A stretch of DNA of 64,000 nucleotides, from the NCBI GenBank assembly GCA_026004675.1, contig BPJP01000001.1:124001-188000 (forward strand), given 5' to 3'. The notes beneath the pieces are model-generated. The model saw only the letters and a list, made by a program, of their open reading frames with translations. It was not told the origin of the DNA and ran no database searches. This DNA is from Gemmatales bacterium. GTDB lineage: Bacteria > Planctomycetota > Planctomycetia > Gemmatales > Gemmataceae. This document shows positions 1 through 64,000 of this stretch, in pieces. The position numbers and the translations under genes were made by a program. Each line of letters begins with the position of its first letter. Position 1 is the stretch's first letter.

Positions 1-997
1 GGGATCCGGAATTTCCTCCGACTGAAATGCACATGGGAATAAAGAGAGCCAGGACGACCATCAGGGGTTCCGGAACGACGCTCTGATAAATGGCCATCGT
101 GCCGAATGTCAGCAGTTGGGCGAAGAACAAGCAAGCCAGCCAGAAGGCTCGTGTGCGCCAAACGGAGGTGAACGGGGCGTTGAGGTATTCATCTTCGATG
201 TGGCCGACAGCCCCAAGCCGGTGAACGTCTTCGGTGGCTTCTTCAACGATGACGTCGATGACGTCGTCATGGGTGACAATGCCAACCAGCCGTCCCTCAT
301 CGTTGACGACGGGAATGGCTAGCAAGTCGTAGTCGGCGATCTTTCTCGCGACGATCTCGCGGTCGTCGCCGACGTGGACGGATACGACATTGGTTTCCAT
401 GATGTCGCGAACGGGGACGTCGCGGCGGGCAAGGATCAGATTGCGCAAGGAAACAACCCCCCTCAGCCGGCGCTGGTCATCCAGGATATAGACGTAGTTG
501 ATGATTTCGCTGTCGGGAGCTTGCAGGCGCAGCCGGTCCAACGCTTCACCGACTGTGAGGTTTTCCGGCAACCAGGCGTACTCGGTGGTCATGATGCCGC
601 CGGCGGTATTCTCACCGTAGCGGTACAAAGCGGCGATGTCGCGCCGATCAGCCTCGTCGACCAGACGCAGAATGGCTTCGCCAACACGCGGCGGCAACCT
701 CTGCAACAGGTCGACGCGATCATCGTGCGACATCTGCTCGATCAGGTGGGCCATGTGCTGCCGGCCGGCTCCTTCGACCAGGGCTACCTGCAGATCATCG
801 GGAAAATAGGCGAAGATTTCGGCCTGAGTGCGGATGTCCGTATGAGACAGAAATTTCCAGATTTCATCGACGCTCCACTCCTCAAGCGTCTCGGCAATGG
901 TTGCCGGATGCAGCGATTCCAACGACGACTTCATGCCGTCAGCGTCGTTTTGCCGCAGCATCTCGCGGAACTCAGGAGCAAATAGAGGGTGGGGCAT
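1..997 (-). CDS. mgtE: Magnesium transporter MgtE (3' end beyond window)
   Basis: Mg2+ channel/transporter of the inner membrane. About 332 residues are visible from ATG at 997; the rest lies past the left edge. The N-terminal helical domain (about 1-125) is followed by two CBS domains (about 130-255; ENTAGGIMTTEY opens the first, IVTHDDVIDVI closes the second). These domains sense Mg2+ and gate the pore in this family. The first membrane helix starts near residue 284 and the visible part ends in GGNSGS, matching the family GGNAG pore-helix signature. An in-frame TTG lies 10 codons upstream, so the start is not fully certain. The gene runs in the same direction as panC, about 150 bp downstream of it. 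Confidence 0.93.
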   Translation of the reverse strand, partial: MPHPLFAPEFREMLRQNDADGMKSSLESLHPATIAETLEEWSVDEIWKFLSHTDIRTQAEIFAYFPDDLQVALVEGAGRQHMAHLIEQMSHDDRVDLLQRLPPRVGEAILRLVDEADRRDIAALYRYGENTAGGIMTTEYAWLPENLTVGEALDRLRLQAPDSEIINYVYILDDQRRLRGVVSLRNLILARRDVPVRDIMETNVVSVHVGDDREIVARKIADYDLLAIPVVNDEGRLVGIVTHDDVIDVIVEEATEDVHRLGAVGHIEDEYLNAPFTSVWRTRAFWLACLFFAQLLTFGTMAIYQSVVPEPLMVVLALFIPMCISVGGNSGS

Positions 998-1151
998 GGT
1001 TCTGGCCGTCGTAGCGATTCGGGTCAATGCTTTACCCACGACATCGCCGGCTGTGGCGGATGTCTCGGGTGCAATACTTTCTCAAAACGTGAACCGGTTT
1101 TTCCGGCGGTGCTCATCCTCAGAAAAGGGGAATCCCGGAGGCTGGTTTCCT

Positions 1152-2018
1152 TCAGCCGCCCGCACGCAACGTCGGCACTTCAACCTGCATATTGTCGATC
1201 AAACGTGTGTCACCAAAGCGAACCGCCAGTGCCAGATAGACTTTCCCGTCAAGCGCGGTTAGCGGTTGTAAAGTCTCCGGGTCAACGACAACAGCATAAT
1301 CGATGACGGCATCCGGCGCGCTTCGGATCGTTTCCTCCAACAACCGCTGTATCCGGCCGCCATCACGTTCGCCGTGCTCGATCGCCTGGCGGGCTTTTTC
1401 GAGCGCCCGGTGCAAAACTGTCGCCTGGGCACGTTGGTTCGGATCAAGATACTGGTTGCGCGACGACAGGGCCAGCCCGTCCGGTTCGCGAACGATGGGA
1501 CAGACCCGAATCTCGATCGGTACGTTCAAGTCACGCACCATTTGTTGGATGATCAGCGCCTGCTGTCCGTCTTTTTGTCCAAAGAAGGCGACATCGGCTT
1601 GCACGATGTTGAAAAGTTTCAGGACCACTGTAGTGACGCCGCGAAAATGCCCAGGCCGCGACGCACCACATAGCAGGTTCTGCAACTCGTGCACTTCGAC
1701 ATAGGTACGGTATCCCTTGGGGTACATCTCCTCGTTGTCCGGAGCAAAGACCGCATCCACCCCCTCCGAATCACAGATTTCCAAATCCTTTTCCAATTGC
1801 CTGGGATACCGATCGAGGTCTTCATTGGGGCCAAATTGTGTCGGGTTGACGAAAATCGTGACGACCACGAAATCGGTTTCCTTGCGGGCAGCCCGAATCA
1901 GACTGATATGCCCGGCATGCAATGCTCCCATCGTTGGCACAAGGCCGATCTTCTTTCCTTGCCGGCGCGCCGAGTTCGTCAAACGCCGCATCGCTTGGAC
2001 AGTTTTGGCGACTTCCAT
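1152..2018 (-). CDS. panC: Pantothenate synthetase
   Basis: Joins pantoate and beta-alanine using ATP, the last step of pantothenate synthesis in the cytoplasm. It has 288 residues, the usual length. The adenylate-forming signature PTMGALHAGH is at residues 29-38, the FFGQKD motif follows in the middle, and the second nucleotide loop is seen as REPDGLALSSRN. Catalytic His residues of the HAGH motif are present. It is co-directional with the CYTH gene upstream and mgtE downstream, but no other pantothenate gene is near. coaE at 43.6 kb uses the product later in the same pathway. Confidence 0.96.
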   Translation of the reverse strand: MEVAKTVQAMRRLTNSARRQGKKIGLVPTMGALHAGHISLIRAARKETDFVVVTIFVNPTQFGPNEDLDRYPRQLEKDLEICDSEGVDAVFAPDNEEMYPKGYRTYVEVHELQNLLCGASRPGHFRGVTTVVLKLFNIVQADVAFFGQKDGQQALIIQQMVRDLNVPIEIRVCPIVREPDGLALSSRNQYLDPNQRAQATVLHRALEKARQAIEHGERDGGRIQRLLEETIRSAPDAVIDYAVVVDPETLQPLTALDGKVYLALAVRFGDTRLIDNMQVEVPTLRAGG

Positions 2019-2090
2019 CGTGACACCACTTCTCTTCGATCGTCGAGCGTTGGTCTCGAATCCGTCTTTTTTGCTAGGGTTCTTGAATTA

Positions 2091-2654
2091 TTATTCAGTC
2101 GTGCCGCCGCGGGCATCCAGCAGCATTTCCAGATACGAGAGAGTGACAGGGTTTTTCAGACCGATTTCGTCCGCCAGGCTCAGCAAGACGCGTCGGGCGG
2201 CCTGGTATTGCTCCTCGGGTGCCAGGATTTCCAATTCCACGAAGTTTCCGACCCCGGCGACACAGTCGAGGCATGCTTCGATACGGAAACCGCCGCGCTC
2301 GAGATGGAAGATTTCACGATCTTTTTGCAATTTGGCTACCGGGCGAAAACCAAGGCAGCGCAAAAATTTTTCGAATTGGATCGCAGTTTCGTCTCCTTCC
2401 CTCAGGCACACTTCGATCTCAGTCCGGGTCTTGGTATCGCCGGCTGCGCGTGGGCCTTTGTACGTCGCGAAGTTGGCCGAGCCGATGCGCCGCAAACGCA
2501 ACGCCTCGTCGGTGTCAGCGAAATCGCGGTCACTGGCATTGAAATACTGATCTTCTTCCCGCCGTTTTACAGGGGGATCGGCTGTCAGCGACAGGAGCTT
2601 TTCCCTGACGCTCGGCAGAGCTTCGACGGGGAACTTCATTTCGATTTCGAGCAT
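2091..2654 (-). CDS. CYTH-domain protein (class IV adenylate cyclase / CyaB-like)
   Basis: 187 residues forming a single CYTH domain, the triphosphate tunnel fold shared by class IV adenylate cyclases, thiamine triphosphatases and inorganic triphosphatases. The defining ExExK signature is at the N-terminus (residues 3-7, EIEMK). Acidic and basic strand residues follow at LRLRR, TYKGP, TRTEIEV and FVELEI, as expected for metal and triphosphate binding. The exact substrate cannot be told from sequence; CyaB-type proteins are often triphosphatases in practice. It is separated from the divergent Rieske gene by about 150 bp that must hold both promoters, and panC follows 72 bp downstream on the same strand. 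Confidence 0.85.
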   Translation of the reverse strand: MLEIEMKFPVEALPSVREKLLSLTADPPVKRREEDQYFNASDRDFADTDEALRLRRIGSANFATYKGPRAAGDTKTRTEIEVCLREGDETAIQFEKFLRCLGFRPVAKLQKDREIFHLERGGFRIEACLDCVAGVGNFVELEILAPEEQYQAARRVLLSLADEIGLKNPVTLSYLEMLLDARGGTTE

Positions 2655-2802
2655 GGCACGGGACTATCGTGGGATGTTTGACGCCAAAAGTTTGCCTCGG
2701 AGCGGATCGGCGACAGAGAACGTCCGTCACGGGCAGCCTTTCCGTGCCAACCATTATAAGATGTAGCTGAGAAAATGCTCAGGTTCGATGATCGAGGATG
2801 TC

Positions 2803-3117
2803 ATGGCGGAATACCACAGGGTGTGCAAAGTCGATGACCTTAACGAAGGCGAAGGCCGACCGGTGCAGATCGGCAATAAAACGATCGCTGTCTTTCGACA
2901 CCAGGGACAGTTCTTCGCCATAGACGACACGTGCCCGCACATGGGCGCCTCTCTCAGCGGAGGTCACGTCGAAGACGGCTCGGTCACATGCCCCTGGCAT
3001 GCCTGGAGGTTCCGGCTAGCGGATGGGGCTTGGGCCGATAATCCGAAAATCCAAATAGCCTGCTACCCTGTGCGCATCGAGCAAGGAGAAGTCCAGGTTG
3101 CAGTCCCCACGGAATGA
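2803..3117 (+). CDS. Rieske [2Fe-2S] ferredoxin-like protein (NirD-type)
   Basis: Small soluble Rieske protein of 104 residues that carries one [2Fe-2S] cluster. Ligands are visible as C44-P-H46 and C63-P-W-H66, the usual C-x-H ... C-x-x-H pair. There is no signal peptide or membrane anchor, so it is cytoplasmic and resembles the small subunit of assimilatory nitrite reductase or the ferredoxin of ring-hydroxylating dioxygenases. No oxygenase or nitrite reductase is adjacent, so its partner is unknown. I prefer ATG 2803 because GAGG lies five bases before it; an in-frame ATG at 2788 would add five residues. The gene faces the ATPase gene 3384-5607 tail to tail. Confidence 0.88.
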   Translation: MAEYHRVCKVDDLNEGEGRPVQIGNKTIAVFRHQGQFFAIDDTCPHMGASLSGGHVEDGSVTCPWHAWRFRLADGAWADNPKIQIACYPVRIEQGEVQVAVPTE

Positions 3118-3383
3118 CTGGAAAGGCCGTATTCGAACCGTCATGTTGTTTCGGCCAGAAGGGAAGCTTGGACACATCCTGTCTGGCTTCCTCGAACAAT
3201 CCGGGAAGACGGGACCGATTAAAACGATTCCTGACTCAAAAAAACTCGATAACCTTTTCGACTGCACCGAATTCTTATCAGATTTTTTCGAATCCGATTT
3301 TTCTGTGCACTCAGCTGGCCGAGTCGGCCGAAGAGGGAACCGATGCAATCCTTTGGGCAGAGTGCACCAACAGCTTTCGACCG

Positions 3384-5607
3384 TCACTGCTGTACCGGCA
3401 TGCAAACTTGTTCCAGGAGCTTTTCGCAGCGGAACTGCAATTCGTCGGCGAGATTGGGAAGTTCCTGTCCTTCGGGAAGAGCTTCCCCGAGGGCTGCCAG
3501 AATCCGCGGAAAAGCGTACAACCTGGCAAAATCATCCAGGCTGACAGGTTCCAAGCGGGCATGTCGGCCATTGCGCTCTGCTTCTTGCCACAGCGTTTTG
3601 CTTTTGCCTGTCAAATTGATGTCATCTTCGGGGCGCAAAAGGATCAGATGGTCGATCAACGGCGGCTCGGCTTCGAATGCACGTAGCTTCGTTTCCAGAT
3701 CTTTCAATTTACCCGGACCTCGGCCGAGAAAGAGACCGATTCCCACTTTCCAGGGCTGACCGTCCTTGCAGGTCCAGTGGCCGATTGCCAAGACGCCATA
3801 AGTCGGATGGTCGCCGAACGTCCACTCGCTGACAACATGTTGCAACCGCCAAGGGCCGACTTTGACGCCATGCTCATGGCAGGTTTGCAGAAACAGCCCC
3901 AACCCCGCCTGCAGTTCACGAGTGGCGCCAGTCAAGGAGCCTTCCGGCTCCAAGCGCTGCTTAGCCAGGCTGATTTCCTGTTGCCAAACGTCAACAGTGC
4001 CGACAGGACTTTCGCAACCACGCTCCTCAGCGGGAGGTTGGCTGCCAAATGGCTTTTTCTCGCTCGGCTCGACAGCATCGACGATCGCGACCGACTTGAT
4101 GGTGAAGGGGGGCGTGGCAATCCTGTCAACAGGAAAGTCGCGAATTGGCGGTGCCTCTTCAGGGGGCTTGTCGCCTGCTGGTTTGTCCGTCAGTTCAGAA
4201 GCCGCCGTGCCGTCATACACGATACGATCGAACAAGTGGCGGAATTGTTGGAGCATATCGCGCAAGGTCGGCTCCGTACAGGCGATCTGCTCGACCTGCT
4301 CAGCGGTGAATGGAAAGAGCGGAGGCAGCAGATGGTAATCGCGTAACGCCTCGAGTGAAGGGCGAACTCGCGCTTCCACCACCCGGCGAACCAGCTCGAC
4401 AGGGGGTGCCTCCAGGCGCAATGCTTTAACGCTTCCCTGACCAGGAACATGCACCGGATTGTTCAAGCGGTCCTGGATGTAGCCATCAAGAGAAGGAACG
4501 AAGCGGTTCCACAATCCACGTTCGGCGAAAATCAAGAAGCAGATGCCGTCGATCTGGTGCATCGTATGGACGATGCCGGCAAAAAACGCTTCCGCGACGC
4601 GGTGCCCATCATCCGTCCGTCGAGCCAGGAGCAGATCTTCCAGCTGGTCAAAGGCTGCCACTACCGGTATGCGTAATTCCCGAAACACCTCCATCAGGAC
4701 TTTAAACAGAGCCAGCACAAGGTCTTGCCTCGATGGGCGCACCTGGAAATCCAACTCCGCAAAACCGTATGTCAGGAAATTAGCCAAGTCGGCTTCGTCG
4801 CCGTTGAGGGCAACGCGGGCAAACCCCTGCTGAATATGGCGGCGCATCAAACCGGCTGTGTTGTGCCCTTGTTTCATCTCGGTATAGGAACATACCAGTT
4901 CGCAGGCGCGTTCCGGCTCGACCCCCGCTTCGCTGCAGATTCGGGCGATTTTCAAACGGCGACGGCGCGTCGACGCCGGAAACGCATCCAGGCTCGTATT
5001 GCGGAAGTCGGCGATGCGCAGCTGGTCACTCAGCCATTGCAGTCGTTCCAAAGCCTGCGACGTGCCGAAGCCGAGTTTCCCTCGCCCAGCGTGCCAGTCC
5101 GATGGCGGGGAACAAATCAAGACATTGATCTGGTGTTAAATTATCGAGTGCCGACTTCAGCAGGTTGCGTGTTACCTCTTGACTGATGTACTCCAGGGGA
5201 CGGGCACCTTTTTGTTTGCCTCCGCCTAGCAACGTATCGATCACTTGAAAGAGCAGATATTCCTGGAATTCCGCTCCTTTTTGAAACGTTCCTGGCGTCA
5301 CGAGCAATTGCCAAGCGCCATCGCTGCCATGTTTGATCGAATGCAGCAGATGTGTTTTGCCGGCTCCCTTATTTCCCAGAATGGGAACGACTTCCGAGTG
5401 CATGGCTGGGTCGGTGCGGTAAAGATCGACCACGCCCAATAATTTTTCTCGTTCCTCGGCGAACAATTCCGGCACGTGGTAACGGGCGCAGATTTCGTCG
5501 TCAGGATTGCGGGCGAAATAATTGCGGAACGGATTGCCGGCGCGCCGTAGCGCGTCCAAAGCTCGCTCTTCCAACGGGCGATCTACCTGTGCGTGTGCTG
5601 GCACCAT
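3384..5607 (-). CDS. P-loop ATPase (ORC/STAND-like) with C-terminal conserved domain, one frameshift
   Basis: About 740 residues once a one-base insertion is removed. The N-terminal part (ATG at 5607) holds a Walker A loop GNKGAGKTHLL near residue 75; the middle reads like an AAA/ORC1-Cdc6 or STAND ATPase, with a Walker-B-like VVAAFDQLEDLLL segment and a LIFAERG segment. The C-terminal 200 residues (HLILLRPEDDINLTG, LARLYAFPRIL region) form a separate domain I do not recognise. The reading frame breaks at 5079-5081, where GGG on the coding strand should be GG; the span is 3n+1 bases, in agreement. The winged-helix-like gene 5723-6430 lies just upstream on the same strand, so the two probably form one operon. 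Function is unknown; a DNA-associated or signalling ATPase is likely. Confidence 0.7.
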
Positions 5608-5722
5608 GGAAACCTCCTTGTTTCCTTCTAACGATTCCGCTCATCGAGCGAGCGCTCGCTATCGGCTGAGGTCGCGTTCGACATTGCGGTTTATCATTCC
5701 CTGCCAATCGGGCGACTTGCGT

Positions 5723-6430
5723 TCACCACGCTCGCCTGCTGGCGTAATAAGCCAACTCGTGGCCGACAAGCAAAACGAATTGCGGTTCGGGTATTTCGTA
5801 CAAAGGTCCTGTCCAGGGATGCAGGTAGATTCTGCCAGCCTGGTACAAGTGGCGCAACGCATCGTGAAAACAGCCAATCGTCAACGAAGACTGCCGACAA
5901 CGAACACGATCGAACAACTCCGGTAACGGGCAATCGCCTACCGCCGGTTCCCGTTCCACCAACGCTGTGAGGACCTGATCGGTCAGACCGGCCGTCCCTG
6001 AACCATTGCGCGAGGCAACGTCGCTGTCAGGGACGATTCGAGCGAGAGTGTTTTCGGTCGTTTTTTGCAAACCATCAAGAGCCTCTTGGATGGAGCGGGC
6101 GGATTCGATCAAAACGGCGATCTCGGAACCCCGGCGTTGGATCGCGTCGCGGATTTCCGCGAGCACCGCACGCGGGCTGGTCTGTTCCAACAGGTAGGCC
6201 AGTCCCATATCGGTGAGCGAACAGATTTCGACAACGGATTTGCCTCGGCGTTCTGTGCGTGCCGTTGCCAGCAAGCCTTGTTGTTTGCCAGCTTCGGCAG
6301 CTCGCCGGCCTGCGGGGGACGAGGCGAACAGCCCACGTCTGCCTTTGGCAGCAAAAAGAGGAAGCCCTTGCGGCTCGCCCGCGGCTGCTTTTAAAGCATC
6401 GAGGAGCAAGTCTTTGGCTTTGGCGTCCAA
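5723..6430 (-). CDS. Conserved protein with predicted winged-helix C-terminus, partner of the ATPase
   Basis: 235 residues, not assigned to a named family. The first 75 residues look like a short winged helix (DALKAAAGEPQGLPLF, then a basic AGRRAAEAGKQQG stretch and a hydrophobic CSLTDMGLAYLLEQ). A helical segment of about residues 85-125 may form a coiled coil. The last 90 residues (LTDQVLTALVERE to LYEIPEPQFVLLVGHELAYYA) again look like a helix-turn-helix. It lies 115 bp upstream of the ATPase gene on the same strand. A DNA-binding or adaptor role for the ATPase is inferred from the pairing and the predicted folds only. Confidence 0.6.
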   Translation of the reverse strand: MDAKAKDLLLDALKAAAGEPQGLPLFAAKGRRGLFASSPAGRRAAEAGKQQGLLATARTERRGKSVVEICSLTDMGLAYLLEQTSPRAVLAEIRDAIQRRGSEIAVLIESARSIQEALDGLQKTTENTLARIVPDSDVASRNGSGTAGLTDQVLTALVEREPAVGDCPLPELFDRVRCRQSSLTIGCFHDALRHLYQAGRIYLHPWTGPLYEIPEPQFVLLVGHELAYYASRRAW

Positions 6431-6716
6431 GCGATTCTCCTAAATCGACAGCGATTTCCTTCCATGAGCGGGCCTCTCATTATGACCAGACCACGAATCG
6501 AAACAAGCCCAGGAAAAAGTCTTTCCAGGCCGACGATCCGGGAATATCATCAATTCTCCAGTTTTGCATTTGCCCCCGTTTGCCAGAACCAATCTGGGAG
6601 GCGACGCAGAGAAGAGGACTGGGGTCAACGAAAGCGGCAGGAAAAACGCCTATTTGGCAGAACTGGTTGGCTGGAATATCTTCTTCAGCTTGGGAAACTG
6701 CAAAAGGAGGGAAACC

Positions 6717-8006
6717 ATGTCAGGAAGCTGGAAACGCTGGGCCGTCCTGGTGCCGGCTTGCTTATTTCTATCGGCCATCTCGGGCCAGGCACAGAACGAC
6801 AACGATCGTTTGTACAACGACCTGCGCGACATCATCAACCGGGGCGCGGATCTTTATAATCGAGGCGATCGCAATGGCTGCTATCGCCTTTTCGAGGGGG
6901 CTTTGCTGGCATTGCGGTCTCAGTTGCGCGATCGCGATGATATCGTCGGTCTCATTGACGAAGGCTTGAAAAAAGTCGAAAATCAACCGACCGTCGGACA
7001 CCGTGCTTTTGCCCTTCGCTCCGTTCTCATCGAAATTCGCAAAAAGCTGAAAACCGGCGCCGCCGACGTTCCTCAACCTCCTCCGATTGTCGAAAAGCCG
7101 AAACCAAAACCCCAACCGAAGCCAACACCCAAACCCGAACCTGAGCCAAAACCGATCGTCAAAAAGAAGCCCAAACCCAAACCCGAACCAAAAACCGACG
7201 ACGACTCTTTGGGACAGGCTTGGAGGCAAAGAAGGAGTCACCAGAATCGTCAACGATTTCTTCCTGCTTATCTTTCTCGACGACAAAGTCGACTTGTCGC
7301 GCGGCGGCAAATACAAACTCGACAAAGAGGGCGAACAACGTCTAAAAGAGCAACTCGTTGCCTTTATTAGCTCCGCGACAAATGGGCCAATCAAGTATAA
7401 TGGCAAATCGATGAAAGAAGCGCACAAGGGAATGAAAATCACCAATGCACAGTTCGACGCCGCTGCCCAATATTTGAAAGAGGCGCTGGAATCGAACAAG
7501 GTCAAGCCCGAAGATGTGAGCGCGGTATTGAAAGCTGTCGAAGCAACACGCAAGGATATCGTCGAAGAAGACGGCGCACCGCCACCACCCAAGGAAGAGC
7601 CGAAGCCCCAACCAAAACCGAAACTCAACCTTACAATCCCCTCCAACATTACCGGGGTCGTCACACGCAACGGCAAGCCGCTGGCAAATGCGAAGATTTC
7701 CTTTGTGCCAAAATCGGGCAAAGGTAAAGTGCAAAGCACAACAACCGATGTAAGCCGGCAGTTATGAAATTGCCGAGATCCAGGAAGGAGAGTATTCCGT
7801 CATTATTACGGCCGGCGTGAATGTTCCGAAAGCATATGGCGATCCGAAATCAACGCCACTTTCCGCCAAAGTAAGCGAGGGCTTCAACAAGTTCGATTTC
7901 GAGGTCAAAGTGGAGGAAATCAAAACCTTGCCCAAGCCGAAACCCAAAACGGACGTCCCCGCCCGATTTGGACCTGGACCTGCCCTTGCCAAAAAAGAAA
8001 AACTAG
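6717..8006 (+). CDS. Secreted globin-domain protein with Pro/Lys linkers and a C-terminal regulatory-like domain (three frameshifts)
   Basis: Starts at ATG 6717 behind AAAGGAGGG. After a signal peptide (about 1-24) come a helical region, a long Pro/Lys/Glu linker (about 115-165), a group 1 truncated-globin domain and a carboxypeptidase-regulatory-like beta domain. The globin part shows LWDRLGGKEGV, and MKEAHKGMKIT with the proximal haem His. The beta domain shows GVVTRNGKPLANA, then GSYEIAEI and EGEYSVIITAG. The frame is broken near 7213 (TTT for TT), near 7755 (one extra C/G) and near 7960 (one extra C). With all three removed the protein ends KKKN at TAG 8004-8006, directly before a terminator, and the span is a multiple of three. 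Haem binding outside the cytoplasm would be unusual for this family. Confidence 0.7.
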
Positions 8007-8021
8007 TCGTTCGAAGTTCCC

Positions 8022-8066
8022 ATCGGCGCCAGTTGGCTCTGCCATCACCGGCGCCGATTTCTTTTC
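8022..8066 (+). terminator. Rho-independent terminator after the globin-domain gene
   Basis: Nine-base arms ATCGGCGCC (8022-8030) and GGCGCCGAT (8050-8058) enclose a smaller GGC/GCC hairpin and run into TTTCTTTT. It lies 16 bases after the reconstructed stop at 8006, which supports that end of the gene, and sits between two convergent genes. Confidence 0.75.
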
Positions 8067-8093
8067 CTCAGGCCAAAAGTCCGCAAGCGACAG

Positions 8094-9063
8094 TCATTCA
8101 CGCCATTCCAGCCGAACCGGAATGATCACTTCCGTTGCTGCCGGTTGTTTGAGCAGAACGCGGATTTTTGCATCCAAGCCGGATTCTTTTGTCGCGCGTC
8201 GATCGATGGAAATCCGGACGGCAGCAACCCGGCGCCGATGCCGTCGACCACCGGCAGCTAATCGCCTGATGATCGGGAATCACCTTCTCGATGGCGATCG
8301 GCTGATCATCGTCGCTGCGCAAGGCCACGATACGAGACAGGGCAGGATTGCCGCGTGAAGCGAGAAAGTGCACTCGGTTCGGATACGCCGTCACCCGTCT
8401 TTTCGCTCGTTTGTCGATTTCAACCGGAATACGCAGCTCGCCATATCCCGTATCATTCGTGTAAATGCAAACAACTTCGTCTCTTCGACCAGGAGGACAG
8501 GCTTCCGACAAGATCAGCGGCACGCGATAGGTCCCCGGTTCGATTTCCGTAACGTCGCCTGCTTTCAAAAAAGGGGCACTCGATTCGATGCGCATGATGC
8601 GCAAAGGTGAATCGCGGCGGTCTTGAACAATCAGCACATGTTTCAACAAACCGCAGGCATGAAAGGCGAGTCGTGGAGGCCGAATCGTGATTTCTTCAAT
8701 CAACCGGGCGCGGATCGACACGTTTAGTTCATGAGTTTCTTTGCCTAGGCGGTACACCACCCGAACCGGCCAAATCTTCGGGCCAGCTGGCTGGGTCAAC
8801 GTATTAACCTCTACACGCAAGTCCGACTGTTCGCCAGGGGCGAGCACCATTCTGCTGAACGTCGGCTTCAGGCAACCACAAGCGGCACTCGCTCCGATGA
8901 TCTCGACTGTCTGGTTGCCGTGATTGGTGAGCGTGAATTGCCGGCAGAGCCGCTGGCCTGTTTTCACCACACCGACATCCACATTGGCCATCTCACAAAC
9001 CAACGAGGCAGCATCCGCCCCAAACAACGCCAGTGGGATGGCCCACAGTGAAATGGTCGACAC
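8094..9063 (-). CDS. DUF1573 secreted protein (one frameshift)
   Basis: About 322 residues. The GTG start at 9061-9063 follows AGGAGAAAGAGAC and opens a signal peptide (VSTISLWAIPLALFG). The DUF1573 domain follows, with the typical NHGNQTVEI and ASAACGCLKP segments, where the family Cys-Gly-Cys turn is visible; two further Ig-like beta domains (PLRIMRIES, IPVEID, RVHFLAS) come after it. These proteins are common in Planctomycetes and Bacteroidetes; their role is unknown. The frame breaks near 8230, where GGG on the coding strand should be GG. The other frame restores VAAVRISIDRRA and the final VIIPVRLEWRE before TGA at 8094-8096. The gene is divergent from aroK. Confidence 0.8.
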
Positions 9064-9213
9064 GTCTCTTTCTCCTTGCCTGGATCGGAAAGCCTTCGCT
9101 TGCAAACTGCCGGCGCTTTCTTTACGCGAGCATAAGCCTCTTTGCAACGCGAGTGTGGCGGCATCGCATAAACCACGCTTTTCCTGATACCGCATTCGTC
9201 CTATCCTGTGTAC

Positions 9214-9732
9214 ATGAAGTCTTTGCTGTTTCTGATCGGCTACCGAGGCACCGGCAAAACGACGGTGGCCAGGTTGCTTGCCGAAAGAATCGGTTGGAAC
9301 TGGGTCGATGCGGACGTTCTGCTCGAAGAGCGTGCAGGCCGCAGCATTCGAACTATTTTTGCTGAAGATGGAGAAGATGCCTTCCGAACCCGGGAGGCTG
9401 AATTATTGCGGGAATTGTGTAAAAGGGAGCGTTGTGTCATTGCCACTGGCGGCGGCGTCGTCCTCCGTTCAGACAACCGGAGCCTGCTCCAGGATGCGGG
9501 GCAAGTGTGCTGGCTTCAGGCTCAGCCGGTAACCATCTGGCAACGTCTGCAGGAAGACCCGACAACCGAGGAGCGCCGTCCCCAGCTAACCATTGGGGGG
9601 CTTGCCGAAATCGAACAATTGCTGCGCCAGCGCGAACCGCTATACCGAGAATGTGCTGACTTCATCATCGACACGGAGGGGAAATCACCGCCGCAAATCG
9701 TTGACGAAATTTGCGAAGTCATAAACGGCTGA
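9214..9732 (+). CDS. aroK: Shikimate kinase
   Basis: Phosphorylates shikimate at the 3-hydroxyl, the fifth step of the chorismate pathway. 172 residues from ATG 9214 (an in-frame GTG two codons earlier is also possible). The Walker A loop is GYRGTGKTTVA, the shikimate-binding Asp lies in WVDADVLLEERAG, the Arg in EDAFRTREAELL, and GGG in ATGGGVVLR; the lid RRPQLT and the adenine-loop Arg in LRQREPLYRECA follow. Length and motif order are normal. It is divergent from the DUF1573 gene and 69 bp upstream of the prepilin peptidase, to which it is probably not functionally related. Confidence 0.95.
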   Translation: MKSLLFLIGYRGTGKTTVARLLAERIGWNWVDADVLLEERAGRSIRTIFAEDGEDAFRTREAELLRELCKRERCVIATGGGVVLRSDNRSLLQDAGQVCWLQAQPVTIWQRLQEDPTTEERRPQLTIGGLAEIEQLLRQREPLYRECADFIIDTEGKSPPQIVDEICEVING

Positions 9733-9801
9733 TGGTACGCCATGACGTTCGCGGCGGGTTCGTGAGCCGTTACCAGCTCCACACGCCTCTTGTAACCAAA
9801 G

Positions 9802-10960
9802 ATGTTGCTCGTTTGGATGATTCTGGTTTTTGTTCTTGGAGCCTGCGTCGGCAGTTTCCTGAACGTCTGCATTTACCGCCTGCCATTCGACAAGAGTGTT
9901 CTTTGGCCCGGCTCGCGCTGTAGCCACTGCCTGAAATCGATCAAGTGGTATGACAATATCCCTCTTGTCAGCTATTGGCTGCTCGGCGGCAGATGCCGAT
10001 TTTGTCGAACACGGTTTTCCATTCGTTACTTTTTTATCGAACTGTCGACAGCGTTGATATTTGTCGGTTTGTTTTACGTCGAAGTGATTGCCAACGTATA
10101 TGGACTGGACGAGGCGTTGCTGGGGACGAACCGATTCAATGTCGGCCGAGGCGCGATATTCACCTTCCACGCGCTCCTCGTCTCTTTATTGCTGGCGGCA
10201 AGTGTATGCGATTACGATCATCACATCATCCCGTTGCAGATAACCGTCAGCGGCACGATCTTTGGTCTGATCGGTGCCTTGTTGTTTCCTTGGCCCTGGC
10301 CGTATCTGCCTGCGGAAGCCGAAATGGCGGCGGGGGCCATGGTGGTTTCAAAAGCAGCCGCCTCGAATCGGGCTGTTCCCGTGGCCTGTGTGGGGACCAT
10401 TGCCCGCATGGCTGGCGCCGGGAGGAAACTGGCAGACGGGATTGGCGACCGGTTTGGCGGGAACGCTTGCCGGCGCCATTTTCTTGCGTGGTGTTCGGTT
10501 TTGTTTCGGGTTGGGAATGGGAGCGAAATACATGGATCCGCCAGCCGCTGACGAAGCCTCCTTTAGCTGGCCTTGGCGTATCTGGTCCTGGTGCGGCCGG
10601 GTCGGTGGACAGGCGCTGGGCATCGGCGACGCCGACTTGATGATGATGGCCGGCGCCTTTTTGGGCTGGCAGGTGGTCATCGTCTCATTCTTCGTCTCCG
10701 CATTTCCCGGTCTGGTTTTCGCCGTGGCTCAACTCATGATTCGCGGCGACCGCCGGCTCCCTTTCGGACCGGCACTGTCGCTGGGTATCGTTACCACGTT
10801 TCTCGGCTGGCCTTGGATTGGGCGTGCCGTGCAGCCGTTGTTTTTCAATGCTACCCTTCTGACCATTTTGCTGATTAGCGGTTTTTTCTTGATGATTCTC
10901 TCCGGGTTGCTGATTCGCTGGCTGCGAGGACAACCTCCGCCGTTGGAAATGGAAACCTAG
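9802..10960 (+). CDS. Prepilin peptidase / leader peptidase A24 (one frameshift)
   Basis: Membrane aspartic protease that cuts the leader of type IV pilins and type II pseudopilins and N-methylates the new end. The N-terminal domain has the two Cys pairs CSHC and CRFC of the methyltransferase-type enzymes. The catalytic Asp residues are in SVCDYDHHIIP and in the GxGD motif GQALGIGDADLMM. Several hydrophobic helices cover the rest. The frame breaks at GGGGG 10332-10336; with GGGG the protein continues as AAGPWWFQK and ends at 10960 (about 385 residues; the span is 3n+1). A likely substrate in this window is the DUF1559 protein at 59.2 kb, whose N-terminus is a pilin-type leader. Confidence 0.85.
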
Positions 10961-10999
10961 CATTCCTGAATACTTTGGCGTCGACGACAAGCTGATACC

Positions 11000-11612
11000 A
11001 TGAAGCACATCGCGATCATCGATTATGGCATGGCCAACTTGCGCAGCGTGCAAAAGGCTTTTGAAAAGGTAGGGTATCGCGCCGAGATCGTCGCTGATCC
11101 CGACCAAGTGACGAAGGCGGATAAACTCGTGTTGCCGGGCGTAGGTGCGTTTCGCGACGCCATAGCCAGGTTGCGCGAAGCTCATTTCGTCGAAGCGATT
11201 GCCGACCATGTTCGCGCCGGTAAACCTTTTCTCGGGATTTGCCTGGGACTCCAACTTCTCTTTAGCAAAAGCTATGAGGATGGCGAACATTTTGGTCTCG
11301 ATTTGTTTCCAGGTGAAGTGGTTCGCTTTCCCGATCTTCCCGGCTTGAAGGTGCCGCATATGGGGATGGAATCAGCTCCGCATCAAAAAGCCGGCGCCGC
11401 CCCTCAAGCATACGCCTGACGGTGCCCATGTCTATTTTGTGCATTCCTATTACGTTGTTCCTCGAGACGCGGCTTTGATCGCAACGGAAACCGATTACCC
11501 TACGCCTTTCGCCTCTGCTATCTGGCACGAAAACGTCTTTGCCACCCAGTTTCATCCGGAAAAAAGCCAGCGCATTGGCCTGGCCATGCTGCGGGCATTT
11601 GCCGAGTGGTAA
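11000..11612 (+). CDS. hisH: Imidazole glycerol phosphate synthase glutaminase subunit (one frameshift)
   Basis: Class I glutamine amidotransferase that supplies ammonia to HisF in histidine synthesis. About 203 residues. The start [17 protein letters not shown] is typical; the nucleophile is Cys in [11 protein letters not shown], and the catalytic His-Glu pair is in [10 protein letters not shown] near the C-terminus. The frame breaks at GGGG 11362-11365. With GGG the sequence reads VPHMGWNQL and continues to TAA 11610-11612; the span is 3n+1. Because hisH is normally needed, this break is most likely a sequencing error rather than gene loss. No other his gene is in the window. Confidence 0.9.
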
Positions 11613-11653
11613 ACGTCAACAGGTCTTTCGAAGAACCGGGTGTTGTCAGCGAA

Positions 11654-12583
11654 TCATTTCTTCAGTGCACGGCGCACGCGCTGGGCGTTGGCATGCATGA
11701 TGTCGAGAAAGTTCCCTTCCTCGGGCTGGTTGCCGACGGGGGTCAAAAACCACGCTCGCGATTCCCATCGCCCTTGAGTTTGTCATCGGTCTTGGCGAGC
11801 GGTTGGCCTTCCCAGAGCATGATTCTGGCCGGATGCTTTTTGACCAGTTGCTGCAATTCTTGCCAGTCTTTTTCGGCAGGAAATTCATCGGGTTCCCAAA
11901 TGGACGCTTTGCAGGTTCAGGCCGTAACGCTGGGCAAGGTATTGGTAAACCGGATGCGATGCCAGAAGAGGCTGTTGGCCGACGCCGGCAAAGACGGCTT
12001 CGAATTCTGCATCCAAGGCCGCCAAATCTTTTTCCAGTTCGGCAAAATTCGCTTCGAACACGCTAGCGTGCTCAGGCGAAAGTTTGGCCAGGGCATCTTT
12101 GACCGACCGGGCTTGGGCGATCGCAATGGTGGGATCGAGCCACGTGGTAAAGGCGGTGCCAGCGTGGGTGTGTTTCCCTTCAGGACCGTGTTGGTGCGTA
12201 ACGCCATCTTTGACGAGGATGTACTTTTTGCGCACAGCTTCCGTGGTGTTTACCATCCTGCTCGTTGGGAGGGAGACCATCTGTAGCCATTTGGCATAAC
12301 CGGCACCATTCAAAAGAATCAAATCGGCTTCCTGGAATCCCCTGATCACTTGACTGTCTGGTCGCCAAAATGCGGGATCGATGTCAGCTGGAACCGGAAA
12401 ATGCACTTCTATGTAGTCGCCTCCAATCCGCTCAGCGAAGTACCTCAAAGGATAGTTGACAACGAAGACCCTTGGTCGTTCTCCCAACGGACGTATTGCC
12501 TTCGGACTCAGTGTGCCGCTCGAAGGATAACACGAGGAAATTGAAAGCGCGATGAACAGCACGCCAAAACGAAGGTACTGCAT
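11654..12583 (-). CDS. Zinc-type metal-binding lipoprotein (ZnuA-like, cluster A-I), three frameshifts
   Basis: Extracytoplasmic binding protein of the Zn/Mn type, anchored as a lipoprotein: ATG 12583 opens MQYLRFGVLFIA and a lipobox SISSC. The body has RVFVVNYPLRYFAERIGG, a His-rich loop HQHGPEGKHTHAG of the kind seen in ZnuA, the TTWLDP segment and LASHPVYQYLAQRYGL. Three single-base insertions interrupt the last quarter (near 11895, TTT for TT; near 11780, GGG for GG; near 11741, CCCCC for CCCC). With them removed it ends VRRALKK at 11654 and the span is a multiple of three. It is the third gene of a set with an FtsX-type permease and a LolD-type ATPase, not with ZnuB/ZnuC. Confidence 0.75.
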
Positions 12584-12612
12584 TTGTCGGGCTCCACTCT
12601 TAGAACGAACTT

Positions 12613-13791
12613 TCACAGCAAAAACCAACGTATCAGGCTTTCGCCGAATTGGGCGGTTGCCAGCGTCAGTGCGGTCGCGATCGCTCCGCTGGAGACGATG
12701 ACCAGGAAAACTTCACATGCCAGAATACCAATGATCCGGCTTCTCGAGCCGCCGATTTTCGTCAGCGTTGCCACCTCCTCGCGCCGCAATCGCAATGATA
12801 GCATGAAGACCAGGACGACCAGCAAGATCGTGGCGATACCCAAAAGCAAGGCACCTGCCAAAACAAACGTTCGCACGCGCAAAATCGTCGCGAGCAGACC
12901 ATCCATCACAGTCGACGGCACGACCGCCTGCACCTGTTCCTTTTCCGATTGATAGCGACCGAGCAACAGTGTCAGCGATTTTTCTGGGTCCTGTTCGCCA
13001 TGAGGGATGGCAATGACCGCCGTTATCGGAAACGTCCCCGGTTCACCGTGAAAATGAAACGTGTGCATGTTTTCCGGCGTGATTTCGGTGTAGGTCGCCA
13101 CCGAAGCATTAGCCGTTTGCCTGTTCCCTTCTTTTTTGAGAAGTTCTTTTTCCTGCAAATCCTGATGGCCATGCCCCAAGCCGGCGATGATCCACGCCGT
13201 TTTCAGATCCACAAAGACAGCGGAATCATCGGGCGAATCGATGGGTTCAAGGACGCCGACCACTCGCATCTTCAAAGGGTAGACGCCGGCGATATCGAAC
13301 AATTGCTCCGGATCGGAAAGCAGCGAGTCTCCAGGCTCGAGTCGCAGCGCTTTGGCGACGTCGTAGCCAAGGACGCATTCGCCGAGCATGCCGAACAGCC
13401 TGCCCTGCCGAATTCTCAGCTTGCGGAAGTCGAAATATTCGATCGTCGTGCCGACGATGGGATGCTTTTCCGCACGATAACGAACCAGAAGGGGGACGGC
13501 GGTCGCCAGCCCCGATCGCTGCACCCGGTCGGCTTCGGCAAACGTCGTGGTCGCGGGCGGTTCGGACTCGAAGTAGAGCGAGTTCAATACAAGCTGTGTT
13601 TCGCTCCCTTTGGCCCCGATGATCAAAGGAGTGCTATGAGCCCGTCGGCGCAGTTGACCGGCACTCTCGTCGACAAGGGCATCGACCCCCGCGGGCAAAT
13701 AGATGATCAGCGTTATGGCGGCGACCAGAATAGCGGTCTTTGTTTTATGAAAACAGATATACCGCCACGCTATGTAAAGACACTCGTTCAT
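12613..13791 (-). CDS. ABC transporter permease of the FtsX/MacB/LolC type
   Basis: 392 residues. One N-terminal membrane helix (about 18-38, TAILVAAITLIIYLPAG) is followed by a large extracytoplasmic domain of about 230 residues and three C-terminal helices (about 290-392), the classic MacB/FtsX topology of mechanotransmission ABC systems. The conserved coupling segment RLRREEVATLTKIGGSRSRI lies between the second and third helices. It overlaps the ATPase gene by four bases (ATGA), so the two are translationally coupled, and the metal-binding lipoprotein gene follows. This type of permease moves lipoproteins, peptides or signals rather than free ions, so a link to metal handling is only implied by the neighbours. 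Confidence 0.85.
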   Translation of the reverse strand: MNECLYIAWRYICFHKTKTAILVAAITLIIYLPAGVDALVDESAGQLRRRAHSTPLIIGAKGSETQLVLNSLYFESEPPATTTFAEADRVQRSGLATAVPLLVRYRAEKHPIVGTTIEYFDFRKLRIRQGRLFGMLGECVLGYDVAKALRLEPGDSLLSDPEQLFDIAGVYPLKMRVVGVLEPIDSPDDSAVFVDLKTAWIIAGLGHGHQDLQEKELLKKEGNRQTANASVATYTEITPENMHTFHFHGEPGTFPITAVIAIPHGEQDPEKSLTLLLGRYQSEKEQVQAVVPSTVMDGLLATILRVRTFVLAGALLLGIATILLVVLVFMLSLRLRREEVATLTKIGGSRSRIIGILACEVFLVIVSSGAIATALTLATAQFGESLIRWFLL

Positions 13792-14501
13792 GGCCGACCC
13801 GTTGATTCAGAGAGCATCTCCCCGGTCGGGGTGCTCTCGGCGGTTTTGCCATAAAAATCGCTAATCTCGCACACTCTGCCAAAACGATCGAGCAAGCCGT
13901 GGTCATGCGTTACCATCAGCACCGTAACGCCCCGCTCGCTGGCGATATTCAGCATGAAATGGAGAACGTGCTTCTTGGTGGCCGGGTCGAGGTTTCCCGT
14001 CGGCTCGTCTGCGAAAAGAAGAGCCGGCTCGGTGATCAAGGCCCGGCCAATCGCCACGCGCTGTTTTTCCCCTTGTGACAATTGCCCGGGAAAACGCTTG
14101 AGCTTATCAGCGATTTCCAGTTCGTCTGCCAGCTGCGACGCTCGGGCGACCGCGTCCCTGGGCCGCGCCACAGCCTTGTTGATTCGAAATGGCAATAACA
14201 AATTATCCAGCACCGTCAAGTAATCCAAAAGTTCGAACGCCTGAAAAACCAAGCCGATCCTGCTGATGCGGAATTCGCGACGAGCCGTTTCGCTCAAAGC
14301 AGTAAGTTCCGTACCATCGATAACGATCGAACCGCGGTCGGGCACGAGGATGCCCGCCAGCAGATGCAGCAGCGTGCTCTTGCCGGAACCGCTCGGTCCG
14401 ATCAGTGCGACCTGCTCGCCTTGTCCGATCGTGAACCGGTCGATGTGCAGACGAAAACCCGAAGCGGGGTAGGCGAAATGAAGATCGGTTACCTGGATCA
14501 C
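13788..14501 (-). CDS. ABC transporter ATP-binding protein, LolD/MacB type
   Basis: About 237 residues from GTG 14499-14501, which follows AGAGGAAA at a good distance; the open frame extends upstream to 14627 but that part has no homology. Walker A GPSGSGKSTLL, Q-loop VFQAFELLDYLTVLDN, signature LSQGEKQRVAIGRAL, Walker B LLFADEPTGNLD and the switch His in VTHDH are all intact. The LDYLTVLDN and GNLD pattern is that of LolD/FtsE/MacB-type ATPases. It is the first gene of the set with the FtsX-type permease and the metal-type lipoprotein. Confidence 0.9.
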   Translation of the reverse strand: MIQVTDLHFAYPASGFRLHIDRFTIGQGEQVALIGPSGSGKSTLLHLLAGILVPDRGSIVIDGTELTALSETARREFRISRIGLVFQAFELLDYLTVLDNLLLPFRINKAVARPRDAVARASQLADELEIADKLKRFPGQLSQGEKQRVAIGRALITEPALLFADEPTGNLDPATKKHVLHFMLNIASERGVTVLMVTHDHGLLDRFGRVCEISDFYGKTAESTPTGEMLSESTGRP

Positions 14502-14734
14502 GTTGGGTTTCCTCTGTTGCTTGCAGCACACACCGGACCACTCTTTCAACATTCGACGAATGACTCTGAGGATGTCAACGCCCACGCGCAATCGACAATG
14601 GATCGGATTGGGACCGGTCGATTCCATTATCTCCGAATGGGGCGGCTATGAAACGGTTTTCTTTCGCATTTGCGCGTGAGATAATGACGTTCTGATCGTC
14701 AAAACCAATGTTTTCACCGATAATCGAGGACGAA

Positions 14735-16615
14735 ATGCGTTTGACCCTGGTATTGCCCTCGCTGCTTTGGTTCGCCACGGGCGTCTCCAGCGCCGGGAAG
14801 ATCACGCCGCATCTGACAGTCGCAGGCGGTCCAATCAATGGAGTGCTTATAGAAAAGGCTTCCTCTCGATTGGCAGTGTATGGCTGGCAAGTCGACGATT
14901 CCCCCAAGCCGGAATGGGTTCTGCTGACCCACGGAAGGCGCGACGCGCTCAAACAGGCACAAGCCTTGATTGCCGATGGTACCAAGGCGATTGCCCCCGG
15001 GCGCGAGCGATACGCTCTGGAAAAAGCCAGCGACTTCTGGGCTGCCTTTACGCGAACTCGTTTTCATGACTATGCCCAGCAGTCTACAAAGATTCTGGCG
15101 AAACCCTTGAAAATCAGCCGTTGGGTTTCGGACGGCGACACTTTCGAATGGAAGGGGTTGACATTCAAGGTTCTGGAAACGCCGGGCTACACCCGAGGCA
15201 GTGCCACCTATGTCGTCAAGCTCGACGGCAAAACCATTGCCTTTACCGGCGACCTGATCTACGGCGATGGCAAAATCCTCGATCTGTATAGTTTCCAGGA
15301 TGAAATACCGGAAGCCGATATCCGGGGTTACCACGGGTACGGCAGTCGCCTCGCGCAACTTGTCGCCAGTCTCAAAAAGGTCGCTGCCGAAAACCCCGAT
15401 TTCTTGATCCCCGCGCGCGGTCCCGTCATCACCGAACCGAAACAAGCCATCGCTAAACTCATCGACCGGGTGCAGAAACTTTATCGCAATTACCTCTCAA
15501 CCAACGCCCTTCATTGGTACTTCAAGGAAAGACGCATGCGCCTTTGCGGTGAGCGCGTCCTGGGCAAAGGAGCGAATATCGAATTGATGCCCTATTGCCT
15601 GCATGAGAAAACGCCCAACTGGATCTTCGAAACCGCCACTAGCCGACTTTTGATCTCCGACGAAGGCAATAGCTTCCTGATCGACTGTGGAGCCAAACGT
15701 GTCATCCAGGATGTCAACGATCTGATTGAGAAAAAGATCATCACCAAGGTGGATGGCATCTTCGTCACGCATTTACACGATGACCATACGAATGTTGTGC
15801 AGGAAGCATCAGAGAAATTCAAATGCCCGGTCTATGCCACCGAGGAATATGCCGACGTTCTGGCCAATCCTGGCGCCTATCATTTGCCGGCTTTGACAAC
15901 CACACCGATCAGAAACATCACTGTGATGAAAGACGGCCAAAAAATGAAGTGGCAGGAATTCCAATTTACTTTTCACTTCTTCCCCGGCCAAAGTTACTAC
16001 CACGGAGCGCTCTTCGTGCAAAAGAAAGACGCTACTCCGATTTTCTTCATTGGCGACTCGTTCGCCCCCTCCGGCTTCGACGACTATTGTGTTCTCAACC
16101 GAAATCTACTCCATGAAAGCACCGGCTATCTGCTGTGCTTGAAAAAACTGCGTCGCATCGAGGGGGACTACCGCCTGATCAACGAACACATCCGCTACGT
16201 CTTTAAGTTCAGCGATAAAGAGCTTGACAACCTCGAAAAACGCTACCGCCAGCGAATCGCCCTGCAGCGTGAATTGTTCCCCTGGGACGATCCGAATTAC
16301 GGCGTCGACGAACAGTGGGCCGTGTTCTATCCGTATGGACTCAGGCTGAAGCGCGAGCACAAGGCAGGGTTAAAAATCCGCCTCACCAATCATTCTCCCG
16401 TAGCCCGGACGTTTAGCGTGACTCCGAATGTTCATGGCGGCTTGGTTCTGGTCGATGCCGAAAAAGAGATCACCTTGCAGCCCAGGGAAACGGGAAGTTT
16501 GCACGTTACCGTCCGCGCTCCCGGCAAGTCGGGAAATTATCTCGTCACCGCCGGCGTCTATTCCAATGGCATGGCGTTCGACGACTGGATTGAAGCACTG
16601 ATCGAGGTAGAGTGA
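14735..16615 (+). CDS. Secreted tandem metallo-beta-lactamase-fold hydrolase
   Basis: 626 residues from ATG 14735 (behind GAGGA; a start at 14708 is possible but would precede the signal peptide). A signal peptide (about 1-20) is followed by two MBL-fold domains. The first (about 25-260) has a decayed metal motif, LLTHGRRDAL instead of HxHxDH, although TPGYTRGSATYVV and FTGDLIYGDG remain. The second (about 300-490) has an intact VTHLHDDHT, SYYHGAL, FIGDSF and INEH. A beta-sandwich tail of about 100 residues (RLTNHSPVARTF, TLQPRETGSLHV) ends the protein. The substrate is unknown; the secreted location and the tail suggest extracellular polymer or metabolite turnover. Confidence 0.75.
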   Translation: MRLTLVLPSLLWFATGVSSAGKITPHLTVAGGPINGVLIEKASSRLAVYGWQVDDSPKPEWVLLTHGRRDALKQAQALIADGTKAIAPGRERYALEKASDFWAAFTRTRFHDYAQQSTKILAKPLKISRWVSDGDTFEWKGLTFKVLETPGYTRGSATYVVKLDGKTIAFTGDLIYGDGKILDLYSFQDEIPEADIRGYHGYGSRLAQLVASLKKVAAENPDFLIPARGPVITEPKQAIAKLIDRVQKLYRNYLSTNALHWYFKERRMRLCGERVLGKGANIELMPYCLHEKTPNWIFETATSRLLISDEGNSFLIDCGAKRVIQDVNDLIEKKIITKVDGIFVTHLHDDHTNVVQEASEKFKCPVYATEEYADVLANPGAYHLPALTTTPIRNITVMKDGQKMKWQEFQFTFHFFPGQSYYHGALFVQKKDATPIFFIGDSFAPSGFDDYCVLNRNLLHESTGYLLCLKKLRRIEGDYRLINEHIRYVFKFSDKELDNLEKRYRQRIALQRELFPWDDPNYGVDEQWAVFYPYGLRLKREHKAGLKIRLTNHSPVARTFSVTPNVHGGLVLVDAEKEITLQPRETGSLHVTVRAPGKSGNYLVTAGVYSNGMAFDDWIEALIEVE

Positions 16616-16640
16616 TACGGTTGAAGTCAGCGAGAAGGCG

Positions 16641-18488
16641 ATGGCAAAGGTGACGATTGCCCATGACTGGAATTGGCGGCGGGGCTGTTCCGCGCCGGAG
16701 TGGCCCAACGTTTGCTCGTTGGGTCAGGTCGGTCTGCTGTTGCTGGCGTTTGTTCTTTTCTTTCCGTCCCACGTAGCAGCGCATCCAATCATCGTAACCA
16801 ACGCGTTCGTGTATGTGACACGCGACCAGATTTCGGCAAAGGTCGAAGTTTTTCTCGAAGACCTGTATCGCTTTCACCAGTTGCCGCTGAATAAACAGGA
16901 CTTTCTAGAGCCGGATGTCATTCGGAAGGGGATCGAAACGCACAAAGCATTTCTGCTCGACAAGTTTGTCATTCGCGACATCTTCGGCGAGCGCATCGAC
17001 GGGCGAATCGTTCGAGTCAAGGAGTTCGACATCAAGCCAGCGGGTGTGCCTTTAGCCGAGTTGATGGCCCATAAGCTGACTTACGAAATCCAATATGAGT
17101 TACCGGCTCCTCCGGAGTTTCTCACTTTCAGCCAACACCTGGTCGACAAAGACAAGATTGTGCCTTCGGTGATGAACCTTGTTGTCAAGCAAGAGAAGGG
17201 AGGCGTGCCCCATACTTTCGAGTTGAAGCCCGGCGAACCCGAAACCCTTCGCTTCGACTGGAACAATCCTCCATTGTCGCCCGAGGCATCCGACGAGGAA
17301 CGCAAAAAGTGGTTGGAAAGCCAGAAGGCGGAGCAACTCGGCATCACGGACCTCAGTACGGTTTACGCGTATCTGTATATCGAAGATTATGAGGTGCGGC
17401 TGGAAATCCTCGTGCCTCTTTTGTCTTTGGAAGAGAGCGTGCTCATTGCCCGCGATGAGGACGAGTTTCTCGACGTAGCCGAACAGGATGCTGCCCGCCA
17501 GCAGATCGAAGCGTTTTTTGCCAGCGGCAATCCGCTCGAGATCGACGGCCGCAACGCCAAACCGGTTGTTCGCAGTTGCGATTTTTTCGGCCTCGATGTG
17601 AAAGATTTCGCCGTTCGCGGCAAACGACGCAAAGTCAGCGCCATTAGTGCCCGTGTTGGCCTCATCCTCGCCTATCCTCTATCACAGCCAGCCAAAGAGG
17701 TGAAACTGACTTGGAACCGCTTCAACGACTCGATTTGGACGATTGTGCTGGTGGTCATTGACAACGACAGTAGTAAACGAATGACGCTTTCCAGGTTGCG
17801 AAACCGAAACGTCTACACCTGGACCAGTCCGGGGCGGAGTCTGCCGCCGGCGATCCAAGAAGTGGCAGTCAAGAAATCGTCGGCTGCGGGGATCGCATGG
17901 CTTCTCGTTGCGTTGCTATGCATGCTCATGATGTTGCCGGCCATCTTCTTCTTGCGTTTTCGAGGCGCTCCCGCGTGGTCGTGGTGGGCCACGGTCGTTG
18001 CACTCTCGGCTGCCGCTTTCTACTGTGCCCACGCCGCGGACCGCGCCGAGCCTGATCTCGACAATGCCGATTCGATTTTCGCTGCACTGCATCAGAATCT
18101 TTTCCAGGCATTTGCCCTGCGCGACGAAAACGACATCTACGACGCCTTGGCCAAATGCGTGGACGGCGATCTCCGGCGAAAAATCTACCTTTCCATTCGG
18201 CAACGTCTGCAAATGGAAGATCAAGGGGGAGCGGTGTCCCGGGTGGAACAGGTCGAGATCGTCGATGGTAAACTGACCAAAACGTTCACCGATCCTCAAG
18301 GTCTGGGATTCAACTACGAATGTACGTGGACGGTAACGGGAACCGTGGAACATTGGGGGCACGTCCATTCCCGAACGAATCAATACCAGGCCATCTTTTC
18401 CATTGCTCCACGAGACGATGCCTGGAAGATCACGGACATGAAGCTGGTAAAAGAGGAACGTGTGATGCGAAAAACCAATGTTCGTTAG
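16641..18488 (+). CDS. Uncharacterised membrane protein with large extracytoplasmic region
   Basis: 615 residues, no family recognised. A signal or anchor helix (about 28-47, VGLLLLAFVLFFPSHVAA) is followed by AHPIIVTNAFVYV and a beta-rich extracytoplasmic domain to about residue 410. Then come two membrane helices (about 418-440 and 448-468) and a C-terminal domain of about 140 residues (LFQAFALRDENDIYDALAKC, then ECTWTVTGTVEHWGH) that looks like an NTF2/SnoaL-type alpha+beta fold. The mature start AHPII and the topology recall nickel/HupE-type exported proteins, but this is weak. It begins 25 bp after the MBL gene on the same strand and 66 bp before the M28 peptidase gene, so the three may share a transcript. 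Confidence 0.6.
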   Translation: MAKVTIAHDWNWRRGCSAPEWPNVCSLGQVGLLLLAFVLFFPSHVAAHPIIVTNAFVYVTRDQISAKVEVFLEDLYRFHQLPLNKQDFLEPDVIRKGIETHKAFLLDKFVIRDIFGERIDGRIVRVKEFDIKPAGVPLAELMAHKLTYEIQYELPAPPEFLTFSQHLVDKDKIVPSVMNLVVKQEKGGVPHTFELKPGEPETLRFDWNNPPLSPEASDEERKKWLESQKAEQLGITDLSTVYAYLYIEDYEVRLEILVPLLSLEESVLIARDEDEFLDVAEQDAARQQIEAFFASGNPLEIDGRNAKPVVRSCDFFGLDVKDFAVRGKRRKVSAISARVGLILAYPLSQPAKEVKLTWNRFNDSIWTIVLVVIDNDSSKRMTLSRLRNRNVYTWTSPGRSLPPAIQEVAVKKSSAAGIAWLLVALLCMLMMLPAIFFLRFRGAPAWSWWATVVALSAAAFYCAHAADRAEPDLDNADSIFAALHQNLFQAFALRDENDIYDALAKCVDGDLRRKIYLSIRQRLQMEDQGGAVSRVEQVEIVDGKLTKTFTDPQGLGFNYECTWTVTGTVEHWGHVHSRTNQYQAIFSIAPRDDAWKITDMKLVKEERVMRKTNVR

Positions 18489-18554
18489 CAGTGTTGGCCA
18501 ACAAAAGGATCGTTTCATTCGCTGGCAAGTATTTTCTCTTCTGGAGACCGAGAT

Positions 18555-20394
18555 ATGAAGCTGCGCATCAAATGGGTTTTGCTCGTATTGGCGACGTTCG
18601 CCGTGTCAGCACTGTCGCTGGAGGCGGCGAACAATGCCGCTGTCAGCCGCGTCGGTGGCGACATCAAGTATTTGGCATCGGATGAGTTGGAAGGTCGGGG
18701 CCCCGACACTCCCGGTTTGCAAAAGGCGGCCGAATATATCCGCAGCGAATTCAAGAAGGCGGGGCTCAAAAGCGGCGTCAAGGATGGTTCCTACTTCCAA
18801 CCGTTCAAAATTGCGATCGATATGAAACCGACGCCGGAGTCCTTTCTCACTTTGCGCGGTCCCAACGGTGCGGAATGGAAATTGGAAAGGGGCAAAGATT
18901 TTGAGCCGTTGGCTTTCGGCGGCGCCGGCAAAGCCAAAGCCGAGGTGGTTTTCGCGGGCTATGGCATCAGCGGCGCCGCTGAGAAATACGACGACTACCT
19001 CGATGCCGATGTCGCCGGCAAAATCATCGTCATCATTCGCCGGGAGCCGCAACAAAGTAATCCAAAGAGCGTCTTCAAAGGCAAGGAAATGACGCCGCAT
19101 TCGTACATCCGAACGAAGATTGCTCTGGCCAAAAAACACAAAGCAGCCGGCGTGATTCTCGTCAATGATCCGTTTTCGACCAAAAGTGCCGGCAAGGATG
19201 AACTGACGAAGCATAACGGTTTCGGCACGCGGGGCAACGGCATCCCGTTCGCCCACGTTTCCCAAAGCGTGCTCGACAAATTGCTTGCTGCTTCACCGCT
19301 AAAAGCCGGCGATCAAAAACTGTCGAACCTTTCCGCGGTGGAAAAATACATCGACAAGAATCTCAAACCCCTGACGCAACCGTTGGCTGGCTGGACGGCG
19401 GAATTGAATTTTTCTTTCCAACGCGTCGAAGCCAATGTTGCCAACGTAATCGGCGTCTTGGAAGGCGAAGGGCCAAAGGCCAACGAAACCATCGTGATCG
19501 GTGCCCACTACGATCACCTGGGTTACGGTCCGTTTGGTTCACGTACGCCGAATGTTCGAGCGATTCACAATGGCGCCGATGATAATGCCACCGGGACGGC
19601 TGCGGTCATGGAACTGGCTCGACGTTTCGCTCAGAGGAAAAAGAAATTGCCGCGCAGACTAGTCTTTATCGCCTTTACCGGTGAAGAACGTGGGCTTTTA
19701 GGCAGCCGATATTACGTCGACCACCCCCTTTTCCCACTGAAAGATACGATTGCCATGATCAATTTCGACATGATCGGCCAACTGGGAAAGAACGGCCTGC
19801 AACTCGGCGGCGTCGGTTCCGCTAAAGAGTTCAAAGCCCTCGTAGACAAGCTGATCGAAGGGGGCGACCTCAAGGTCAGGACCGGCGGGATGATGGGTGG
19901 AAGCGACCATCTGAGTTTTTACACTAAAAAAATTCCCATTTTTGCCTTCTTTACCGGCATGACCAAACTCTACCATACGCCGAAAGACAAATTCGAAACC
20001 ATCAACGTGGACGGTGTGGTAAAGGTCATCGACTTCGCGGAGAAAGTTGCCGAGGCCTTGGCCAACCTCCCCGATCGGCCGACCTATGTGAAAGTGCCCA
20101 CCCGACAACCGGGCGGCGCTATGTCGTATCTGGGTATCGTTCCCGACTATGGAGCGGGCTCCGATGGTCTGACGGTCGCCGCTGTCAACAAAGGCTCGCC
20201 GGCCGATCAAGGGGGCCTCAAAGCCGGCGACATCATCACCAAGATCGGGGGACATCAGCGTTGCCGACATTCAGGGGTTGGCGACAGGGTTGCGTAAATA
20301 CAAGCCAGGTACAACTGTCGATATCGTGGTCAAACGTGGAAAAGACTCGAAGACCCTCAAAGTGACATTAGGCAAACCGCCTGGCCGGCCCTAG
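18555..20394 (+). CDS. Secreted M28 aminopeptidase with PA and PDZ domains (one frameshift)
   Basis: About 612 residues. A signal peptide (1-24) is followed by DELEGRGPDTPG, a PA domain (about 110-260) inserted in the usual place, and the M28 zinc-peptidase domain: IGAHYDHLGYG, NGADDNATGTAAVMELA, FTGEERGLLGSRYY and GSDHLSF carry the five metal ligands and the catalytic Glu. A C-terminal PDZ domain starts at YLGIVPDYGAG. The PDZ reading frame breaks at GGGGG 20247-20251; with GGGG it continues as KIGDISVADIQGL and ends at TAG 20392-20394. The span is 3n+1. RBS GGAG lies before ATG 18555. It probably degrades peptides at the cell surface. Confidence 0.87.
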
Positions 20395-20674
20395 CCACAG
20401 GAGGAAGCGATGGGCGTTCGCAGGGAGAGTATGGAATCGGCGGCGACAGGTGAGTTGGTCACACTCTGTATGGATTTTGGCCGTCGGTATCGAAACTCCA
20501 TCCTGTGAACGCCTGCCCATGAATCGAGCCGGTCGCAACAGGTCGCGAGAGCTATAAAGGGACACGAACAGAAGACGACGCAGTACCACTTCGAAAGTGA
20601 GCTGCCGTCCCTGGCCCTGGTGGTATCAGCGACAGATGAAGTCGGCTTGTGTTTCGTGGTCGCTCTGTCTTGTT

Positions 20675-21955
20675 TTAAATGAACTTCGTTTTCCCCGGCA
20701 TGGCTACGGGCGGATCGGGGAGTTTGACGTCCCAGTCGTAGCGCGGCGGTGACAGGTCTTCCTTGGAGTTGAGTGCCATCTCCCAAGTGATCAGTTGGCC
20801 GGTGTAAGCAGCCATGCGGCCCATGATCGCCAGCAGGGTGCTTTTGGCCATGTATTCGCCGTTGTTGATCGGTTTGCCGTTGCGGATGCTGGCGAACAGT
20901 TCGTCGTGCTCGACCTGGTACATGTTCTTGTATTTTCTGCCGAGTTTGTCGAAATATCGTTTTGGACCGTCGAGAGTGATTCGGCTTTCGTTGATGGTGC
21001 CGTTCCCCCTGGTGCCGAACACATAAGCGCTCATGTCCCCTTTGCAGCCGCGCTGGTGTCGGCAGAAACTGAACAAGCGAGATCCGTTATCGTATTCGTA
21101 GGCGATAGCGAAGTGGTCGTAAATATGACCATATTGAGGTTCGACGCGGACCTGTCTTCCGCCGGTGCCGACCGCGCGCACCGGATACTGGTTCTTCATC
21201 AACCAGGCGCAGACGTCGAGAAAGTGTACGTGTTGTTCCACATTGAAATCGCCGGAGAGCCAGGTGAAGTAGTACCAATTGCGCATCTGATAATACATAT
21301 CGGACCAGCCTGGTTGGCGGGGATGAACCCAGACGCCGCCGCGGAGGTCGTTGGCCTGCAGGGTGACGATGTCGCCCAGGTAGCCGTCGTGGACGCGCTT
21401 GACGGCCTCTTGAAAGCCTTTGTGATAGCGCAGGCATAAGCCGGAAACGACGGACAGTTCTTTCTTTTTCGCGTCTTCGCACGTTTGCAAGACGGAACGG
21501 ACGCCGGGGGCATCGACGGCGACGGGTTTTTCGGCAAAGACGTGCCGACCGGCATCGATGGCAGCACGTAAATGCATGGGGCGAAAGTGAGGTGGCGTTG
21601 TCAACAGGACAACATCGCAGCACGCGATGACGCTCTTGTAGGCGTCGAAGCCGAGAAATTGCCTTTCTTTGGGGACGTTGATTTTTTTGGCGAGGTTTTC
21701 GTCTTCTTTCAGGATTTTCAGGCTGCCCGCGAGACGATCTTCGAACACGTCGGCCATGGCATGAAGTTCGACGTTGGGATCGGCTTGCAAAGCCTGGGCG
21801 GCGGCGCCGGTGCCACGCCCGCCACAGCCAATCAGCCCGACTTTTAAGCGATCGCTACCTCCGGCAAAAACCGCCAGATTCAGGCTCGTGGTTGCTGCCG
21901 AGGCGGCAACCGCCGTCTTCAAAAAATCACGTCGCGATGAACCCTGTGCTTTCAT
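20675..21955 (-). CDS. Tat-exported Gfo/Idh/MocA family oxidoreductase
   Basis: NAD(P)-dependent sugar or inositol dehydrogenase-like protein, 426 residues from ATG 21955 (behind AAGGGGAAA; the longer open frame starts at 22000). The N-terminus is a twin-arginine signal, SRRDFLKTAVAASA, so the folded protein with its cofactor is exported. The Rossmann motif is GLIGCGGRGTG, and the family Lys is in HVFAEKPVAVD. WLSGDFNVEQHVHFLDVCAW is the substrate-domain region with a likely catalytic His pair. Such exported Gfo/Idh/MocA proteins are heavily expanded in Planctomycetes. It is followed by a DUF1080 hydrolase gene reading the same way from upstream, which fits joint action on glycosides. Confidence 0.9.
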   Translation of the reverse strand: MKAQGSSRRDFLKTAVAASAATTSLNLAVFAGGSDRLKVGLIGCGGRGTGAAAQALQADPNVELHAMADVFEDRLAGSLKILKEDENLAKKINVPKERQFLGFDAYKSVIACCDVVLLTTPPHFRPMHLRAAIDAGRHVFAEKPVAVDAPGVRSVLQTCEDAKKKELSVVSGLCLRYHKGFQEAVKRVHDGYLGDIVTLQANDLRGGVWVHPRQPGWSDMYYQMRNWYYFTWLSGDFNVEQHVHFLDVCAWLMKNQYPVRAVGTGGRQVRVEPQYGHIYDHFAIAYEYDNGSRLFSFCRHQRGCKGDMSAYVFGTRGNGTINESRITLDGPKRYFDKLGRKYKNMYQVEHDELFASIRNGKPINNGEYMAKSTLLAIMGRMAAYTGQLITWEMALNSKEDLSPPRYDWDVKLPDPPVAMPGKTKFI

Positions 21956-22027
21956 TCGTTTCCCCTTTTCTTTCGCCGCCAGTGTGAATGACTGCCTCAA
22001 AAGGAACTTCCTGCTCTCTCGTCTCCC

Positions 22028-22825
22028 TCACTTCAGTGGTGCTATCTCGAAATTGCGGAAGTACATTTCGAATCCTTCGGATTGCAAAAGGATTTTCCCT
22101 GCGGAGGGGAAGACATCGAAGCAGTGGTTGACCGTATGTCCGTTGACTTTAATGGTGATGGTATTGCCGGCACAGATGCATTCGACTTTGGTCCAGTCTC
22201 CGAGTTTGCTCTCGACGTCATCTTTGCCACGGGTATCGATCAATTCTTTGAAGAAAGGCTGGTGCTTGTTCCACCACAATTGGCCACGCTCGAATGTGCG
22301 TTTCATCCCTCCCTTTTTCCAGCGCGGGCGTTTATCGGGGCCGATTTCGACTTCGCTGGTAACGCGCACCGGAATGATTTTGCCGTTCTCGTCGTTGCCG
22401 CGAATGACGATGATGTCTCCCACGCAGCCTTGGGCCAGTTGGCATTCGATGCTGGACATCCAGACGCCGCCCCTTCCGCCGTCGGGTCCGACTGCGTGGA
22501 GCAAAATGCCTGAATTACGAACGTATTTGGCGCCGTAGGTTTTTTCACCCCACTTGTATTCCACGCTCAGGTGGTAATTTTTGTATTCGTTCTTGGTCGC
22601 GATGTAGCCGTGGTCCGCACCCGACACATGGATCATGCCGTCTTCAACGGTGAAGACTTTTTTCGGGTCTTGGTACTTGGAAGTTTTGGTCCAGGTGTAA
22701 AGTCCGGTCAAATCTTTGCCGTTGAACAGCTTGATTTTCTCTTTGGGAACAATCGGTTCCGCCAACGCGACTGGCACACCGAGCAGCAAAACCAGGGGGA
22801 CGAGGGAAGAACAAGGCTTAAACAT
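22028..22825 (-). CDS. DUF1080 (3-keto-disaccharide hydrolase) secreted protein
   Basis: 265 residues from ATG 22825, which has GGGAG upstream. A signal peptide (about 1-20) leads into a single DUF1080 domain of laminarin-like concanavalin fold: IKLFNGKDLTGLYTW, HGYIATKNEYKNYHL, NSGILLHAVGPDGG, SIECQLAQG and LLQSEGFEMYFRNFEI are the conserved blocks. Members have been linked to cleavage of 3-keto-glycosides made by Gfo/Idh/MocA-type oxidoreductases. The gene directly upstream of such an oxidoreductase gene (27 bp past its own stop lies the neighbouring coding region) fits that pathway. The two were probably transcribed together. Confidence 0.88.
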   Translation of the reverse strand: MFKPCSSLVPLVLLLGVPVALAEPIVPKEKIKLFNGKDLTGLYTWTKTSKYQDPKKVFTVEDGMIHVSGADHGYIATKNEYKNYHLSVEYKWGEKTYGAKYVRNSGILLHAVGPDGGRGGVWMSSIECQLAQGCVGDIIVIRGNDENGKIIPVRVTSEVEIGPDKRPRWKKGGMKRTFERGQLWWNKHQPFFKELIDTRGKDDVESKLGDWTKVECICAGNTITIKVNGHTVNHCFDVFPSAGKILLQSEGFEMYFRNFEIAPLK

Positions 22826-22996
22826 CACCACACTCCCACATCGCAGGGACGAAGGTCAAAGTTTTGCGGGCGGGACGGACACTCGTGGAACTTATGATAA
22901 CGGAAGCCAACGTGGCCGCCAAATTAGCACAGCCAATGTTTATGTGTCAACGAGTTGGCAAAATTCAAACGATCAGCTGCCGGCGAGCATGGCCTG

Positions 22997-24238
22997 TTAG
23001 GACCTGGTGGCCGGCCTGAGCTTCAGCCAGAGGAGCATGACGACAGCCAGCGAAAACAGAAGGATGCTGCCGTTTTGTGACAGGGTCATGCCGAACGCCA
23101 CTGGGTCGGTATCATTGCGGAGCACTTCGTTAAGGAAGCGATGCACGGAATAGCAAAACATGAGCAAGATCATGACTTCGCCATCTTGGCGTTTGAAAGG
23201 GTAATAGGCCGATAGCAGGAAGAAGATGAGCAAAGCGCTGATGGATTCGTAGATTTGAGTCGGATGCAGACCGAGCGTGACAGGCCGAAACGGAGGCAAT
23301 TCGACCGTTTGGCCGCCGCGTTCAACGGTTAATTGCAGCGTTTTGGCACCACGCGGCCAGCGAAAGACGAGCGTCTCGATAAGGAGATCGCGCCGAAGCG
23401 TCTTGATGCTGCCCGATTGCAGATGGGACCTGTCCTTTTCATAATCGGACGGGCTGTCGTAGTAGACGAGGACCGTGCCGGGCAGAAGTTCTTCGACTTT
23501 GGTAGCGGCTAGTCTATGGATGAGGTTCTGCACGGAATCGGGTTGGCCATGCAGTTCGACGATGATGGCGTTCTTGACCAACTGGCCATCGCCAGTGCCG
23601 ACTTCAACGACGCGGTCGCCAGGTTTCAAACCGGCAGCCTCGGCGGGCGACCCCGGTTCGACCAGTCCGATAACGGTTCGCGGGTCTTCTGGTCGAGTGG
23701 GCGCGAGCGTGAAGCCAGCGGCAGTCTGCCACCCTTGGTCAACCAGGCTGTAGCGAGGGGGGGCTGACAACGGAAAGTGAATGGCGGGGCATTCGCTACA
23801 GGCGACGTGACCATAGCAGCAGCCGTTGAGCAAGCAACCGAGCCGACCGATGGCCAACCCGATGGCGATGGCGGGAGCAATGATGTCGGCGATTTTCCAG
23901 CCCGAGAGCTGGTATCTTCGGATGATCAAGAAGTAGGCGGCTATATAGCCGACGACGCCGCCGATGGCCGACCCGTAGAAGACCAGCCCGCCTTCCCAGA
24001 TTTTGAAGAAGGACGAGACAGGCTGGTGATACTGGATCATGTAGACGATGCGAGCCCCGATAATCCCAGGGATAAAAACCCAAATAAGGAGGTTCTGCAC
24101 GTGCTCGGCATCGATGCCTTCGCGTCGCGCTCGGCGCGAAAGCAGGATCGAGCAGACGATGAAGGCGAGAAAAAGCATGAGGCCGAACCCGTAGATTGGC
24201 ACGTCCAAGTACGGGATTCTGAAAATAACCTGATGCAT
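22997..24238 (-). CDS. lgt: Prolipoprotein diacylglyceryl transferase with an inserted PDZ domain
   Basis: Transfers diacylglycerol from phosphatidylglycerol to the lipobox Cys of prolipoproteins in the inner membrane. 413 residues from ATG 24238 (AGGTGA upstream), against about 270-300 for the family. The N-terminal half has the usual helices, GLVFYGSAIGG and the essential IGRLGCLLNGCCYG block. Between this and the last conserved part (HPTQIYES ... DGEVMILLMFCYSVHRFLNEVLRND) lies an insert of about 150 residues. Its centre, VIGLVEPGSPAEAAGLKPGDRV, is a PDZ carboxylate-binding region. The insert falls in a periplasmic loop. The lipoproteins in this window (11.6, 30.6 and 60.2 kb) are possible substrates. 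Confidence 0.93.
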   Translation of the reverse strand: MHQVIFRIPYLDVPIYGFGLMLFLAFIVCSILLSRRARREGIDAEHVQNLLIWVFIPGIIGARIVYMIQYHQPVSSFFKIWEGGLVFYGSAIGGVVGYIAAYFLIIRRYQLSGWKIADIIAPAIAIGLAIGRLGCLLNGCCYGHVACSECPAIHFPLSAPPRYSLVDQGWQTAAGFTLAPTRPEDPRTVIGLVEPGSPAEAAGLKPGDRVVEVGTGDGQLVKNAIIVELHGQPDSVQNLIHRLAATKVEELLPGTVLVYYDSPSDYEKDRSHLQSGSIKTLRRDLLIETLVFRWPRGAKTLQLTVERGGQTVELPPFRPVTLGLHPTQIYESISALLIFFLLSAYYPFKRQDGEVMILLMFCYSVHRFLNEVLRNDTDPVAFGMTLSQNGSILLFSLAVVMLLWLKLRPATRS

Positions 24239-24339
24239 GAGATGGTCACCTGTCACCGGGAGCCTTATCGGCTCATAGTAGTCGGGATAGCGAAAACGAA
24301 CAAGGCGGGCTGGGCACGGCGCAGTAGAATACGGTCATC

Positions 24340-27300
24340 ATGACAGCGCACAGGGAATTGCTAGCCAGTTATGTGCCGGTACTGATCCAACGCCGGCTGG
24401 CAAATGATCCCCAGCCAGTCAATTCTGCCCGCCTGGAACGATTGCCGGCCTCGGTCCTGTTTGCCGATTTGTCCGGTTTTACGCCTTTGACGGAACGGCT
24501 TGCCCAGGAAGGTCCGGCTGGCGCTGAGGAGTTGAGCAGCGTCGTCAATGCCTATTTCGAACGGATGGTGGATTTGATCTTTGCCCACGGCGGCGACGTA
24601 ATCAAGTTCGCCGGCGATGCCACTCTGGCCGTTTGGACCGATAGCGACGAGGAGAACCCGGACGAACGTCTCAAGGCGCTGGTCTTGCGCGCCGCATGCT
24701 GTGCCTTGGAAATTCAGGAAAAACTCAACGGCTATCAGGTCGCCAACGACATTCGGCTGCATGTCAAAGTCGGCATCGGCGCGGGGGACATTGTCGTCAT
24801 GCACCTCGGAGGCGTTCGCGACCGTTGGGAGATCCTGGTCGCCGGCGACCCGCTGGCGCAAGTGGGGCACGCCGAAAAAGACGCCCGCTCCGGAGAAGTC
24901 GTGCTTTCACCGCAGGCATGGCAGTACGTCGCATCCTGTTGTCAGGCGTGCCTTTCGCCAGCCGGTTACGCCCATCTGGAAAAAATAACCGCAAAACTAG
25001 AACCGAAACCGACCACGTTTCCGCATCTTGGCTCCGAAGCAGACGATGCCTTGCTAGGCTACATCCCCGGTGCGATCCGTTCGCGGCTGGCGGCTGGACA
25101 TTTACGCTGGCTCGCCGAGCTGCGCCGCGTCTCGGTCTTGTTCGTGAATCTTCCTGGTCTGGACCAGACTGCCTCGGACGCTTTGGCTGCAATGCAGCAC
25201 TGCATTCAATCTCTGCAGACTGCTATTTACCGCTACGAAGGCGCCATCAACAAACTCAATGTGGATGACAAAGGTATCACCCTGGTGGCAGTGCTCGGCT
25301 TGCCGCCGCTGACCCATGAAGACGACACGATTCGCGCCGTTCATGTGGCTCTGGCGATCGAAAAAGAGTTGCAGGCATCGCATTTGCCTTATGCCATCGG
25401 ATTAGCGACCGGACGTGTCTATTGCGGAGAGATCGGCGGACAGAAACGGCGCGAATACACCATTATGGGCGACATCGTCAATCTGGCGGCACGCTTGATG
25501 CAGGCAGCCACAAATCGCATCCTTTGCGACGGAACGACCCAGCAAGCCGCTCGGGCACGATTTCAATTCGAACGACTGCCCAAGCTTCACGTGAAGGGGA
25601 AAGCGGAAGCCGTCGAGGTTTTTCGTCCTATCGAAGACATCCAAAGTAAAGAAAAACACTCACCATTGGTTGGGCGAGTCGTCGAAAAGGCACAACTCGA
25701 AAAAGCACTCGACGCCCTGCAGAATGGACAAGGTGGCGTCGTCCTGATCGAAGGCGAAGCCGGTATGGGCAAGTCGAGGTTGCTCGCCGATTTGATCGAT
25801 AAAGCCCAGAGGCGTCAAGTGTCGTGTCTGGTCGGCGTTGCCGACATCACGGAACGAAAACGCGCGTATTCCGCCTGGAGACCGATCCTCGCCCGGGTCC
25901 TCGAAATCGACATTCGCCAGGAGACAGCGGTCCAGCGGGGAGAACGTCTTGCGCCGGTTGCAAAAGGATGAACTTCTCCTTCAGTGGGCGCCCCTGCTAA
26001 ACGATATCCTGCCACTGGACATTCCCGAGACGCCGATCACACGGGAAATGAAAGGCCAAGTCCGCGCCGATAACACCCATGAGTTGATGTTGCGCTTGCT
26101 GTTGCAGGTCCGCGAACGAGGTCCGCTTTTGATCGCTTTGGAAGATGCCCACTGGCTCGATTCCGCGTCGTGGGCCTTGGTCTTGCTCGTTCGGCAGCGG
26201 TTGCCTGACGCTCTTCTGGTCTTGGCGTTGAGACCAATGCCGGAAGCTGCTCCGGCCGAGTTCCGCGAATTGACTCGCGACAACTCTCTTGCACGCATTC
26301 AGCTCGAAGCCTTGCCAGGCGACGACCTGCGCAGTTTCCTCTGTCAACGTCTCGGTGTCGACGAAGTGCCAGCCGAAGTCGCACGCTTGATCGAAGAAAA
26401 AGCCCACGGCAATCCGTTCTTCAGCGAAGAACTGGTCTATGCCTTGCGCGACGCCGGCTGGATCGAGATCGAGGAGCGCACTTGCCGATTAAGGCCGGAT
26501 GTCAAGCTCGAGGAGCTCGAGCTGCCCGATAGCGTCCAGGGGGTGATTACCAGCCGACTGGACCGTCTCCCACCCGGACTGCAAATGACCTGGAAAGTCG
26601 CCAGCGTCATCGGTCGGGTTTTCGCCTGTCGCCTGCTCAACGACATTTTTCCGTTGGCCGATGATCGCCCCAAGTTGTCCCATTACCTGCAAGAGCTGGA
26701 AAAACTGCACGTCACGATGATGGAAACAGCTGAACCCGAGCTGGCTTATCAATTTAAACATATCATTCTGCAGGAAGTGGCTTATAACCTGATGCTGTTT
26801 GCCCATCGTCAACCGTTGCACCGCATGATCGCCGAATGGTACGAACAGCATTTTGCTTCCGACCTCGCCGGATATTTTCCTTTGCTGGCTTTTCACTGGG
26901 ATCGGGCGGGCGACGTTGCCAAATCGCTCGAATACCATGAAAAGGCAGGAGAGCAAGCGCTCCGCAACGGTGTGTATCGCGAGGCGGTGGGTTTTCTTCG
27001 TGAAGCCTTGCGTCTCTTGACGCCGGAAGAACAGAGCCAACCGAAATCGCGTCATACCCCAGGAGGGAGGGTGATCCAACCATCGAGGCTTTCCCAGGTC
27101 ATGGCGACAAGCCAGGCAAAGGAGGCTGCGCCGACGGCAATCGAACGAGACGCTCTGCGTATTGGCCGCTGCCAGCGTCAGCTTGGCGAAGCGTATTTAG
27201 GATTGGGCCGGTTGAGCGAAAGCCGACACCACCTGGAAAGAGCGGTCGCCATCCTCGGCTGGCCGATGCCGACGACACCGGCACGAAGCTATCTTCGCAT

Positions 27301-28516
27301 CGGCACACAAATCCTGCAACAACTGCTGTACCGCCTCTGGCCCGGGCCAATTGCGACTCGATCCGAAGCCAAACGCCGTGCCGCACTGGAAGCCACCCGC
27401 GCTTTCGAACGGCTTTCTGAAATCTATTATTTGCAAAATGACAAAATCTGCCTCGTCAACGCCTTGCTGCACAGCGGCAACCTGGCCGAACGGGTAGGGC
27501 CTTCGCCCGAACTGGCGCAAGCGTACGCCAGCTTGGCCATGACCGCTGCCTTGGTGCCAATTCACTTTCTCGCCCGACTTTACCGCGACCGCGCTTCCGA
27601 CACCGCCAGACGGATCGGTCAGCTCTCCTCCATCGCCTGGGTCTTGGAATTATCCGGTCTGTATGGCATCGGCATCGGCGACTGGAGCCGAATGCACACC
27701 GACTTGAACGAGGCCATCAGCATCTTTGAAAAGCTCGGCGACCAGCCCCATCGAGGTGAATGCCTGGCCGTCAAGGCGCAGGCAAAGTACATGGAAGGAG
27801 ATTTCCAGGAGGGCTTGCGTCTATGGCGAGAAGTCTTTCACTCGGCCCAAACGAGGGGCGACTTCCTGCAGGTCGCCTGGGGGATGAACGGCCAGGCCGA
27901 GGCGGCCCTCATCCGCGGCCAAACCGAACAAGCCATCGACTTCCTCGAATCGGCCGCCCGCCTCTTCGCAGACAATATCGACCGGGTTTCTGAAGTGTCT
28001 ACCCGCGGCATGCTCGCTGTCGCTTATCGCCGACTAGGCGACTCCCGACGTGCCATTGATGCCGCCGTTCAAGCACAACGCCTTATCGAAGAAACCGGCT
28101 CGCCCACCGGATATTACCTGCTCGGAGGAACCGCCGACGTGGCCCATGTCTTCCTGACACTCCTCGAAGAAGGCGACCACAGCCTGTTCGAACCAGCCCG
28201 AAAAGCCGTCGCTGCTCTCTGGCGTTATGCCCGAGTCTTTCGCATCGGCAAACCCCGAGCCTGTTTGCAACAGGGCATCCTCTACTGGATCACCGGCAGA
28301 AAAACTCGCGCCAAACTCCTCTGGAATAAAGGGCTTGAATGGGCCTCTCGTCTGGCCATGCCTTACGACGAAGGACTCATTTACGCCCGATTGGCTCGCT
28401 GTTCGGCGGGCACAGAACAAGAACACTATAATCATCGTGCTTCTGAAATCTTTTCCAGGCTCGGTGCCGAACGCGATCTCCGCAAACTCCTTATCTCCCC
28501 CACGACTGTCGACTGA
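24340..28516 (+). CDS. Soluble-adenylyl-cyclase-like protein: two cyclase domains, NTPase, TPR repeats (one frameshift)
   Basis: About 1,391 residues once one G is removed from GGGG 25937-25940 (span 3n+1). Domains in order: class III cyclase C1 (about 35-210; metal-binding D43 in FADLSGFTPLTE and D93 in GGDVIKFAGDATLAVW), cyclase C2 (about 250-430; YEGAINKLNVDDKG, GLATGRVYCGEIGG, EYTIMGDIVNLAARL), a STAND/AAA ATPase (Walker A GEAGMGKSRLL near 475, Walker B LLIALEDAHWLD) and a long C-terminal TPR-like helical region to the end. This order and the motif details are those of mammalian soluble adenylyl cyclase ADCY10 and its bacterial relatives. It is expected to make cAMP from ATP in the cytoplasm, perhaps bicarbonate-stimulated. 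It is divergent from lgt. Confidence 0.9.
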
Positions 28517-28800
28517 CTCCGCTGCTGCAAACGAACTGACAGTCGCACCATTGGATGACGGTCGCTAATCGTCCTGCTTGCCACGCCGTTATGGGAAAAA
28601 GTGGGCCAAGCTGTCTACATCAACCGTTTGTTGGTTCCTCGCCAATCGCTTGGCTCGCTGGCGCCTACGAATTTGTATGTTGGTATAACGTTTTCCCTAC
28701 CTTGGCACGCCCGATCGGATTTTTGAAAAAAGTTGTATCATACCGACCATTTTGGTGCAGAATCAGTTTAAGGTGGCATAAGTGGAAGGATTGGTGATTT

Positions 28801-30090
28801 ATGGCCGGGAGCCGGCTGAGACGACTGATGCAGTTCGTTCGTAGCTTTGCCGCTTCTGACCGGGACGAGCGACATACAGACGGCTACTATTTGCAATGTT
28901 TTGCCGAACATCGCGACGAGGAGGCGTTCGCAGTACTCGTCCAGCGACACGGACCGATGGTTTTGGAGGTCTGTCGGCGAATGTTGAATGACCAGCACTT
29001 GGCTGAAGATGCTTTTCAAGCAACCTTCCTGGTGCTGGCGAAAAAAGCAGGGTCGATTCACCATCCGTCGAAACTCAATAACTGGCTATACGGTACCGCT
29101 TATCGCGTTGCTTCGCGGGAAAGAGCCAAAATGAAACGCCAGCGTGATCGAGAAAACTGTTTGCAAGATCCTTCTACTGTCGCCGCAAGGAATGATTCAC
29201 CTGCGGATTGCGTTCGCCCCGTTCTCGATGAAGAGCTCCAGCGATTGCCTGAAAAATACCGCCTGCCGATTTTGTGTTGCTGTATTGACGGCAAGACCCG
29301 CCAAGAGACGGCCCGATTGCTCGGTTGGTCCGAAGGCACGGTAGCAGGCCGATTGGCCCGCGCCCGCGACTTGCTTCGGCAACGGCTCGCTCGCCGCGGC
29401 ATCGAAGTCACAACGACTTTCCTCATGCTTTTATTGAGCAAGAGCGAAGCGACGGCAAAAGTGCCCCCGGTTTTGTCTTCGGCAGCCATACATATGGCTG
29501 TTTGTTTTGCAACGGATAAAGGCCTGGCTGGCGGGACGGTCCCGCCGGCCACTGTTTCTCTCGCCAATGGAGTTATCAAAGATATGTGGTTGTCAAATCT
29601 CAAATTCACCCTGGCCGGCTGTGTCCTCCTGGGCGTTCTCGCTTGGTCATTTTGGGCGTATGGGCTTTCCGGCCCCGAAGCGAACGCTGCAAAAGCGCCG
29701 CCTCCGGACAATGCCAATGTCGTCACTCTCTTCGTGTTGAGCCGGTACAACGGCTTCGGACCCTCGGCAGCAATCACGCCGCGAACGTACTACCGCTTTG
29801 AATTGAAAAGCGACGGTTCCTGGGAGTTCAAACAAACCCTCAAAAAAGGGTTCGCCAAGAGCGGCAAACTCTCGCCCAAAAAGCTCGCTGCATGGAAAAA
29901 AACCTTTCAAGACGCAGGGCTCTACACGCCCGTTAAGAAGCGCCCTATTCGAGCTGATGATGCGGCAACGACAACCATCATTGTCTTCGAGAATGACAAA
30001 AGTATCAGGCGAAATGTGGACCCTGCCCACCCCTTGGCTGTTCAATTGGAAAATCTGGTCCTTGCCGAGGTAAAACCGCCGGCGAAATGA
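28801..30090 (+). CDS. ECF sigma factor with membrane anchor and extracytoplasmic domain
   Basis: 429 residues. Residues 25-205 are an ECF sigma-70: region 2 (FAVLVQRHGPMVLEVCRRML, DAFQATFLVLAKKA, NWLYGTAYRVA) and region 4 (LPEKYRLPILCCCIDGKTR, ARLLGWSEGTVAGRLARARDLL). A hydrophobic stretch near 265-290 (KFTLAGCVLLGVLAWSFWA) crosses the membrane, and the last 130 residues (YYRFELKSDGSWEF, then LDNLVLAEVK-like end) would lie outside. This sigma-TM-sensor layout is typical of planctomycete ECF groups and makes the protein its own signal transducer, since no anti-sigma gene is adjacent. AAGGATTGGTG precedes the start. Confidence 0.88.
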   Translation: MAGSRLRRLMQFVRSFAASDRDERHTDGYYLQCFAEHRDEEAFAVLVQRHGPMVLEVCRRMLNDQHLAEDAFQATFLVLAKKAGSIHHPSKLNNWLYGTAYRVASRERAKMKRQRDRENCLQDPSTVAARNDSPADCVRPVLDEELQRLPEKYRLPILCCCIDGKTRQETARLLGWSEGTVAGRLARARDLLRQRLARRGIEVTTTFLMLLLSKSEATAKVPPVLSSAAIHMAVCFATDKGLAGGTVPPATVSLANGVIKDMWLSNLKFTLAGCVLLGVLAWSFWAYGLSGPEANAAKAPPPDNANVVTLFVLSRYNGFGPSAAITPRTYYRFELKSDGSWEFKQTLKKGFAKSGKLSPKKLAAWKKTFQDAGLYTPVKKRPIRADDAATTTIIVFENDKSIRRNVDPAHPLAVQLENLVLAEVKPPAK

Positions 30091-30566
30091 GCAAAGCCAT
30101 GTCGGGAGGGAAAGCGCTCCTTTCCCTCCGCTTCGACTTACATCAACCTCAATTCATGCCAATTTCGACTGGTGCGCTCAAATACCTTCGGACCAGACGC
30201 AAGCCCGTTGCTCTGCGTGGTACTGACCGGAAGTGTGCCGAACGATTTGGCGGGTGCAGGAAACGTGTTTGACTGCGGCATAACGTTTAACAAATGATCG
30301 GTCCCGCCTTTATTGGGGCGAAACAGTCGCAATTGGGTCGCTTTTTTTGCGTTCACGGCGCTCGCCAAACCCATGCGTCAAATGGAGACCCCCGTCGGGG
30401 CCGTTCGAACGTAAGAAAGCGCGGACGCAACGGAGCACGTCCCTCCAACCTACCGGCCGCACCCTCGCCAGCCTTCAGGCATTTTCTCTATTATCTTGGC
30501 CGCTGCTTATGGCTACGATGACTCTGGCTATCGACACGATTCCTTTCGCCGGATTTTGCGAGGACT
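30091..30566 (+). other. Intergenic region without a recognised gene
   Basis: 476 bases between the sigma factor and the iron-type binding protein. Several short open frames exist but none has a ribosome binding site, codon pattern or sequence I recognise. GACCCCCGTCGGGGCC near 30391 could fold as a short hairpin. It presumably holds the promoter of the downstream lipoprotein gene. Confidence 0.5.
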
Positions 30567-31601
30567 ATGGTTGGCATGCGGACGTTCACCGTTCTTGTCT
30601 TTTGTTTGCTGGCGTTGGTTACCGGCTGTTCGTCGAATCCGCGGGTCGTGCTGTACTGTGCTCAGGACCGCGAGTTTGCCGAGCCGATCCTAGAGTCGTT
30701 TCGCCAGCGAACCGGGATCGAGGTGGCCGTCCAGTTCGATACGGAAGCCAACAAGTCGGTGGCTCTCTATCAGCAATTGCTGCGTGAACGCCAGAGGCCG
30801 CGCTGCGATGTTTTCTGGAACAACGAGATTCTCGGAACGATCCGGCTGCAAAAGGCGGGGCTGTTACAGCCGTATTCCAGCCCATCGGCGATCGATTTTC
30901 CCGATTTCAGCCGACCCGCTGACCGGACGTGGCAGGCATTCGCTGCCCGGGCCAGAATTCTGATCGTCAATACCGAACTTGTCGCCGAGAGCGACCGCCC
31001 CCAAAGCATCTTCGATCTGACGAAGCCGAAGTGGACCGGCAAGGCAGTCATGGCGTTGCCGCAATTCGGCACAACCGCCACACAGGCAGCTTGTCTTTTT
31101 GAAGTCCTGGGGCCGGAAAAGGCCAAACAGTTCTATCTCGATTTGAAAGCCAATGGGATTTCGATTGTGCCGGGCAACAAGCAAGTGGCCGAAGCGGTTG
31201 CTGCCGGGAAGTTCGCCGTCGGCTTCACCGACACCGACGATGCCATCGTCGAACTCGAAGCGGGCAAGCCGGTGGCCATCGTTTTTCCCGATCGCGACGG
31301 GCACAAAGATCATCCTCGCTTCGGCACGCTGTTCCTTCCTAACACCGTGGCCATCGTCCGCAACAGTCCCAATCCGAAGGGAGCCAGGCAATTAGTGGAT
31401 TATCTTCTGAGTGCGGAAGTGGAAACGCGACTGGCGCAACAGGGGAGCCGGCAGATTCCGTTGAATCCCAAGATCAAAATTCGGCCGCACCCCCAAATTG
31501 AAACGCCGGCAACCGTCCGGGAAATGGAGGTCGATTTCGTCAAGGCAGCGAGTTTATGGGAGGAAACCCAGCGATTTCTGCGCGAGCAATTTGCGCGCTA
31601 A
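30567..31601 (+). CDS. Extracellular solute-binding lipoprotein, Fe(III)-type (FbpA-like)
   Basis: 344 residues. The start MVGMRTFTVLVFCLLALVTGC carries a lipobox (LVTGC), so it is a lipoprotein; an internal ATG at 30576 is an equal alternative start. The rest is a two-lobed type 2 periplasmic binding protein like the ferric-iron and 2-aminoethylphosphonate binders: VVLYCAQDREFAEPIL, FDTEANKSVALYQQL, DVFWNNEIL, ALPQFGTTATQAA, FAVGFTDTDDAIVEL and LPNTVAIVRNSPNPKGARQL. No permease or ATPase gene follows, so the transporter partner must be elsewhere. The ligand cannot be fixed from sequence, and an anion or polyamine is possible. Confidence 0.83.
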   Translation: MVGMRTFTVLVFCLLALVTGCSSNPRVVLYCAQDREFAEPILESFRQRTGIEVAVQFDTEANKSVALYQQLLRERQRPRCDVFWNNEILGTIRLQKAGLLQPYSSPSAIDFPDFSRPADRTWQAFAARARILIVNTELVAESDRPQSIFDLTKPKWTGKAVMALPQFGTTATQAACLFEVLGPEKAKQFYLDLKANGISIVPGNKQVAEAVAAGKFAVGFTDTDDAIVELEAGKPVAIVFPDRDGHKDHPRFGTLFLPNTVAIVRNSPNPKGARQLVDYLLSAEVETRLAQQGSRQIPLNPKIKIRPHPQIETPATVREMEVDFVKAASLWEETQRFLREQFAR

Positions 31602-31825
31602 TGCGCTGCCAATCCCGCGTTCTCCCGTCTGGGTGGCACGCTCTGAGCGAAGCGAACGGCGTGGCCAGGCACCACCAACTGACGGTGTTTCCAGCGAGCG
31701 TCGTGCTGTCAGCGAGACGAGGGGACCGTCAACTAATGCTATTATTCTGTCGGAGGAGGAGTTCCTGCGTGAGTTGCGGAAGATTTAATAACCCTGTGGA
31801 TGAAAGCAGTCATATCAATAGTACC

Positions 31826-31856
31826 AAGGCCCGGCTCCCTGCGGGGGTCGGGCCTT
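31826..31856. terminator. GC-rich hairpin between convergent genes, possible terminator
   Basis: Perfect eight-base arms AAGGCCCG (31826-31833) and CGGGCCTT (31849-31856) around a 15-base loop. No long T-run follows in either direction. It lies between the binding-protein gene (+) and the repeat-protein gene (-) and lies just past the corrected end of the latter, so it probably ends transcription from one or both. Confidence 0.5.
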
Positions 31857-31887
31857 TCATAAAATTTGGACATCGACAGCAGTTCAT

Positions 31888-32251
31888 CTAAAAAAAAGAA
31901 CACCACCGCTGCCCACTCTTTTTTGACACCCTTCGCCGAGCCAATGACCCGGCCAGCCTTTCGAACATCGCCATTGCTTTCGATTTTGCCGACAACTCGC
32001 CCCGACATTCGCACGTCGCCGTTCTTCTCGACCTTGCCAACGATCCGACCACGAATGCGAATGTCCCCGTTCGCTTCGATCTTGCCAACGACTTTTCCTT
32101 TGATGCGGATGTTGCCGTTGCTCTCGAATTTACCAACGACCCGACCGCGGATACGAATGTCGCCGTTCGCCTCGATCTTTGCAAAGACGGAACCATTGCG
32201 ACGAAGATCTTGGCCGGGGGCTAGGAGCAAAAGAGTGAGGAGGATAGTCAT
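31888..32251 (-). CDS. Small secreted protein made of 16-residue repeats (probable frameshift at its end)
   Basis: About 120 residues from ATG 32249-32251, with a short hydrophobic N-terminus (TILLTLLLLAPG). Five imperfect repeats of 16 residues follow, e.g. GKIEANGDIRIRGRIV, GKVEKNGDVRMSGRVV, GKIESNGDVRKAGRVI, then a hydrophobic end AAVVFFF. The regular xVxxNGDxRxxGxVxGK pattern suggests a small beta-solenoid, as in bactofilin-like polymer-forming proteins. As sequenced, the frame runs on to 31742 through the hairpin at 31826-31856. If the eight-T run (31889-31896 region) is really seven, the protein stops at TAG 31888-31890, right before the hairpin, which I prefer. Confidence 0.6.
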
Positions 32252-32314
32252 TTCATCACCAAAGATCAGTTTCCCCAAGACCCATGCCCGCCGCAGGCGT
32301 TCATTACACAGAAA

Positions 32315-32618
32315 TTATCCCAGCACTTCAACCAGTTCCTCAACCTTGGCAGCACCGATTTTTTTCCGCTAGTGCCCTCACTGCCTCGATGTCTTGGATA
32401 CTATCCCCGCCGCCATTGACGCTGGCAGGTCATCCTCGTTTCTTCCCAGCAGGACGACCAAGACTTTTCACGATTGTGTTTTTGTAATTGGAGATAAGGT
32501 TGGTAGCCAGTTCTATTCTGTGCGTACACTTGATGTGTTCCTGGATATCCAGCGGCTTGGCATCCTTGCCGGGCTTGTCGAGCGCTTTGACGACTTGCCC
32601 TTTGGTTTTTGGCCTCAT
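32315..32618 (-). pseudogene. Decayed copy of a small planctomycete AT-hook-type protein
   Basis: Starts MRPKTKGQVVKALDKPGKDA and continues KPLDIQEHIK, ATNLISNYKNTIVKSLG, then GKKRG followed by TGA where an AT-hook-like GRP is expected (a single CGA to TGA change would do it). Past the stop the same frame reads PASVNGGGDSIQDIEAVRALAEK. A seven-A run at 32358-32364 (coding strand) then shifts the frame; with six A the protein would end IGAAKVEELVEVLG at 32315. I recall similar small proteins, with a basic linker and a DIxAVxxLxxxxGAxxV end, being common in Gemmataceae; this is from memory. A stop codon plus a frameshift, with another stop TAA upstream, point to real decay here. Confidence 0.5.
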
Positions 32619-32966
32619 TCCCCCCTGGCTGTTGTCATTCGCTTAGGGGGTGTCTTGGCTCATTCGTGTAACATCGACGAGTGCGAGCCTCGTGCTTGTC
32701 GGTGCATCAGACCAGTGCCATTCCAGCACTTGCTCAGCCCATCACGCTGTTATCGGCGCGCGTCTTTCCATCTGCGCGACGTGGGGTACCGTCGACGAAC
32801 GGTGATTTTCGAGGCGTGAGGGGTAAGGAGCGACAGGCGAAGGCACGCGTGTTTCGGCTGTTCCTGGTTGCCAAGGCGTTTGTTGTCTGTTAGATTCCAT
32901 CCATTGACCCACCCTGAATTCTTCAGCCGAAGCCAACATTCGTAGCCATTAACAATGGAGGGAGAG

Positions 32967-34205
32967 ATGCGTCGCTGGTGTATGCTCGCTGTGGTTGTGT
33001 TGATTTTTTGGCAATCGCGGGCTTCCTCGCAAACCGAGTGGCCGCAATTCCGCGGTCCCAACCGGGACGGGATTTCTCCCGACAAAGGGCTTTTGAAAAA
33101 ATGGCCTGAAGGCGGTCCGAGGCTGATCTGGAAAGCGACCGGTTTGGGGAGCGGGTATTCCAGTGTGGCCGTCGCCGGGGGCAAAGTGTTTTCCCTTGGC
33201 AACACAAAAGGGAAAACCTACTTATGTGCCTTTAGCCAAAAAGACGGCAAAAAATTGTGGGCCACCGAGGTTGGGCCCCAAGGCGGGAACCTCGGTTCGA
33301 CACCCACCGTCGACGGCGATCGCGTCTATGCGGTCGGCCAGGAAGGCGATTTGATCTGTGCCAAGACCGCCGACGGCGAACTCGTTTGGCGCGTCAACTT
33401 CAAACGAGATTTCGGCGGTGCCTGCGGCGGCTGGCGCTTCACCGAATCTCCCTTGATCGATGGCGACAAATTGGTTTGCACTCCCGGAGGCAAAGATGCC
33501 GGCATTGTCGCTCTCGACAAACTGACCGGCAAAGTGATTTGGAAATGTGCCATTCCCGTCCAACAAACCCGCGCCGGCTATGCTTCGATTATGATTGCCC
33601 AGCAACAAGGAATTAAGATTTACGTGCAATTGATGGCGGCGGGCGTGGTTGGCGTTCGGGCCAGCGACGGGAAATTTTTGTGGATTTATGACAAATTGGG
33701 TCGAAATACCGCCAACATCCCCAATCCGATCGTACTCGGGGACTACCTCTTTTGCTCCGCCGGCTATGGTAAAGGGGCGGCTCTTTTGAAATTGACCGCC
33801 CAAGGAGACAGTGTCACCTTTGACGAGGTGTACTTTAACCGAGAGCTGACCAACAAGCATGGCGGGTTGCTGGTAGTCGGCGACTACGTTTACGGTGACC
33901 GTGACGATAGCGGCCGGCCCCAATGTGCCGAAGTCAAGACGGGAAGAATTGTTTGGCGCAAACAAGACCGCGGCCCCGGCACCGGTTCCGCCGCCATGAC
34001 TTATGCCGACGGCCATCTCTACGTCCGTTTCCAAAACGGCGTCATGGCGCTGGTACCGGCCACGCCGAATGGTTACACGGAAGTCAGCACCTTCAAGATT
34101 CCGGGTTCGCGAGGCCGAAGTTGGGCGCATCCGGTCGTCATCGGCGGCCGGCTTTATCTCCGCGAACAAGACACCATCCTCTGTTACGACGTCAAAGCAA
34201 AATAA
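32967..34205 (+). CDS. Secreted PQQ-like beta-propeller protein
   Basis: 412 residues from ATG 32967, which has GGAGGGAG directly before it (the frame opens at 32955). A signal peptide (about 1-20) precedes SQTEWPQFRGPNRDG, the usual N-terminus of planctomycete PQQ-repeat proteins. Repeated propeller blades follow, each with an A-x-D/K-G-x-x-x-W type motif: FSQKDGKKLWATEVG, AKTADGELVWRVNF, LDKLTGKVIWKCAI, RASDGKFLWIYDK, EVKTGRIVWRKQD. No catalytic dehydrogenase features are visible, so it is more like BamB or YncE than a true quinoprotein enzyme. It stands alone and is followed by a strong terminator. Confidence 0.88.
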   Translation: MRRWCMLAVVVLIFWQSRASSQTEWPQFRGPNRDGISPDKGLLKKWPEGGPRLIWKATGLGSGYSSVAVAGGKVFSLGNTKGKTYLCAFSQKDGKKLWATEVGPQGGNLGSTPTVDGDRVYAVGQEGDLICAKTADGELVWRVNFKRDFGGACGGWRFTESPLIDGDKLVCTPGGKDAGIVALDKLTGKVIWKCAIPVQQTRAGYASIMIAQQQGIKIYVQLMAAGVVGVRASDGKFLWIYDKLGRNTANIPNPIVLGDYLFCSAGYGKGAALLKLTAQGDSVTFDEVYFNRELTNKHGGLLVVGDYVYGDRDDSGRPQCAEVKTGRIVWRKQDRGPGTGSAAMTYADGHLYVRFQNGVMALVPATPNGYTEVSTFKIPGSRGRSWAHPVVIGGRLYLREQDTILCYDVKAK

Positions 34206-34223
34206 TCCTCGAAAATCGGCCAC

Positions 34224-34272
34224 AAGCGGAATGCGAATGGCGGGGCAGCCGCCTCGGATTCCGCTTTTTTTT
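34224..34272 (+). terminator. Rho-independent terminator after the PQQ-repeat gene
   Basis: Arms AAGCGGAAT (34224-34232) and ATTCCGCTT (34258-34266) enclose an inner GGCGG/CCGCC hairpin and are followed by a run of eight T. It lies 19 bases after the stop at 34205. Confidence 0.85.
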
Positions 34273-34286
34273 CCGTCTTGGGTTGT

Positions 34287-36080
34287 CTACACCTGCAAAC
34301 CCACGGCACGCATCAAAGCCAAAGCGTTGCTCTTTTGGACAATGCCGGGTCTCAGCACGTAATCGAACGAAATGGAGCCGTCAGCAAACTGGTCCTCGAA
34401 GTGCACGTTGGCTGCCTGGTCGCCGAGCTGGTCGGCAATGTGCGTCAGCGCCAAATCGTGCGTGGTCAACAAACCGATCGCCCCAGCTTCGATCAAAGTG
34501 CGGACGATCGCTTCGGCACCGATCTTGCGATCGTGGGAGTTAGTGCCGTTGAGAAGTTCATCGAGGAGAAAGAGTACCGGGATCGGCCCCTGGGTCATGG
34601 CGACGATCTGGCGGATCCGTGAGATTTCGGCGAAGAACCGCGATTGCCCGGCTTGTAAAGAATCTTGAATGCGCATGGTGGCCCCGATCGCCAAGGGCGA
34701 AAGGCGAACGGATTTGGCCTTCACCGGCGCTCCTGCCAGAGCCAGGACGGTATTGACGCCGACGGTTCTCAGAAGAGTGCTCTTGCCGGACATGTTCGAA
34801 CCGCTGACCACAAAGACGCGGGTTGGATTTCCCAGACAGAGAGAATTGCGGACACATTTTTTATCAGGGATAAGCGGATGGCCGATTTCGACGCCATCGA
34901 ACAGAGGACCGTGTTCGCAGAGTTCAGGGAAAGGATCGCTGGGATTCTCGTAGGCGTAGGCGGACAAGGCGCAAAGGGCTTCGAATTCTCCGACGGTATC
35001 CAGCCAGCCGGCGATGCCGCGCCCGCAGATGCGCCGCCACCCTTCGATGAGGAAAGCAAGTTGAGTGGTGTAGAGGAAAAACGGAGCGATGGTGGCGAAG
35101 TAGCGATTTTCCGTGGCATTGAGCCAGGCAACCAGATTGCCGAGCCGGGCGATCAGTTGGGATGCGGGTCTGCCGGCCGTCGTCGCGTCTTTTTGCAACT
35201 GCTTCAGCAGCGGCGCATCAAACGGCTCGTTTTCCAGAATCTGCAACACGCCGGCGAAAACGGCCAACTGCTGCGCCTTTCGCTCAACCGGTCCGACGAC
35301 CGATTCGACGCCGGCTTTCAAGTAATAGCCGTACGCGCTTTGCAATGCCAGGGCAACCAACATCGGCGTGGCTTCCAGCTCACCAGAGAGGAAGCTGACA
35401 ATCGTCGCGAACGTGAAGGCGACGAGCAACACGGGGGGCCAACGCAACCAAAACGGCCTCAGCATTGGCTCGGCTTCTCCCCAGCGGACCAGTTCGTTCA
35501 GGTCGCCAACGTGCGAACCATCGAGCCGGTCCGATGACAAGAGAGCAATATGCTCGCGCAAATCGACGTTGGACCGAAGCTCGTCGACGGCCTGTTGTCT
35601 TTGTCGAATCACATCCAATTCTGCTGGTGCCAGCAGCCAGCGGGCCAGCGTCGCTTCGCCCACGCCGGTTTTGACGAGGCACATGCGCTCGAACACGGAG
35701 CCTGGACCGAAGATGTCGAGGTCGAAGGCGTAAGGATGGTTTTCTGGAACGTGTTTTTCGCCGGTGGTACCCGACCATTTGCCTTCGAGACGTTCCAGGG
35801 CGAGTTGGTACCAGCGGACGCGTTGATGAGCGAGGTGGCACGCTTTTTGTACCCGTTCATGCCAGGCGGCCAAGGCAAGAAAAGAAACGACGAAGAGCAC
35901 CAGCCAAAGCGGACTGAGGACGCCCACGACGAACACCAGATACGTTGCCGCCAGCCCGGCGAAAAAGACTGCGACCCGACCGTTGCCCACTTTCGCCTCG
36001 AGACGATCGACTTCCGACTTCACCGTCGAAGCCGACTGCAAGCGCCGTTCGTATTCCAGTTGGGGATTGGCTGATTCCAT
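34287..36080 (-). CDS. Membrane-associated MutS-family ATPase
   Basis: 597 residues from ATG 36080 (a GTG at 36116 would add 12). The C-terminal 200 residues are a MutS ATPase: Walker A SGSNMSGKSTLLRTVGVN, DSLQAGQSRFFAEISRI, Walker B LFLLDELLNGTNSHDR and TTHDLALTHIAD. The N-terminal half lacks the mismatch-binding and connector domains of MutS1. Instead it has two hydrophobic pairs (about 45-75, VAVFFAGLAATYLVFVVGVL and on; about 215-255), so it is probably anchored in the membrane. Similar 600-residue MutS-like proteins exist in Bacteroidetes and Planctomycetes with unknown roles. A function in mismatch repair should not be assumed. Confidence 0.85.
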   Translation of the reverse strand: MESANPQLEYERRLQSASTVKSEVDRLEAKVGNGRVAVFFAGLAATYLVFVVGVLSPLWLVLFVVSFLALAAWHERVQKACHLAHQRVRWYQLALERLEGKWSGTTGEKHVPENHPYAFDLDIFGPGSVFERMCLVKTGVGEATLARWLLAPAELDVIRQRQQAVDELRSNVDLREHIALLSSDRLDGSHVGDLNELVRWGEAEPMLRPFWLRWPPVLLVAFTFATIVSFLSGELEATPMLVALALQSAYGYYLKAGVESVVGPVERKAQQLAVFAGVLQILENEPFDAPLLKQLQKDATTAGRPASQLIARLGNLVAWLNATENRYFATIAPFFLYTTQLAFLIEGWRRICGRGIAGWLDTVGEFEALCALSAYAYENPSDPFPELCEHGPLFDGVEIGHPLIPDKKCVRNSLCLGNPTRVFVVSGSNMSGKSTLLRTVGVNTVLALAGAPVKAKSVRLSPLAIGATMRIQDSLQAGQSRFFAEISRIRQIVAMTQGPIPVLFLLDELLNGTNSHDRKIGAEAIVRTLIEAGAIGLLTTHDLALTHIADQLGDQAANVHFEDQFADGSISFDYVLRPGIVQKSNALALMRAVGLQV

Positions 36081-36183
36081 CGAAAAGCCCGCCGTGCTTT
36101 TTTTGACCGCGATCACCTCCGAGGTATCATAGCGGCACCCATTGCGAAGCGTACCATGGCGAGATGCTGCCGGTGGCGTTTGC

Positions 36184-37185
36184 TTATGTTTCTTCCCATT
36201 CGATTTCGACCTCCGTGTCGCCCTTGACGGCCGGTGCCGGCGGAGCGGTCGAGTTCAGCCAATTGGCGACCCATGTATCGATGAACAGCTGGCCGACGTG
36301 ATAAATGGCGATGGGAACGAGTGCAAGCGGATAGCCGGCAAAATAGGTACTGGCCAGATAAAGCGAGACGGGCAGCGTTTTCTGGCTGCAGGAAAAACCG
36401 ACGGCAATTTGCTCCGCACGCGCGAATTTCCAAAGTCTGCTTGTGCCAAGCCCGACGTAAAGGGCGAGGGAGTGCAAACCGGCCGCAGCCGACGCCGATA
36501 CGAAAAGGGCCCACACCGGCATCGCTCCGGTTCGCTCGTGCAACTCGGCGAAAACGTTGGCCATCGCCTTGAGAATGACCGTTAGAATGAGCAGACGGGA
36601 TAGCACGCCCAAGACGGTTTTGTAGCGATCGGCCGATTGTGCCAGAAAGCGGATTCCCCTCAGCCCCTGCCCCACAGTAAACGGCACGACCAAAACAAGA
36701 AACAATCCGCGCATCATGGCCACGCCGTTTACTTCGACGGCGGTGCCGCTGCCGAAGGTCAGCCACGCGGTCGTGACGAGCCAGCTTGTCGCCGTGGTCA
36801 GGACCGAGACGAGCAGTGCGACAGCGTCGTTGCCGCCTGCCAACCGGGTCCAAATCAGCGACGACGCCACGGTGCACGGCACACTGGCGACGATCAAAAG
36901 GCCAATGCGGAAATCCTCGCCTGGCATCCATTTCCCGAGCAGCCAGGCCAGAAACGGAACGAGAGCATAGCTGATAAGAACAGCCCAGATCGCAGGCATT
37001 GGCCGGACGAAAGCATGAAACAAATCCCGGCTGTTCAGACTCCAGGCACTCAAAAACAAAGCGGAACCGACGATGAGGCGAGGTTCGACATGGGCTGTCC
37101 AAGCCAACCAGTTCGGCCTCCCCCAGGCAACAAGAGCTGACGCCGTCAGCAACAGTAAGAACCAGTTTCTGCGAAGAAAACCCAT
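36184..37185 (-). CDS. Bile acid:sodium symporter family transporter (SLC10A7-like)
   Basis: 333 residues from ATG 37185 (AGG a few bases upstream). About ten membrane helices span the protein. The family core is seen in SLNSRDLFHAF, IGLLIVASVPCTVASSLIW, TRLAGGNDAVALLVSVLTT and SCSQKTLPVSLYL, which match the SLC10A7/YfeH branch rather than the classic bile-acid carriers. It probably cotransports an organic anion with Na+; the substrate is unknown. It is followed by the membrane MutS-like gene on the same strand 67 bp on and preceded by the sulfatase gene, whose stop is 56 bp upstream of this start. Confidence 0.87.
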   Translation of the reverse strand: MGFLRRNWFLLLLTASALVAWGRPNWLAWTAHVEPRLIVGSALFLSAWSLNSRDLFHAFVRPMPAIWAVLISYALVPFLAWLLGKWMPGEDFRIGLLIVASVPCTVASSLIWTRLAGGNDAVALLVSVLTTATSWLVTTAWLTFGSGTAVEVNGVAMMRGLFLVLVVPFTVGQGLRGIRFLAQSADRYKTVLGVLSRLLILTVILKAMANVFAELHERTGAMPVWALFVSASAAAGLHSLALYVGLGTSRLWKFARAEQIAVGFSCSQKTLPVSLYLASTYFAGYPLALVPIAIYHVGQLFIDTWVANWLNSTAPPAPAVKGDTEVEIEWEET

Positions 37186-37240
37186 GCCCTGCCTATCGTA
37201 CAAACCGGCATGGAAACGCCATGGCATTCAAGCGGTGTTA

Positions 37241-38671
37241 TCACTTTCCTCTTCGTTCGGGCAGCAAAGCACGCAACCTGGCACAGATTTCGGCATAGGC
37301 CGGATCGTCGGCCAGATTCTTGTTTTCGCCAGGATCGGTTCGATGATCGTAGAGCATGCGTGCCGCGACCTTGCCTCCTGGATCGATCCACTCGGTGTAG
37401 CGATATCTTGTCGTGACGACGGAATCGGCTTTGCCATACCGGCTCAGGGCCTTGTCTTTCCACGGAGCTTTGGGGTTTTTCAAAAGAGGCACAAAGCTCT
37501 GCCCTTCCAGGTGCCGAGGTAATGAAAGACCTGCCAACTCGCAAAGTGTCGGGTACAGGTCGAGCAATTCGACGAGGGCATTGGCTTTTTGGCCGGCAGC
37601 AAAGCCGGGAGCGTCGACGAGCAAAAGCGTCCGCAGCGAAGTTTCGAAACAACAATGCTTGCACCAGAGCCGGTGTTCACCGAGATTCCAGCCGTGATCC
37701 CCCCAGACGACGATGATCGTATTCTCCCTCAAACCGAGTTTGTCAAGTTGCTCGATCACTTTTCCGATCTGGGCATCGACATAGCTGGTGCATGCCGAAT
37801 AGCCGTGAATCATTTGGCGGACGAAATCGGGGGCGAACAGCCGTTTCTTGTCGAGCGGTGCATACATGCCGCCCACGAGTTCACCGCTATTGTGGAAAGC
37901 CTCTTTGGGCACGTTTCGGGAGCGGTCGAGATTATCGGGAAGGGGCAGCTTTTCGCGATTGTACAGGTCCCAATAGCGTTTGGGAGCCAGGAACGGCAGA
38001 TGGGGTTTGTAAAAACCGACGGCCAGAAAAAACGGTTTTTCCCCTTTTTGAAGTCGGTGCAATTCTTCGATGGCTTTCGCGGCCAGTTCGCCGTCCTGGT
38101 ATTTGTCGTCGTCGACGTCCGCTGCTTCGAAGACTGGTCCGCGAAACGCGGGATGCCTGGTCGGGTTTCGTTTGGCAATCGTCCGAGCCTCTTCAGTCAG
38201 GTATCGAGCGTAAGGGGGTTTGGGAGCCCACGGCGGCTTCGACCAGGCTTTGGCCGTGTCTTCGGGTGCGTGAAATACCTTCCCCAGCGAAATACATTCG
38301 TAGCCGTGCGCTTTGAAATACTCCGGCAACGTCATGACGCCGGGGGCATCGCGGTCGACGCGAGCATTCCACGTGCGAAATCTTCTTGGCGTTGGTCTCA
38401 AGCCGGTCAGAAGGCTTGATCGCGAGGCGCCGCACACCGGCACTTGACAGTAGGCACGTTCGAAAAGCATGCCTTGGCGGGCCAGGCGATCGAGGTTCGG
38501 CGTGACGGCATAACTCACCCCATAAGCTTTCGTGTGCGGGCGCAGATCGTCCACGGCAATGAATAGCACATTCGGGCGCTTCCTGGCCGGTGGCTCTGCT
38601 CCACTTGCCGAAACCAAAGACGCCACGCTGGCAACAAGGACGAGCCACCATCGTAGTCGGCGTTCAGGCAT
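37241..38671 (-). CDS. Secreted sulfatase (iduronate-2-sulfatase-like)
   Basis: 476 residues from ATG 38671; the open frame extends to 38815 but the extra part lies inside the upstream gene. A signal peptide (about 1-23) precedes RPNVLFIAVDDLRP with the two metal-binding Asp residues. The site converted to formylglycine is the Cys in VCGASRSSLLTGLRP (the pattern is C-x-A-S-R instead of C-x-P-S-R, common in iduronate-2-sulfatase-like members). VGFYKPHLPF, VWGDHGWNLGEH and LSRYGKADSVVTTRYRY complete the fold. It begins five bases after the stop of the ceramidase-like gene and uses GGGAG within that gene's end, so the two are coupled. Such enzymes remove sulfate from algal or host glycans. Confidence 0.92.
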   Translation of the reverse strand: MPERRLRWWLVLVASVASLVSASGAEPPARKRPNVLFIAVDDLRPHTKAYGVSYAVTPNLDRLARQGMLFERAYCQVPVCGASRSSLLTGLRPTPRRFRTWNARVDRDAPGVMTLPEYFKAHGYECISLGKVFHAPEDTAKAWSKPPWAPKPPYARYLTEEARTIAKRNPTRHPAFRGPVFEAADVDDDKYQDGELAAKAIEELHRLQKGEKPFFLAVGFYKPHLPFLAPKRYWDLYNREKLPLPDNLDRSRNVPKEAFHNSGELVGGMYAPLDKKRLFAPDFVRQMIHGYSACTSYVDAQIGKVIEQLDKLGLRENTIIVVWGDHGWNLGEHRLWCKHCCFETSLRTLLLVDAPGFAAGQKANALVELLDLYPTLCELAGLSLPRHLEGQSFVPLLKNPKAPWKDKALSRYGKADSVVTTRYRYTEWIDPGGKVAARMLYDHRTDPGENKNLADDPAYAEICARLRALLPERRGK

Positions 38672-38675
38672 GAAG

Positions 38676-40109
38676 CTACTCCCACAGAGCATTGATTCGC
38701 TTGACGGTTTCTTCCACAAGAACCTGGCCCCCTTTTGGACCAACGAGGTTACTGGCGACTTCGGCTGAGTAGCCGCCGCCACGAACCGCTTTCTCCGTTG
38801 GAACGTAGGTTCCATAGCCGGCCAGTTGCACGGTCATCGTCATCACGGCCTGGCTGCGGGTTTTCATCCGCAGTCCGAAATCCAAAAACAGCTCGAAAGG
38901 ATTGGTCGCCAATGCCACCTCTCCCAGACGGACCACGTGCAATTCAACCGGGTATGTCGTTTTCTCTTTCTGCGTCCGATACCTCTCGATGATTTGCTTT
39001 TGCCGGTTGACCATCCATTTTGCTCCCGGTTTGGGCTTCGACCATTCTTTGAGGAGTTCTTGCGCTTGCTCGTACTCGGCTTTGGTGACTTGGCGAACGG
39101 GCAGATCGATTCGGGCGGTGACATGAGCCAACTCGAGCGATGTCCGGGCTTCTTTACAGTAGGGAAAAACATCGGTAACAGCCCGCGCGATCCGGCGGGC
39201 GATTTCCTGCCGACGATCCAACCCCCGCCGCTGACGCATCCTGTCTTCCGCTTTTTTCCGATACATCAAATGAGGTGAGATATCGCCGGCAGCGGCACAT
39301 TGCGGCAAGACGAACAGTTTGTCGCCAAATTCTTTGCGAAGCGCCAGCCTCGTCTCATGCCAGAAATCAGCCGACACTTCGGATAAGCCTTCCGTCTCCT
39401 GAGCCGGACAAGCCACATTGACAACGATGCCAGTCAGGTTCTTGTCGGCATCCCAGAAAAAGAGGAGTTCGACGCCGTGGTCTTCATAGCCCTCGAACTC
39501 ACGAAAGTCCTTGCGTGCCGTAGGGCCGTACATGATGGCTTTGCCGTTGGCGAAGACCGCCCGACGATTATGGCCGACCACGGCATGTCCCAGTCCCCAA
39601 CTCATCGCCGCTGGGGCACGCGACTTCCACGCTTGGACGACTGCCTGCTCGGCCTGCTCGACCACGAACAATTCGTATTCCCGCGGCGACAAGACATTCT
39701 TCGGAATGTCGTAACTCCCCTCTTCCAAAACGGGGCTCGTATGCGTGTGGGTTGCATGGACAATAAGTTTGAGTGGATCGACTTCGGGAAGCGACTTTCG
39801 CAGGCGTTGCCTTAACCGAGGCGCGACGTCGCCGCGAATGGCGAGCAGATCGCACGATAGCCAAATGACCTGATCGATCGGCTTGTCGCCATCGCGGGTT
39901 TCGAGGGCCAGGGCCGTGCAGGTAAGCGGGTCGCGGATTTTTCTGGCGATGCGGAGTCGCCGTTGCCCAGCCAAGGGCGCAGGGAGTTTGGGAGATAGGT
40001 CGCGCTGTGCCCAGCCGGCATAGAGTTTGCCGCTCTGAACCGGTTCCGCCCGGACCGGCAGCGTCCACCAGCAAACGAAAGCCATGACGACCGAAAAAAG
40101 CTGTCTCAT
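38676..40109 (-). CDS. Secreted neutral/alkaline ceramidase-like protein
   Basis: 477 residues with a signal peptide (about 1-21). The N-terminal domain of neutral/alkaline non-lysosomal ceramidases is seen in YAGWAQRDLSPKLPAP, SCDLLAIRGD, IVHATHTHTSP with the zinc-binding His pair, VVGHNRR and VNVACPAQETEG. The C-terminal immunoglobulin-like domain of true ceramidases is missing; the protein ends with GTYVPTEKAVRGGGYSAEVAS, the typical planctomycete short form. The real substrate of these short forms is not known. It heads an operon with the sulfatase, suggesting joint degradation of sulfated extracellular material. Confidence 0.87.
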   Translation of the reverse strand: MRQLFSVVMAFVCWWTLPVRAEPVQSGKLYAGWAQRDLSPKLPAPLAGQRRLRIARKIRDPLTCTALALETRDGDKPIDQVIWLSCDLLAIRGDVAPRLRQRLRKSLPEVDPLKLIVHATHTHTSPVLEEGSYDIPKNVLSPREYELFVVEQAEQAVVQAWKSRAPAAMSWGLGHAVVGHNRRAVFANGKAIMYGPTARKDFREFEGYEDHGVELLFFWDADKNLTGIVVNVACPAQETEGLSEVSADFWHETRLALRKEFGDKLFVLPQCAAAGDISPHLMYRKKAEDRMRQRRGLDRRQEIARRIARAVTDVFPYCKEARTSLELAHVTARIDLPVRQVTKAEYEQAQELLKEWSKPKPGAKWMVNRQKQIIERYRTQKEKTTYPVELHVVRLGEVALATNPFELFLDFGLRMKTRSQAVMTMTVQLAGYGTYVPTEKAVRGGGYSAEVASNLVGPKGGQVLVEETVKRINALWE

Positions 40110-40714
40110 GCCGTTCCTTTCAATATCATGCCAAAGAGGACTCCTGGTTCACTTTAGCTTTCAGCGACCGGTATACAAGCCCGTGTCGTTGAGGTGCGGC
40201 CGAGCCGTCTGGCTTGTAGACGTCGCCTCGCGGCATTGGAGTGGTGTTCCGACTTGTAGCTGCTACTTGCCCGTTGCCTATGTAAGTGTCTTGGCCGACA
40301 ATGACCTCGCCAGGCGCTCGACCCGAGGGGCTGAGGGGCTGAGGGGCTGGCTAAAAATGATTTGCCCTTGACAGTGGCTCTGGGGAACTCTAGACTTTTA
40401 ACAGAACGCATCCAGTGCCGTCGCGCTGCCGACAGTTCACGTTCTGAAACTTGCTTGCTCATCTTTGTGAAAAGTAGGGAATCACCACGAAATTGGCTGG
40501 TAGCGTTACGGTGCCTTCGTACCGAGTCCTCGGGGTCGGATTCTGAATTGCGACAGGGATTGATTGAATCTTTGAGGCTCCCGTCCGCCGGACATGCCTA
40601 AACCATGCGTATCGGCCATCCAGGCGACAAGTTGGGTTCATGACAAGAGCAGCCAATCGGGATTGAGGCAGTGGCGCAAAGCTGCCGACTTTTCAGCCGG
40701 CATGAGACAGCGCA
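40110..40714. other. Intergenic region with a short tandem repeat
   Basis: 605 bases between divergent genes (ceramidase and polA), so it should hold two promoters. No gene or RNA is recognised. Three tandem copies of the octamer GGGGCTGA/GGGGCTGG lie at 40327-40350. Short open frames here have no ribosome binding sites or recognisable products. Confidence 0.6.
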
Positions 40715-43546
40715 ATGGCATCCGGGCGAATGTACCTGGTCGACTCGCACTCGCTCATTTTTCAGGGATTTCATGCCATTTCCCAGATGAGCAGCCCGGA
40801 CGGGTTACCTACGAATGCTGTGTTTGCCTTTGCCCGCGATTTGCTGACGCTACGGCAGGACAACCCGGAATATCTGCTCTGCGCATTCGAGGCAGGGCCG
40901 ACGTTTCGAGAAGAGATTTATCCACCATACAAGGCGCACCGGCCACCGATGCCCGACGACCTGCGCCTGCAAATAGACATCATTCGCGAGATGCTTGACG
41001 CCATGTGCATTCCGGTGGTCAGCAGAGAATCGTTCGAAGCCGACGATATCATCGCGACGTTGGCCCGTGCAGGCGCCGAACGCGGTCTGGAAGTGTCGAT
41101 CTACAGCACCGACAAAGACTGTCGGCAATTGCTCAACGGCCATATCCGCATCGTCAATCTGCGCAAGCACAAGGTGCTCGATCGTGCCGGCTTGATGGAG
41201 GAATGGGGAATCACGCCAGAACAAGTGGTCGATTTGCAGGCCCTCGTTGGCGATCCGGTCGACAACATCCCCGGCATTCCGGGAGTTGGTATCAAGACGG
41301 CCGCCAAACTTCTTCAGGAATACGGCAACATCGATAACATTCTGAAATGCCTTGATGAAGGCAAACTCGATGGCAGTTTGTCACGCAGGAACCTGGCGGA
41401 TAAAATCCGCATGCATCGCGACAAACTGCTTCTGAGCAGGAGTCTAGCACGCCTGCGGACGGATGTGCCGCTCGAATTCGACTGGGAAGGGTGGAAGCTG
41501 CGCGACTGGGACGGGCCGAGGCTGTTGAAGTTGTTTGAACGGCTTGGCTTTCGCCGATTTGCCGACGAAGTCCGCAAGACCTTGTCGGCACCGCCTTCCT
41601 CGCATACCCTTTTCGCCGACTGGGACAAGGAGTCCGAGGCCGACCCCAAACCGAGAAACGACGGGCGACTTCACCCCGACCAGTGGCAGGCATGTTATCG
41701 ACTGGTTCAGACGGCCGACCAGTTCGCTGAGTTCTTCCAAATACTCAAGACGCAGAAGCGGTTGGCTGTCGATCTGGAAACCACGCATTTGCAGCCCAGA
41801 CAGGCGGATATTGTCGGCTACGCCTTTTGCTGGTCGCCCGGCGAGGCCTGGTATCTCCCGGTTCAAGGACCGCCTGGCGAAACCGTCCTCGACCCGGAAA
41901 CGACCAGGAACGCTTTGAAAGATATTTTTGAAAACCCAAACATTGAAAAAATTAATCAAAATATCAAATACGACTGGGTTGTATTACGGCAACAGGGCGT
42001 CGAACTGTCCGGGGTCGTGGGGGACCCGATGCTGGCCGATTACCTCTTGCATGCCGGCGACCGCATCCATCGGCTGGATGACTTGTCCCTGCGCTATCTG
42101 AACCACCGCATGATTCCGATCGCGGCGTTGATCGGCAAAGGCAAGAAGCAGATCAGCATGGCGGAAGTGCCATTGCCAAAGATCGCGGAATACGCTGGCG
42201 AAGACGCCGACGTGGCATGGCGGCTGACGGCACTGCTCGAAGCCGAACTCCAGAAAGCCCATTTGGATAAGCTCTATGCCGAACTAGAAATACCATTGAT
42301 CGAGGTGCTGGCCGATCTGGAGTTCAACGGCGTCCGCGTCGATACCGGCTTGTTGAAGAAATTGAGCGCGCAGATGGCGCAGCAGTTGCAAGAATTGGAA
42401 AAAGAAATATACGAGTTGGCCGGACAAGAGTTCAACATCGCATCGCCGCAACAACTGCGCCGGGTTTTGTTCGACGATTTGAAATTACCGAAACAGCGGC
42501 GGACAAGTATCACCGGCGAAGCCAGCACGGGACAGGAAACGCTGGAACGCCTGGCGGCTTTAGGACACGTCCTGCCAGCCAAAATCCTCGAACACCGCCA
42601 GATAGCCAAGCTCAAGAGCACATACGTCGATGCACTGCCGGCGCTCATCCATCCGCGGACCGGCCGGATTCATGCGTCGTTCAACCAGACCGTCACCGCC
42701 ACCGGACGTCTAAGTTCCAGCGATCCGAACTTGCAGAATATCCCCATCCGGACGGAACTAGGTCGGCAGATTCGGCAGGCATTCATCCCCGAGGAAGGAT
42801 ACGTCCTCTTGACGGCTGATTATTCTCAAATTGAGCTGCGCATGTTGGCTCATTTCAGCGAAGATCCGGAACTCTGTCGGGCTTTTGCCGAGGATCGCGA
42901 TATCCATTCCTCGGTGGCAGCGCAGATCTTCGGTGTCGCCGAGGAAGATGTGACGGCAGAAATGCGCCGCGTTGCCAAAACGGTCAATTTCGGCGTGATC
43001 TATGGGATGAGCGCATTCGGCCTGGCTCAGCGGTTGGGCATCGACAAAGAGGAAGCAGCGCGTTTCATCGACATGTACTTCGGGCGCTATGCACGTGTCT
43101 TGGATTACCAGACCAGACTGTTGGACGATTGTCGCAAAAACCGCTACGTGACGACGATCCTGGGTCGACGTCGCGAGATTTCTGGAATCCGTGCGAAATC
43201 ATCGTACCAGCAGCGCAACCAGCCCGAGCGCGAAGCGATCAACATGCAGATTCAAGGGTCGGCGGCGGATTTGATCAAGTTGGCGATGCTGCATATTTAT
43301 CGCCGCCTGCGCGAAGAAAAACAGCCTGCACGCATGTTGTTGACCGTACATGACGAGCTGGTCTTCGAAGTCCATCCTGACCAATTGGAAGCGGTCGCCT
43401 CGCTCGTCGACGAAGAAATGACGGGGGCGATGGAGTTGCGCGTCCCATTGAAGGTCGACCTGGCTGCCGGTCCCAACTGGCTCGACGTCGAGGAAATCCA
43501 TGTCGGGACGTGCTCAGGCGGAACGGCGAAACAGGGAACTGGATAA
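40715..43546 (+). CDS. polA: DNA polymerase I
   Basis: 943 residues. The 5' nuclease domain (about 1-290) shows YLVDSHSLIFQGFHA, FEADDIIATLA, YSTDKDCRQLL and GDPVDNIPGIPGVG. The 3'-5' exonuclease domain (about 320-520) keeps its catalytic acids (AVDLETT, NIKYDWVVL, YAGEDADVAW), so proofreading should work. The polymerase domain (about 560-943) has SSSDPNLQNIP, ADYSQIELRMLAH, RRVAKTVNFGVIYGMS and LTVHDELVFEV. Roles are Okazaki fragment maturation and repair. The start ATG 40715 has no strong Shine-Dalgarno. The gene overlaps or abuts coaE, and polA-coaE-rho in a row suggests one transcript. Confidence 0.97.
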   Translation: MASGRMYLVDSHSLIFQGFHAISQMSSPDGLPTNAVFAFARDLLTLRQDNPEYLLCAFEAGPTFREEIYPPYKAHRPPMPDDLRLQIDIIREMLDAMCIPVVSRESFEADDIIATLARAGAERGLEVSIYSTDKDCRQLLNGHIRIVNLRKHKVLDRAGLMEEWGITPEQVVDLQALVGDPVDNIPGIPGVGIKTAAKLLQEYGNIDNILKCLDEGKLDGSLSRRNLADKIRMHRDKLLLSRSLARLRTDVPLEFDWEGWKLRDWDGPRLLKLFERLGFRRFADEVRKTLSAPPSSHTLFADWDKESEADPKPRNDGRLHPDQWQACYRLVQTADQFAEFFQILKTQKRLAVDLETTHLQPRQADIVGYAFCWSPGEAWYLPVQGPPGETVLDPETTRNALKDIFENPNIEKINQNIKYDWVVLRQQGVELSGVVGDPMLADYLLHAGDRIHRLDDLSLRYLNHRMIPIAALIGKGKKQISMAEVPLPKIAEYAGEDADVAWRLTALLEAELQKAHLDKLYAELEIPLIEVLADLEFNGVRVDTGLLKKLSAQMAQQLQELEKEIYELAGQEFNIASPQQLRRVLFDDLKLPKQRRTSITGEASTGQETLERLAALGHVLPAKILEHRQIAKLKSTYVDALPALIHPRTGRIHASFNQTVTATGRLSSSDPNLQNIPIRTELGRQIRQAFIPEEGYVLLTADYSQIELRMLAHFSEDPELCRAFAEDRDIHSSVAAQIFGVAEEDVTAEMRRVAKTVNFGVIYGMSAFGLAQRLGIDKEEAARFIDMYFGRYARVLDYQTRLLDDCRKNRYVTTILGRRREISGIRAKSSYQQRNQPEREAINMQIQGSAADLIKLAMLHIYRRLREEKQPARMLLTVHDELVFEVHPDQLEAVASLVDEEMTGAMELRVPLKVDLAAGPNWLDVEEIHVGTCSGGTAKQGTG

Positions 43547-43557
43547 CTGGCACAGAT

Positions 43558-44235
43558 GTGATTGGAACAAAACCGGTAATTGGTCTGGTTGGTGGCATCG
43601 GCAGCGGCAAAAGCCTGGTGGCGAAGCACCTGGCACGTCATGGCGGCTGTATCGTCTCAGGAGACGCATTGGGACATGAGGCCTTGAGACAGCCCGAGAT
43701 TTTTGAACGCGTGGTCGCGACCTGGGGCCAGCAGGTTGTCAAACCGGACGGCGACATCGATCGCCGACAACTTGGCCGGATCGTTTTCAACGATCCCGCA
43801 GAACGAAAAAAACTGGAAGCCCTCGTCTTCCCGTATATCGGCGAGGGAATCAAACGGCAGATAGCCCAGGCGCAAGAAGACGAACGCTGCCGATTTGTGG
43901 TGCTCGATGCCGCTATCATGTTGGAAACAGGTTGGAATAACGTGTGTGACTGGATCGTCTATGTTGATAGTCCCCGGCCGATTCGCTTGCAACGGCTGGC
44001 GGAAAGCCGGGGCTGGGATGAGAAGGAGGTAATCCAACGTGAACGAGCGCAAATGCCTTTGACAAAAAAAGCAAGCCGGGCCGATTTCGCCATCGACAAC
44101 TCCGGCACCCCGGAGGACGTCGCCAGGCAAGTGGACCGGTTCATCCAACAACTGGAAAAGCAACTCCGTATTGGTTCAATGGAGAAATCATTGTCCTCAA
44201 GCGGACCGAATTCCTCGGTCCGGAATTGTTCGTGA
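43558..44235 (+). CDS. coaE: Dephospho-CoA kinase
   Basis: Last step of coenzyme A synthesis, ATP-dependent phosphorylation of the 3'-hydroxyl of dephospho-CoA. About 225 residues from GTG 43558, 11 bases past the polA stop; the open frame starts at 43510 inside polA. Walker A is GLVGGIGSGKS, followed by IVSGDALGHEAL, RRQLGRIVFND, the VLDAAIMLETGW substrate motif and VDSPRPIRLQRLAESRGWDE; the DFAIDNSGT end is typical. A tail of about 20 residues after the core is not conserved. Together with panC at 1.2 kb it belongs to the pantothenate-CoA pathway. Confidence 0.93.
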   Translation: MIGTKPVIGLVGGIGSGKSLVAKHLARHGGCIVSGDALGHEALRQPEIFERVVATWGQQVVKPDGDIDRRQLGRIVFNDPAERKKLEALVFPYIGEGIKRQIAQAQEDERCRFVVLDAAIMLETGWNNVCDWIVYVDSPRPIRLQRLAESRGWDEKEVIQRERAQMPLTKKASRADFAIDNSGTPEDVARQVDRFIQQLEKQLRIGSMEKSLSSSGPNSSVRNCS

Positions 44236-44378
44236 AAGGAACCTTTTTCCACCTACCGTTGGCATTGCCTTGCGGTACACCCTTCGGGAGACCTTCGGTG
44301 TCCCCAGCAGGGCCAGGTGCCTCGCATGCAATTCCGAGGAAGCCTGCTTCACAATGCCAACAATGAAGGAGACCAATC

Positions 44379-45848
44379 ATGCCAGAAGCTAAAGGTCGAC
44401 GTGAAGTTCAAACAGGCCGTTCGCGCACACGCACGAAACCGCCGCCAACGGCTCTCGACAACGACGACATCCGCGAGGAAGTCCTCGATCGCCACGAAGA
44501 CGTGCTGGCCATGGAACGTGGCGACGACGAATACCTCGGTTTCGATCAGGAAGTCAACAACCGTTACGAAGAAATCAAACGGGGCAGTACGCACATAAGC
44601 GAACTGCAACAGATGACAATAGCCCAGCTGCAGAAAACCGCCAAGGATGAAGGCATCACCGACTTTGCAGGGCTGAAAAAACAAGACCTGATCTTCCGCA
44701 TCCTTAAAGAACGCGTCAAACAGAACGGCTTGATGTTCGGCGAAGGCACGCTCGAAGTGCTTCCGGACGGGTTCGGTTTTCTTCGCAGCCCCGATTATAA
44801 CTACCTGCCCTGCCCCGACGACATCTACATTTCCCCCAGCCAGATTCGGCGATTCGGGTTGCGTACCGGTTCTGTCGTCGCCGGTCAGATCAGGCCGCCG
44901 AAAGAAAACGAACGCTACTTCGCTCTGCTGCGCGTCGAAGCGATCAATTACAACGACCCGGAAATGCTGACGCAAAAGGTCGTTTTCGACGATCTGACGC
45001 CGTTGCATCCCAACGAACGGTTGATCCTCGAAACCGATCCCGACGAGATCAATATGCGCGTCATGGATTTGGTCACACCGATCGGCAAGGGCCAGCGTGG
45101 CTTGATCGTGGCGCCGCCGCGAACAGGCAAGACGATCCTTCTGCAAAAGATCGCCACCTCCATTCTCCGCAATCACAAAGATTGCTACGTCATCGTCCTG
45201 TTGATCGACGAGCGCCCCGAAGAAGTGACGGAAATGGAACGGACGGTAAAAGGCCCCAATTCGGAGGTCATCAGTTCCACGTTCGATGAACCGGCCAGCC
45301 GCCATGTTCAAGTCAGCGAAATGGTCATCGAGAAAGCCAAACGCATGGTGGAGTATGGTACCGACGTCGTCATCCTGCTCGATTCCATCACCCGTCTGGC
45401 ACGAGCCTACAATACCGAAGTTCCCCACTCCGGAAAAATCCTTTCCGGCGGGGTGGATGCCAATGCCTTGCACAAGCCGAAACGCTTTTTCGGCGCTGCT
45501 CGCAATATCGAGGAAGGCGGCAGCCTGACGATCATGGCGACCGCCCTCATCGACACGGGAAGCCGAATGGACGAGGTCATCTTCGAAGAGTTCAAAGGCA
45601 CGGGCAATATGGAACTCCACCTCGATCGCCGACTGGTCGATAAGCGCGTCTGGCCAGCCATCGACGTCAACCGATCCGGAACGCGCAAAGAAGAGCTTCT
45701 GCGCGATCCCGAGGAGTTGCGCCGCATTTATATCCTGCGCAAAGTGCTCAGCGATATGAATCCAGTCGAGGCGATGGAATTGCTTACCAATCGAATGAGC
45801 AAAACCAAGAACAACACCGAATTCTTGATGAGCATGAACCTTTCGTAA
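44379..45848 (+). CDS. rho: Transcription termination factor Rho
   Basis: Hexameric RNA helicase that ends transcription. 489 residues, with an N-terminal extension of about 70 charged residues before the Rho N-domain ([14 protein letters not shown]) and the cold-shock RNA-binding fold ([22 protein letters not shown]). ATPase motifs follow: Walker [26 protein letters not shown], Walker [18 protein letters not shown] and the secondary RNA site [22 protein letters not shown] region. RBS AAGGAG lies before ATG 44379. It is the third gene after polA and coaE and is followed by a perfect intrinsic terminator. Confidence 0.97.
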
Positions 45849-45889
45849 AACGGCGGCGGATCGCACACACGATCGATTTGCAAAGCCGA

Positions 45890-45948
45890 GAACCAAGAAG
45901 CCTTGGCATCTTCGGAGTCGTCGCCAGGCTTCTTGGTTCGACTTTTTT
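45890..45948 (+). terminator. Rho-independent terminator after rho
   Basis: Perfect 14-base arms GAACCAAGAAGCCT (45890-45903) and AGGCTTCTTGGTTC (45926-45939) followed by ACTTTTTT. It lies 42 bases after the rho stop codon, so the gene for Rho is itself ended by an intrinsic terminator. Confidence 0.93.
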
Positions 45949-46078
45949 CGCCCTGACTGGTTTCAAGCCGATCGGCAGCTTCGTCTTGCATGAAATCGAC
46001 CAGGCGACTAGACTTCGCCAGCTTTGCGTCCGCGCAAACAAGGCGGAAGCAGGAACAGAAACGAGGCGGGCTTAAAGG

Positions 46079-48886
46079 ATGAAGCCGGATTCCAAGCACA
46101 CGCACGACGCGTCGTTACCTTCACGTCTATTGATGGCTCTTGTGGCCGGTGTAAGCCGGGCGCCGTGGCTTGTCCTGGTGTGTGCGCTGATTTTGTGCAG
46201 CTTGTCTGTTTATCTCGCTCTCACCAGGCTTGAATACCACACGCAACGCCAAGACCTGGCCAATCCCAACAACGAATACCAAAAACGCTGGCGCCGCTAT
46301 GTCGCCGAGTTCGGTGACGACGATGACATCGTCGTCGTTGTAAAGGGTTCGGATAAAAAGCGCATGAAGCAAGCGCTGGAGACTCTGGCCAAAGAAGTCG
46401 CCGCCCAACCCGAGCACTTCGACCGCTTGTTCTATAAGGTCGACCTCAGGCACCTCCGCGATCGCGCTTTACTCTATCTCAACAGTGAACAAATCAGCCA
46501 GATCCAGGACACCTTGCGCAGCATGAGCATGCTGTTGGAGCCGCCCCTCGTTGCTCGCATCGATCCGTTGATCGGCTGGAAATCACTGACACTGTTGCAA
46601 CTGTTTCACGAAGCTCGTATCCGTGCCGGCAAGATCGTTCCAGGAAAACCTTTGTCGGAAAAAGACCGCCAGTTCCTTGTGCAATTGGAGTCGATCGCCC
46701 GGTCGGCAGGCGATTTCCTCAGCGATGCGAAATCCTATCGCAATCCCTGGCTGCCCGTCGCCCCGGCATTGACAGAGAAGCGCCAGGGGAGCGAACTCCC
46801 TCTGCACGCACCGCAATACTTTTTCAGCGAAGACGAATCGCTGGCTTTCTTGCTCGCTCGTCCAGCCAAGAATCTGGCTTCCTTTGCCGAGTCGAAAGAG
46901 AGTGCGTCTGCCATTCGTCGCATCATCTCCCGCGTTTCCGCGAACTATCCCGATCTTCAGATCGGCTTGACTGGCCTACCCATCCTCGAAACCGACGAGA
47001 TGCTGGCTTCGCAGGAAGATACGAAGATCGCCTCGGTTCTGGCCTTGGCTGGTGTCGCTCTGCTTTACCTGATCATGTTCCGCTCGTGGCGATCGCCGTT
47101 GCTGACTGTCACCACGCTGCTCGTCGGGACAGTCCTGGCGTTGGGCTTTCTAACGCTGACAGTCGGGCACTTGAACATTCTGTCCGCGACTTTTGCCGTG
47201 ATGTTGATCGGCATGGGCGATTACGGCGTATTGTGGATCACGCATTACGAAGAAATCCGCAAGCGAAACGGAGAAGTTGGTGCGGCGCTGAAAGAGACCG
47301 CCGGGGCTGTTGGTCCAAGCATTCTCACAGCAGCGATCACGACCGCCCTGGCTTTTTACGCGGCTACCCTGGCCGATTTCCGCGCTGTCGCCGAATTGGG
47401 TTGGATTGCCGGAAGCGGTGTGCTCCTTTGCGCCCTTTCCTGCTTCACGGTCATGCCGGCAATGCTGACCATCCTGGACGGACACTCCACGCCAACAGAT
47501 TCCCGGCGACCGGCATGTGGCTCTTCGCCGCCGGAACGCGTTTGGCTGCCGGCGTTGATGAATCGTCCCGGTTGGGTGATAGCCGCAGGCATTGGACTCT
47601 GCGCCGTGCTGGTGGTCTACGCCTTCGACGTCTATTACGATCATAACCTCTTGCATCTGCAAGCGCGTGATTTGGAATCCGTCCAATGGGAACAGACCCT
47701 CATTCGCCATACGGCTGGAGCGAGTTGGCACGCACTCAGCTATACCTCGACACGCGAAGGAGCTTTGGAACTCAAAGCGCGTTATGAAAAGCTGCCGGTC
47801 GTCAGCCGGGTGGTCGAAGTGGCTTCGATGATCCCGGGAGACCAGCCAGATAAGCTAGAAAGGCTGCGCGATATCCAAAGTCGGCTTCGCTTTTTGCCCG
47901 AACGGGGAAAACCGATCCCGCACAGTTTGCCGGCCGTTCGGCATCTTCGTACGGAAGTCGACTGCCTGGTCGGCTCGCTCCAGCCTTTGGCGGACGCCAG
48001 TCCCAGACAAAACGATCGCATGGTCTTGACGGAGTTGCGGCACAGCTTACTCACCTTGCGCGATCATCTGGACGTGGACTCCGCCGATTCATTACGACTT
48101 TATGAACAAAGACTGGCTGGCGATCTGGTGGAACAGCTTCATCGATTGCGCGACGTGGCTGTTCCGAAAGAGATCACCATCGCGGATTTGCCCAAGCCGT
48201 TGCGTGAACGCTACATTGGCAAGAGCGGCAAATGGCTCTTGCGTATTTTCGGCAAAGCCAACCTCTGGGAATACGAACCGCTCGTTCATTTCGTGGAAGA
48301 AATCCAAGCCGTCGATCCGGAAGCGACGGGCAAGCCCTTTACCACCCTGGCTGGACTGCGTGGCATGAAGGAAGGATTTCAGTGGGCTGGTTTGTACGCC
48401 CTTCTCGCCATCCTGGTGGTATTGCTCGCCGACTTCCACCATCCGCGGCTCATGCTGGCCGCTTTGACGCCACTCGCTTTGGGTGTCGTCATGTGTCTGG
48501 GAATCATGGGCTGGTGGGGATTGCCTCTCAATCCCGCCAACATGATCGCCTTTCCGTTGATCCTCGGAGTGGGAATCGATCATGGCGTTCATGTCTTGCA
48601 TGATTATCTGTCCTGGCGCGGTCAGGGACGCCCCTATGCTTTGAGTTACGCTACGGGGCGAGGTATCATGGTTGCGGCCCTGACGACGATCCTGGGATTT
48701 GGTACACTCATGATTTCCCGCCATCGCGGGTTGTTCGGACTAGGCTTCACCCTGACGTTGGGCATCGGCTGCTGCATGATTGCCGCTCTTGTCTTCCTGC
48801 CCGCCGTCTTACGCTTGATGAGCAGCCACGAAGACACCGTCAGCCAGATGCCTCCCGCTGCCGAAGCGCCCAAGCAAGCCGCATAA
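46079..48886 (+). CDS. RND-superfamily (MMPL-type) transporter, HpnN-like
   Basis: 935 residues. The first helix (about 26-48) is followed by a large periplasmic domain (about 50-320), a block of five or six helices (LALAGVALLYLIMFRSWRSPLLT, LIGMGDYGVLWITHYEE), a second periplasmic domain (about 490-770) and a second helix block (YALLAILVVLLADFHHPRLML, LGVGIDHGVHVLHDYL). The internal GxxxDYGV / GIDHGVH signatures are those of MMPL/RND proteins driven by the proton gradient. The segment FYKVDLRHLRDRALLYL resembles the hopanoid transporter HpnN, so a lipid substrate is possible but no hopanoid genes are near. The flavin reductase gene follows after four bases. Confidence 0.88.
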   Translation: MKPDSKHTHDASLPSRLLMALVAGVSRAPWLVLVCALILCSLSVYLALTRLEYHTQRQDLANPNNEYQKRWRRYVAEFGDDDDIVVVVKGSDKKRMKQALETLAKEVAAQPEHFDRLFYKVDLRHLRDRALLYLNSEQISQIQDTLRSMSMLLEPPLVARIDPLIGWKSLTLLQLFHEARIRAGKIVPGKPLSEKDRQFLVQLESIARSAGDFLSDAKSYRNPWLPVAPALTEKRQGSELPLHAPQYFFSEDESLAFLLARPAKNLASFAESKESASAIRRIISRVSANYPDLQIGLTGLPILETDEMLASQEDTKIASVLALAGVALLYLIMFRSWRSPLLTVTTLLVGTVLALGFLTLTVGHLNILSATFAVMLIGMGDYGVLWITHYEEIRKRNGEVGAALKETAGAVGPSILTAAITTALAFYAATLADFRAVAELGWIAGSGVLLCALSCFTVMPAMLTILDGHSTPTDSRRPACGSSPPERVWLPALMNRPGWVIAAGIGLCAVLVVYAFDVYYDHNLLHLQARDLESVQWEQTLIRHTAGASWHALSYTSTREGALELKARYEKLPVVSRVVEVASMIPGDQPDKLERLRDIQSRLRFLPERGKPIPHSLPAVRHLRTEVDCLVGSLQPLADASPRQNDRMVLTELRHSLLTLRDHLDVDSADSLRLYEQRLAGDLVEQLHRLRDVAVPKEITIADLPKPLRERYIGKSGKWLLRIFGKANLWEYEPLVHFVEEIQAVDPEATGKPFTTLAGLRGMKEGFQWAGLYALLAILVVLLADFHHPRLMLAALTPLALGVVMCLGIMGWWGLPLNPANMIAFPLILGVGIDHGVHVLHDYLSWRGQGRPYALSYATGRGIMVAALTTILGFGTLMISRHRGLFGLGFTLTLGIGCCMIAALVFLPAVLRLMSSHEDTVSQMPPAAEAPKQAA

Positions 48887-48890
48887 CACC

Positions 48891-49457
48891 ATGAACGACA
48901 TCGTCTCTCTCCTGGCCAGCACTCTCCAGCGCGAACTCTGGATCGTTACTGCGCAGCATGCGTCACGGCGCGGGGGGCTTGTTGCCACCTTTGTCAACCA
49001 AGCCTCGATCGTCCCACAAATGCCGCGCATGGTCATCGGTCTCGCCAACCATCATTTCACCCGAGAACTTGTCGAAGCGAGCAGCTGTTTCGCCTTGCAC
49101 CTCATTTCGGAACAACAACTCGACTGGGTCTGGCACTTCGGCCTGAAAAAAGGACGTCAGGAAGACAAACTGCTCGGTTTCCCCTGCCGAGCTGGGCGGA
49201 CGAACAGCCCGATCATCGAAGGCACATTAGGTTACTTGGATTGCAAAGTTGAAGCCAGTCTCCCGATCGGCGACCGCACGCTGTACGTTGGCGAAGTGGT
49301 GGATGCTTCCTTGAACCTGAATCAAGCCCCTTTGACATCGCAACGCATGCTCGCACTGGCTCCCGACGCTGTCCGCCGGCAGCTTGCCGAGCAGATGCAG
49401 CAGGATATTGCCATTGACGAGGAAGCCATTCGCATTTGGAGGCAAAAGCGCGCTTGA
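48891..49457 (+). CDS. Flavin reductase-like FMN-binding protein
   Basis: 188 residues, the full length of a flavin reductase domain. The conserved blocks are ELWIVTAQHASRRGGLVATFVNQASI, PRMVIGLANHHFTRELV, SSCFALHLISEQQ, LGYLDCKVEASLPIGDRTLYVGEVVDA. Proteins of this family bind FMN and reduce free flavin with NAD(P)H, or serve as a reductase component for a monooxygenase. It begins four bases after the transporter gene, so it is cotranscribed with it, but no oxygenase partner is visible in the window. Confidence 0.87.
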   Translation: MNDIVSLLASTLQRELWIVTAQHASRRGGLVATFVNQASIVPQMPRMVIGLANHHFTRELVEASSCFALHLISEQQLDWVWHFGLKKGRQEDKLLGFPCRAGRTNSPIIEGTLGYLDCKVEASLPIGDRTLYVGEVVDASLNLNQAPLTSQRMLALAPDAVRRQLAEQMQQDIAIDEEAIRIWRQKRA

Positions 49458-49730
49458 CGGGCCTCATCTCGCCAGGTGCATCCTCGGTTGAACCGGACGA
49501 TTCAAAACTGGCATCCTCCGCGATATCCCTTCCGTCAAGCCGCCGTCGTATCTGTGGCTTGAAACCCCAAAAACCAGAGATTTGCCGAATCGCCATTCTC
49601 GCGTTTTCTTGACCACGAATCTCGCCTTGACACAACTTCCCCTTTTCTGTCATTTATCCTTGCTTCGCTAAACCAAAAGCTTGTTACGAAACCAGGAGCG
49701 GCAACGGACTGCCCTATTCGAGGTCAAGGA

Positions 49731-50822
49731 ATGAACCGAAGTGCACGCATCTTTGTGGCCGGAGGCCAAACTCTGATCGGTGCCGCTCTGCTCCGCCGAC
49801 TGAGGCTCTTGGGTTATACCCGCCTCGTTGGCGAACCTCCCTTCGAGCCTAATTTGTGTCGCGCCGAAGATGTGGAAGAGTTTTTCGCCTCGGTTCGGCC
49901 CGAATACGTCTTTCTGGCGGCTGGACTCTCTGGCGGGATCGGTTTGAACTGGCGCCAACCCGCTGACTTGATGCTTGACAACCTCCTGGTGGCGGCAAAC
50001 GTCATTCCTGCTTGCCACCGCTTTGGCGTGACCAAACTACTCTATCTGGGCAGTTCCTGCAGTTATCCGAAGCATGCACCCCAGCCGATGGCAGTCGAAT
50101 CGCTTTTGGCGGGCGCGCTCGAGCCGACCAGTGAAGCCTATGCGACCGCCAAACTCGCAGGCTGGAAGTTGTGTCAGGCATTTCGACAACAATATGGCGA
50201 CTGCTTCATAACGGGGATCCCGGCCAACGCCTTCGGACCGCACGATGACTTTTCATCCGAAAACGGCCATGTCATTCCCGCTCTGATGCGCCGAACCTAC
50301 CAGGCGACACAGGACGGCGATGCGGTGTTGACGGTTTGGGGCAGCGGCACAGCGTGCCGTGAATTCATTTATGCCGACGACCTCGCCGATGCCTGCATCA
50401 CCGTTATGCGTCACTATAACGGCGAGATGCCGATCAACCTCGGCAGCGGCATGGTGTTGACGATTGCTGAAGTCGCCAAAGAAATCATCGACGTGGTCGG
50501 ATTTCCAGGCAAGCTGGAGTTCGACCGGAGCCAGCCCGACGGCATGCCATGGAAAGCGTTGGATTCCTCGGCGCTGTTTCGTCTTGGCTGGAGGCCGAAA
50601 ACGCCGTTTCGAGCGGCCCTCGTTTCCACCTACCAGTGGTTTTTGCATCACGTCCTCAAGGAAGGGAACGGTCATGTACGAGCGACTATATCGGAAGCTC
50701 TATCGGATTCGGCGGGTGGAGGAGGAGATTGCCCGCGTCTATCCGAGCGACTGCATCAAAAGTCCGATTCATCTTTCCATCGGCCAGGAAGCAGTGTCGG
50801 TGGGAGTCTGCGAAGCGCTTGA
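49731..50822 (+). CDS. GDP-fucose synthase/ColC-like NAD-dependent epimerase-reductase
   Basis: Short-chain dehydrogenase of the extended type, 363 residues as read. The Rossmann start is IFVAGGQTLIGAAL, and the family-specific LYLGSSCSYPKHAPQPM with the catalytic Tyr-x-x-x-Lys in YATAKLAGWKLC identifies the GDP-L-fucose synthase branch. ANAFGPHDDF and GSGTACREFIYADDLADA follow. Related ColC acts after the dehydrase ColD in GDP-colitose synthesis, and a ColD-like dehydrase is three genes downstream. Homology stops near residue 315; the last 49 residues (Ser/Gly/Arg-rich) overlap the E1-alpha gene by 149 bases and are probably not conserved. It heads the sugar operon. Confidence 0.85.
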   Translation: MNRSARIFVAGGQTLIGAALLRRLRLLGYTRLVGEPPFEPNLCRAEDVEEFFASVRPEYVFLAAGLSGGIGLNWRQPADLMLDNLLVAANVIPACHRFGVTKLLYLGSSCSYPKHAPQPMAVESLLAGALEPTSEAYATAKLAGWKLCQAFRQQYGDCFITGIPANAFGPHDDFSSENGHVIPALMRRTYQATQDGDAVLTVWGSGTACREFIYADDLADACITVMRHYNGEMPINLGSGMVLTIAEVAKEIIDVVGFPGKLEFDRSQPDGMPWKALDSSALFRLGWRPKTPFRAALVSTYQWFLHHVLKEGNGHVRATISEALSDSAGGGGDCPRLSERLHQKSDSSFHRPGSSVGGSLRSA

Positions 50823-51633
50823 ACCAGGCGACGTGGTCTTCGGCTATTACCGCTGTCATGCACTTTATCTCGCCAAGGGGGGCGATCTGCGGGCACTGGT
50901 AGCGGAATTATTCGGCAAAGCCACGGGATGCACGAAAGGGAAAGGGGGGTCGATGCATCTGATCGACGCCCGCCGAGGCGTCATGGGGGCATCGGCCATA
51001 GTCGGCACGACGATCGCCAATGCGGTCGGCTATGCCTATGCACAAAAGTATTGTCGGCGACCGAATATTGTTGCTTGTTTCTTTGGCGACGGCGCTACCG
51101 AGGAAGGCGTCTTTGCCGAGAGCCTCAACTTTGCCGTTCTCAAAAAACTGCCGATCCTGTTCGTCTGCGAAAACAACTTTTACGCCATCCATACACACCA
51201 GAATAAACGCCAGGGCTTGCCGGACATTCGTGCCCGGGCACAAGCCTTTGGCATGCGTGCGGAACGGCTGGATGGCAACGATATCTTCGAACTTTGTCGT
51301 TGCTCTGCCGATGCCGTCCGGAGCATTCGCGCCGGTCAAGGCCCCAGATTTTTAGAGGTGACCACCTATCGCTGGCGCGAACACGTCGGCCCGGGCTGTG
51401 ATTACCACCTTGGCTACCGCAGTGAAGCGGAAGCCCAGCCCTGGCAGGACGCGGACCCTCTCCGCCGACTGGCTCGACTGATCGATGACCAGCACCGACG
51501 CGAAATGGAAAACGAAGTCGAACAGGAAATCGCCGACGCCTTCGCTTTCGCGGAACAAAGCGAATTTCCCTCAGCGACCGAACTTTATACCGACGTCTTC
51601 AAGGAGGAAGCCCATGCCGCAGCCGGTGCTTGA
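50674..51633 (+). CDS. Thiamine-diphosphate E1 enzyme, alpha subunit (PDH/acetoin dehydrogenase type)
   Basis: 319 residues from ATG 50674, which has AAGGA upstream. It matches the alpha subunit of pyruvate/acetoin dehydrogenase E1: LYRIRRVEEEIARVYPSDCIKSPIHLSIGQEAV, YYRCHALYLAKGGDL, GKGGSMHLIDARRGVMG, and the thiamine-diphosphate motif GDGATEEGVFAESLNFAVLKKLPILFVCENN. The usual phosphorylation loop and the lipoyl partner genes (E2, E3) are absent. In a sugar operon it more likely transfers a two-carbon unit to a ketosugar than feeds the citric acid cycle, as proposed for the AviB1/AviB2 pair of avilamycin synthesis. It overlaps the beta gene by 20 bases. Confidence 0.88.
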   Translation: MYERLYRKLYRIRRVEEEIARVYPSDCIKSPIHLSIGQEAVSVGVCEALEPGDVVFGYYRCHALYLAKGGDLRALVAELFGKATGCTKGKGGSMHLIDARRGVMGASAIVGTTIANAVGYAYAQKYCRRPNIVACFFGDGATEEGVFAESLNFAVLKKLPILFVCENNFYAIHTHQNKRQGLPDIRARAQAFGMRAERLDGNDIFELCRCSADAVRSIRAGQGPRFLEVTTYRWREHVGPGCDYHLGYRSEAEAQPWQDADPLRRLARLIDDQHRREMENEVEQEIADAFAFAEQSEFPSATELYTDVFKEEAHAAAGA

Positions 51634-52705
51634 CTCTGCCAGCCGATCGGCGACCAGCAGCCATCGAATCCTGTCCTATGTCGACGCAGTCCGCGAAGCC
51701 ACCGACCTCGAAATGGCTTGCGATCCTGCTGTCATCGTTTTTGGGCTCGATGTCGATGATCCGAAAGCGATCCAGGGAACGGTTCGCGGTTTGCTGGAAA
51801 AGTATGGTCCGGAGCGGGTGTTCGGCACGCCTCTTTCCGAAGATGCCATGACTGGTACCGCTGTCGGCATGGCGCTGGCTGGGCTGCGTCCCATCCATGT
51901 GCATATTCGCATGGATTTTCTGATGCTCGCGATGAACCAACTAGTCAACGTCGCTGCCAAGTGCCGCTACATGTACGGCGGACAAGTGCATGTTCCCCTC
52001 GTCGTGCGAGCCATGATCGGGAAGAGCTGGGGACAGGGGGCACAGCATTCTCAGGGCCTGCATAGCTTTTTCATGCACGTTCCCGGTTTGAAGGTCGTGG
52101 CTCCCTCCACGCCGTACGATGCCAAGGGCTGCCTCAGTGCCGCCGTGCGCGATGACGACCCCGTCATTTATGTCGAACATCGACTGCTGCACTTTCAATC
52201 CGGACCGGTTCCCCCCGAACGCTATCAGGTTTGGCCCGGCAAAGCTCGCATCACGGCCAAGGGAAACGACCTGACAATCGTTGGCATCTCTTATATGCAG
52301 ATCGAATGCCTTCGGGCGCAGCGCCTGCTGGCTCGAATCGGCATCCATGCCGAAGTTATCGATCCCATCTGGCTGAGCCCGCTCGACATCGACACGATCG
52401 CTGCTTCGGTCGAAAAGACAGGACGGCTTCTCGTCGTTGATAACGGCTGGACGAATTGCGGTGCCGCCGCCGAGATCGTGGCTCAGATCGGTGAAAAACT
52501 GGCTCCCCTTCGCGATCTGCGTCTGAAACGGATGGGCTTCGCTCCGGTCACCTGCCCGACGACACCCGCATTGGAAGAATTGTTTTATCCCAATGCCCGC
52601 ACCATTGCCGCCCAAGCACGCAACCTCGTTGAAGGTGCCGAAACCGGCTGGCTTCCTGAAATTCCGGAAGAATTGCAAACAACCGCTTTCAAAGGACCGT
52701 TCTAA
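51614..52705 (+). CDS. Thiamine-diphosphate E1 enzyme, beta subunit (transketolase-like)
   Basis: 363 residues from ATG 51614, directly behind AAGGAGGAAGCCC inside the end of the alpha gene. The transketolase pyrimidine-binding domain (about 15-190; FGTPLSEDAMTGTAVGMALAG with the Glu that activates thiamine, then FMHVPGLKVVAPSTPYDAKG) is followed by the C-terminal domain (about 220-340; LTIVGISYMQIECLRA, GRLLVVDNGWTNCGAAAEIV). The stop and the next start overlap as TAATG. Together with the alpha subunit it forms a complete alpha2beta2 decarboxylating enzyme without E2/E3, so it should release or transfer the activated aldehyde to an unusual acceptor. Confidence 0.88.
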   Translation: MPQPVLDSASRSATSSHRILSYVDAVREATDLEMACDPAVIVFGLDVDDPKAIQGTVRGLLEKYGPERVFGTPLSEDAMTGTAVGMALAGLRPIHVHIRMDFLMLAMNQLVNVAAKCRYMYGGQVHVPLVVRAMIGKSWGQGAQHSQGLHSFFMHVPGLKVVAPSTPYDAKGCLSAAVRDDDPVIYVEHRLLHFQSGPVPPERYQVWPGKARITAKGNDLTIVGISYMQIECLRAQRLLARIGIHAEVIDPIWLSPLDIDTIAASVEKTGRLLVVDNGWTNCGAAAEIVAQIGEKLAPLRDLRLKRMGFAPVTCPTTPALEELFYPNARTIAAQARNLVEGAETGWLPEIPEELQTTAFKGPF

Positions 52706-55551
52706 TGCACCGAGCAACCACGACCGCCGGCCTGGATTGGCCGCTGATGCAGAATAATCTTTCACGCGACGATCTCGACGCCGTTTGCCAATTCCTGAAA
52801 CAAGACGATCCCGTTCTCACTCAGGGAGCGAACGTCCGCGCTTTTGAAGAGGAATGGTCTGCGTGGCTCGGCGTTCGACATAGCGTGCTGGTCAATTCCG
52901 GCTCGTCCGCCAACCTGTTGACGATCGCTGCGTTGAAAGAACTCTACGGTTCAGGGGGCGAGATCATCGTTCCTCCGTTGACATGGGTTTCGGACATCGC
53001 CGCTGTCTTGCATTGCGGTTTCGAGCCGGTTTTTGTCGACATCGATCGCCGAACGTTGGGGATGGACAATCAGCGAATCCTGGAGAAAATCACGTCACGA
53101 ACCCGGGCCGTCTTTCTGACGCATGTCCTGGGCTATAATGCACTGAGCCAGGAACTGCTCGACGCTTTACAAGCCCGCGGCATCATCCTGCTCGAAGACG
53201 TGTGCGAGGCACACGGGGCGACCTTCGCCGGTAGCAAGCTCGGGACCTTCGGCCTCGCCGCCAACTTCTCGTTCTACTACGCCCATCATCTCACCACCAT
53301 CGAAGGGGGCATGATTTCGACCAACGACACGCAGTTTTATGAAACGTTGCGCATGCTTCGCGGCCACGGTCTGGTTCGCGAACTGGATTCCCCCTCTTAT
53401 CGCCGGTCGTTTGCCGACGACTATCCCGATTTGAACCCGGAATTCATCTTCGCTTTTCCCGCCTACAACGTCCGCAGCACAGAGATCAACGCGATTCTCG
53501 GCCGGCAACAACTCAAACGACTCGATGAGAATATCCGCCGCCGGAATGAAAACCTTCGGGTTTTCCTGCAAAATCTCGATCCCGAGACGTATCAAACCGA
53601 CTTTGACACGCGCGGTTGCAGCAACTATGCCTTTACGCTCGTCCTGAAGAATCCGGACCACGCTTTGTGCGATCGAGTCATGGCCGTTTTACGAGAGCAT
53701 GGGGTGGAATATCGCCGCGGGTTGTCCGGCGGAGGCAACCAACTCCGGCAACCTTACTTGCGCCGGCGATTCGGCAACGACGCCTGGCGCGAATTTCCGC
53801 GCACGGACCATGTGCACTTTTTCGGCTTCTACATCGGCAACTTCCCATCGTTGCCGCACGACAAAATTCTCCAGCTGTGCCGCCTGTTGAATGACCTGAC
53901 AAAACGCCGGCAGAAGCCTTCAAGTCGACAAAGGGAAAGCGATAACCGCATCCAACCACCTCAGCAACACACGAGCCGGCGCCGGCGACATGAGGTCGAT
54001 CTCGTTTTGATCAATCCGAACAGCCGACGGCAAGTGTATCAGTCATTGGGAAACGATCTGGCCGCTGTGGAAAATCCAGTCTGGGCCGGTTTAATGGCAA
54101 CGTTTTGCCGGCGGCGCGGCTTGTCGGTGGCGATTCTCGATGCCGAAGCGGAGCAATGGTCCGCGGAAACGGTAGCGGAAATCGTGCGTGATCTCAATCC
54201 GGTCCTCGCAGCCGTGGTCGTCTATGGCCACCAGCCCTCCGCCTCGACACAAAACATGACGGGTGCCGGTCGGGTATGTACGGCCATCAAGAAACTGACC
54301 CCTGAACAACCCACACTACTCCTTGGCGGACACGTCGCTGCCTTGCCGGCGCAAACACTCGAAGAAGAATCTGCCGATTTTGTCGCCGCCGGCGAAGGAC
54401 TTGACACTTTGGTTTCCCTTGTCGAAGCCCTCAAGGCAAAGGAGCGGGACATTTCCAAAGTTCCCGGACTGTATTACCGGATGGCAGGCCGAATCGAACG
54501 AACGGTCGATCGGCCTTTGTTACGGAATCTCGATGAAGAAATGCCTGGCATTGCTTGGGACTTGCTGCCGATGCCGAAATACCGCGCCCACAACTGGCAT
54601 TGTCTGCAGGAAACGAGCAGACAACCCTATGCGGCCTTGTACACGACGCTTGGTTGCCCCTTTCGGTGTTCCTTTTGCTGTATCCAGGCTCCTTTCAAGA
54701 GCGGCGAACGGGCAGCGGGCTTGCATCCCTCGGCCAACAGCTATCGCTTCTGGAGCCCGCGACGAATTCTCGACGAAATCGATTTATTGGTGCAAAAGTT
54801 CGGCGTTCGACATATCAAAATCGCCGATGAAATGTTTGTCCTCAACCAGCGGCACGTCCAGGCTATTTGCGACGGCCTCATCGAACGCGATTACGGCTTG
54901 AATCTGTGGGCGTACACCCGCGTGGATACGATCAAAAACGGCTTGCTCGAAAAGCTGAAGGCCGCTGGTTTCAACTGGCTCGCCGTCGGCATCGAAGCAG
55001 GAGCCGCACGCGTCCGGGACAACGTCGACAAGAGTTTCGATCAGGAGGAGGTCTTTCGCACCATTGCCGATATCCGCGCTGCCGGCATCAACATCATCGG
55101 CAACTATATCTTCGGCTTGCCTGAAGACGACGCCGACACCATGCAGGCAACACTCGACTTAGCCATCGAATTGAATTGCGAGTTTGCCAATTTCTATTCG
55201 GCCATGGCCTATCCGGGTTCGCCTCTCTACGAAATGGCGAAACGAGCCGGGGTTCCCCTGCCGGCACAATGGACCGGCTACTCCCAGCATTCCCGCGACT
55301 GTCTCCCTTTGCCGACTCGTCATTTGCCGGCAAGGGAGGTTTTGCGCTTCCGCGACCAGGCTTTCCTCGCCTACTACACCAACGACCGCTACCTCGACAT
55401 GATCGCGCGACGGTTTGGTCCCGCTGCCGTCGCGCAAATCCGAAGCATGACTTCCCACCGTCTCGAACGCGATTTGTTGTCGGGAAAACTCAACGTGCCT
55501 GACGTTCTTTTCCCCAGACAGGTGTCCGATCCGGTCCTGGTCGGAGGCTGA
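52705..55551 (+). CDS. Fusion: ColD/AscC-like PLP sugar dehydrase plus B12-binding radical SAM protein
   Basis: 948 residues. Residues 1-400 are a DegT/DnrJ/EryC1 fold: PLTWVSDIAAVL, LLEDVCEAHGATFAGSKLGTFG, then SFYYAHHLTTIEGGMIS, where the PLP-binding Lys is replaced by His, the mark of 3-dehydrases such as ColD and AscC/RfbH. A basic linker (about 400-435) leads to a cobalamin-binding domain (DLVLINPNSRRQVYQSL, TLLLGGHVAALP) and a radical SAM core with TLGCPFRCSFCC (CxxxCxxC). The frame is open throughout with no internal start at the junction. Expected chemistry is 3-deoxygenation of a 4-keto sugar in the first half and a B12/SAM radical reaction, perhaps C-methylation, in the second. Confidence 0.85.
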   Translation: MHRATTTAGLDWPLMQNNLSRDDLDAVCQFLKQDDPVLTQGANVRAFEEEWSAWLGVRHSVLVNSGSSANLLTIAALKELYGSGGEIIVPPLTWVSDIAAVLHCGFEPVFVDIDRRTLGMDNQRILEKITSRTRAVFLTHVLGYNALSQELLDALQARGIILLEDVCEAHGATFAGSKLGTFGLAANFSFYYAHHLTTIEGGMISTNDTQFYETLRMLRGHGLVRELDSPSYRRSFADDYPDLNPEFIFAFPAYNVRSTEINAILGRQQLKRLDENIRRRNENLRVFLQNLDPETYQTDFDTRGCSNYAFTLVLKNPDHALCDRVMAVLREHGVEYRRGLSGGGNQLRQPYLRRRFGNDAWREFPRTDHVHFFGFYIGNFPSLPHDKILQLCRLLNDLTKRRQKPSSRQRESDNRIQPPQQHTSRRRRHEVDLVLINPNSRRQVYQSLGNDLAAVENPVWAGLMATFCRRRGLSVAILDAEAEQWSAETVAEIVRDLNPVLAAVVVYGHQPSASTQNMTGAGRVCTAIKKLTPEQPTLLLGGHVAALPAQTLEEESADFVAAGEGLDTLVSLVEALKAKERDISKVPGLYYRMAGRIERTVDRPLLRNLDEEMPGIAWDLLPMPKYRAHNWHCLQETSRQPYAALYTTLGCPFRCSFCCIQAPFKSGERAAGLHPSANSYRFWSPRRILDEIDLLVQKFGVRHIKIADEMFVLNQRHVQAICDGLIERDYGLNLWAYTRVDTIKNGLLEKLKAAGFNWLAVGIEAGAARVRDNVDKSFDQEEVFRTIADIRAAGINIIGNYIFGLPEDDADTMQATLDLAIELNCEFANFYSAMAYPGSPLYEMAKRAGVPLPAQWTGYSQHSRDCLPLPTRHLPAREVLRFRDQAFLAYYTNDRYLDMIARRFGPAAVAQIRSMTSHRLERDLLSGKLNVPDVLFPRQVSDPVLVGG

Positions 55552-55553
55552 GT

Positions 55554-57152
55554 ATGCTGGTGTCCTGCCTGTGCGTCTGCCACAACAAGCCGGACCTGAT
55601 CCCCGAAGCCATTGACAGTATTGTCAACCAAACGTATCCGCATTGGGAAGCAATCATCGTCGATAGCGGCGTGCTCTTTGACCAGGGCTACTATGGCCAA
55701 TTCGACTGGCGCCACGATCCGCGCATTCGATTGCTCCGTTCAGAGGAAACCGAAACGATCCGGCGTGAAAAGGCGATGGCTCCGTGGTGCTTCAACCAGT
55801 GTTTCCGCAAGGGGCTGGTCCGAGGCGACCTCGTCGTCTACTTGTGCGATGATGACATTCTTTATCCCAACGCTTTCGAAGTGTTCGTTTCCTTTTTTCG
55901 CCAACATCCCGAGGCCATGGCCGCTTACGCCTCGCAGGATATCGGCATGATCGAGGCGGACGGCTGGCATTCCCTTTTCGGTGAACGTCGGGCAACGGAA
56001 CTAGCCGGTACCTTTTGCCAAGGGCGGGGACTTTTTCGGCAGGTCGACTACCTGCAATTCTGCCACAGAATGGAAGTCCTCGAGTGGTTCGATGGCTCAG
56101 AATTCTGGCCCGAAAGCAAAGCGACGGAACGGTTCGCCGACGGCATCTTTATGGAATACATCGGTTCCAAAACACCGATCTATCCGATCGATATCAAGGT
56201 TTCGCAAAACCGACGGACCTGGCAGAGCCTCAATTTCCCTCTCGAATCATTTCGCTCGGTGTTTTTGCCGAATGATCTCGACGAAGCCGATCGTGCTGAT
56301 GCCGCGACTTGCGTGACGGTTCATGTGGTCAGCCAAGACCATTCCGATGAGCTGGAACAGTTGCTTGATCTGTTAGCGGAGCAGACGCATCGCAATCTGG
56401 ATATTCTCGTTTCACAGGTCGGCCAGAGCGACCGCGGCTCCGGGCTGGCAAGTCGTTTCTCTCATTGCCGGTTTTTAATGCATGAACAATTGAAAGACGT
56501 CTGGCGCGCCGGGGTCCAGGAAGCGCGCGGGCAGTACTACCTCAATTTGCCCGCGACGATGCTTCCCTGTGCCGACATGGTCGAATGTTTGCTGTTGGCG
56601 AAACGGCGCTGGCCGGGATGCGCCGCGATTGGAGGCCGCCTGTACGATGCCACTCTGACGCCGATCGAGCGTGGCGTAATCGGCCTGTTCGATGTGGCGT
56701 CCCTGAAACAAATTGGCGGCTATCACGGCGACTGGGAAACGTTTCGCCAGCTGGCCAATCGAGGCTATGCCGTCGAACGCCTTGGCGACTACCTTGCGTT
56801 TCGCGTTGCCCCACCCCATTCTTTTGACAACGACGACCGGCGCCGACTGCTCCGGACAGCACGTCTGCTTGCGCAGCAACGACGCAACATGTTGCATTCC
56901 TTCCACGACTATCAAAGACGAATCGAGGCGATTCAATCGGAAAACTGCGAACTGCGAGGACGGTTGCAGGCGCGGCGCTACCGGGCGGCGGACTGGGTTC
57001 ATGCGTGCTGCACCTGGTTACCGGGTCTTCAGCCCTTATTGAAAACATTGATGCACCTCGTCGGGTTTCGGAAAAAAGTCGTCACGGCAACCGTTTCTCA
57101 CAAAACGATCGGCGGCATCCAAAGTCGTTCCGACAGACGTCCAGTTCTATAA
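55554..57152 (+). CDS. Family 2 glycosyltransferase, two-domain
   Basis: 532 residues starting two bases after the stop of the dehydrase/radical SAM gene. The N-terminal GT-A domain (about 1-240) shows VSCLCVCHNKPDLIPEAIDSIVNQTYPHWEAIIVD and a metal-binding LVVYLCDDDILYP. A second, shorter GT-A-like half (about 255-420) starts VTVHVVSQDHSDELEQLLDLL but lacks a clear DxD. The C-terminal 90 residues are basic and helical, perhaps a membrane- or complex-binding segment. It probably attaches the sugar made by the four upstream enzymes to a surface glycan. About 155 bp then separate it from hflX. Confidence 0.85.
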   Translation: MLVSCLCVCHNKPDLIPEAIDSIVNQTYPHWEAIIVDSGVLFDQGYYGQFDWRHDPRIRLLRSEETETIRREKAMAPWCFNQCFRKGLVRGDLVVYLCDDDILYPNAFEVFVSFFRQHPEAMAAYASQDIGMIEADGWHSLFGERRATELAGTFCQGRGLFRQVDYLQFCHRMEVLEWFDGSEFWPESKATERFADGIFMEYIGSKTPIYPIDIKVSQNRRTWQSLNFPLESFRSVFLPNDLDEADRADAATCVTVHVVSQDHSDELEQLLDLLAEQTHRNLDILVSQVGQSDRGSGLASRFSHCRFLMHEQLKDVWRAGVQEARGQYYLNLPATMLPCADMVECLLLAKRRWPGCAAIGGRLYDATLTPIERGVIGLFDVASLKQIGGYHGDWETFRQLANRGYAVERLGDYLAFRVAPPHSFDNDDRRRLLRTARLLAQQRRNMLHSFHDYQRRIEAIQSENCELRGRLQARRYRAADWVHACCTWLPGLQPLLKTLMHLVGFRKKVVTATVSHKTIGGIQSRSDRRPVL

Positions 57153-57309
57153 GCGAACGTACCCTTGGCAATTGGCGAAGTTGAACAGGCATGACGTGAT
57201 CGATTTCCAGGCGTATCGGTAACATGCTTTTCGTTTGTTTTTCAAGGGACGACTGACGTAAAATAAGAAAGGAACTTCAGCCAAGAACCAGGAGGGAAAA
57301 AGCGTTAAG

Positions 57310-58641
57310 GTGTCACTCGATATTCCTCGCGAAGAGCTTACTGTCCACCGAGAACGTGCCTTTCTCGTGGGCGTGACATTGGCGGGACGGCCACAGGTTC
57401 AGGAACCTCTTGCCGAATTACGTGGTTTGACCACCGCGGCAGGGGCAGTCGTCGTCGGCACGATGCACCAGCACCGCGTCGATATCAACCCCGCCACCTA
57501 CATCGGCAAAGGCAAGCTGGCTGAACTGCAACAGCAGGTCAAATGCCTCGACGCCGACGTCATCATCTTCGACAACGATCTTTCACCTGCCCAAGTTCGC
57601 AATCTGGAAAAAGCCACGAATGTCAAGGTCATCGATCGCAGCGAATTGATCCTGGATATTTTCGCGACCCGCGCGCGCTCGGTCGAAGCCCGCTTGCAAG
57701 TGGAGTTGGCGCAGTTGGAGTATTCTCTCCCCCGATTGCGGAAGATGTGGACGCACTTGTCCCGCTATCGCGGCGGAATCGGCTTGCGTGGCCCAGGCGA
57801 AACGCAGCTGGAAGAAGACCGGCGGCTCGTGGGCCAGCGCATCCGTGACTTGCGTAATCGGCTTTCCGAGGTCCAAGCACGCAAAGCGCGCGAGGTGAAC
57901 AGCCGATTCGAGGAACATACGGTCTCACTGGTCGGCTATACCAACGCCGGCAAAAGCACATTGATGAATGCCTTGACCGGCGCCGGCGTTCGGGCCGAGG
58001 ACCAGCTGTTTTCGACGCTTGATACTCGAACCCGGCAATGGCACCTGAAAGACTGGGGCAAAGTCCTGCTCAGCGACACGGTCGGCTTTATTCGCGATCT
58101 GCCTCATCACCTGGTTGCCTCGTTCCGCGCCACGTTGGAAGAGACGCGTCAAGCCCGGTTGCTGCTGCACGTCGTCGATGCCAGCAATCCCGCCGCTGAA
58201 GAGCATATCCGCGCCGTCAACCGCGTGCTGGAGGAACTGGGCTGCGACGAAAAACGGTGCATCCTGGTCCTCAACAAGATCGACCAGTTGCCCGACCGCT
58301 CTTATCTAGATGTCCTGCAGAACCATCATCCTCGGGCCGTCGCTGTCAGTGCAGCCAACAAGGTCGGACTGGACCAATTACGGGCCACTGTCATCGAGGA
58401 ACTAAGTGCCGATTTTGCCGAGGCGGAAGTCGAAACCAGTTCCGGCAACGGTCGGCTCCTCGCTTACCTCGCTGCCCATGCCGATATCCATCACCGACTC
58501 TACGACGACCAGCGCGTCCGAATTCGCTGCTCGCTTCCCAGGCATCTGCTTCACCATATCCAGGGACCGGATGTCGACGTCCGTTTCCTGGACGGCGACG
58601 GCTGTGTCCGTGGCGAACACACAGATGTATCAAAGCGCTGA
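57310..58641 (+). CDS. hflX: GTPase HflX
   Basis: Ribosome-associated GTPase that rescues or splits stalled ribosomes under stress. 443 residues from GTG 57310; AGGAGGG lies 14 bases upstream, a long spacing, but no better start is seen. The HflX N-domain (AFLVGVTLAGRPQVQEPL, TYIGKGKLAEL) is followed by the helical linker with RGGIGLRGPGETQLEEDRR, which binds the ribosome, and the G domain: GYTNAGKSTLMNAL, DTVGFIRDLPHHLVASF, LNKID and VSAANKVGL. A C-terminal domain of about 85 residues follows. Length is normal. Confidence 0.95.
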   Translation: MSLDIPREELTVHRERAFLVGVTLAGRPQVQEPLAELRGLTTAAGAVVVGTMHQHRVDINPATYIGKGKLAELQQQVKCLDADVIIFDNDLSPAQVRNLEKATNVKVIDRSELILDIFATRARSVEARLQVELAQLEYSLPRLRKMWTHLSRYRGGIGLRGPGETQLEEDRRLVGQRIRDLRNRLSEVQARKAREVNSRFEEHTVSLVGYTNAGKSTLMNALTGAGVRAEDQLFSTLDTRTRQWHLKDWGKVLLSDTVGFIRDLPHHLVASFRATLEETRQARLLLHVVDASNPAAEEHIRAVNRVLEELGCDEKRCILVLNKIDQLPDRSYLDVLQNHHPRAVAVSAANKVGLDQLRATVIEELSADFAEAEVETSSGNGRLLAYLAAHADIHHRLYDDQRVRIRCSLPRHLLHHIQGPDVDVRFLDGDGCVRGEHTDVSKR

Positions 58642-58690
58642 TACGACACCACCAATCTCGCGCCAGCAGCCGTCACCTTCGTAATTCGTC

Positions 58691-58722
58691 TTGACCCTGT
58701 AGTACACTCCAGGGCTTATCAT
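58691..58722 (+). promoter_or_regulatory. MerR-type promoter/operator of the selenoprotein operon
   Basis: A -35 box TTGACC (58691-58696) and a -10 box TATCAT (58717-58722) are separated by 20 bases, the overlong spacer that MerR proteins correct by DNA distortion. The spacer holds an inverted repeat, CCCTGTAGT (58695-58703), two bases, ACTCCAGGG (58706-58714), matching in 8 of 9 positions. It closely resembles CadR/PbrR/MerR operators. The MerR start codon is 30 bases further on in the same direction, so the regulator and the genes behind it are probably on one autoregulated transcript. Confidence 0.8.
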
Positions 58723-58751
58723 CAAGAGAGGCACAAGAGGGGACAAGACAA

Positions 58752-59153
58752 ATGGGGACCATGACTATTGGCCAGGTTGCCCGGCGAACGGGCGTCGGCA
58801 TCGAAGCGATTCGCTTTTATGAACGCCAGGGCGTTTTGGAAAAACCCCAACGCAGTGCCTCGGGTTATCGGCTTTACGATGCCAGCGTTATCGATCGTTT
58901 GCGGTTTATTGGCCGAGCCAAAGAACTCGGCTTTACTCTCAGAGAAATCAAGGAATTGTTGGAATTGCGGGTCGGTCCAGCGACGAGCTGTTCTGATGCA
59001 AAGGCGCTGGCTGAAAAGAAAATTGCTGACATCGAAGGCAAAATTCAAACCTTGCAAAGCATGAAGAAAGCCCTGGTCAAGCTGACGCGACAGTGCCAGG
59101 GGCGAGGGCAGATTTCCTCATGCCCCATCCTCGAAGCATTGGACGATCGGCCC
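58752..59153 (+). CDS. merR: MerR-family regulator, mercury-type, reading straight into the next gene
   Basis: About 134 residues. The N-terminal winged helix is MTIGQVARRTGVGIEAIRFYERQGVLEKP, then SGYRLYD and IGRAKELGFTLREIKELLEL, and a dimer helix. Metal ligands C80 (ATSCSD), C115 (RQCQ) and C124 (SSCPIL) have spacings of 35 and 9, identical to C82/C117/C126 of Tn501 MerR, and the CPI/LI ending also fits, so Hg(II) is the likeliest inducer; Pb/Cd regulators differ in the last spacing. The frame has no stop: it continues without a break into the DUF1559 protein, which I annotate separately from GTG 59154. A missing stop through a one-base error or a true fusion are both possible. ATG 58752 or 58761 is the start. 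Confidence 0.85.
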
Positions 59154-60143
59154 GTGTCCCGAAAAGCCTTTACCCTGATCGAACTGCTGGTCGTGATCGC
59201 GATCATTGCGGTTTTGATCGGCCTGTTGCTGCCCGCGATTCAAAAAGTACGTGAAGCCGCCAACCGCGTGCGCTGTGCCAATCATCTCAAACAGATGGGG
59301 GTGGCATTGCACAGTTATCATGATGCCATGGGCGTTTTTCCACCCGGCGTGGTTGATAATGATGCCAATCTCCGCGACGGATTGCATAGCGGCTTCGTTT
59401 TTCTGCTTCCATACGTCGAACAGCAGGCGCTTTACGACCGCTACGATTTCAGCGCGTCCTGGAAATCGCCGGTGAATCTGGCGGTCGCCCAGGCAAAGGT
59501 TGCCATTTTTCAATGTCCGAGTGCTCCAGGCATGCCAGCGGAGGCAGGCGGAATTTCGGGGGCCATGACCGACTACGCCTTTTGCAAAGGGGCCGATGCT
59601 TTTCTCTGCAACTCCCCTTCGATCCGCCCAGGATCGGGCCTGTTCGATGTCAACAGTTCCCGGCGGATCAATGACATCCACGACGGCACAAGCCACAGTT
59701 TCGCCATGGGAGAGGCGGTCAGCGGTGCTTCGATTCCGGCACGCGATACGTGAGGCTGACCTGGAATGCAGATGGGCCAGGTCTGGTCCAAGGCGGATTT
59801 TGCCGGGCGAACGATGCTTGGATTTGCCGGTGGTCGGGGGAGCGTCCTCGCCGTCACAACGCAAAATGCCGGCCCGGACGGTATGCTGGGGACTCTCGAT
59901 GACGTTCTTGCGCCCCTCAATCCCTTTTCGCAAGGTGTCCAGGTATCCGTTGATATGAGCTTGGACGATTCCTGCGCGAATCCGAATGACCGCATCCGCG
60001 AATTCGCCAGCATGCATCCAGGAGGCGCCAACTTCCTGATGGCGGACGGCTCGATTCGCTTTATTGCCCAGTCGATTCCCTTTCAGGTCTACCAGGCGTT
60101 GTCCACTATTCAAGGAAGTGAATCGGTTGCCGACGGCTACTGA
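59154..60143 (+). CDS. DUF1559 pseudopilin-like protein, candidate selenoprotein with two in-frame TGA codons
   Basis: 329 residues if TGA 59751-59753 and TGA 59757-59759 are read as selenocysteine (positions 200 and 202, U-G-U). The N-terminus is a pilin-type leader and helix, SRKAFTLIELLVVIAIIAV, followed by IGLLLPAIQKVREAANRVRC, the DUF1559 signature. After the TGA pair the same frame continues PGMQMGQVWSKADFAG and ends with the family motif HPGGANFLMADGSIRFI, so both sides belong to one protein. A hairpin with a GGTC apical loop lies 20 bases after the second TGA. If TGA acts as stop, the product would lack its C-terminal third. The GTG start has no clear Shine-Dalgarno, and translation may be coupled to merR. 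The prepilin peptidase at 9.8 kb could process it. Confidence 0.7.
59773..59790 (+). promoter_or_regulatory. Candidate bacterial SECIS element in the DUF1559 gene
   Basis: Seven-base-pair stem, T73-A79 with T84-A90 of the 59,7xx numbering (one G-T pair), closed by the four-base loop GGTC at 59780-59783. Twenty bases separate the second TGA from the loop. Bacterial SECIS elements are known as small stem-loops about 16-37 nt past the UGA with a G at the start of the apical loop, bound by SelB; this hairpin meets each of those conditions. Confidence 0.65.
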
Positions 60144-60191
60144 CCTTCGCAAACAATGGATCGCTTCATTCACGGCGAAAGGATTTCAAGA

Positions 60192-60893
60192 ATGAAAAAT
60201 CTGATTTGTCTTTTCACCTTAGCGGGAACGCTCGGCATCGCCGGTTGCGGTTCGTCGGATTCGACCACGCCCCAATCTCCCCATTGGACCGAGGTGGTGC
60301 TTCAGATCAAAGGCTTCAAGAAGAGCAAAAGTGGAGCCGTCTGAATGGCGTGACCGAATGCGGTCAAACAAGCTCTGGTAGAGCTTGACGCAGTAAAAGA
60401 CGTGGAAATGCATCTGAAAAACGATCGGTTTATCGTCACATACGATGCCGGAAAAGCATCGCCTGCCGACCTCGTTGCCGTGATCGAGGAGGCAGGCTAC
60501 GAAGCAGCTATTGTTGCTGAGAGCCGTGATCCAGACGGTTCGAACACCGATGGACAAGCGCGGCGGGACGCCGTTTTTGTTGAGGCCTTGGCCCGGGCCA
60601 AGAAAGAAAACAAGCCGATCGTTTTGGACTTCTATGCTAGCTGGTGCGTCCCATGCATGAAGATGTCCAAGGAAACCTTTACGGATGCTGCCGTAGCGGC
60701 TTTGCTCGAGCAATGCGTTTTCGTGAAGATAGATACGGATAAGCACACGGAATTGGCGAAAAGCTTCGGCGTCGAGGGGCTTCCGGATATTCGCTTTCTG
60801 ACGCCGGACGGCCGAGAAGTGAAGAGACTTCAAGATTATCAAGACGCGGATTCCTTGGCGCGCGAGTTAAAGAAACTCGTCGGCGGCAAATGA
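60192..60893 (+). CDS. HMA (MerP-like)-thioredoxin lipoprotein, candidate selenoprotein with UxxU metal site
   Basis: 233 residues from ATG 60192 (AAAGGA upstream) if two in-frame TGA codons, 60342-60344 and 60351-60353, are selenocysteine (U51, U54). Residues 1-19 form a lipoprotein signal, LAGTLGIAGC. Residues about 30-105 are a heavy-metal-associated domain: TEVVLQIKGF, then U-M-A-U-PNAVKQALVEL, DVEMHLKNDRFIVTYD and AVIEEAGYEA. MerP has CAACP at this place, so both TGA codons fall exactly on the metal-binding cysteines. Residues about 120-233 are a DsbD-gamma-like thioredoxin with WCVPC (C152, C155) and cis-Pro in GLPD. A GG-loop hairpin follows the second TGA by 23 bases. Read as stops, the TGA codons would leave a useless 50-residue fragment. 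Confidence 0.8.
60369..60387 (+). promoter_or_regulatory. Candidate bacterial SECIS element in the HMA-thioredoxin gene
   Basis: Perfect eight-base-pair stem CAAGCTCT (60369-60376) with AGAGCTTG (60380-60387) and the loop GGT (60377-60379); if the top T-A pair is open the loop is TGGTA. Twenty-three bases lie between the second TGA and the loop. Position, stem and loop guanines agree with bacterial SECIS elements. A second, smaller hairpin (GACCG/CGGTC) lies directly at the second TGA. Confidence 0.7.
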
Positions 60894-60987
60894 GCATCGG
60901 CCAGCGACAAGAGGATTTCGACCCAGTCGAACCCGCCTGCTCACAGGAGCAATGGGGCTATCTTGGACGCCGAAATCGCCCTCTCGT

Positions 60988-62334
60988 TCACAGTTGCGCG
61001 ATGCACGCATGGACTGTGTGGCAGAGCCGATCGAGAAGTGCCAGATCGATCGCCAACGGAGGCATCAGGACGATGACGTCGCCTAGCGGGCGAATGAACA
61101 CACCTTGTTCCATCGCCAGCCGACAGACGCGAACACCGACGCGATCAGACGCAGCGAACGGTTGTTTGCTGCTTTTGTCCGCTACCAGTTCGATGCCCGC
61201 AATCAGACCGCACTGCCGAATGTCTCCGACGTGAGGCAATTGGGCCATTCGCTGCAAATGTTCGCGAAAACGGTCGATCTTCGCGGGCAACCGTTCGAGC
61301 ACTTTCGGTAACAAGTCGAGATTGGCCAGGGCGACGGCAGCACCCAGGGGGTTTCCTGTGTAGGTGTGGCCATGGTAAAAGGTTTTTCCCTCTTCGGGCC
61401 TCCCCAGAAACGCTGAATAGACCTCGTCCGTAGTCAAGGTGGCGGCCAAAGGCAGGTAACCGCCAGTAAGCCCCTTGGCCAGACAAAGGAAATCGGGTTG
61501 GACCTCTTCCTGCTGACAGGCGAACATCGTTCCGGTTCGGCCGAAGCCCACCGCCACTTCGTCAGCGATCAAGAGGACATCACATTGCCGGGTTACTTCG
61601 CGAACGCGGCGTAAATAGCCTTCGGGCGCCCGGATCATGCCGGCCGCTCCTTGCACTAGCGGTTCGACGACGACCGCCGCCAGTTCATCCGCGTGCTTGC
61701 GAACCATCTGCTCGAGTTCGGCAACGCATTCCACGCGGCAGGAAGCTGGCTCGAGACCAAATGGACAGCGATAGCAGTAGGGTTGCGGCGCACGGATCGT
61801 TTCAAACAGCAAAGAGCGGAAAGGGCGATTGAACAGTTCCGGATCACCGACGGCTACGGCGCCAAGAGTGTCGCCGTGATAAGCACCTCTCAAAGCGAGG
61901 AATTTCCGTTTTCCTGGCTTTGGTCGGCGCGACTGTTGCCAGTATTGCACGGCCATCTTCAGTGCCGCTTCGACGGCCGTGGCGCCGTCATCGGAAAAAA
62001 ACACTCGTGTCAAACCGGCCGGAGCCAGTTCCACCAGACGTCGCGCCAAACGAATGGCCGGTACGTTCCCCAGACCCAACAGCGTGCTATGGGCGACCTT
62101 GTCCAACTGCTCACGAATCGCCGAATCCAATGCCTCGACACGATGACCATGAACATTGCACCATAAGGACGAGACACCGTCGAGATATTTCCTGCCATCC
62201 TGGTCAACGAGAAAGCAGCCATGGGCCTTTTCGATGATAATCGGCCGGTTGTCGGCATAGACCTGCATCGGTGTGAAAGGATGCCATAAATGGTCACGAT
62301 CCCATCGTTCGAGTTCCTGGGGTGTGTCGTTCAT
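60988..62334 (-). CDS. bioA: Adenosylmethionine-8-amino-7-oxononanoate aminotransferase
   Basis: PLP enzyme of biotin synthesis that uses S-adenosylmethionine as amino donor. 448 residues. HLWHPFTPMQVY near the N-terminus and GVSSLWCNVHGHR are BioA-specific; the PLP phosphate loop is DDGATAVEAALKMA, the catalytic Asp is in LIADEVAVGFGRTG and the PLP Lys in CLAKGLTGGYLPLAATLTT. HTYTGNPLGAA follows. Its 3' end faces the HMA-thioredoxin gene, 95 bp away. No other bio gene is in the window. The M14 carboxypeptidase gene lies 13 bp upstream of its start on the same strand. Confidence 0.96.
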   Translation of the reverse strand: MNDTPQELERWDRDHLWHPFTPMQVYADNRPIIIEKAHGCFLVDQDGRKYLDGVSSLWCNVHGHRVEALDSAIREQLDKVAHSTLLGLGNVPAIRLARRLVELAPAGLTRVFFSDDGATAVEAALKMAVQYWQQSRRPKPGKRKFLALRGAYHGDTLGAVAVGDPELFNRPFRSLLFETIRAPQPYCYRCPFGLEPASCRVECVAELEQMVRKHADELAAVVVEPLVQGAAGMIRAPEGYLRRVREVTRQCDVLLIADEVAVGFGRTGTMFACQQEEVQPDFLCLAKGLTGGYLPLAATLTTDEVYSAFLGRPEEGKTFYHGHTYTGNPLGAAVALANLDLLPKVLERLPAKIDRFREHLQRMAQLPHVGDIRQCGLIAGIELVADKSSKQPFAASDRVGVRVCRLAMEQGVFIRPLGDVIVLMPPLAIDLALLDRLCHTVHACIAQL

Positions 62335-62346
62335 AAGACAAGAGAG

Positions 62347-63555
62347 CTATTTCCGGGCTTGGGTTTGCAGGTAACGTACCATCGCCTTGCCCAATTGCTC
62401 GCCGACAGTGCGGTAATTTTCCATCGTGCTGTTCTTGGTATTCCAGGAAGTTTCCAGGCACGCGGCCACAGCACCGGTGTGCGCCACAACCCAATTGCAG
62501 CTGATCTTGCGCCAGTTGCGATCGTAATTCGCCCCGGTCTCCTTGGAGACGAATGAGGCCAGCTTCAGCGGACCGGTGATTTCTTTTCGAGCAGACTGCA
62601 GGAAGAGGTCGAGGTTCTGCCGTTGTTCGACGGACATCAATTCGGTAGCCGGGACGAAAAAGAAGGGGCTGCGATCGTTCGCCGCTGGATTGTGCAAATC
62701 GACAAACAGATCAAACGATCCGCCGTCCTTCAGTTTTTTTATTCGACTGATGGCGGCAGCCACCTCCGGCCAAACAGGATTGTCGGACCAGTCCCTGTTG
62801 TGATCGTGAGGTTTTTGGTTTTTTCCGCCGGCGCCGCGCTCGACATTATCGACGTCCATGATCGGCACGACGATGACGGTGGCATGGTCGCGTAGCCATA
62901 CAGCATCAGGATCCTTCGACACGAGCCAGTCGATGAAGCCCTGGCAAACCCAACTCGAGCCGGCTTCCCATGCGTGTTGGCGAGCGTTCACCCAGATGCC
63001 AAACGGTTTTTTCTCCGGTGACATGGGGGCAACCACAAGTGCCGGCACGGCATGGCCGTCTTTGCTTCGGCATAAGGTAAATGCCCTGGCTTGAACGCAT
63101 CGTTTGCTTGCCTCTTTGACGGCGGCGTTCGCATGGCTTAGCGTGTACGGCGGCCCCCACGCGAACCACGCCTCAGACGCATCGACCTTTTGTTGATAGA
63201 TGATCCGTTTCCCAGCACGTTTTCCTGGACTTGTTTGACTCCAGGTCTTGTTGTCAGTGCTGAAGACCGCCTGATCGGGAGTCGCCCAGACACCTTCGCC
63301 GACGTCCAGGGTCAAAATTTCGCCGGGACGAATACCTTCCACTTTGAAATACCACCAGCAGACAAAACCACGGTTCAGGTGGGGAAAAGGTGAAATTCGC
63401 AGACGGCGCTTCTGCTGGTCGATGTGCTCGACGCGAACCGACCCCCCAGCGAAGTCGGCGCGAATCTTCAGTTCGGAACCGTAGAGCGGACCAGCGACCA
63501 GTCCGCCGAAGAAAAAGACGCAAACGCTCGCGATACGCATTGGAAAAGCCGGCAT
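62347..63555 (-). CDS. Secreted M14 zinc carboxypeptidase
   Basis: 402 residues from ATG 63555, with AGGATC upstream (the frame opens at 63660). A signal peptide (about 1-23) is followed by a beta-rich domain of about 120 residues (RADFAGGSVRVEHI, RGFVCWWYFKVEG) like the N-domain of cytosolic-carboxypeptidase-type M14 enzymes. The catalytic domain has zinc ligands His and Glu in ARQHAWEAGSSW, the distal His in DLHNPA, the substrate-binding NHNRDW-type segment HDHNRDW, and the catalytic Glu in ACLETSW. It should remove C-terminal residues from peptides outside the cytoplasm. It is separated from bioA by 13 bp and may share its transcript without shared function. Confidence 0.85.
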   Translation of the reverse strand: MPAFPMRIASVCVFFFGGLVAGPLYGSELKIRADFAGGSVRVEHIDQQKRRLRISPFPHLNRGFVCWWYFKVEGIRPGEILTLDVGEGVWATPDQAVFSTDNKTWSQTSPGKRAGKRIIYQQKVDASEAWFAWGPPYTLSHANAAVKEASKRCVQARAFTLCRSKDGHAVPALVVAPMSPEKKPFGIWVNARQHAWEAGSSWVCQGFIDWLVSKDPDAVWLRDHATVIVVPIMDVDNVERGAGGKNQKPHDHNRDWSDNPVWPEVAAAISRIKKLKDGGSFDLFVDLHNPAANDRSPFFFVPATELMSVEQRQNLDLFLQSARKEITGPLKLASFVSKETGANYDRNWRKISCNWVVAHTGAVAACLETSWNTKNSTMENYRTVGEQLGKAMVRYLQTQARK

Positions 63556-63677
63556 GGCATGATCCTGAAAAGCAAATGGAATCATTGAGGGGTACGAACT
63601 GGACACAATGATCGCGGAGAGGAGCCATATGGGGATCCTCTCCGCAAGTGAAAAGCTCACGCGATGTCGACTGCGAG

Positions 63678-64000
63678 TTAGCCGGCTCTCTTGGATTTGT
63701 CGGCCATTTGAATTTGTTTACGGAGATATTCCAGTGCCTTGTTCAGCTGGATATCTTCGAACTTGTCGTTCGGCTTCTTCTTGGAGCCGATGATTTCGAT
63801 TTCGTGCAAATGATCTTGCAGTTCCTGCCGCTGTTTGGCGGTCAATTCGACAAGGTAGTTCTTGTCCGGAATGACCCCCCATTCATCTTCAGGTCGGCCT
63901 TTCGTGCTGGCGCGATTGAGGTTTTTGCCACTAGGCCGCCAGAAGGTCGCGGTGGTGAGCTTGAGCTGGCCACCTTCGAAATTGCGGATATTCTGCACGC
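63678..64000 (-). CDS. Carboxyl-terminal processing protease (S41/CtpA-like), C-terminal end only
   Basis: Only the last 106 or so residues are inside the window; the gene continues past the right edge. QNIRNFEGGQLKLTTATFWRPSGKNLNRA is the conserved end of the S41 protease core, just past the catalytic Ser-Lys region. GRPEDEWGVIPDKNYLVEL and DIQLNKALEYLRKQ form the C-terminal tail typical of CtpA. Members cleave proteins at C-terminal recognition sites in the periplasm. The stop at 63678 is about 120 bp upstream of the M14 gene start on the same strand. Confidence 0.85.
   Translation of the reverse strand, partial: VQNIRNFEGGQLKLTTATFWRPSGKNLNRASTKGRPEDEWGVIPDKNYLVELTAKQRQELQDHLHEIEIIGSKKKPNDKFEDIQLNKALEYLRKQIQMADKSKRAG

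Follow-up and report, generated by a model that had tools for sequence, protein, structure and literature searches.

A reading frame of the window, by which we mean the whole 64-kb stretch of DNA analysed here, encodes a metal-binding domain and a thioredoxin domain, and it is crossed by two TGA codons. How are these codons read, and what would the resulting protein do? In known selenoproteins, selenocysteine (Sec) is mostly held to serve redox chemistry, whereas in the predicted protein both ligands of a classical metal-binding fold would be Sec. Loci from more than one phylum keep the UGA pair, and no Cys version was found among the sequences compared, which makes the gene a clean case for asking whether biology binds mercury or copper by selenium. 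It also raises the question of how two UGA codons so near each other can be decoded with a single SECIS. Very probably, the product is an HMA-thioredoxin lipoprotein with two Sec residues, and most likely it would be a binder of soft metal (Hg or Cu) which carries its own reductase domain.

Reading frame, protein domains and selenocysteine machinery

The gene is composed of the following parts:

60192–60893, + strand: HMA-thioredoxin lipoprotein gene with two in-frame TGAs (open reading frame and Pfam)
60192–60248, + strand: putative lipoprotein signal peptide, lipobox L-G-I-A-G-C19 (read by eye)
60288–60515, + strand: HMA domain with U-M-A-U-P (Pfam PF00403, predicted structure and likeness to MerP 1osd)
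60342–60344, + strand: TGA, predicted first Sec codon, U51 (invariant, 24 of 24 aligned loci)
60351–60353, + strand: TGA, predicted second Sec codon, U54 (invariant, 24 of 24 aligned loci)
60579–60887, + strand: DsbD-gamma-like thioredoxin domain (Pfam and structure comparison)

From M1 at 60192 to the closing stop, a TGA at 60891–60893, the frame encodes 233 residues and is interrupted solely by the TGAs at 60342–60344 and 60351–60353. When these are read as residues, the Pfam HMA match (E 7e-10, residues 47–104) spans both of them, and Pfam Thioredoxin follows at residues 137–227 (E 4.1e-17), with the active site C-V-P-C at 60645–60656. A preliminary description of this DNA had proposed a lipoprotein signal, an HMA domain and a thioredoxin domain in a frame broken by two TGAs only, both falling on the cysteine sites of the HMA motif; the frame and the Pfam domains agree with this, as does the signal read by eye, and both TGAs lie on the cysteine sites, within the extent of the HMA match.

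An AlphaFold model, built from an alignment of 24 sequences with Sec replaced by Cys, reached a mean pLDDT of 88.9, with block means of 93–98 in the HMA part. In Foldseek comparisons of this model, the HMA part was superposed on MerP (1osd) with a TM-score of 0.93 by target length and an rmsd of 1.2, and the thioredoxin part on the gamma domain of DsbD (1vrs, 2fwe). Ordinary HMA domains carry the metal motif GMTCxxCP, whereas the U-x-x-U of this protein family is preceded by an extra stretch (GFKKSKSGAVUMAUP). We infer that Sec is inserted at both codons and that the protein is anchored as a lipoprotein.

The genome (6.03 Mb, 37 contigs, 91% complete) encodes SelA (588 bits, cut-off 268), SelB (384 bits, cut-off 242) and SelD (370 bits, cut-off 125), together with a tRNA-Sec of anticodon UCA (72.6 bits, ARAGORN), so that the selA, selB, selC and selD genes which the preliminary description had proposed to look for are accounted for. 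Eight of 14 tRNA-Sec matches were checked; apart from this tRNA-Sec they proved to be tRNAs for Leu, Ser and Gly and a single tRNA-Sec-shaped tRNA whose anticodon, GCA, is that of Cys. The latter lies at L010:1501–1594 (G000:C12) and scores 54.8 bits to RF01852; tRNA-Cys of the selC* type is listed for other phyla in an excerpt of PMC7609411. The SelD gene (L025, G000:C6:132474–133400) contains one in-frame TGA of its own.

At E 0.001 the genome holds only two matches to PF00403, namely the HMA-thioredoxin gene and L168, and both are double-TGA genes. The latter (L168:1390–1719, G000:C9) is a second HMA lipoprotein with two in-frame TGAs, reading GMS-U-RYS-U-TG, and scores 58.2 bits to NF041115 against a cut-off of 95.

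Conservation of the UGA pair and its RNA hairpin

Both TGAs are invariant in all 24 aligned loci (the window and 23 others), which are mostly from Planctomycetota and Acidobacteria and whose DNA stretches align without a gap. Among 392 genomes of the phylum, 16 matched at E 1e-22 or better when seven candidates per genome were scored among the matches listed, giving 17 rows; TGAs lie inside 14 of these, the window included (two TGAs in 13 rows, four in one). The three rows without TGA were dropped, one because the site is gone (G414, the same as L145) and two because only the thioredoxin part matched (G395 and G203). Read through, the 13 non-window loci of the phylum have a common site, typically KSKSGAT-U-M-A-U-P. 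A further genome scan contributed ten more loci with the TGA pair, taken from the best 12 of 80 matches (L170–L181); the remaining 68, at E 3e-19 or weaker and mostly covering the thioredoxin half, stand outside the count. The ten are an unclassified bacterium (L170), Planctomycetota (L171, L172, L175 and L179, one of them a Pirellulaceae bacterium) and Acidobacteria, Pyrinomonadaceae and Blastocatellia (L173, L174, L176, L177 and L178). Left out of the 24 were L180, which begins after the site at a contig end, and L181, a planctomycetotal sequence identical to part of L155, itself from the phylum of the window; a planctomycete source is therefore likely for the window. Within the same family (95 genomes), the TGA pair occurred in the window's gene alone, and the other rows fell in residues 101–232.

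Upstream of the TGA pair, a comparison of 15 codons across 11 loci gives 242 synonymous and 52 nonsynonymous single-difference codons, which indicates that the upstream part is coding and in the same frame; over the 20 codons after the pair, the counts are 202 and 172.

Gene callers cut genes at UGAs, and for this reason the family is easy to miss. Among 85 protein database matches to the HMA-thioredoxin protein, the window's own fragment included, 83 records begin after the UGA pair; the matches start at query residues 55–80 in 82 cases, at 94 in one and at 52 in one (P0016). The sole full-length record, P0003, has W-M-G-W-P at the site, as a code with UGA as Trp would write it. No Cys form of the fusion was present among the 85 matches or the fetched loci, and the interchange of TGA and TGC that the preliminary description had suggested looking for in homologues did not appear there. 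A Cys homologue aligned with the UGA is a criterion for bacterial selenoproteins; here the Cys match consists of HMA domains in general. The HMA part alone, used as a query, returned one match, the window's own fragment, but this search is weak as a way of finding a Cys form, since only 22 candidates were scored and P0003 was missed as well. Plasmid records gave 105 matches, none covering 80% of the query, and the 20 listed correspond to the thioredoxin half; viral contigs gave 80 retained loci with an identity of at most 40% over parts of the query.

The family also shows variation at and around the site. G414 (L145) has lost the UxxU stretch but retains the thioredoxin and the latter half of the HMA domain, so that not every relative depends on the site. 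The thioredoxin motif carries a TGA in L149 (G255; U-V-A-C) and reads W-A-P-C in P0003, and the partner domain may thus sometimes be a Sec form too. L159 (G146) has a second HMA domain in the HMA-thioredoxin frame, with GMT-U-PDG-U-GTP (U-x-x-x-U). L179 (3090–4292) and L180 both extend further at the C-terminus, and there each has another TGA, in LSPT-U-GPC.

Two RNA hairpins follow the TGA pair:

60352–60365, + strand: first hairpin, GACCG/CGGTC, beginning inside the second TGA (fold and covariation)
60369–60387, + strand: putative bSECIS hairpin with an 8-bp stem and a GGU loop at 60377–60379 (fold, covariation and published criteria)

The 8-bp hairpin with a GGT loop reported earlier at 23 nt after the second TGA is present, and its loop lies 32 nt after the first TGA. 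The fold of 60351–60395 has an energy of -18.7 kcal/mol (z -4.1). In the bSECIS model, as set out in a section of a 2026 review (PMC13188914), the apical loop measures 3–9 nt and the upper stem 4–16 bp, a G occupies one of the two opening loop positions, with G or U next in most cases, the distance from UGA to loop is 16–37 nt and the minimum free energy is -7.5 kcal/mol or lower. By this part of the model, the hairpin at 60369–60387 lies within the limits (3-nt loop, 8-bp stem, early G, -18.7 kcal/mol), and the distances of 32 and 23 nt fall inside the range for both UGAs.

In the alignment of 24 loci, the helices occupy columns 11–15/20–24 and 28–35/39–46, and the loop columns 36–38 read GGA in 17 loci, GUA in four, GGU in two and GUC in one. 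Pairing is retained in 93.3% of 312 cells, with 31 cells changed on both sides. The number of paired cells, the number of two-sided cells and the covariation score were each reached by none of 500 shuffles, and the number of further pair types by three; two-sided change affects six of the 13 pairs, a count reached by 43 of 500 shuffles. Partners that were slid along the alignment paired at only 27–54%, and RNAalifold, unprompted, returned a nearly identical structure. Because the hairpin stretch is coding, 2000 synonymous recodings of each sequence were also made for comparison: helix 1 is paired at 0.933 against a recoded mean of 0.689, and helix 2 at 0.932 against 0.648, values reached in none of the 2000 recodings. 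At gathering thresholds no Rfam family was found in the 64-kb window, and the SECIS call therefore rests on the fold, the covariation and the published model. One SECIS would decode both UGAs, which may fix the spacing of the UxxU motif.

These observations bear directly on how the TGAs are read. If they were plain stops, the gene would be broken or would restart downstream at GTG 60402, and the many database records that begin after the pair would fit such a view. It is nevertheless scarcely credible, given the TGAs kept in every aligned locus, the purifying selection upstream of them, a co-varying hairpin which codon use does not explain and the Sec machinery of the genome; on the grounds of conservation, codon constraint and hairpin we rejected a plain stop as well as a pseudogene or a restart at that GTG. 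Reading of TGA as Trp or Cys through a changed code or a suppressor is likewise very improbable. P0003 is translated with Trp and the genome has the tRNA-Sec-shaped tRNA with a Cys anticodon, but a GCA anticodon would read UGC and UGU rather than UGA, and the tRNA-Sec found has UCA. Furthermore, the gene and its relatives carry the bSECIS-type hairpin, and five of the seven neighbouring frames checked, the HMA-thioredoxin gene among them, end in TGA. The double-Sec reading of the preliminary description is thus strongly supported, because the Sec machinery, the TGAs in 24 of 24 loci, the co-varying bSECIS and the coding constraint upstream all argue for it.

The upstream MerR-DUF1559 frame and the metal context

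A second frame with paired TGAs precedes the gene:

58691–58722, + strand: MerR-type promoter/operator-like site, TTGACC, 20 nt, TATCAT (sequence script)
58752–60143, + strand: MerR (residues 1–131), type IV pilin-like N_methyl and DUF1559 in one frame (Pfam)
59751–59759, + strand: TGA GGC TGA (U-G-U) in the DUF1559 part (sequence)
59773–59790, + strand: bSECIS-like hairpin with a GGUC loop at 59780–59783 (fold)

For the frame at 58752–60143 to stay open, TGA 59751 and TGA 59757 must both be read through (T-U-G-U-P), and its DUF1559 domain is matched in full (1–267 of 268). The best NCBIfam match of the MerR part is TIGR02051, at 131.1 bits and below the cut-off of 150.85. The metal ligands of Hg-type MerR, which we take to be three cysteines in the C82/C117/C126 pattern, have a counterpart in the translation, where a cysteine triad of this type (TSC..RQC..SSCP) was recognised by eye. 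The 20-nt spacer of the operator-like site holds an inverted repeat, CCCTGTAGTA/CACTCCAGGG, and the same script found no other such site in the 64 kb; a general promoter scan with spacers of 16–18 nt returned none in 58600–61000.

The MerR-DUF1559 frame is likely a second double selenoprotein, with U-G-U. Its GGUC loop lies 26 and 20 nt after TGAs 59751 and 59757, with fold energies of -12.0 and -12.2 kcal/mol, and the hairpin is within the bSECIS limits of the model excerpted from PMC13188914, although with z-scores of -2.2 and -0.3 it is weak by shuffling; the longer stretch 59751–59805 has a different best fold (z -1.2). Of 119 other DUF1559 homologues listed (the window's own P0087 left out), 39 are truncated, and 33 of these stop at the residue just before the first TGA; two full-length homologues, P0088 and P0091, have Cys aligned with that TGA. 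In DNA searches for this subfamily, the window's own gene alone was above threshold, both in 95 genomes of the family (22 candidates scored in most) and in 397 genomes of the class (eight scored in those listed). DUF1559 is absent from Table 1 of the 2026 review (PMC13188914).

A relative of MerR lies near the gene in seven of the 24 loci (the window, L153, L154, L155, L157, L164 and L179), with identities of 32–64%, the highest in L179; a partial MerR match in L159, more than 8 kb away, was left out of this count. The other 17 loci have no MerR relative near the gene, several of their flanks being short. At five of the seven MerR loci an operator-like site with a 20-nt spacer is found: it precedes merR in the window, L155, L157 and L179, and in L154 it is on the strand of the divergent MerT and HMA-thioredoxin genes. 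A CopZ-MerT-HMA gene stands between the MerR and HMA-thioredoxin genes in L154 and L155, and in G414 (L145) the HMA/thioredoxin part is fused behind CopZ-, MerT- and HMA-type domains. In L163 a MerT-HMA gene adjoins the relative, scoring 32.1 bits to Pfam MerT, just under the cut-off of 32.9.

Other neighbours are a CsoR-type repressor (L162), a P-type ATPase (L173) and, by eye, the hydrolase part of an apparent one (L177), RND pumps (L159 and L170), an Acr3-like pump (L158) and an ArsR-like gene (L157). These regulators and transporters indicate that the setting is often one of soft-metal handling, of mercury type at several loci, with copper also fitting. No MerA exceeded its cut-off in the genome, which is 91% complete (best score 336.6 against 454.45), and inspection by eye of the frames flanking the gene in the window showed no MerT. 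The proposal of mercury as the metal is supported by this context, through the Hg-type MerR upstream and the MerR and MerT neighbours or fusions in relatives, and the neighbours of relatives would suit copper or other metals as well.

Further TGA-containing frames were observed in these surroundings. L163:4906–6098 (G095) has, beside the relative, a glutaredoxin-like frame with U-A-S-C and the MerT-HMA gene with G-M-T-U-P-Q-S-C, and in L156 the neighbour is a glutaredoxin-like frame with a TGA. Frames neighbouring the gene in L160 and L165 have in common SGAET-U-U-ASTR, with two consecutive TGAs. Within the window, 52705–55551 is a single frame of 948 residues, which by eye resembles a DegT-type aminotransferase joined at its end to a B12-binding radical SAM protein.

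Proposed function and relation to known systems

We consider it probable that the gene encodes a lipid-anchored periplasmic HMA-thioredoxin in which the two Sec residues bind a soft metal, Hg(II) or Cu(I), and the thioredoxin domain keeps them reduced. The operator function, the metal binding, the identity of the metal and the reductase role that we infer would combine as follows. Soft metal would turn on the MerR-type promoter and the operon would be expressed; a single hairpin would serve both UGAs, which SelB and tRNA-Sec would read, and the protein would be exported and then lipid-anchored at the membrane. Selenolates are more acidic and softer than thiolates, and two of them could take Hg(II) or Cu(I) in the manner of MerP. 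Should the pair oxidise to a diselenide or a mixed product, the fused CVPC domain would reverse this and leave the site free to bind. The same module is fused to MerT in G414 and stands beside MerT in three loci, which suggests a transfer of metal between the module and a transporter, in one direction or the other.

A different role would be that of a redox centre, in which U-x-x-U cycles between diselenide and diselenol and exchanges electrons with the fused thioredoxin, for example in the reduction of a periplasmic oxidant. The partner domain, a DsbD-gamma-like thioredoxin with C-V-P-C, would suit this, as would the TGA or W in the thioredoxin motif of L149 and P0003, and a passage of the 2026 review (PMC13188914) considers most uncharacterised prokaryotic selenoproteins likely to be redox proteins. 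However, the sites are the metal ligands of the HMA fold and several of the neighbouring genes encode metal regulators or transporters, and we regard the redox role as unlikely. On a broader scale, the binding of soft metal by the paired Sec may be part of a selenium mer system in Planctomycetota and Acidobacteria. This would consist of MerR-controlled operons encoding periplasmic metal-handling proteins with paired Sec (the UxxU HMA-thioredoxin, a Sec MerT-HMA, a Sec glutaredoxin and the U-G-U DUF1559 fused to MerR), in which selenium would be a metal ligand rather than catalytic, the Sec pair would have no known Cys counterpart, one SECIS would serve two UGAs and every detected HMA domain of the genome would be a double selenoprotein; we hold so wide a proposal to be about as likely as not.

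Several known families resemble parts of the protein. Table 1 of the 2026 review (PMC13188914) includes NF041115, "Metal-binding protein (putative mercuric reductase)", with UxxU and two Sec, as well as MerT-type and ATPase selenoproteins; the HMA-thioredoxin fusion is absent from it. NF041115 (UxxU_metal_bind, "metal-binding (seleno)protein") has an HMA-type domain, U-x-x-U and two Sec in common with the window protein, but the latter differs from this 74-position model in its longer loop before UxxU, its lipoprotein signal and its fused thioredoxin. Against the cut-off of 95 bits, the window protein scores 40.4 and its relatives 34.6 (P0003), 38.1 (L139), 44.4 (L179) and 53.2 (L176); L159, with its second HMA domain, reaches 80.2. 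The U-x-x-U of an HMA domain is thus already catalogued in NF041115, and the HMA-thioredoxin lipoprotein form is a new variant. No Sec fusion of HMA and thioredoxin is named in the titles or abstract openings listed by literature searches. The preliminary description had surmised that selenium forms of mercury-transport proteins might stand in metagenome surveys, and the GOS survey (PMC2398784) does list, in the portion available, a Sec MerP and a "putative mercuric transport protein" among selenoprotein forms of Mer transport proteins; its entries there are given without an HMA-thioredoxin fusion.

MerP (TIGR02052; 1osd) has the HMA fold in common with the window protein (TM 0.93 by target length), but the match is 38.7 bits against a cut-off of 92.55, and the window protein has UxxU for CxxC and a fused thioredoxin. 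The thioredoxin fold and CxxC site are shared with the DsbD gamma domain (1vrs, 2fwe), whereas the window protein has none of the other DsbD domains and is fused to HMA (NF001419, 70.1 bits against 330). NF045683, a MerT/CopZ fusion-like heavy metal transport selenoprotein, is similar in its use of Sec in mercury-type transport; the window protein is without the MerT part and scores 24.7 bits, and the Sec MerT-HMA gene beside the relative in L163 scores 66.1 bits, against a cut-off of 375.
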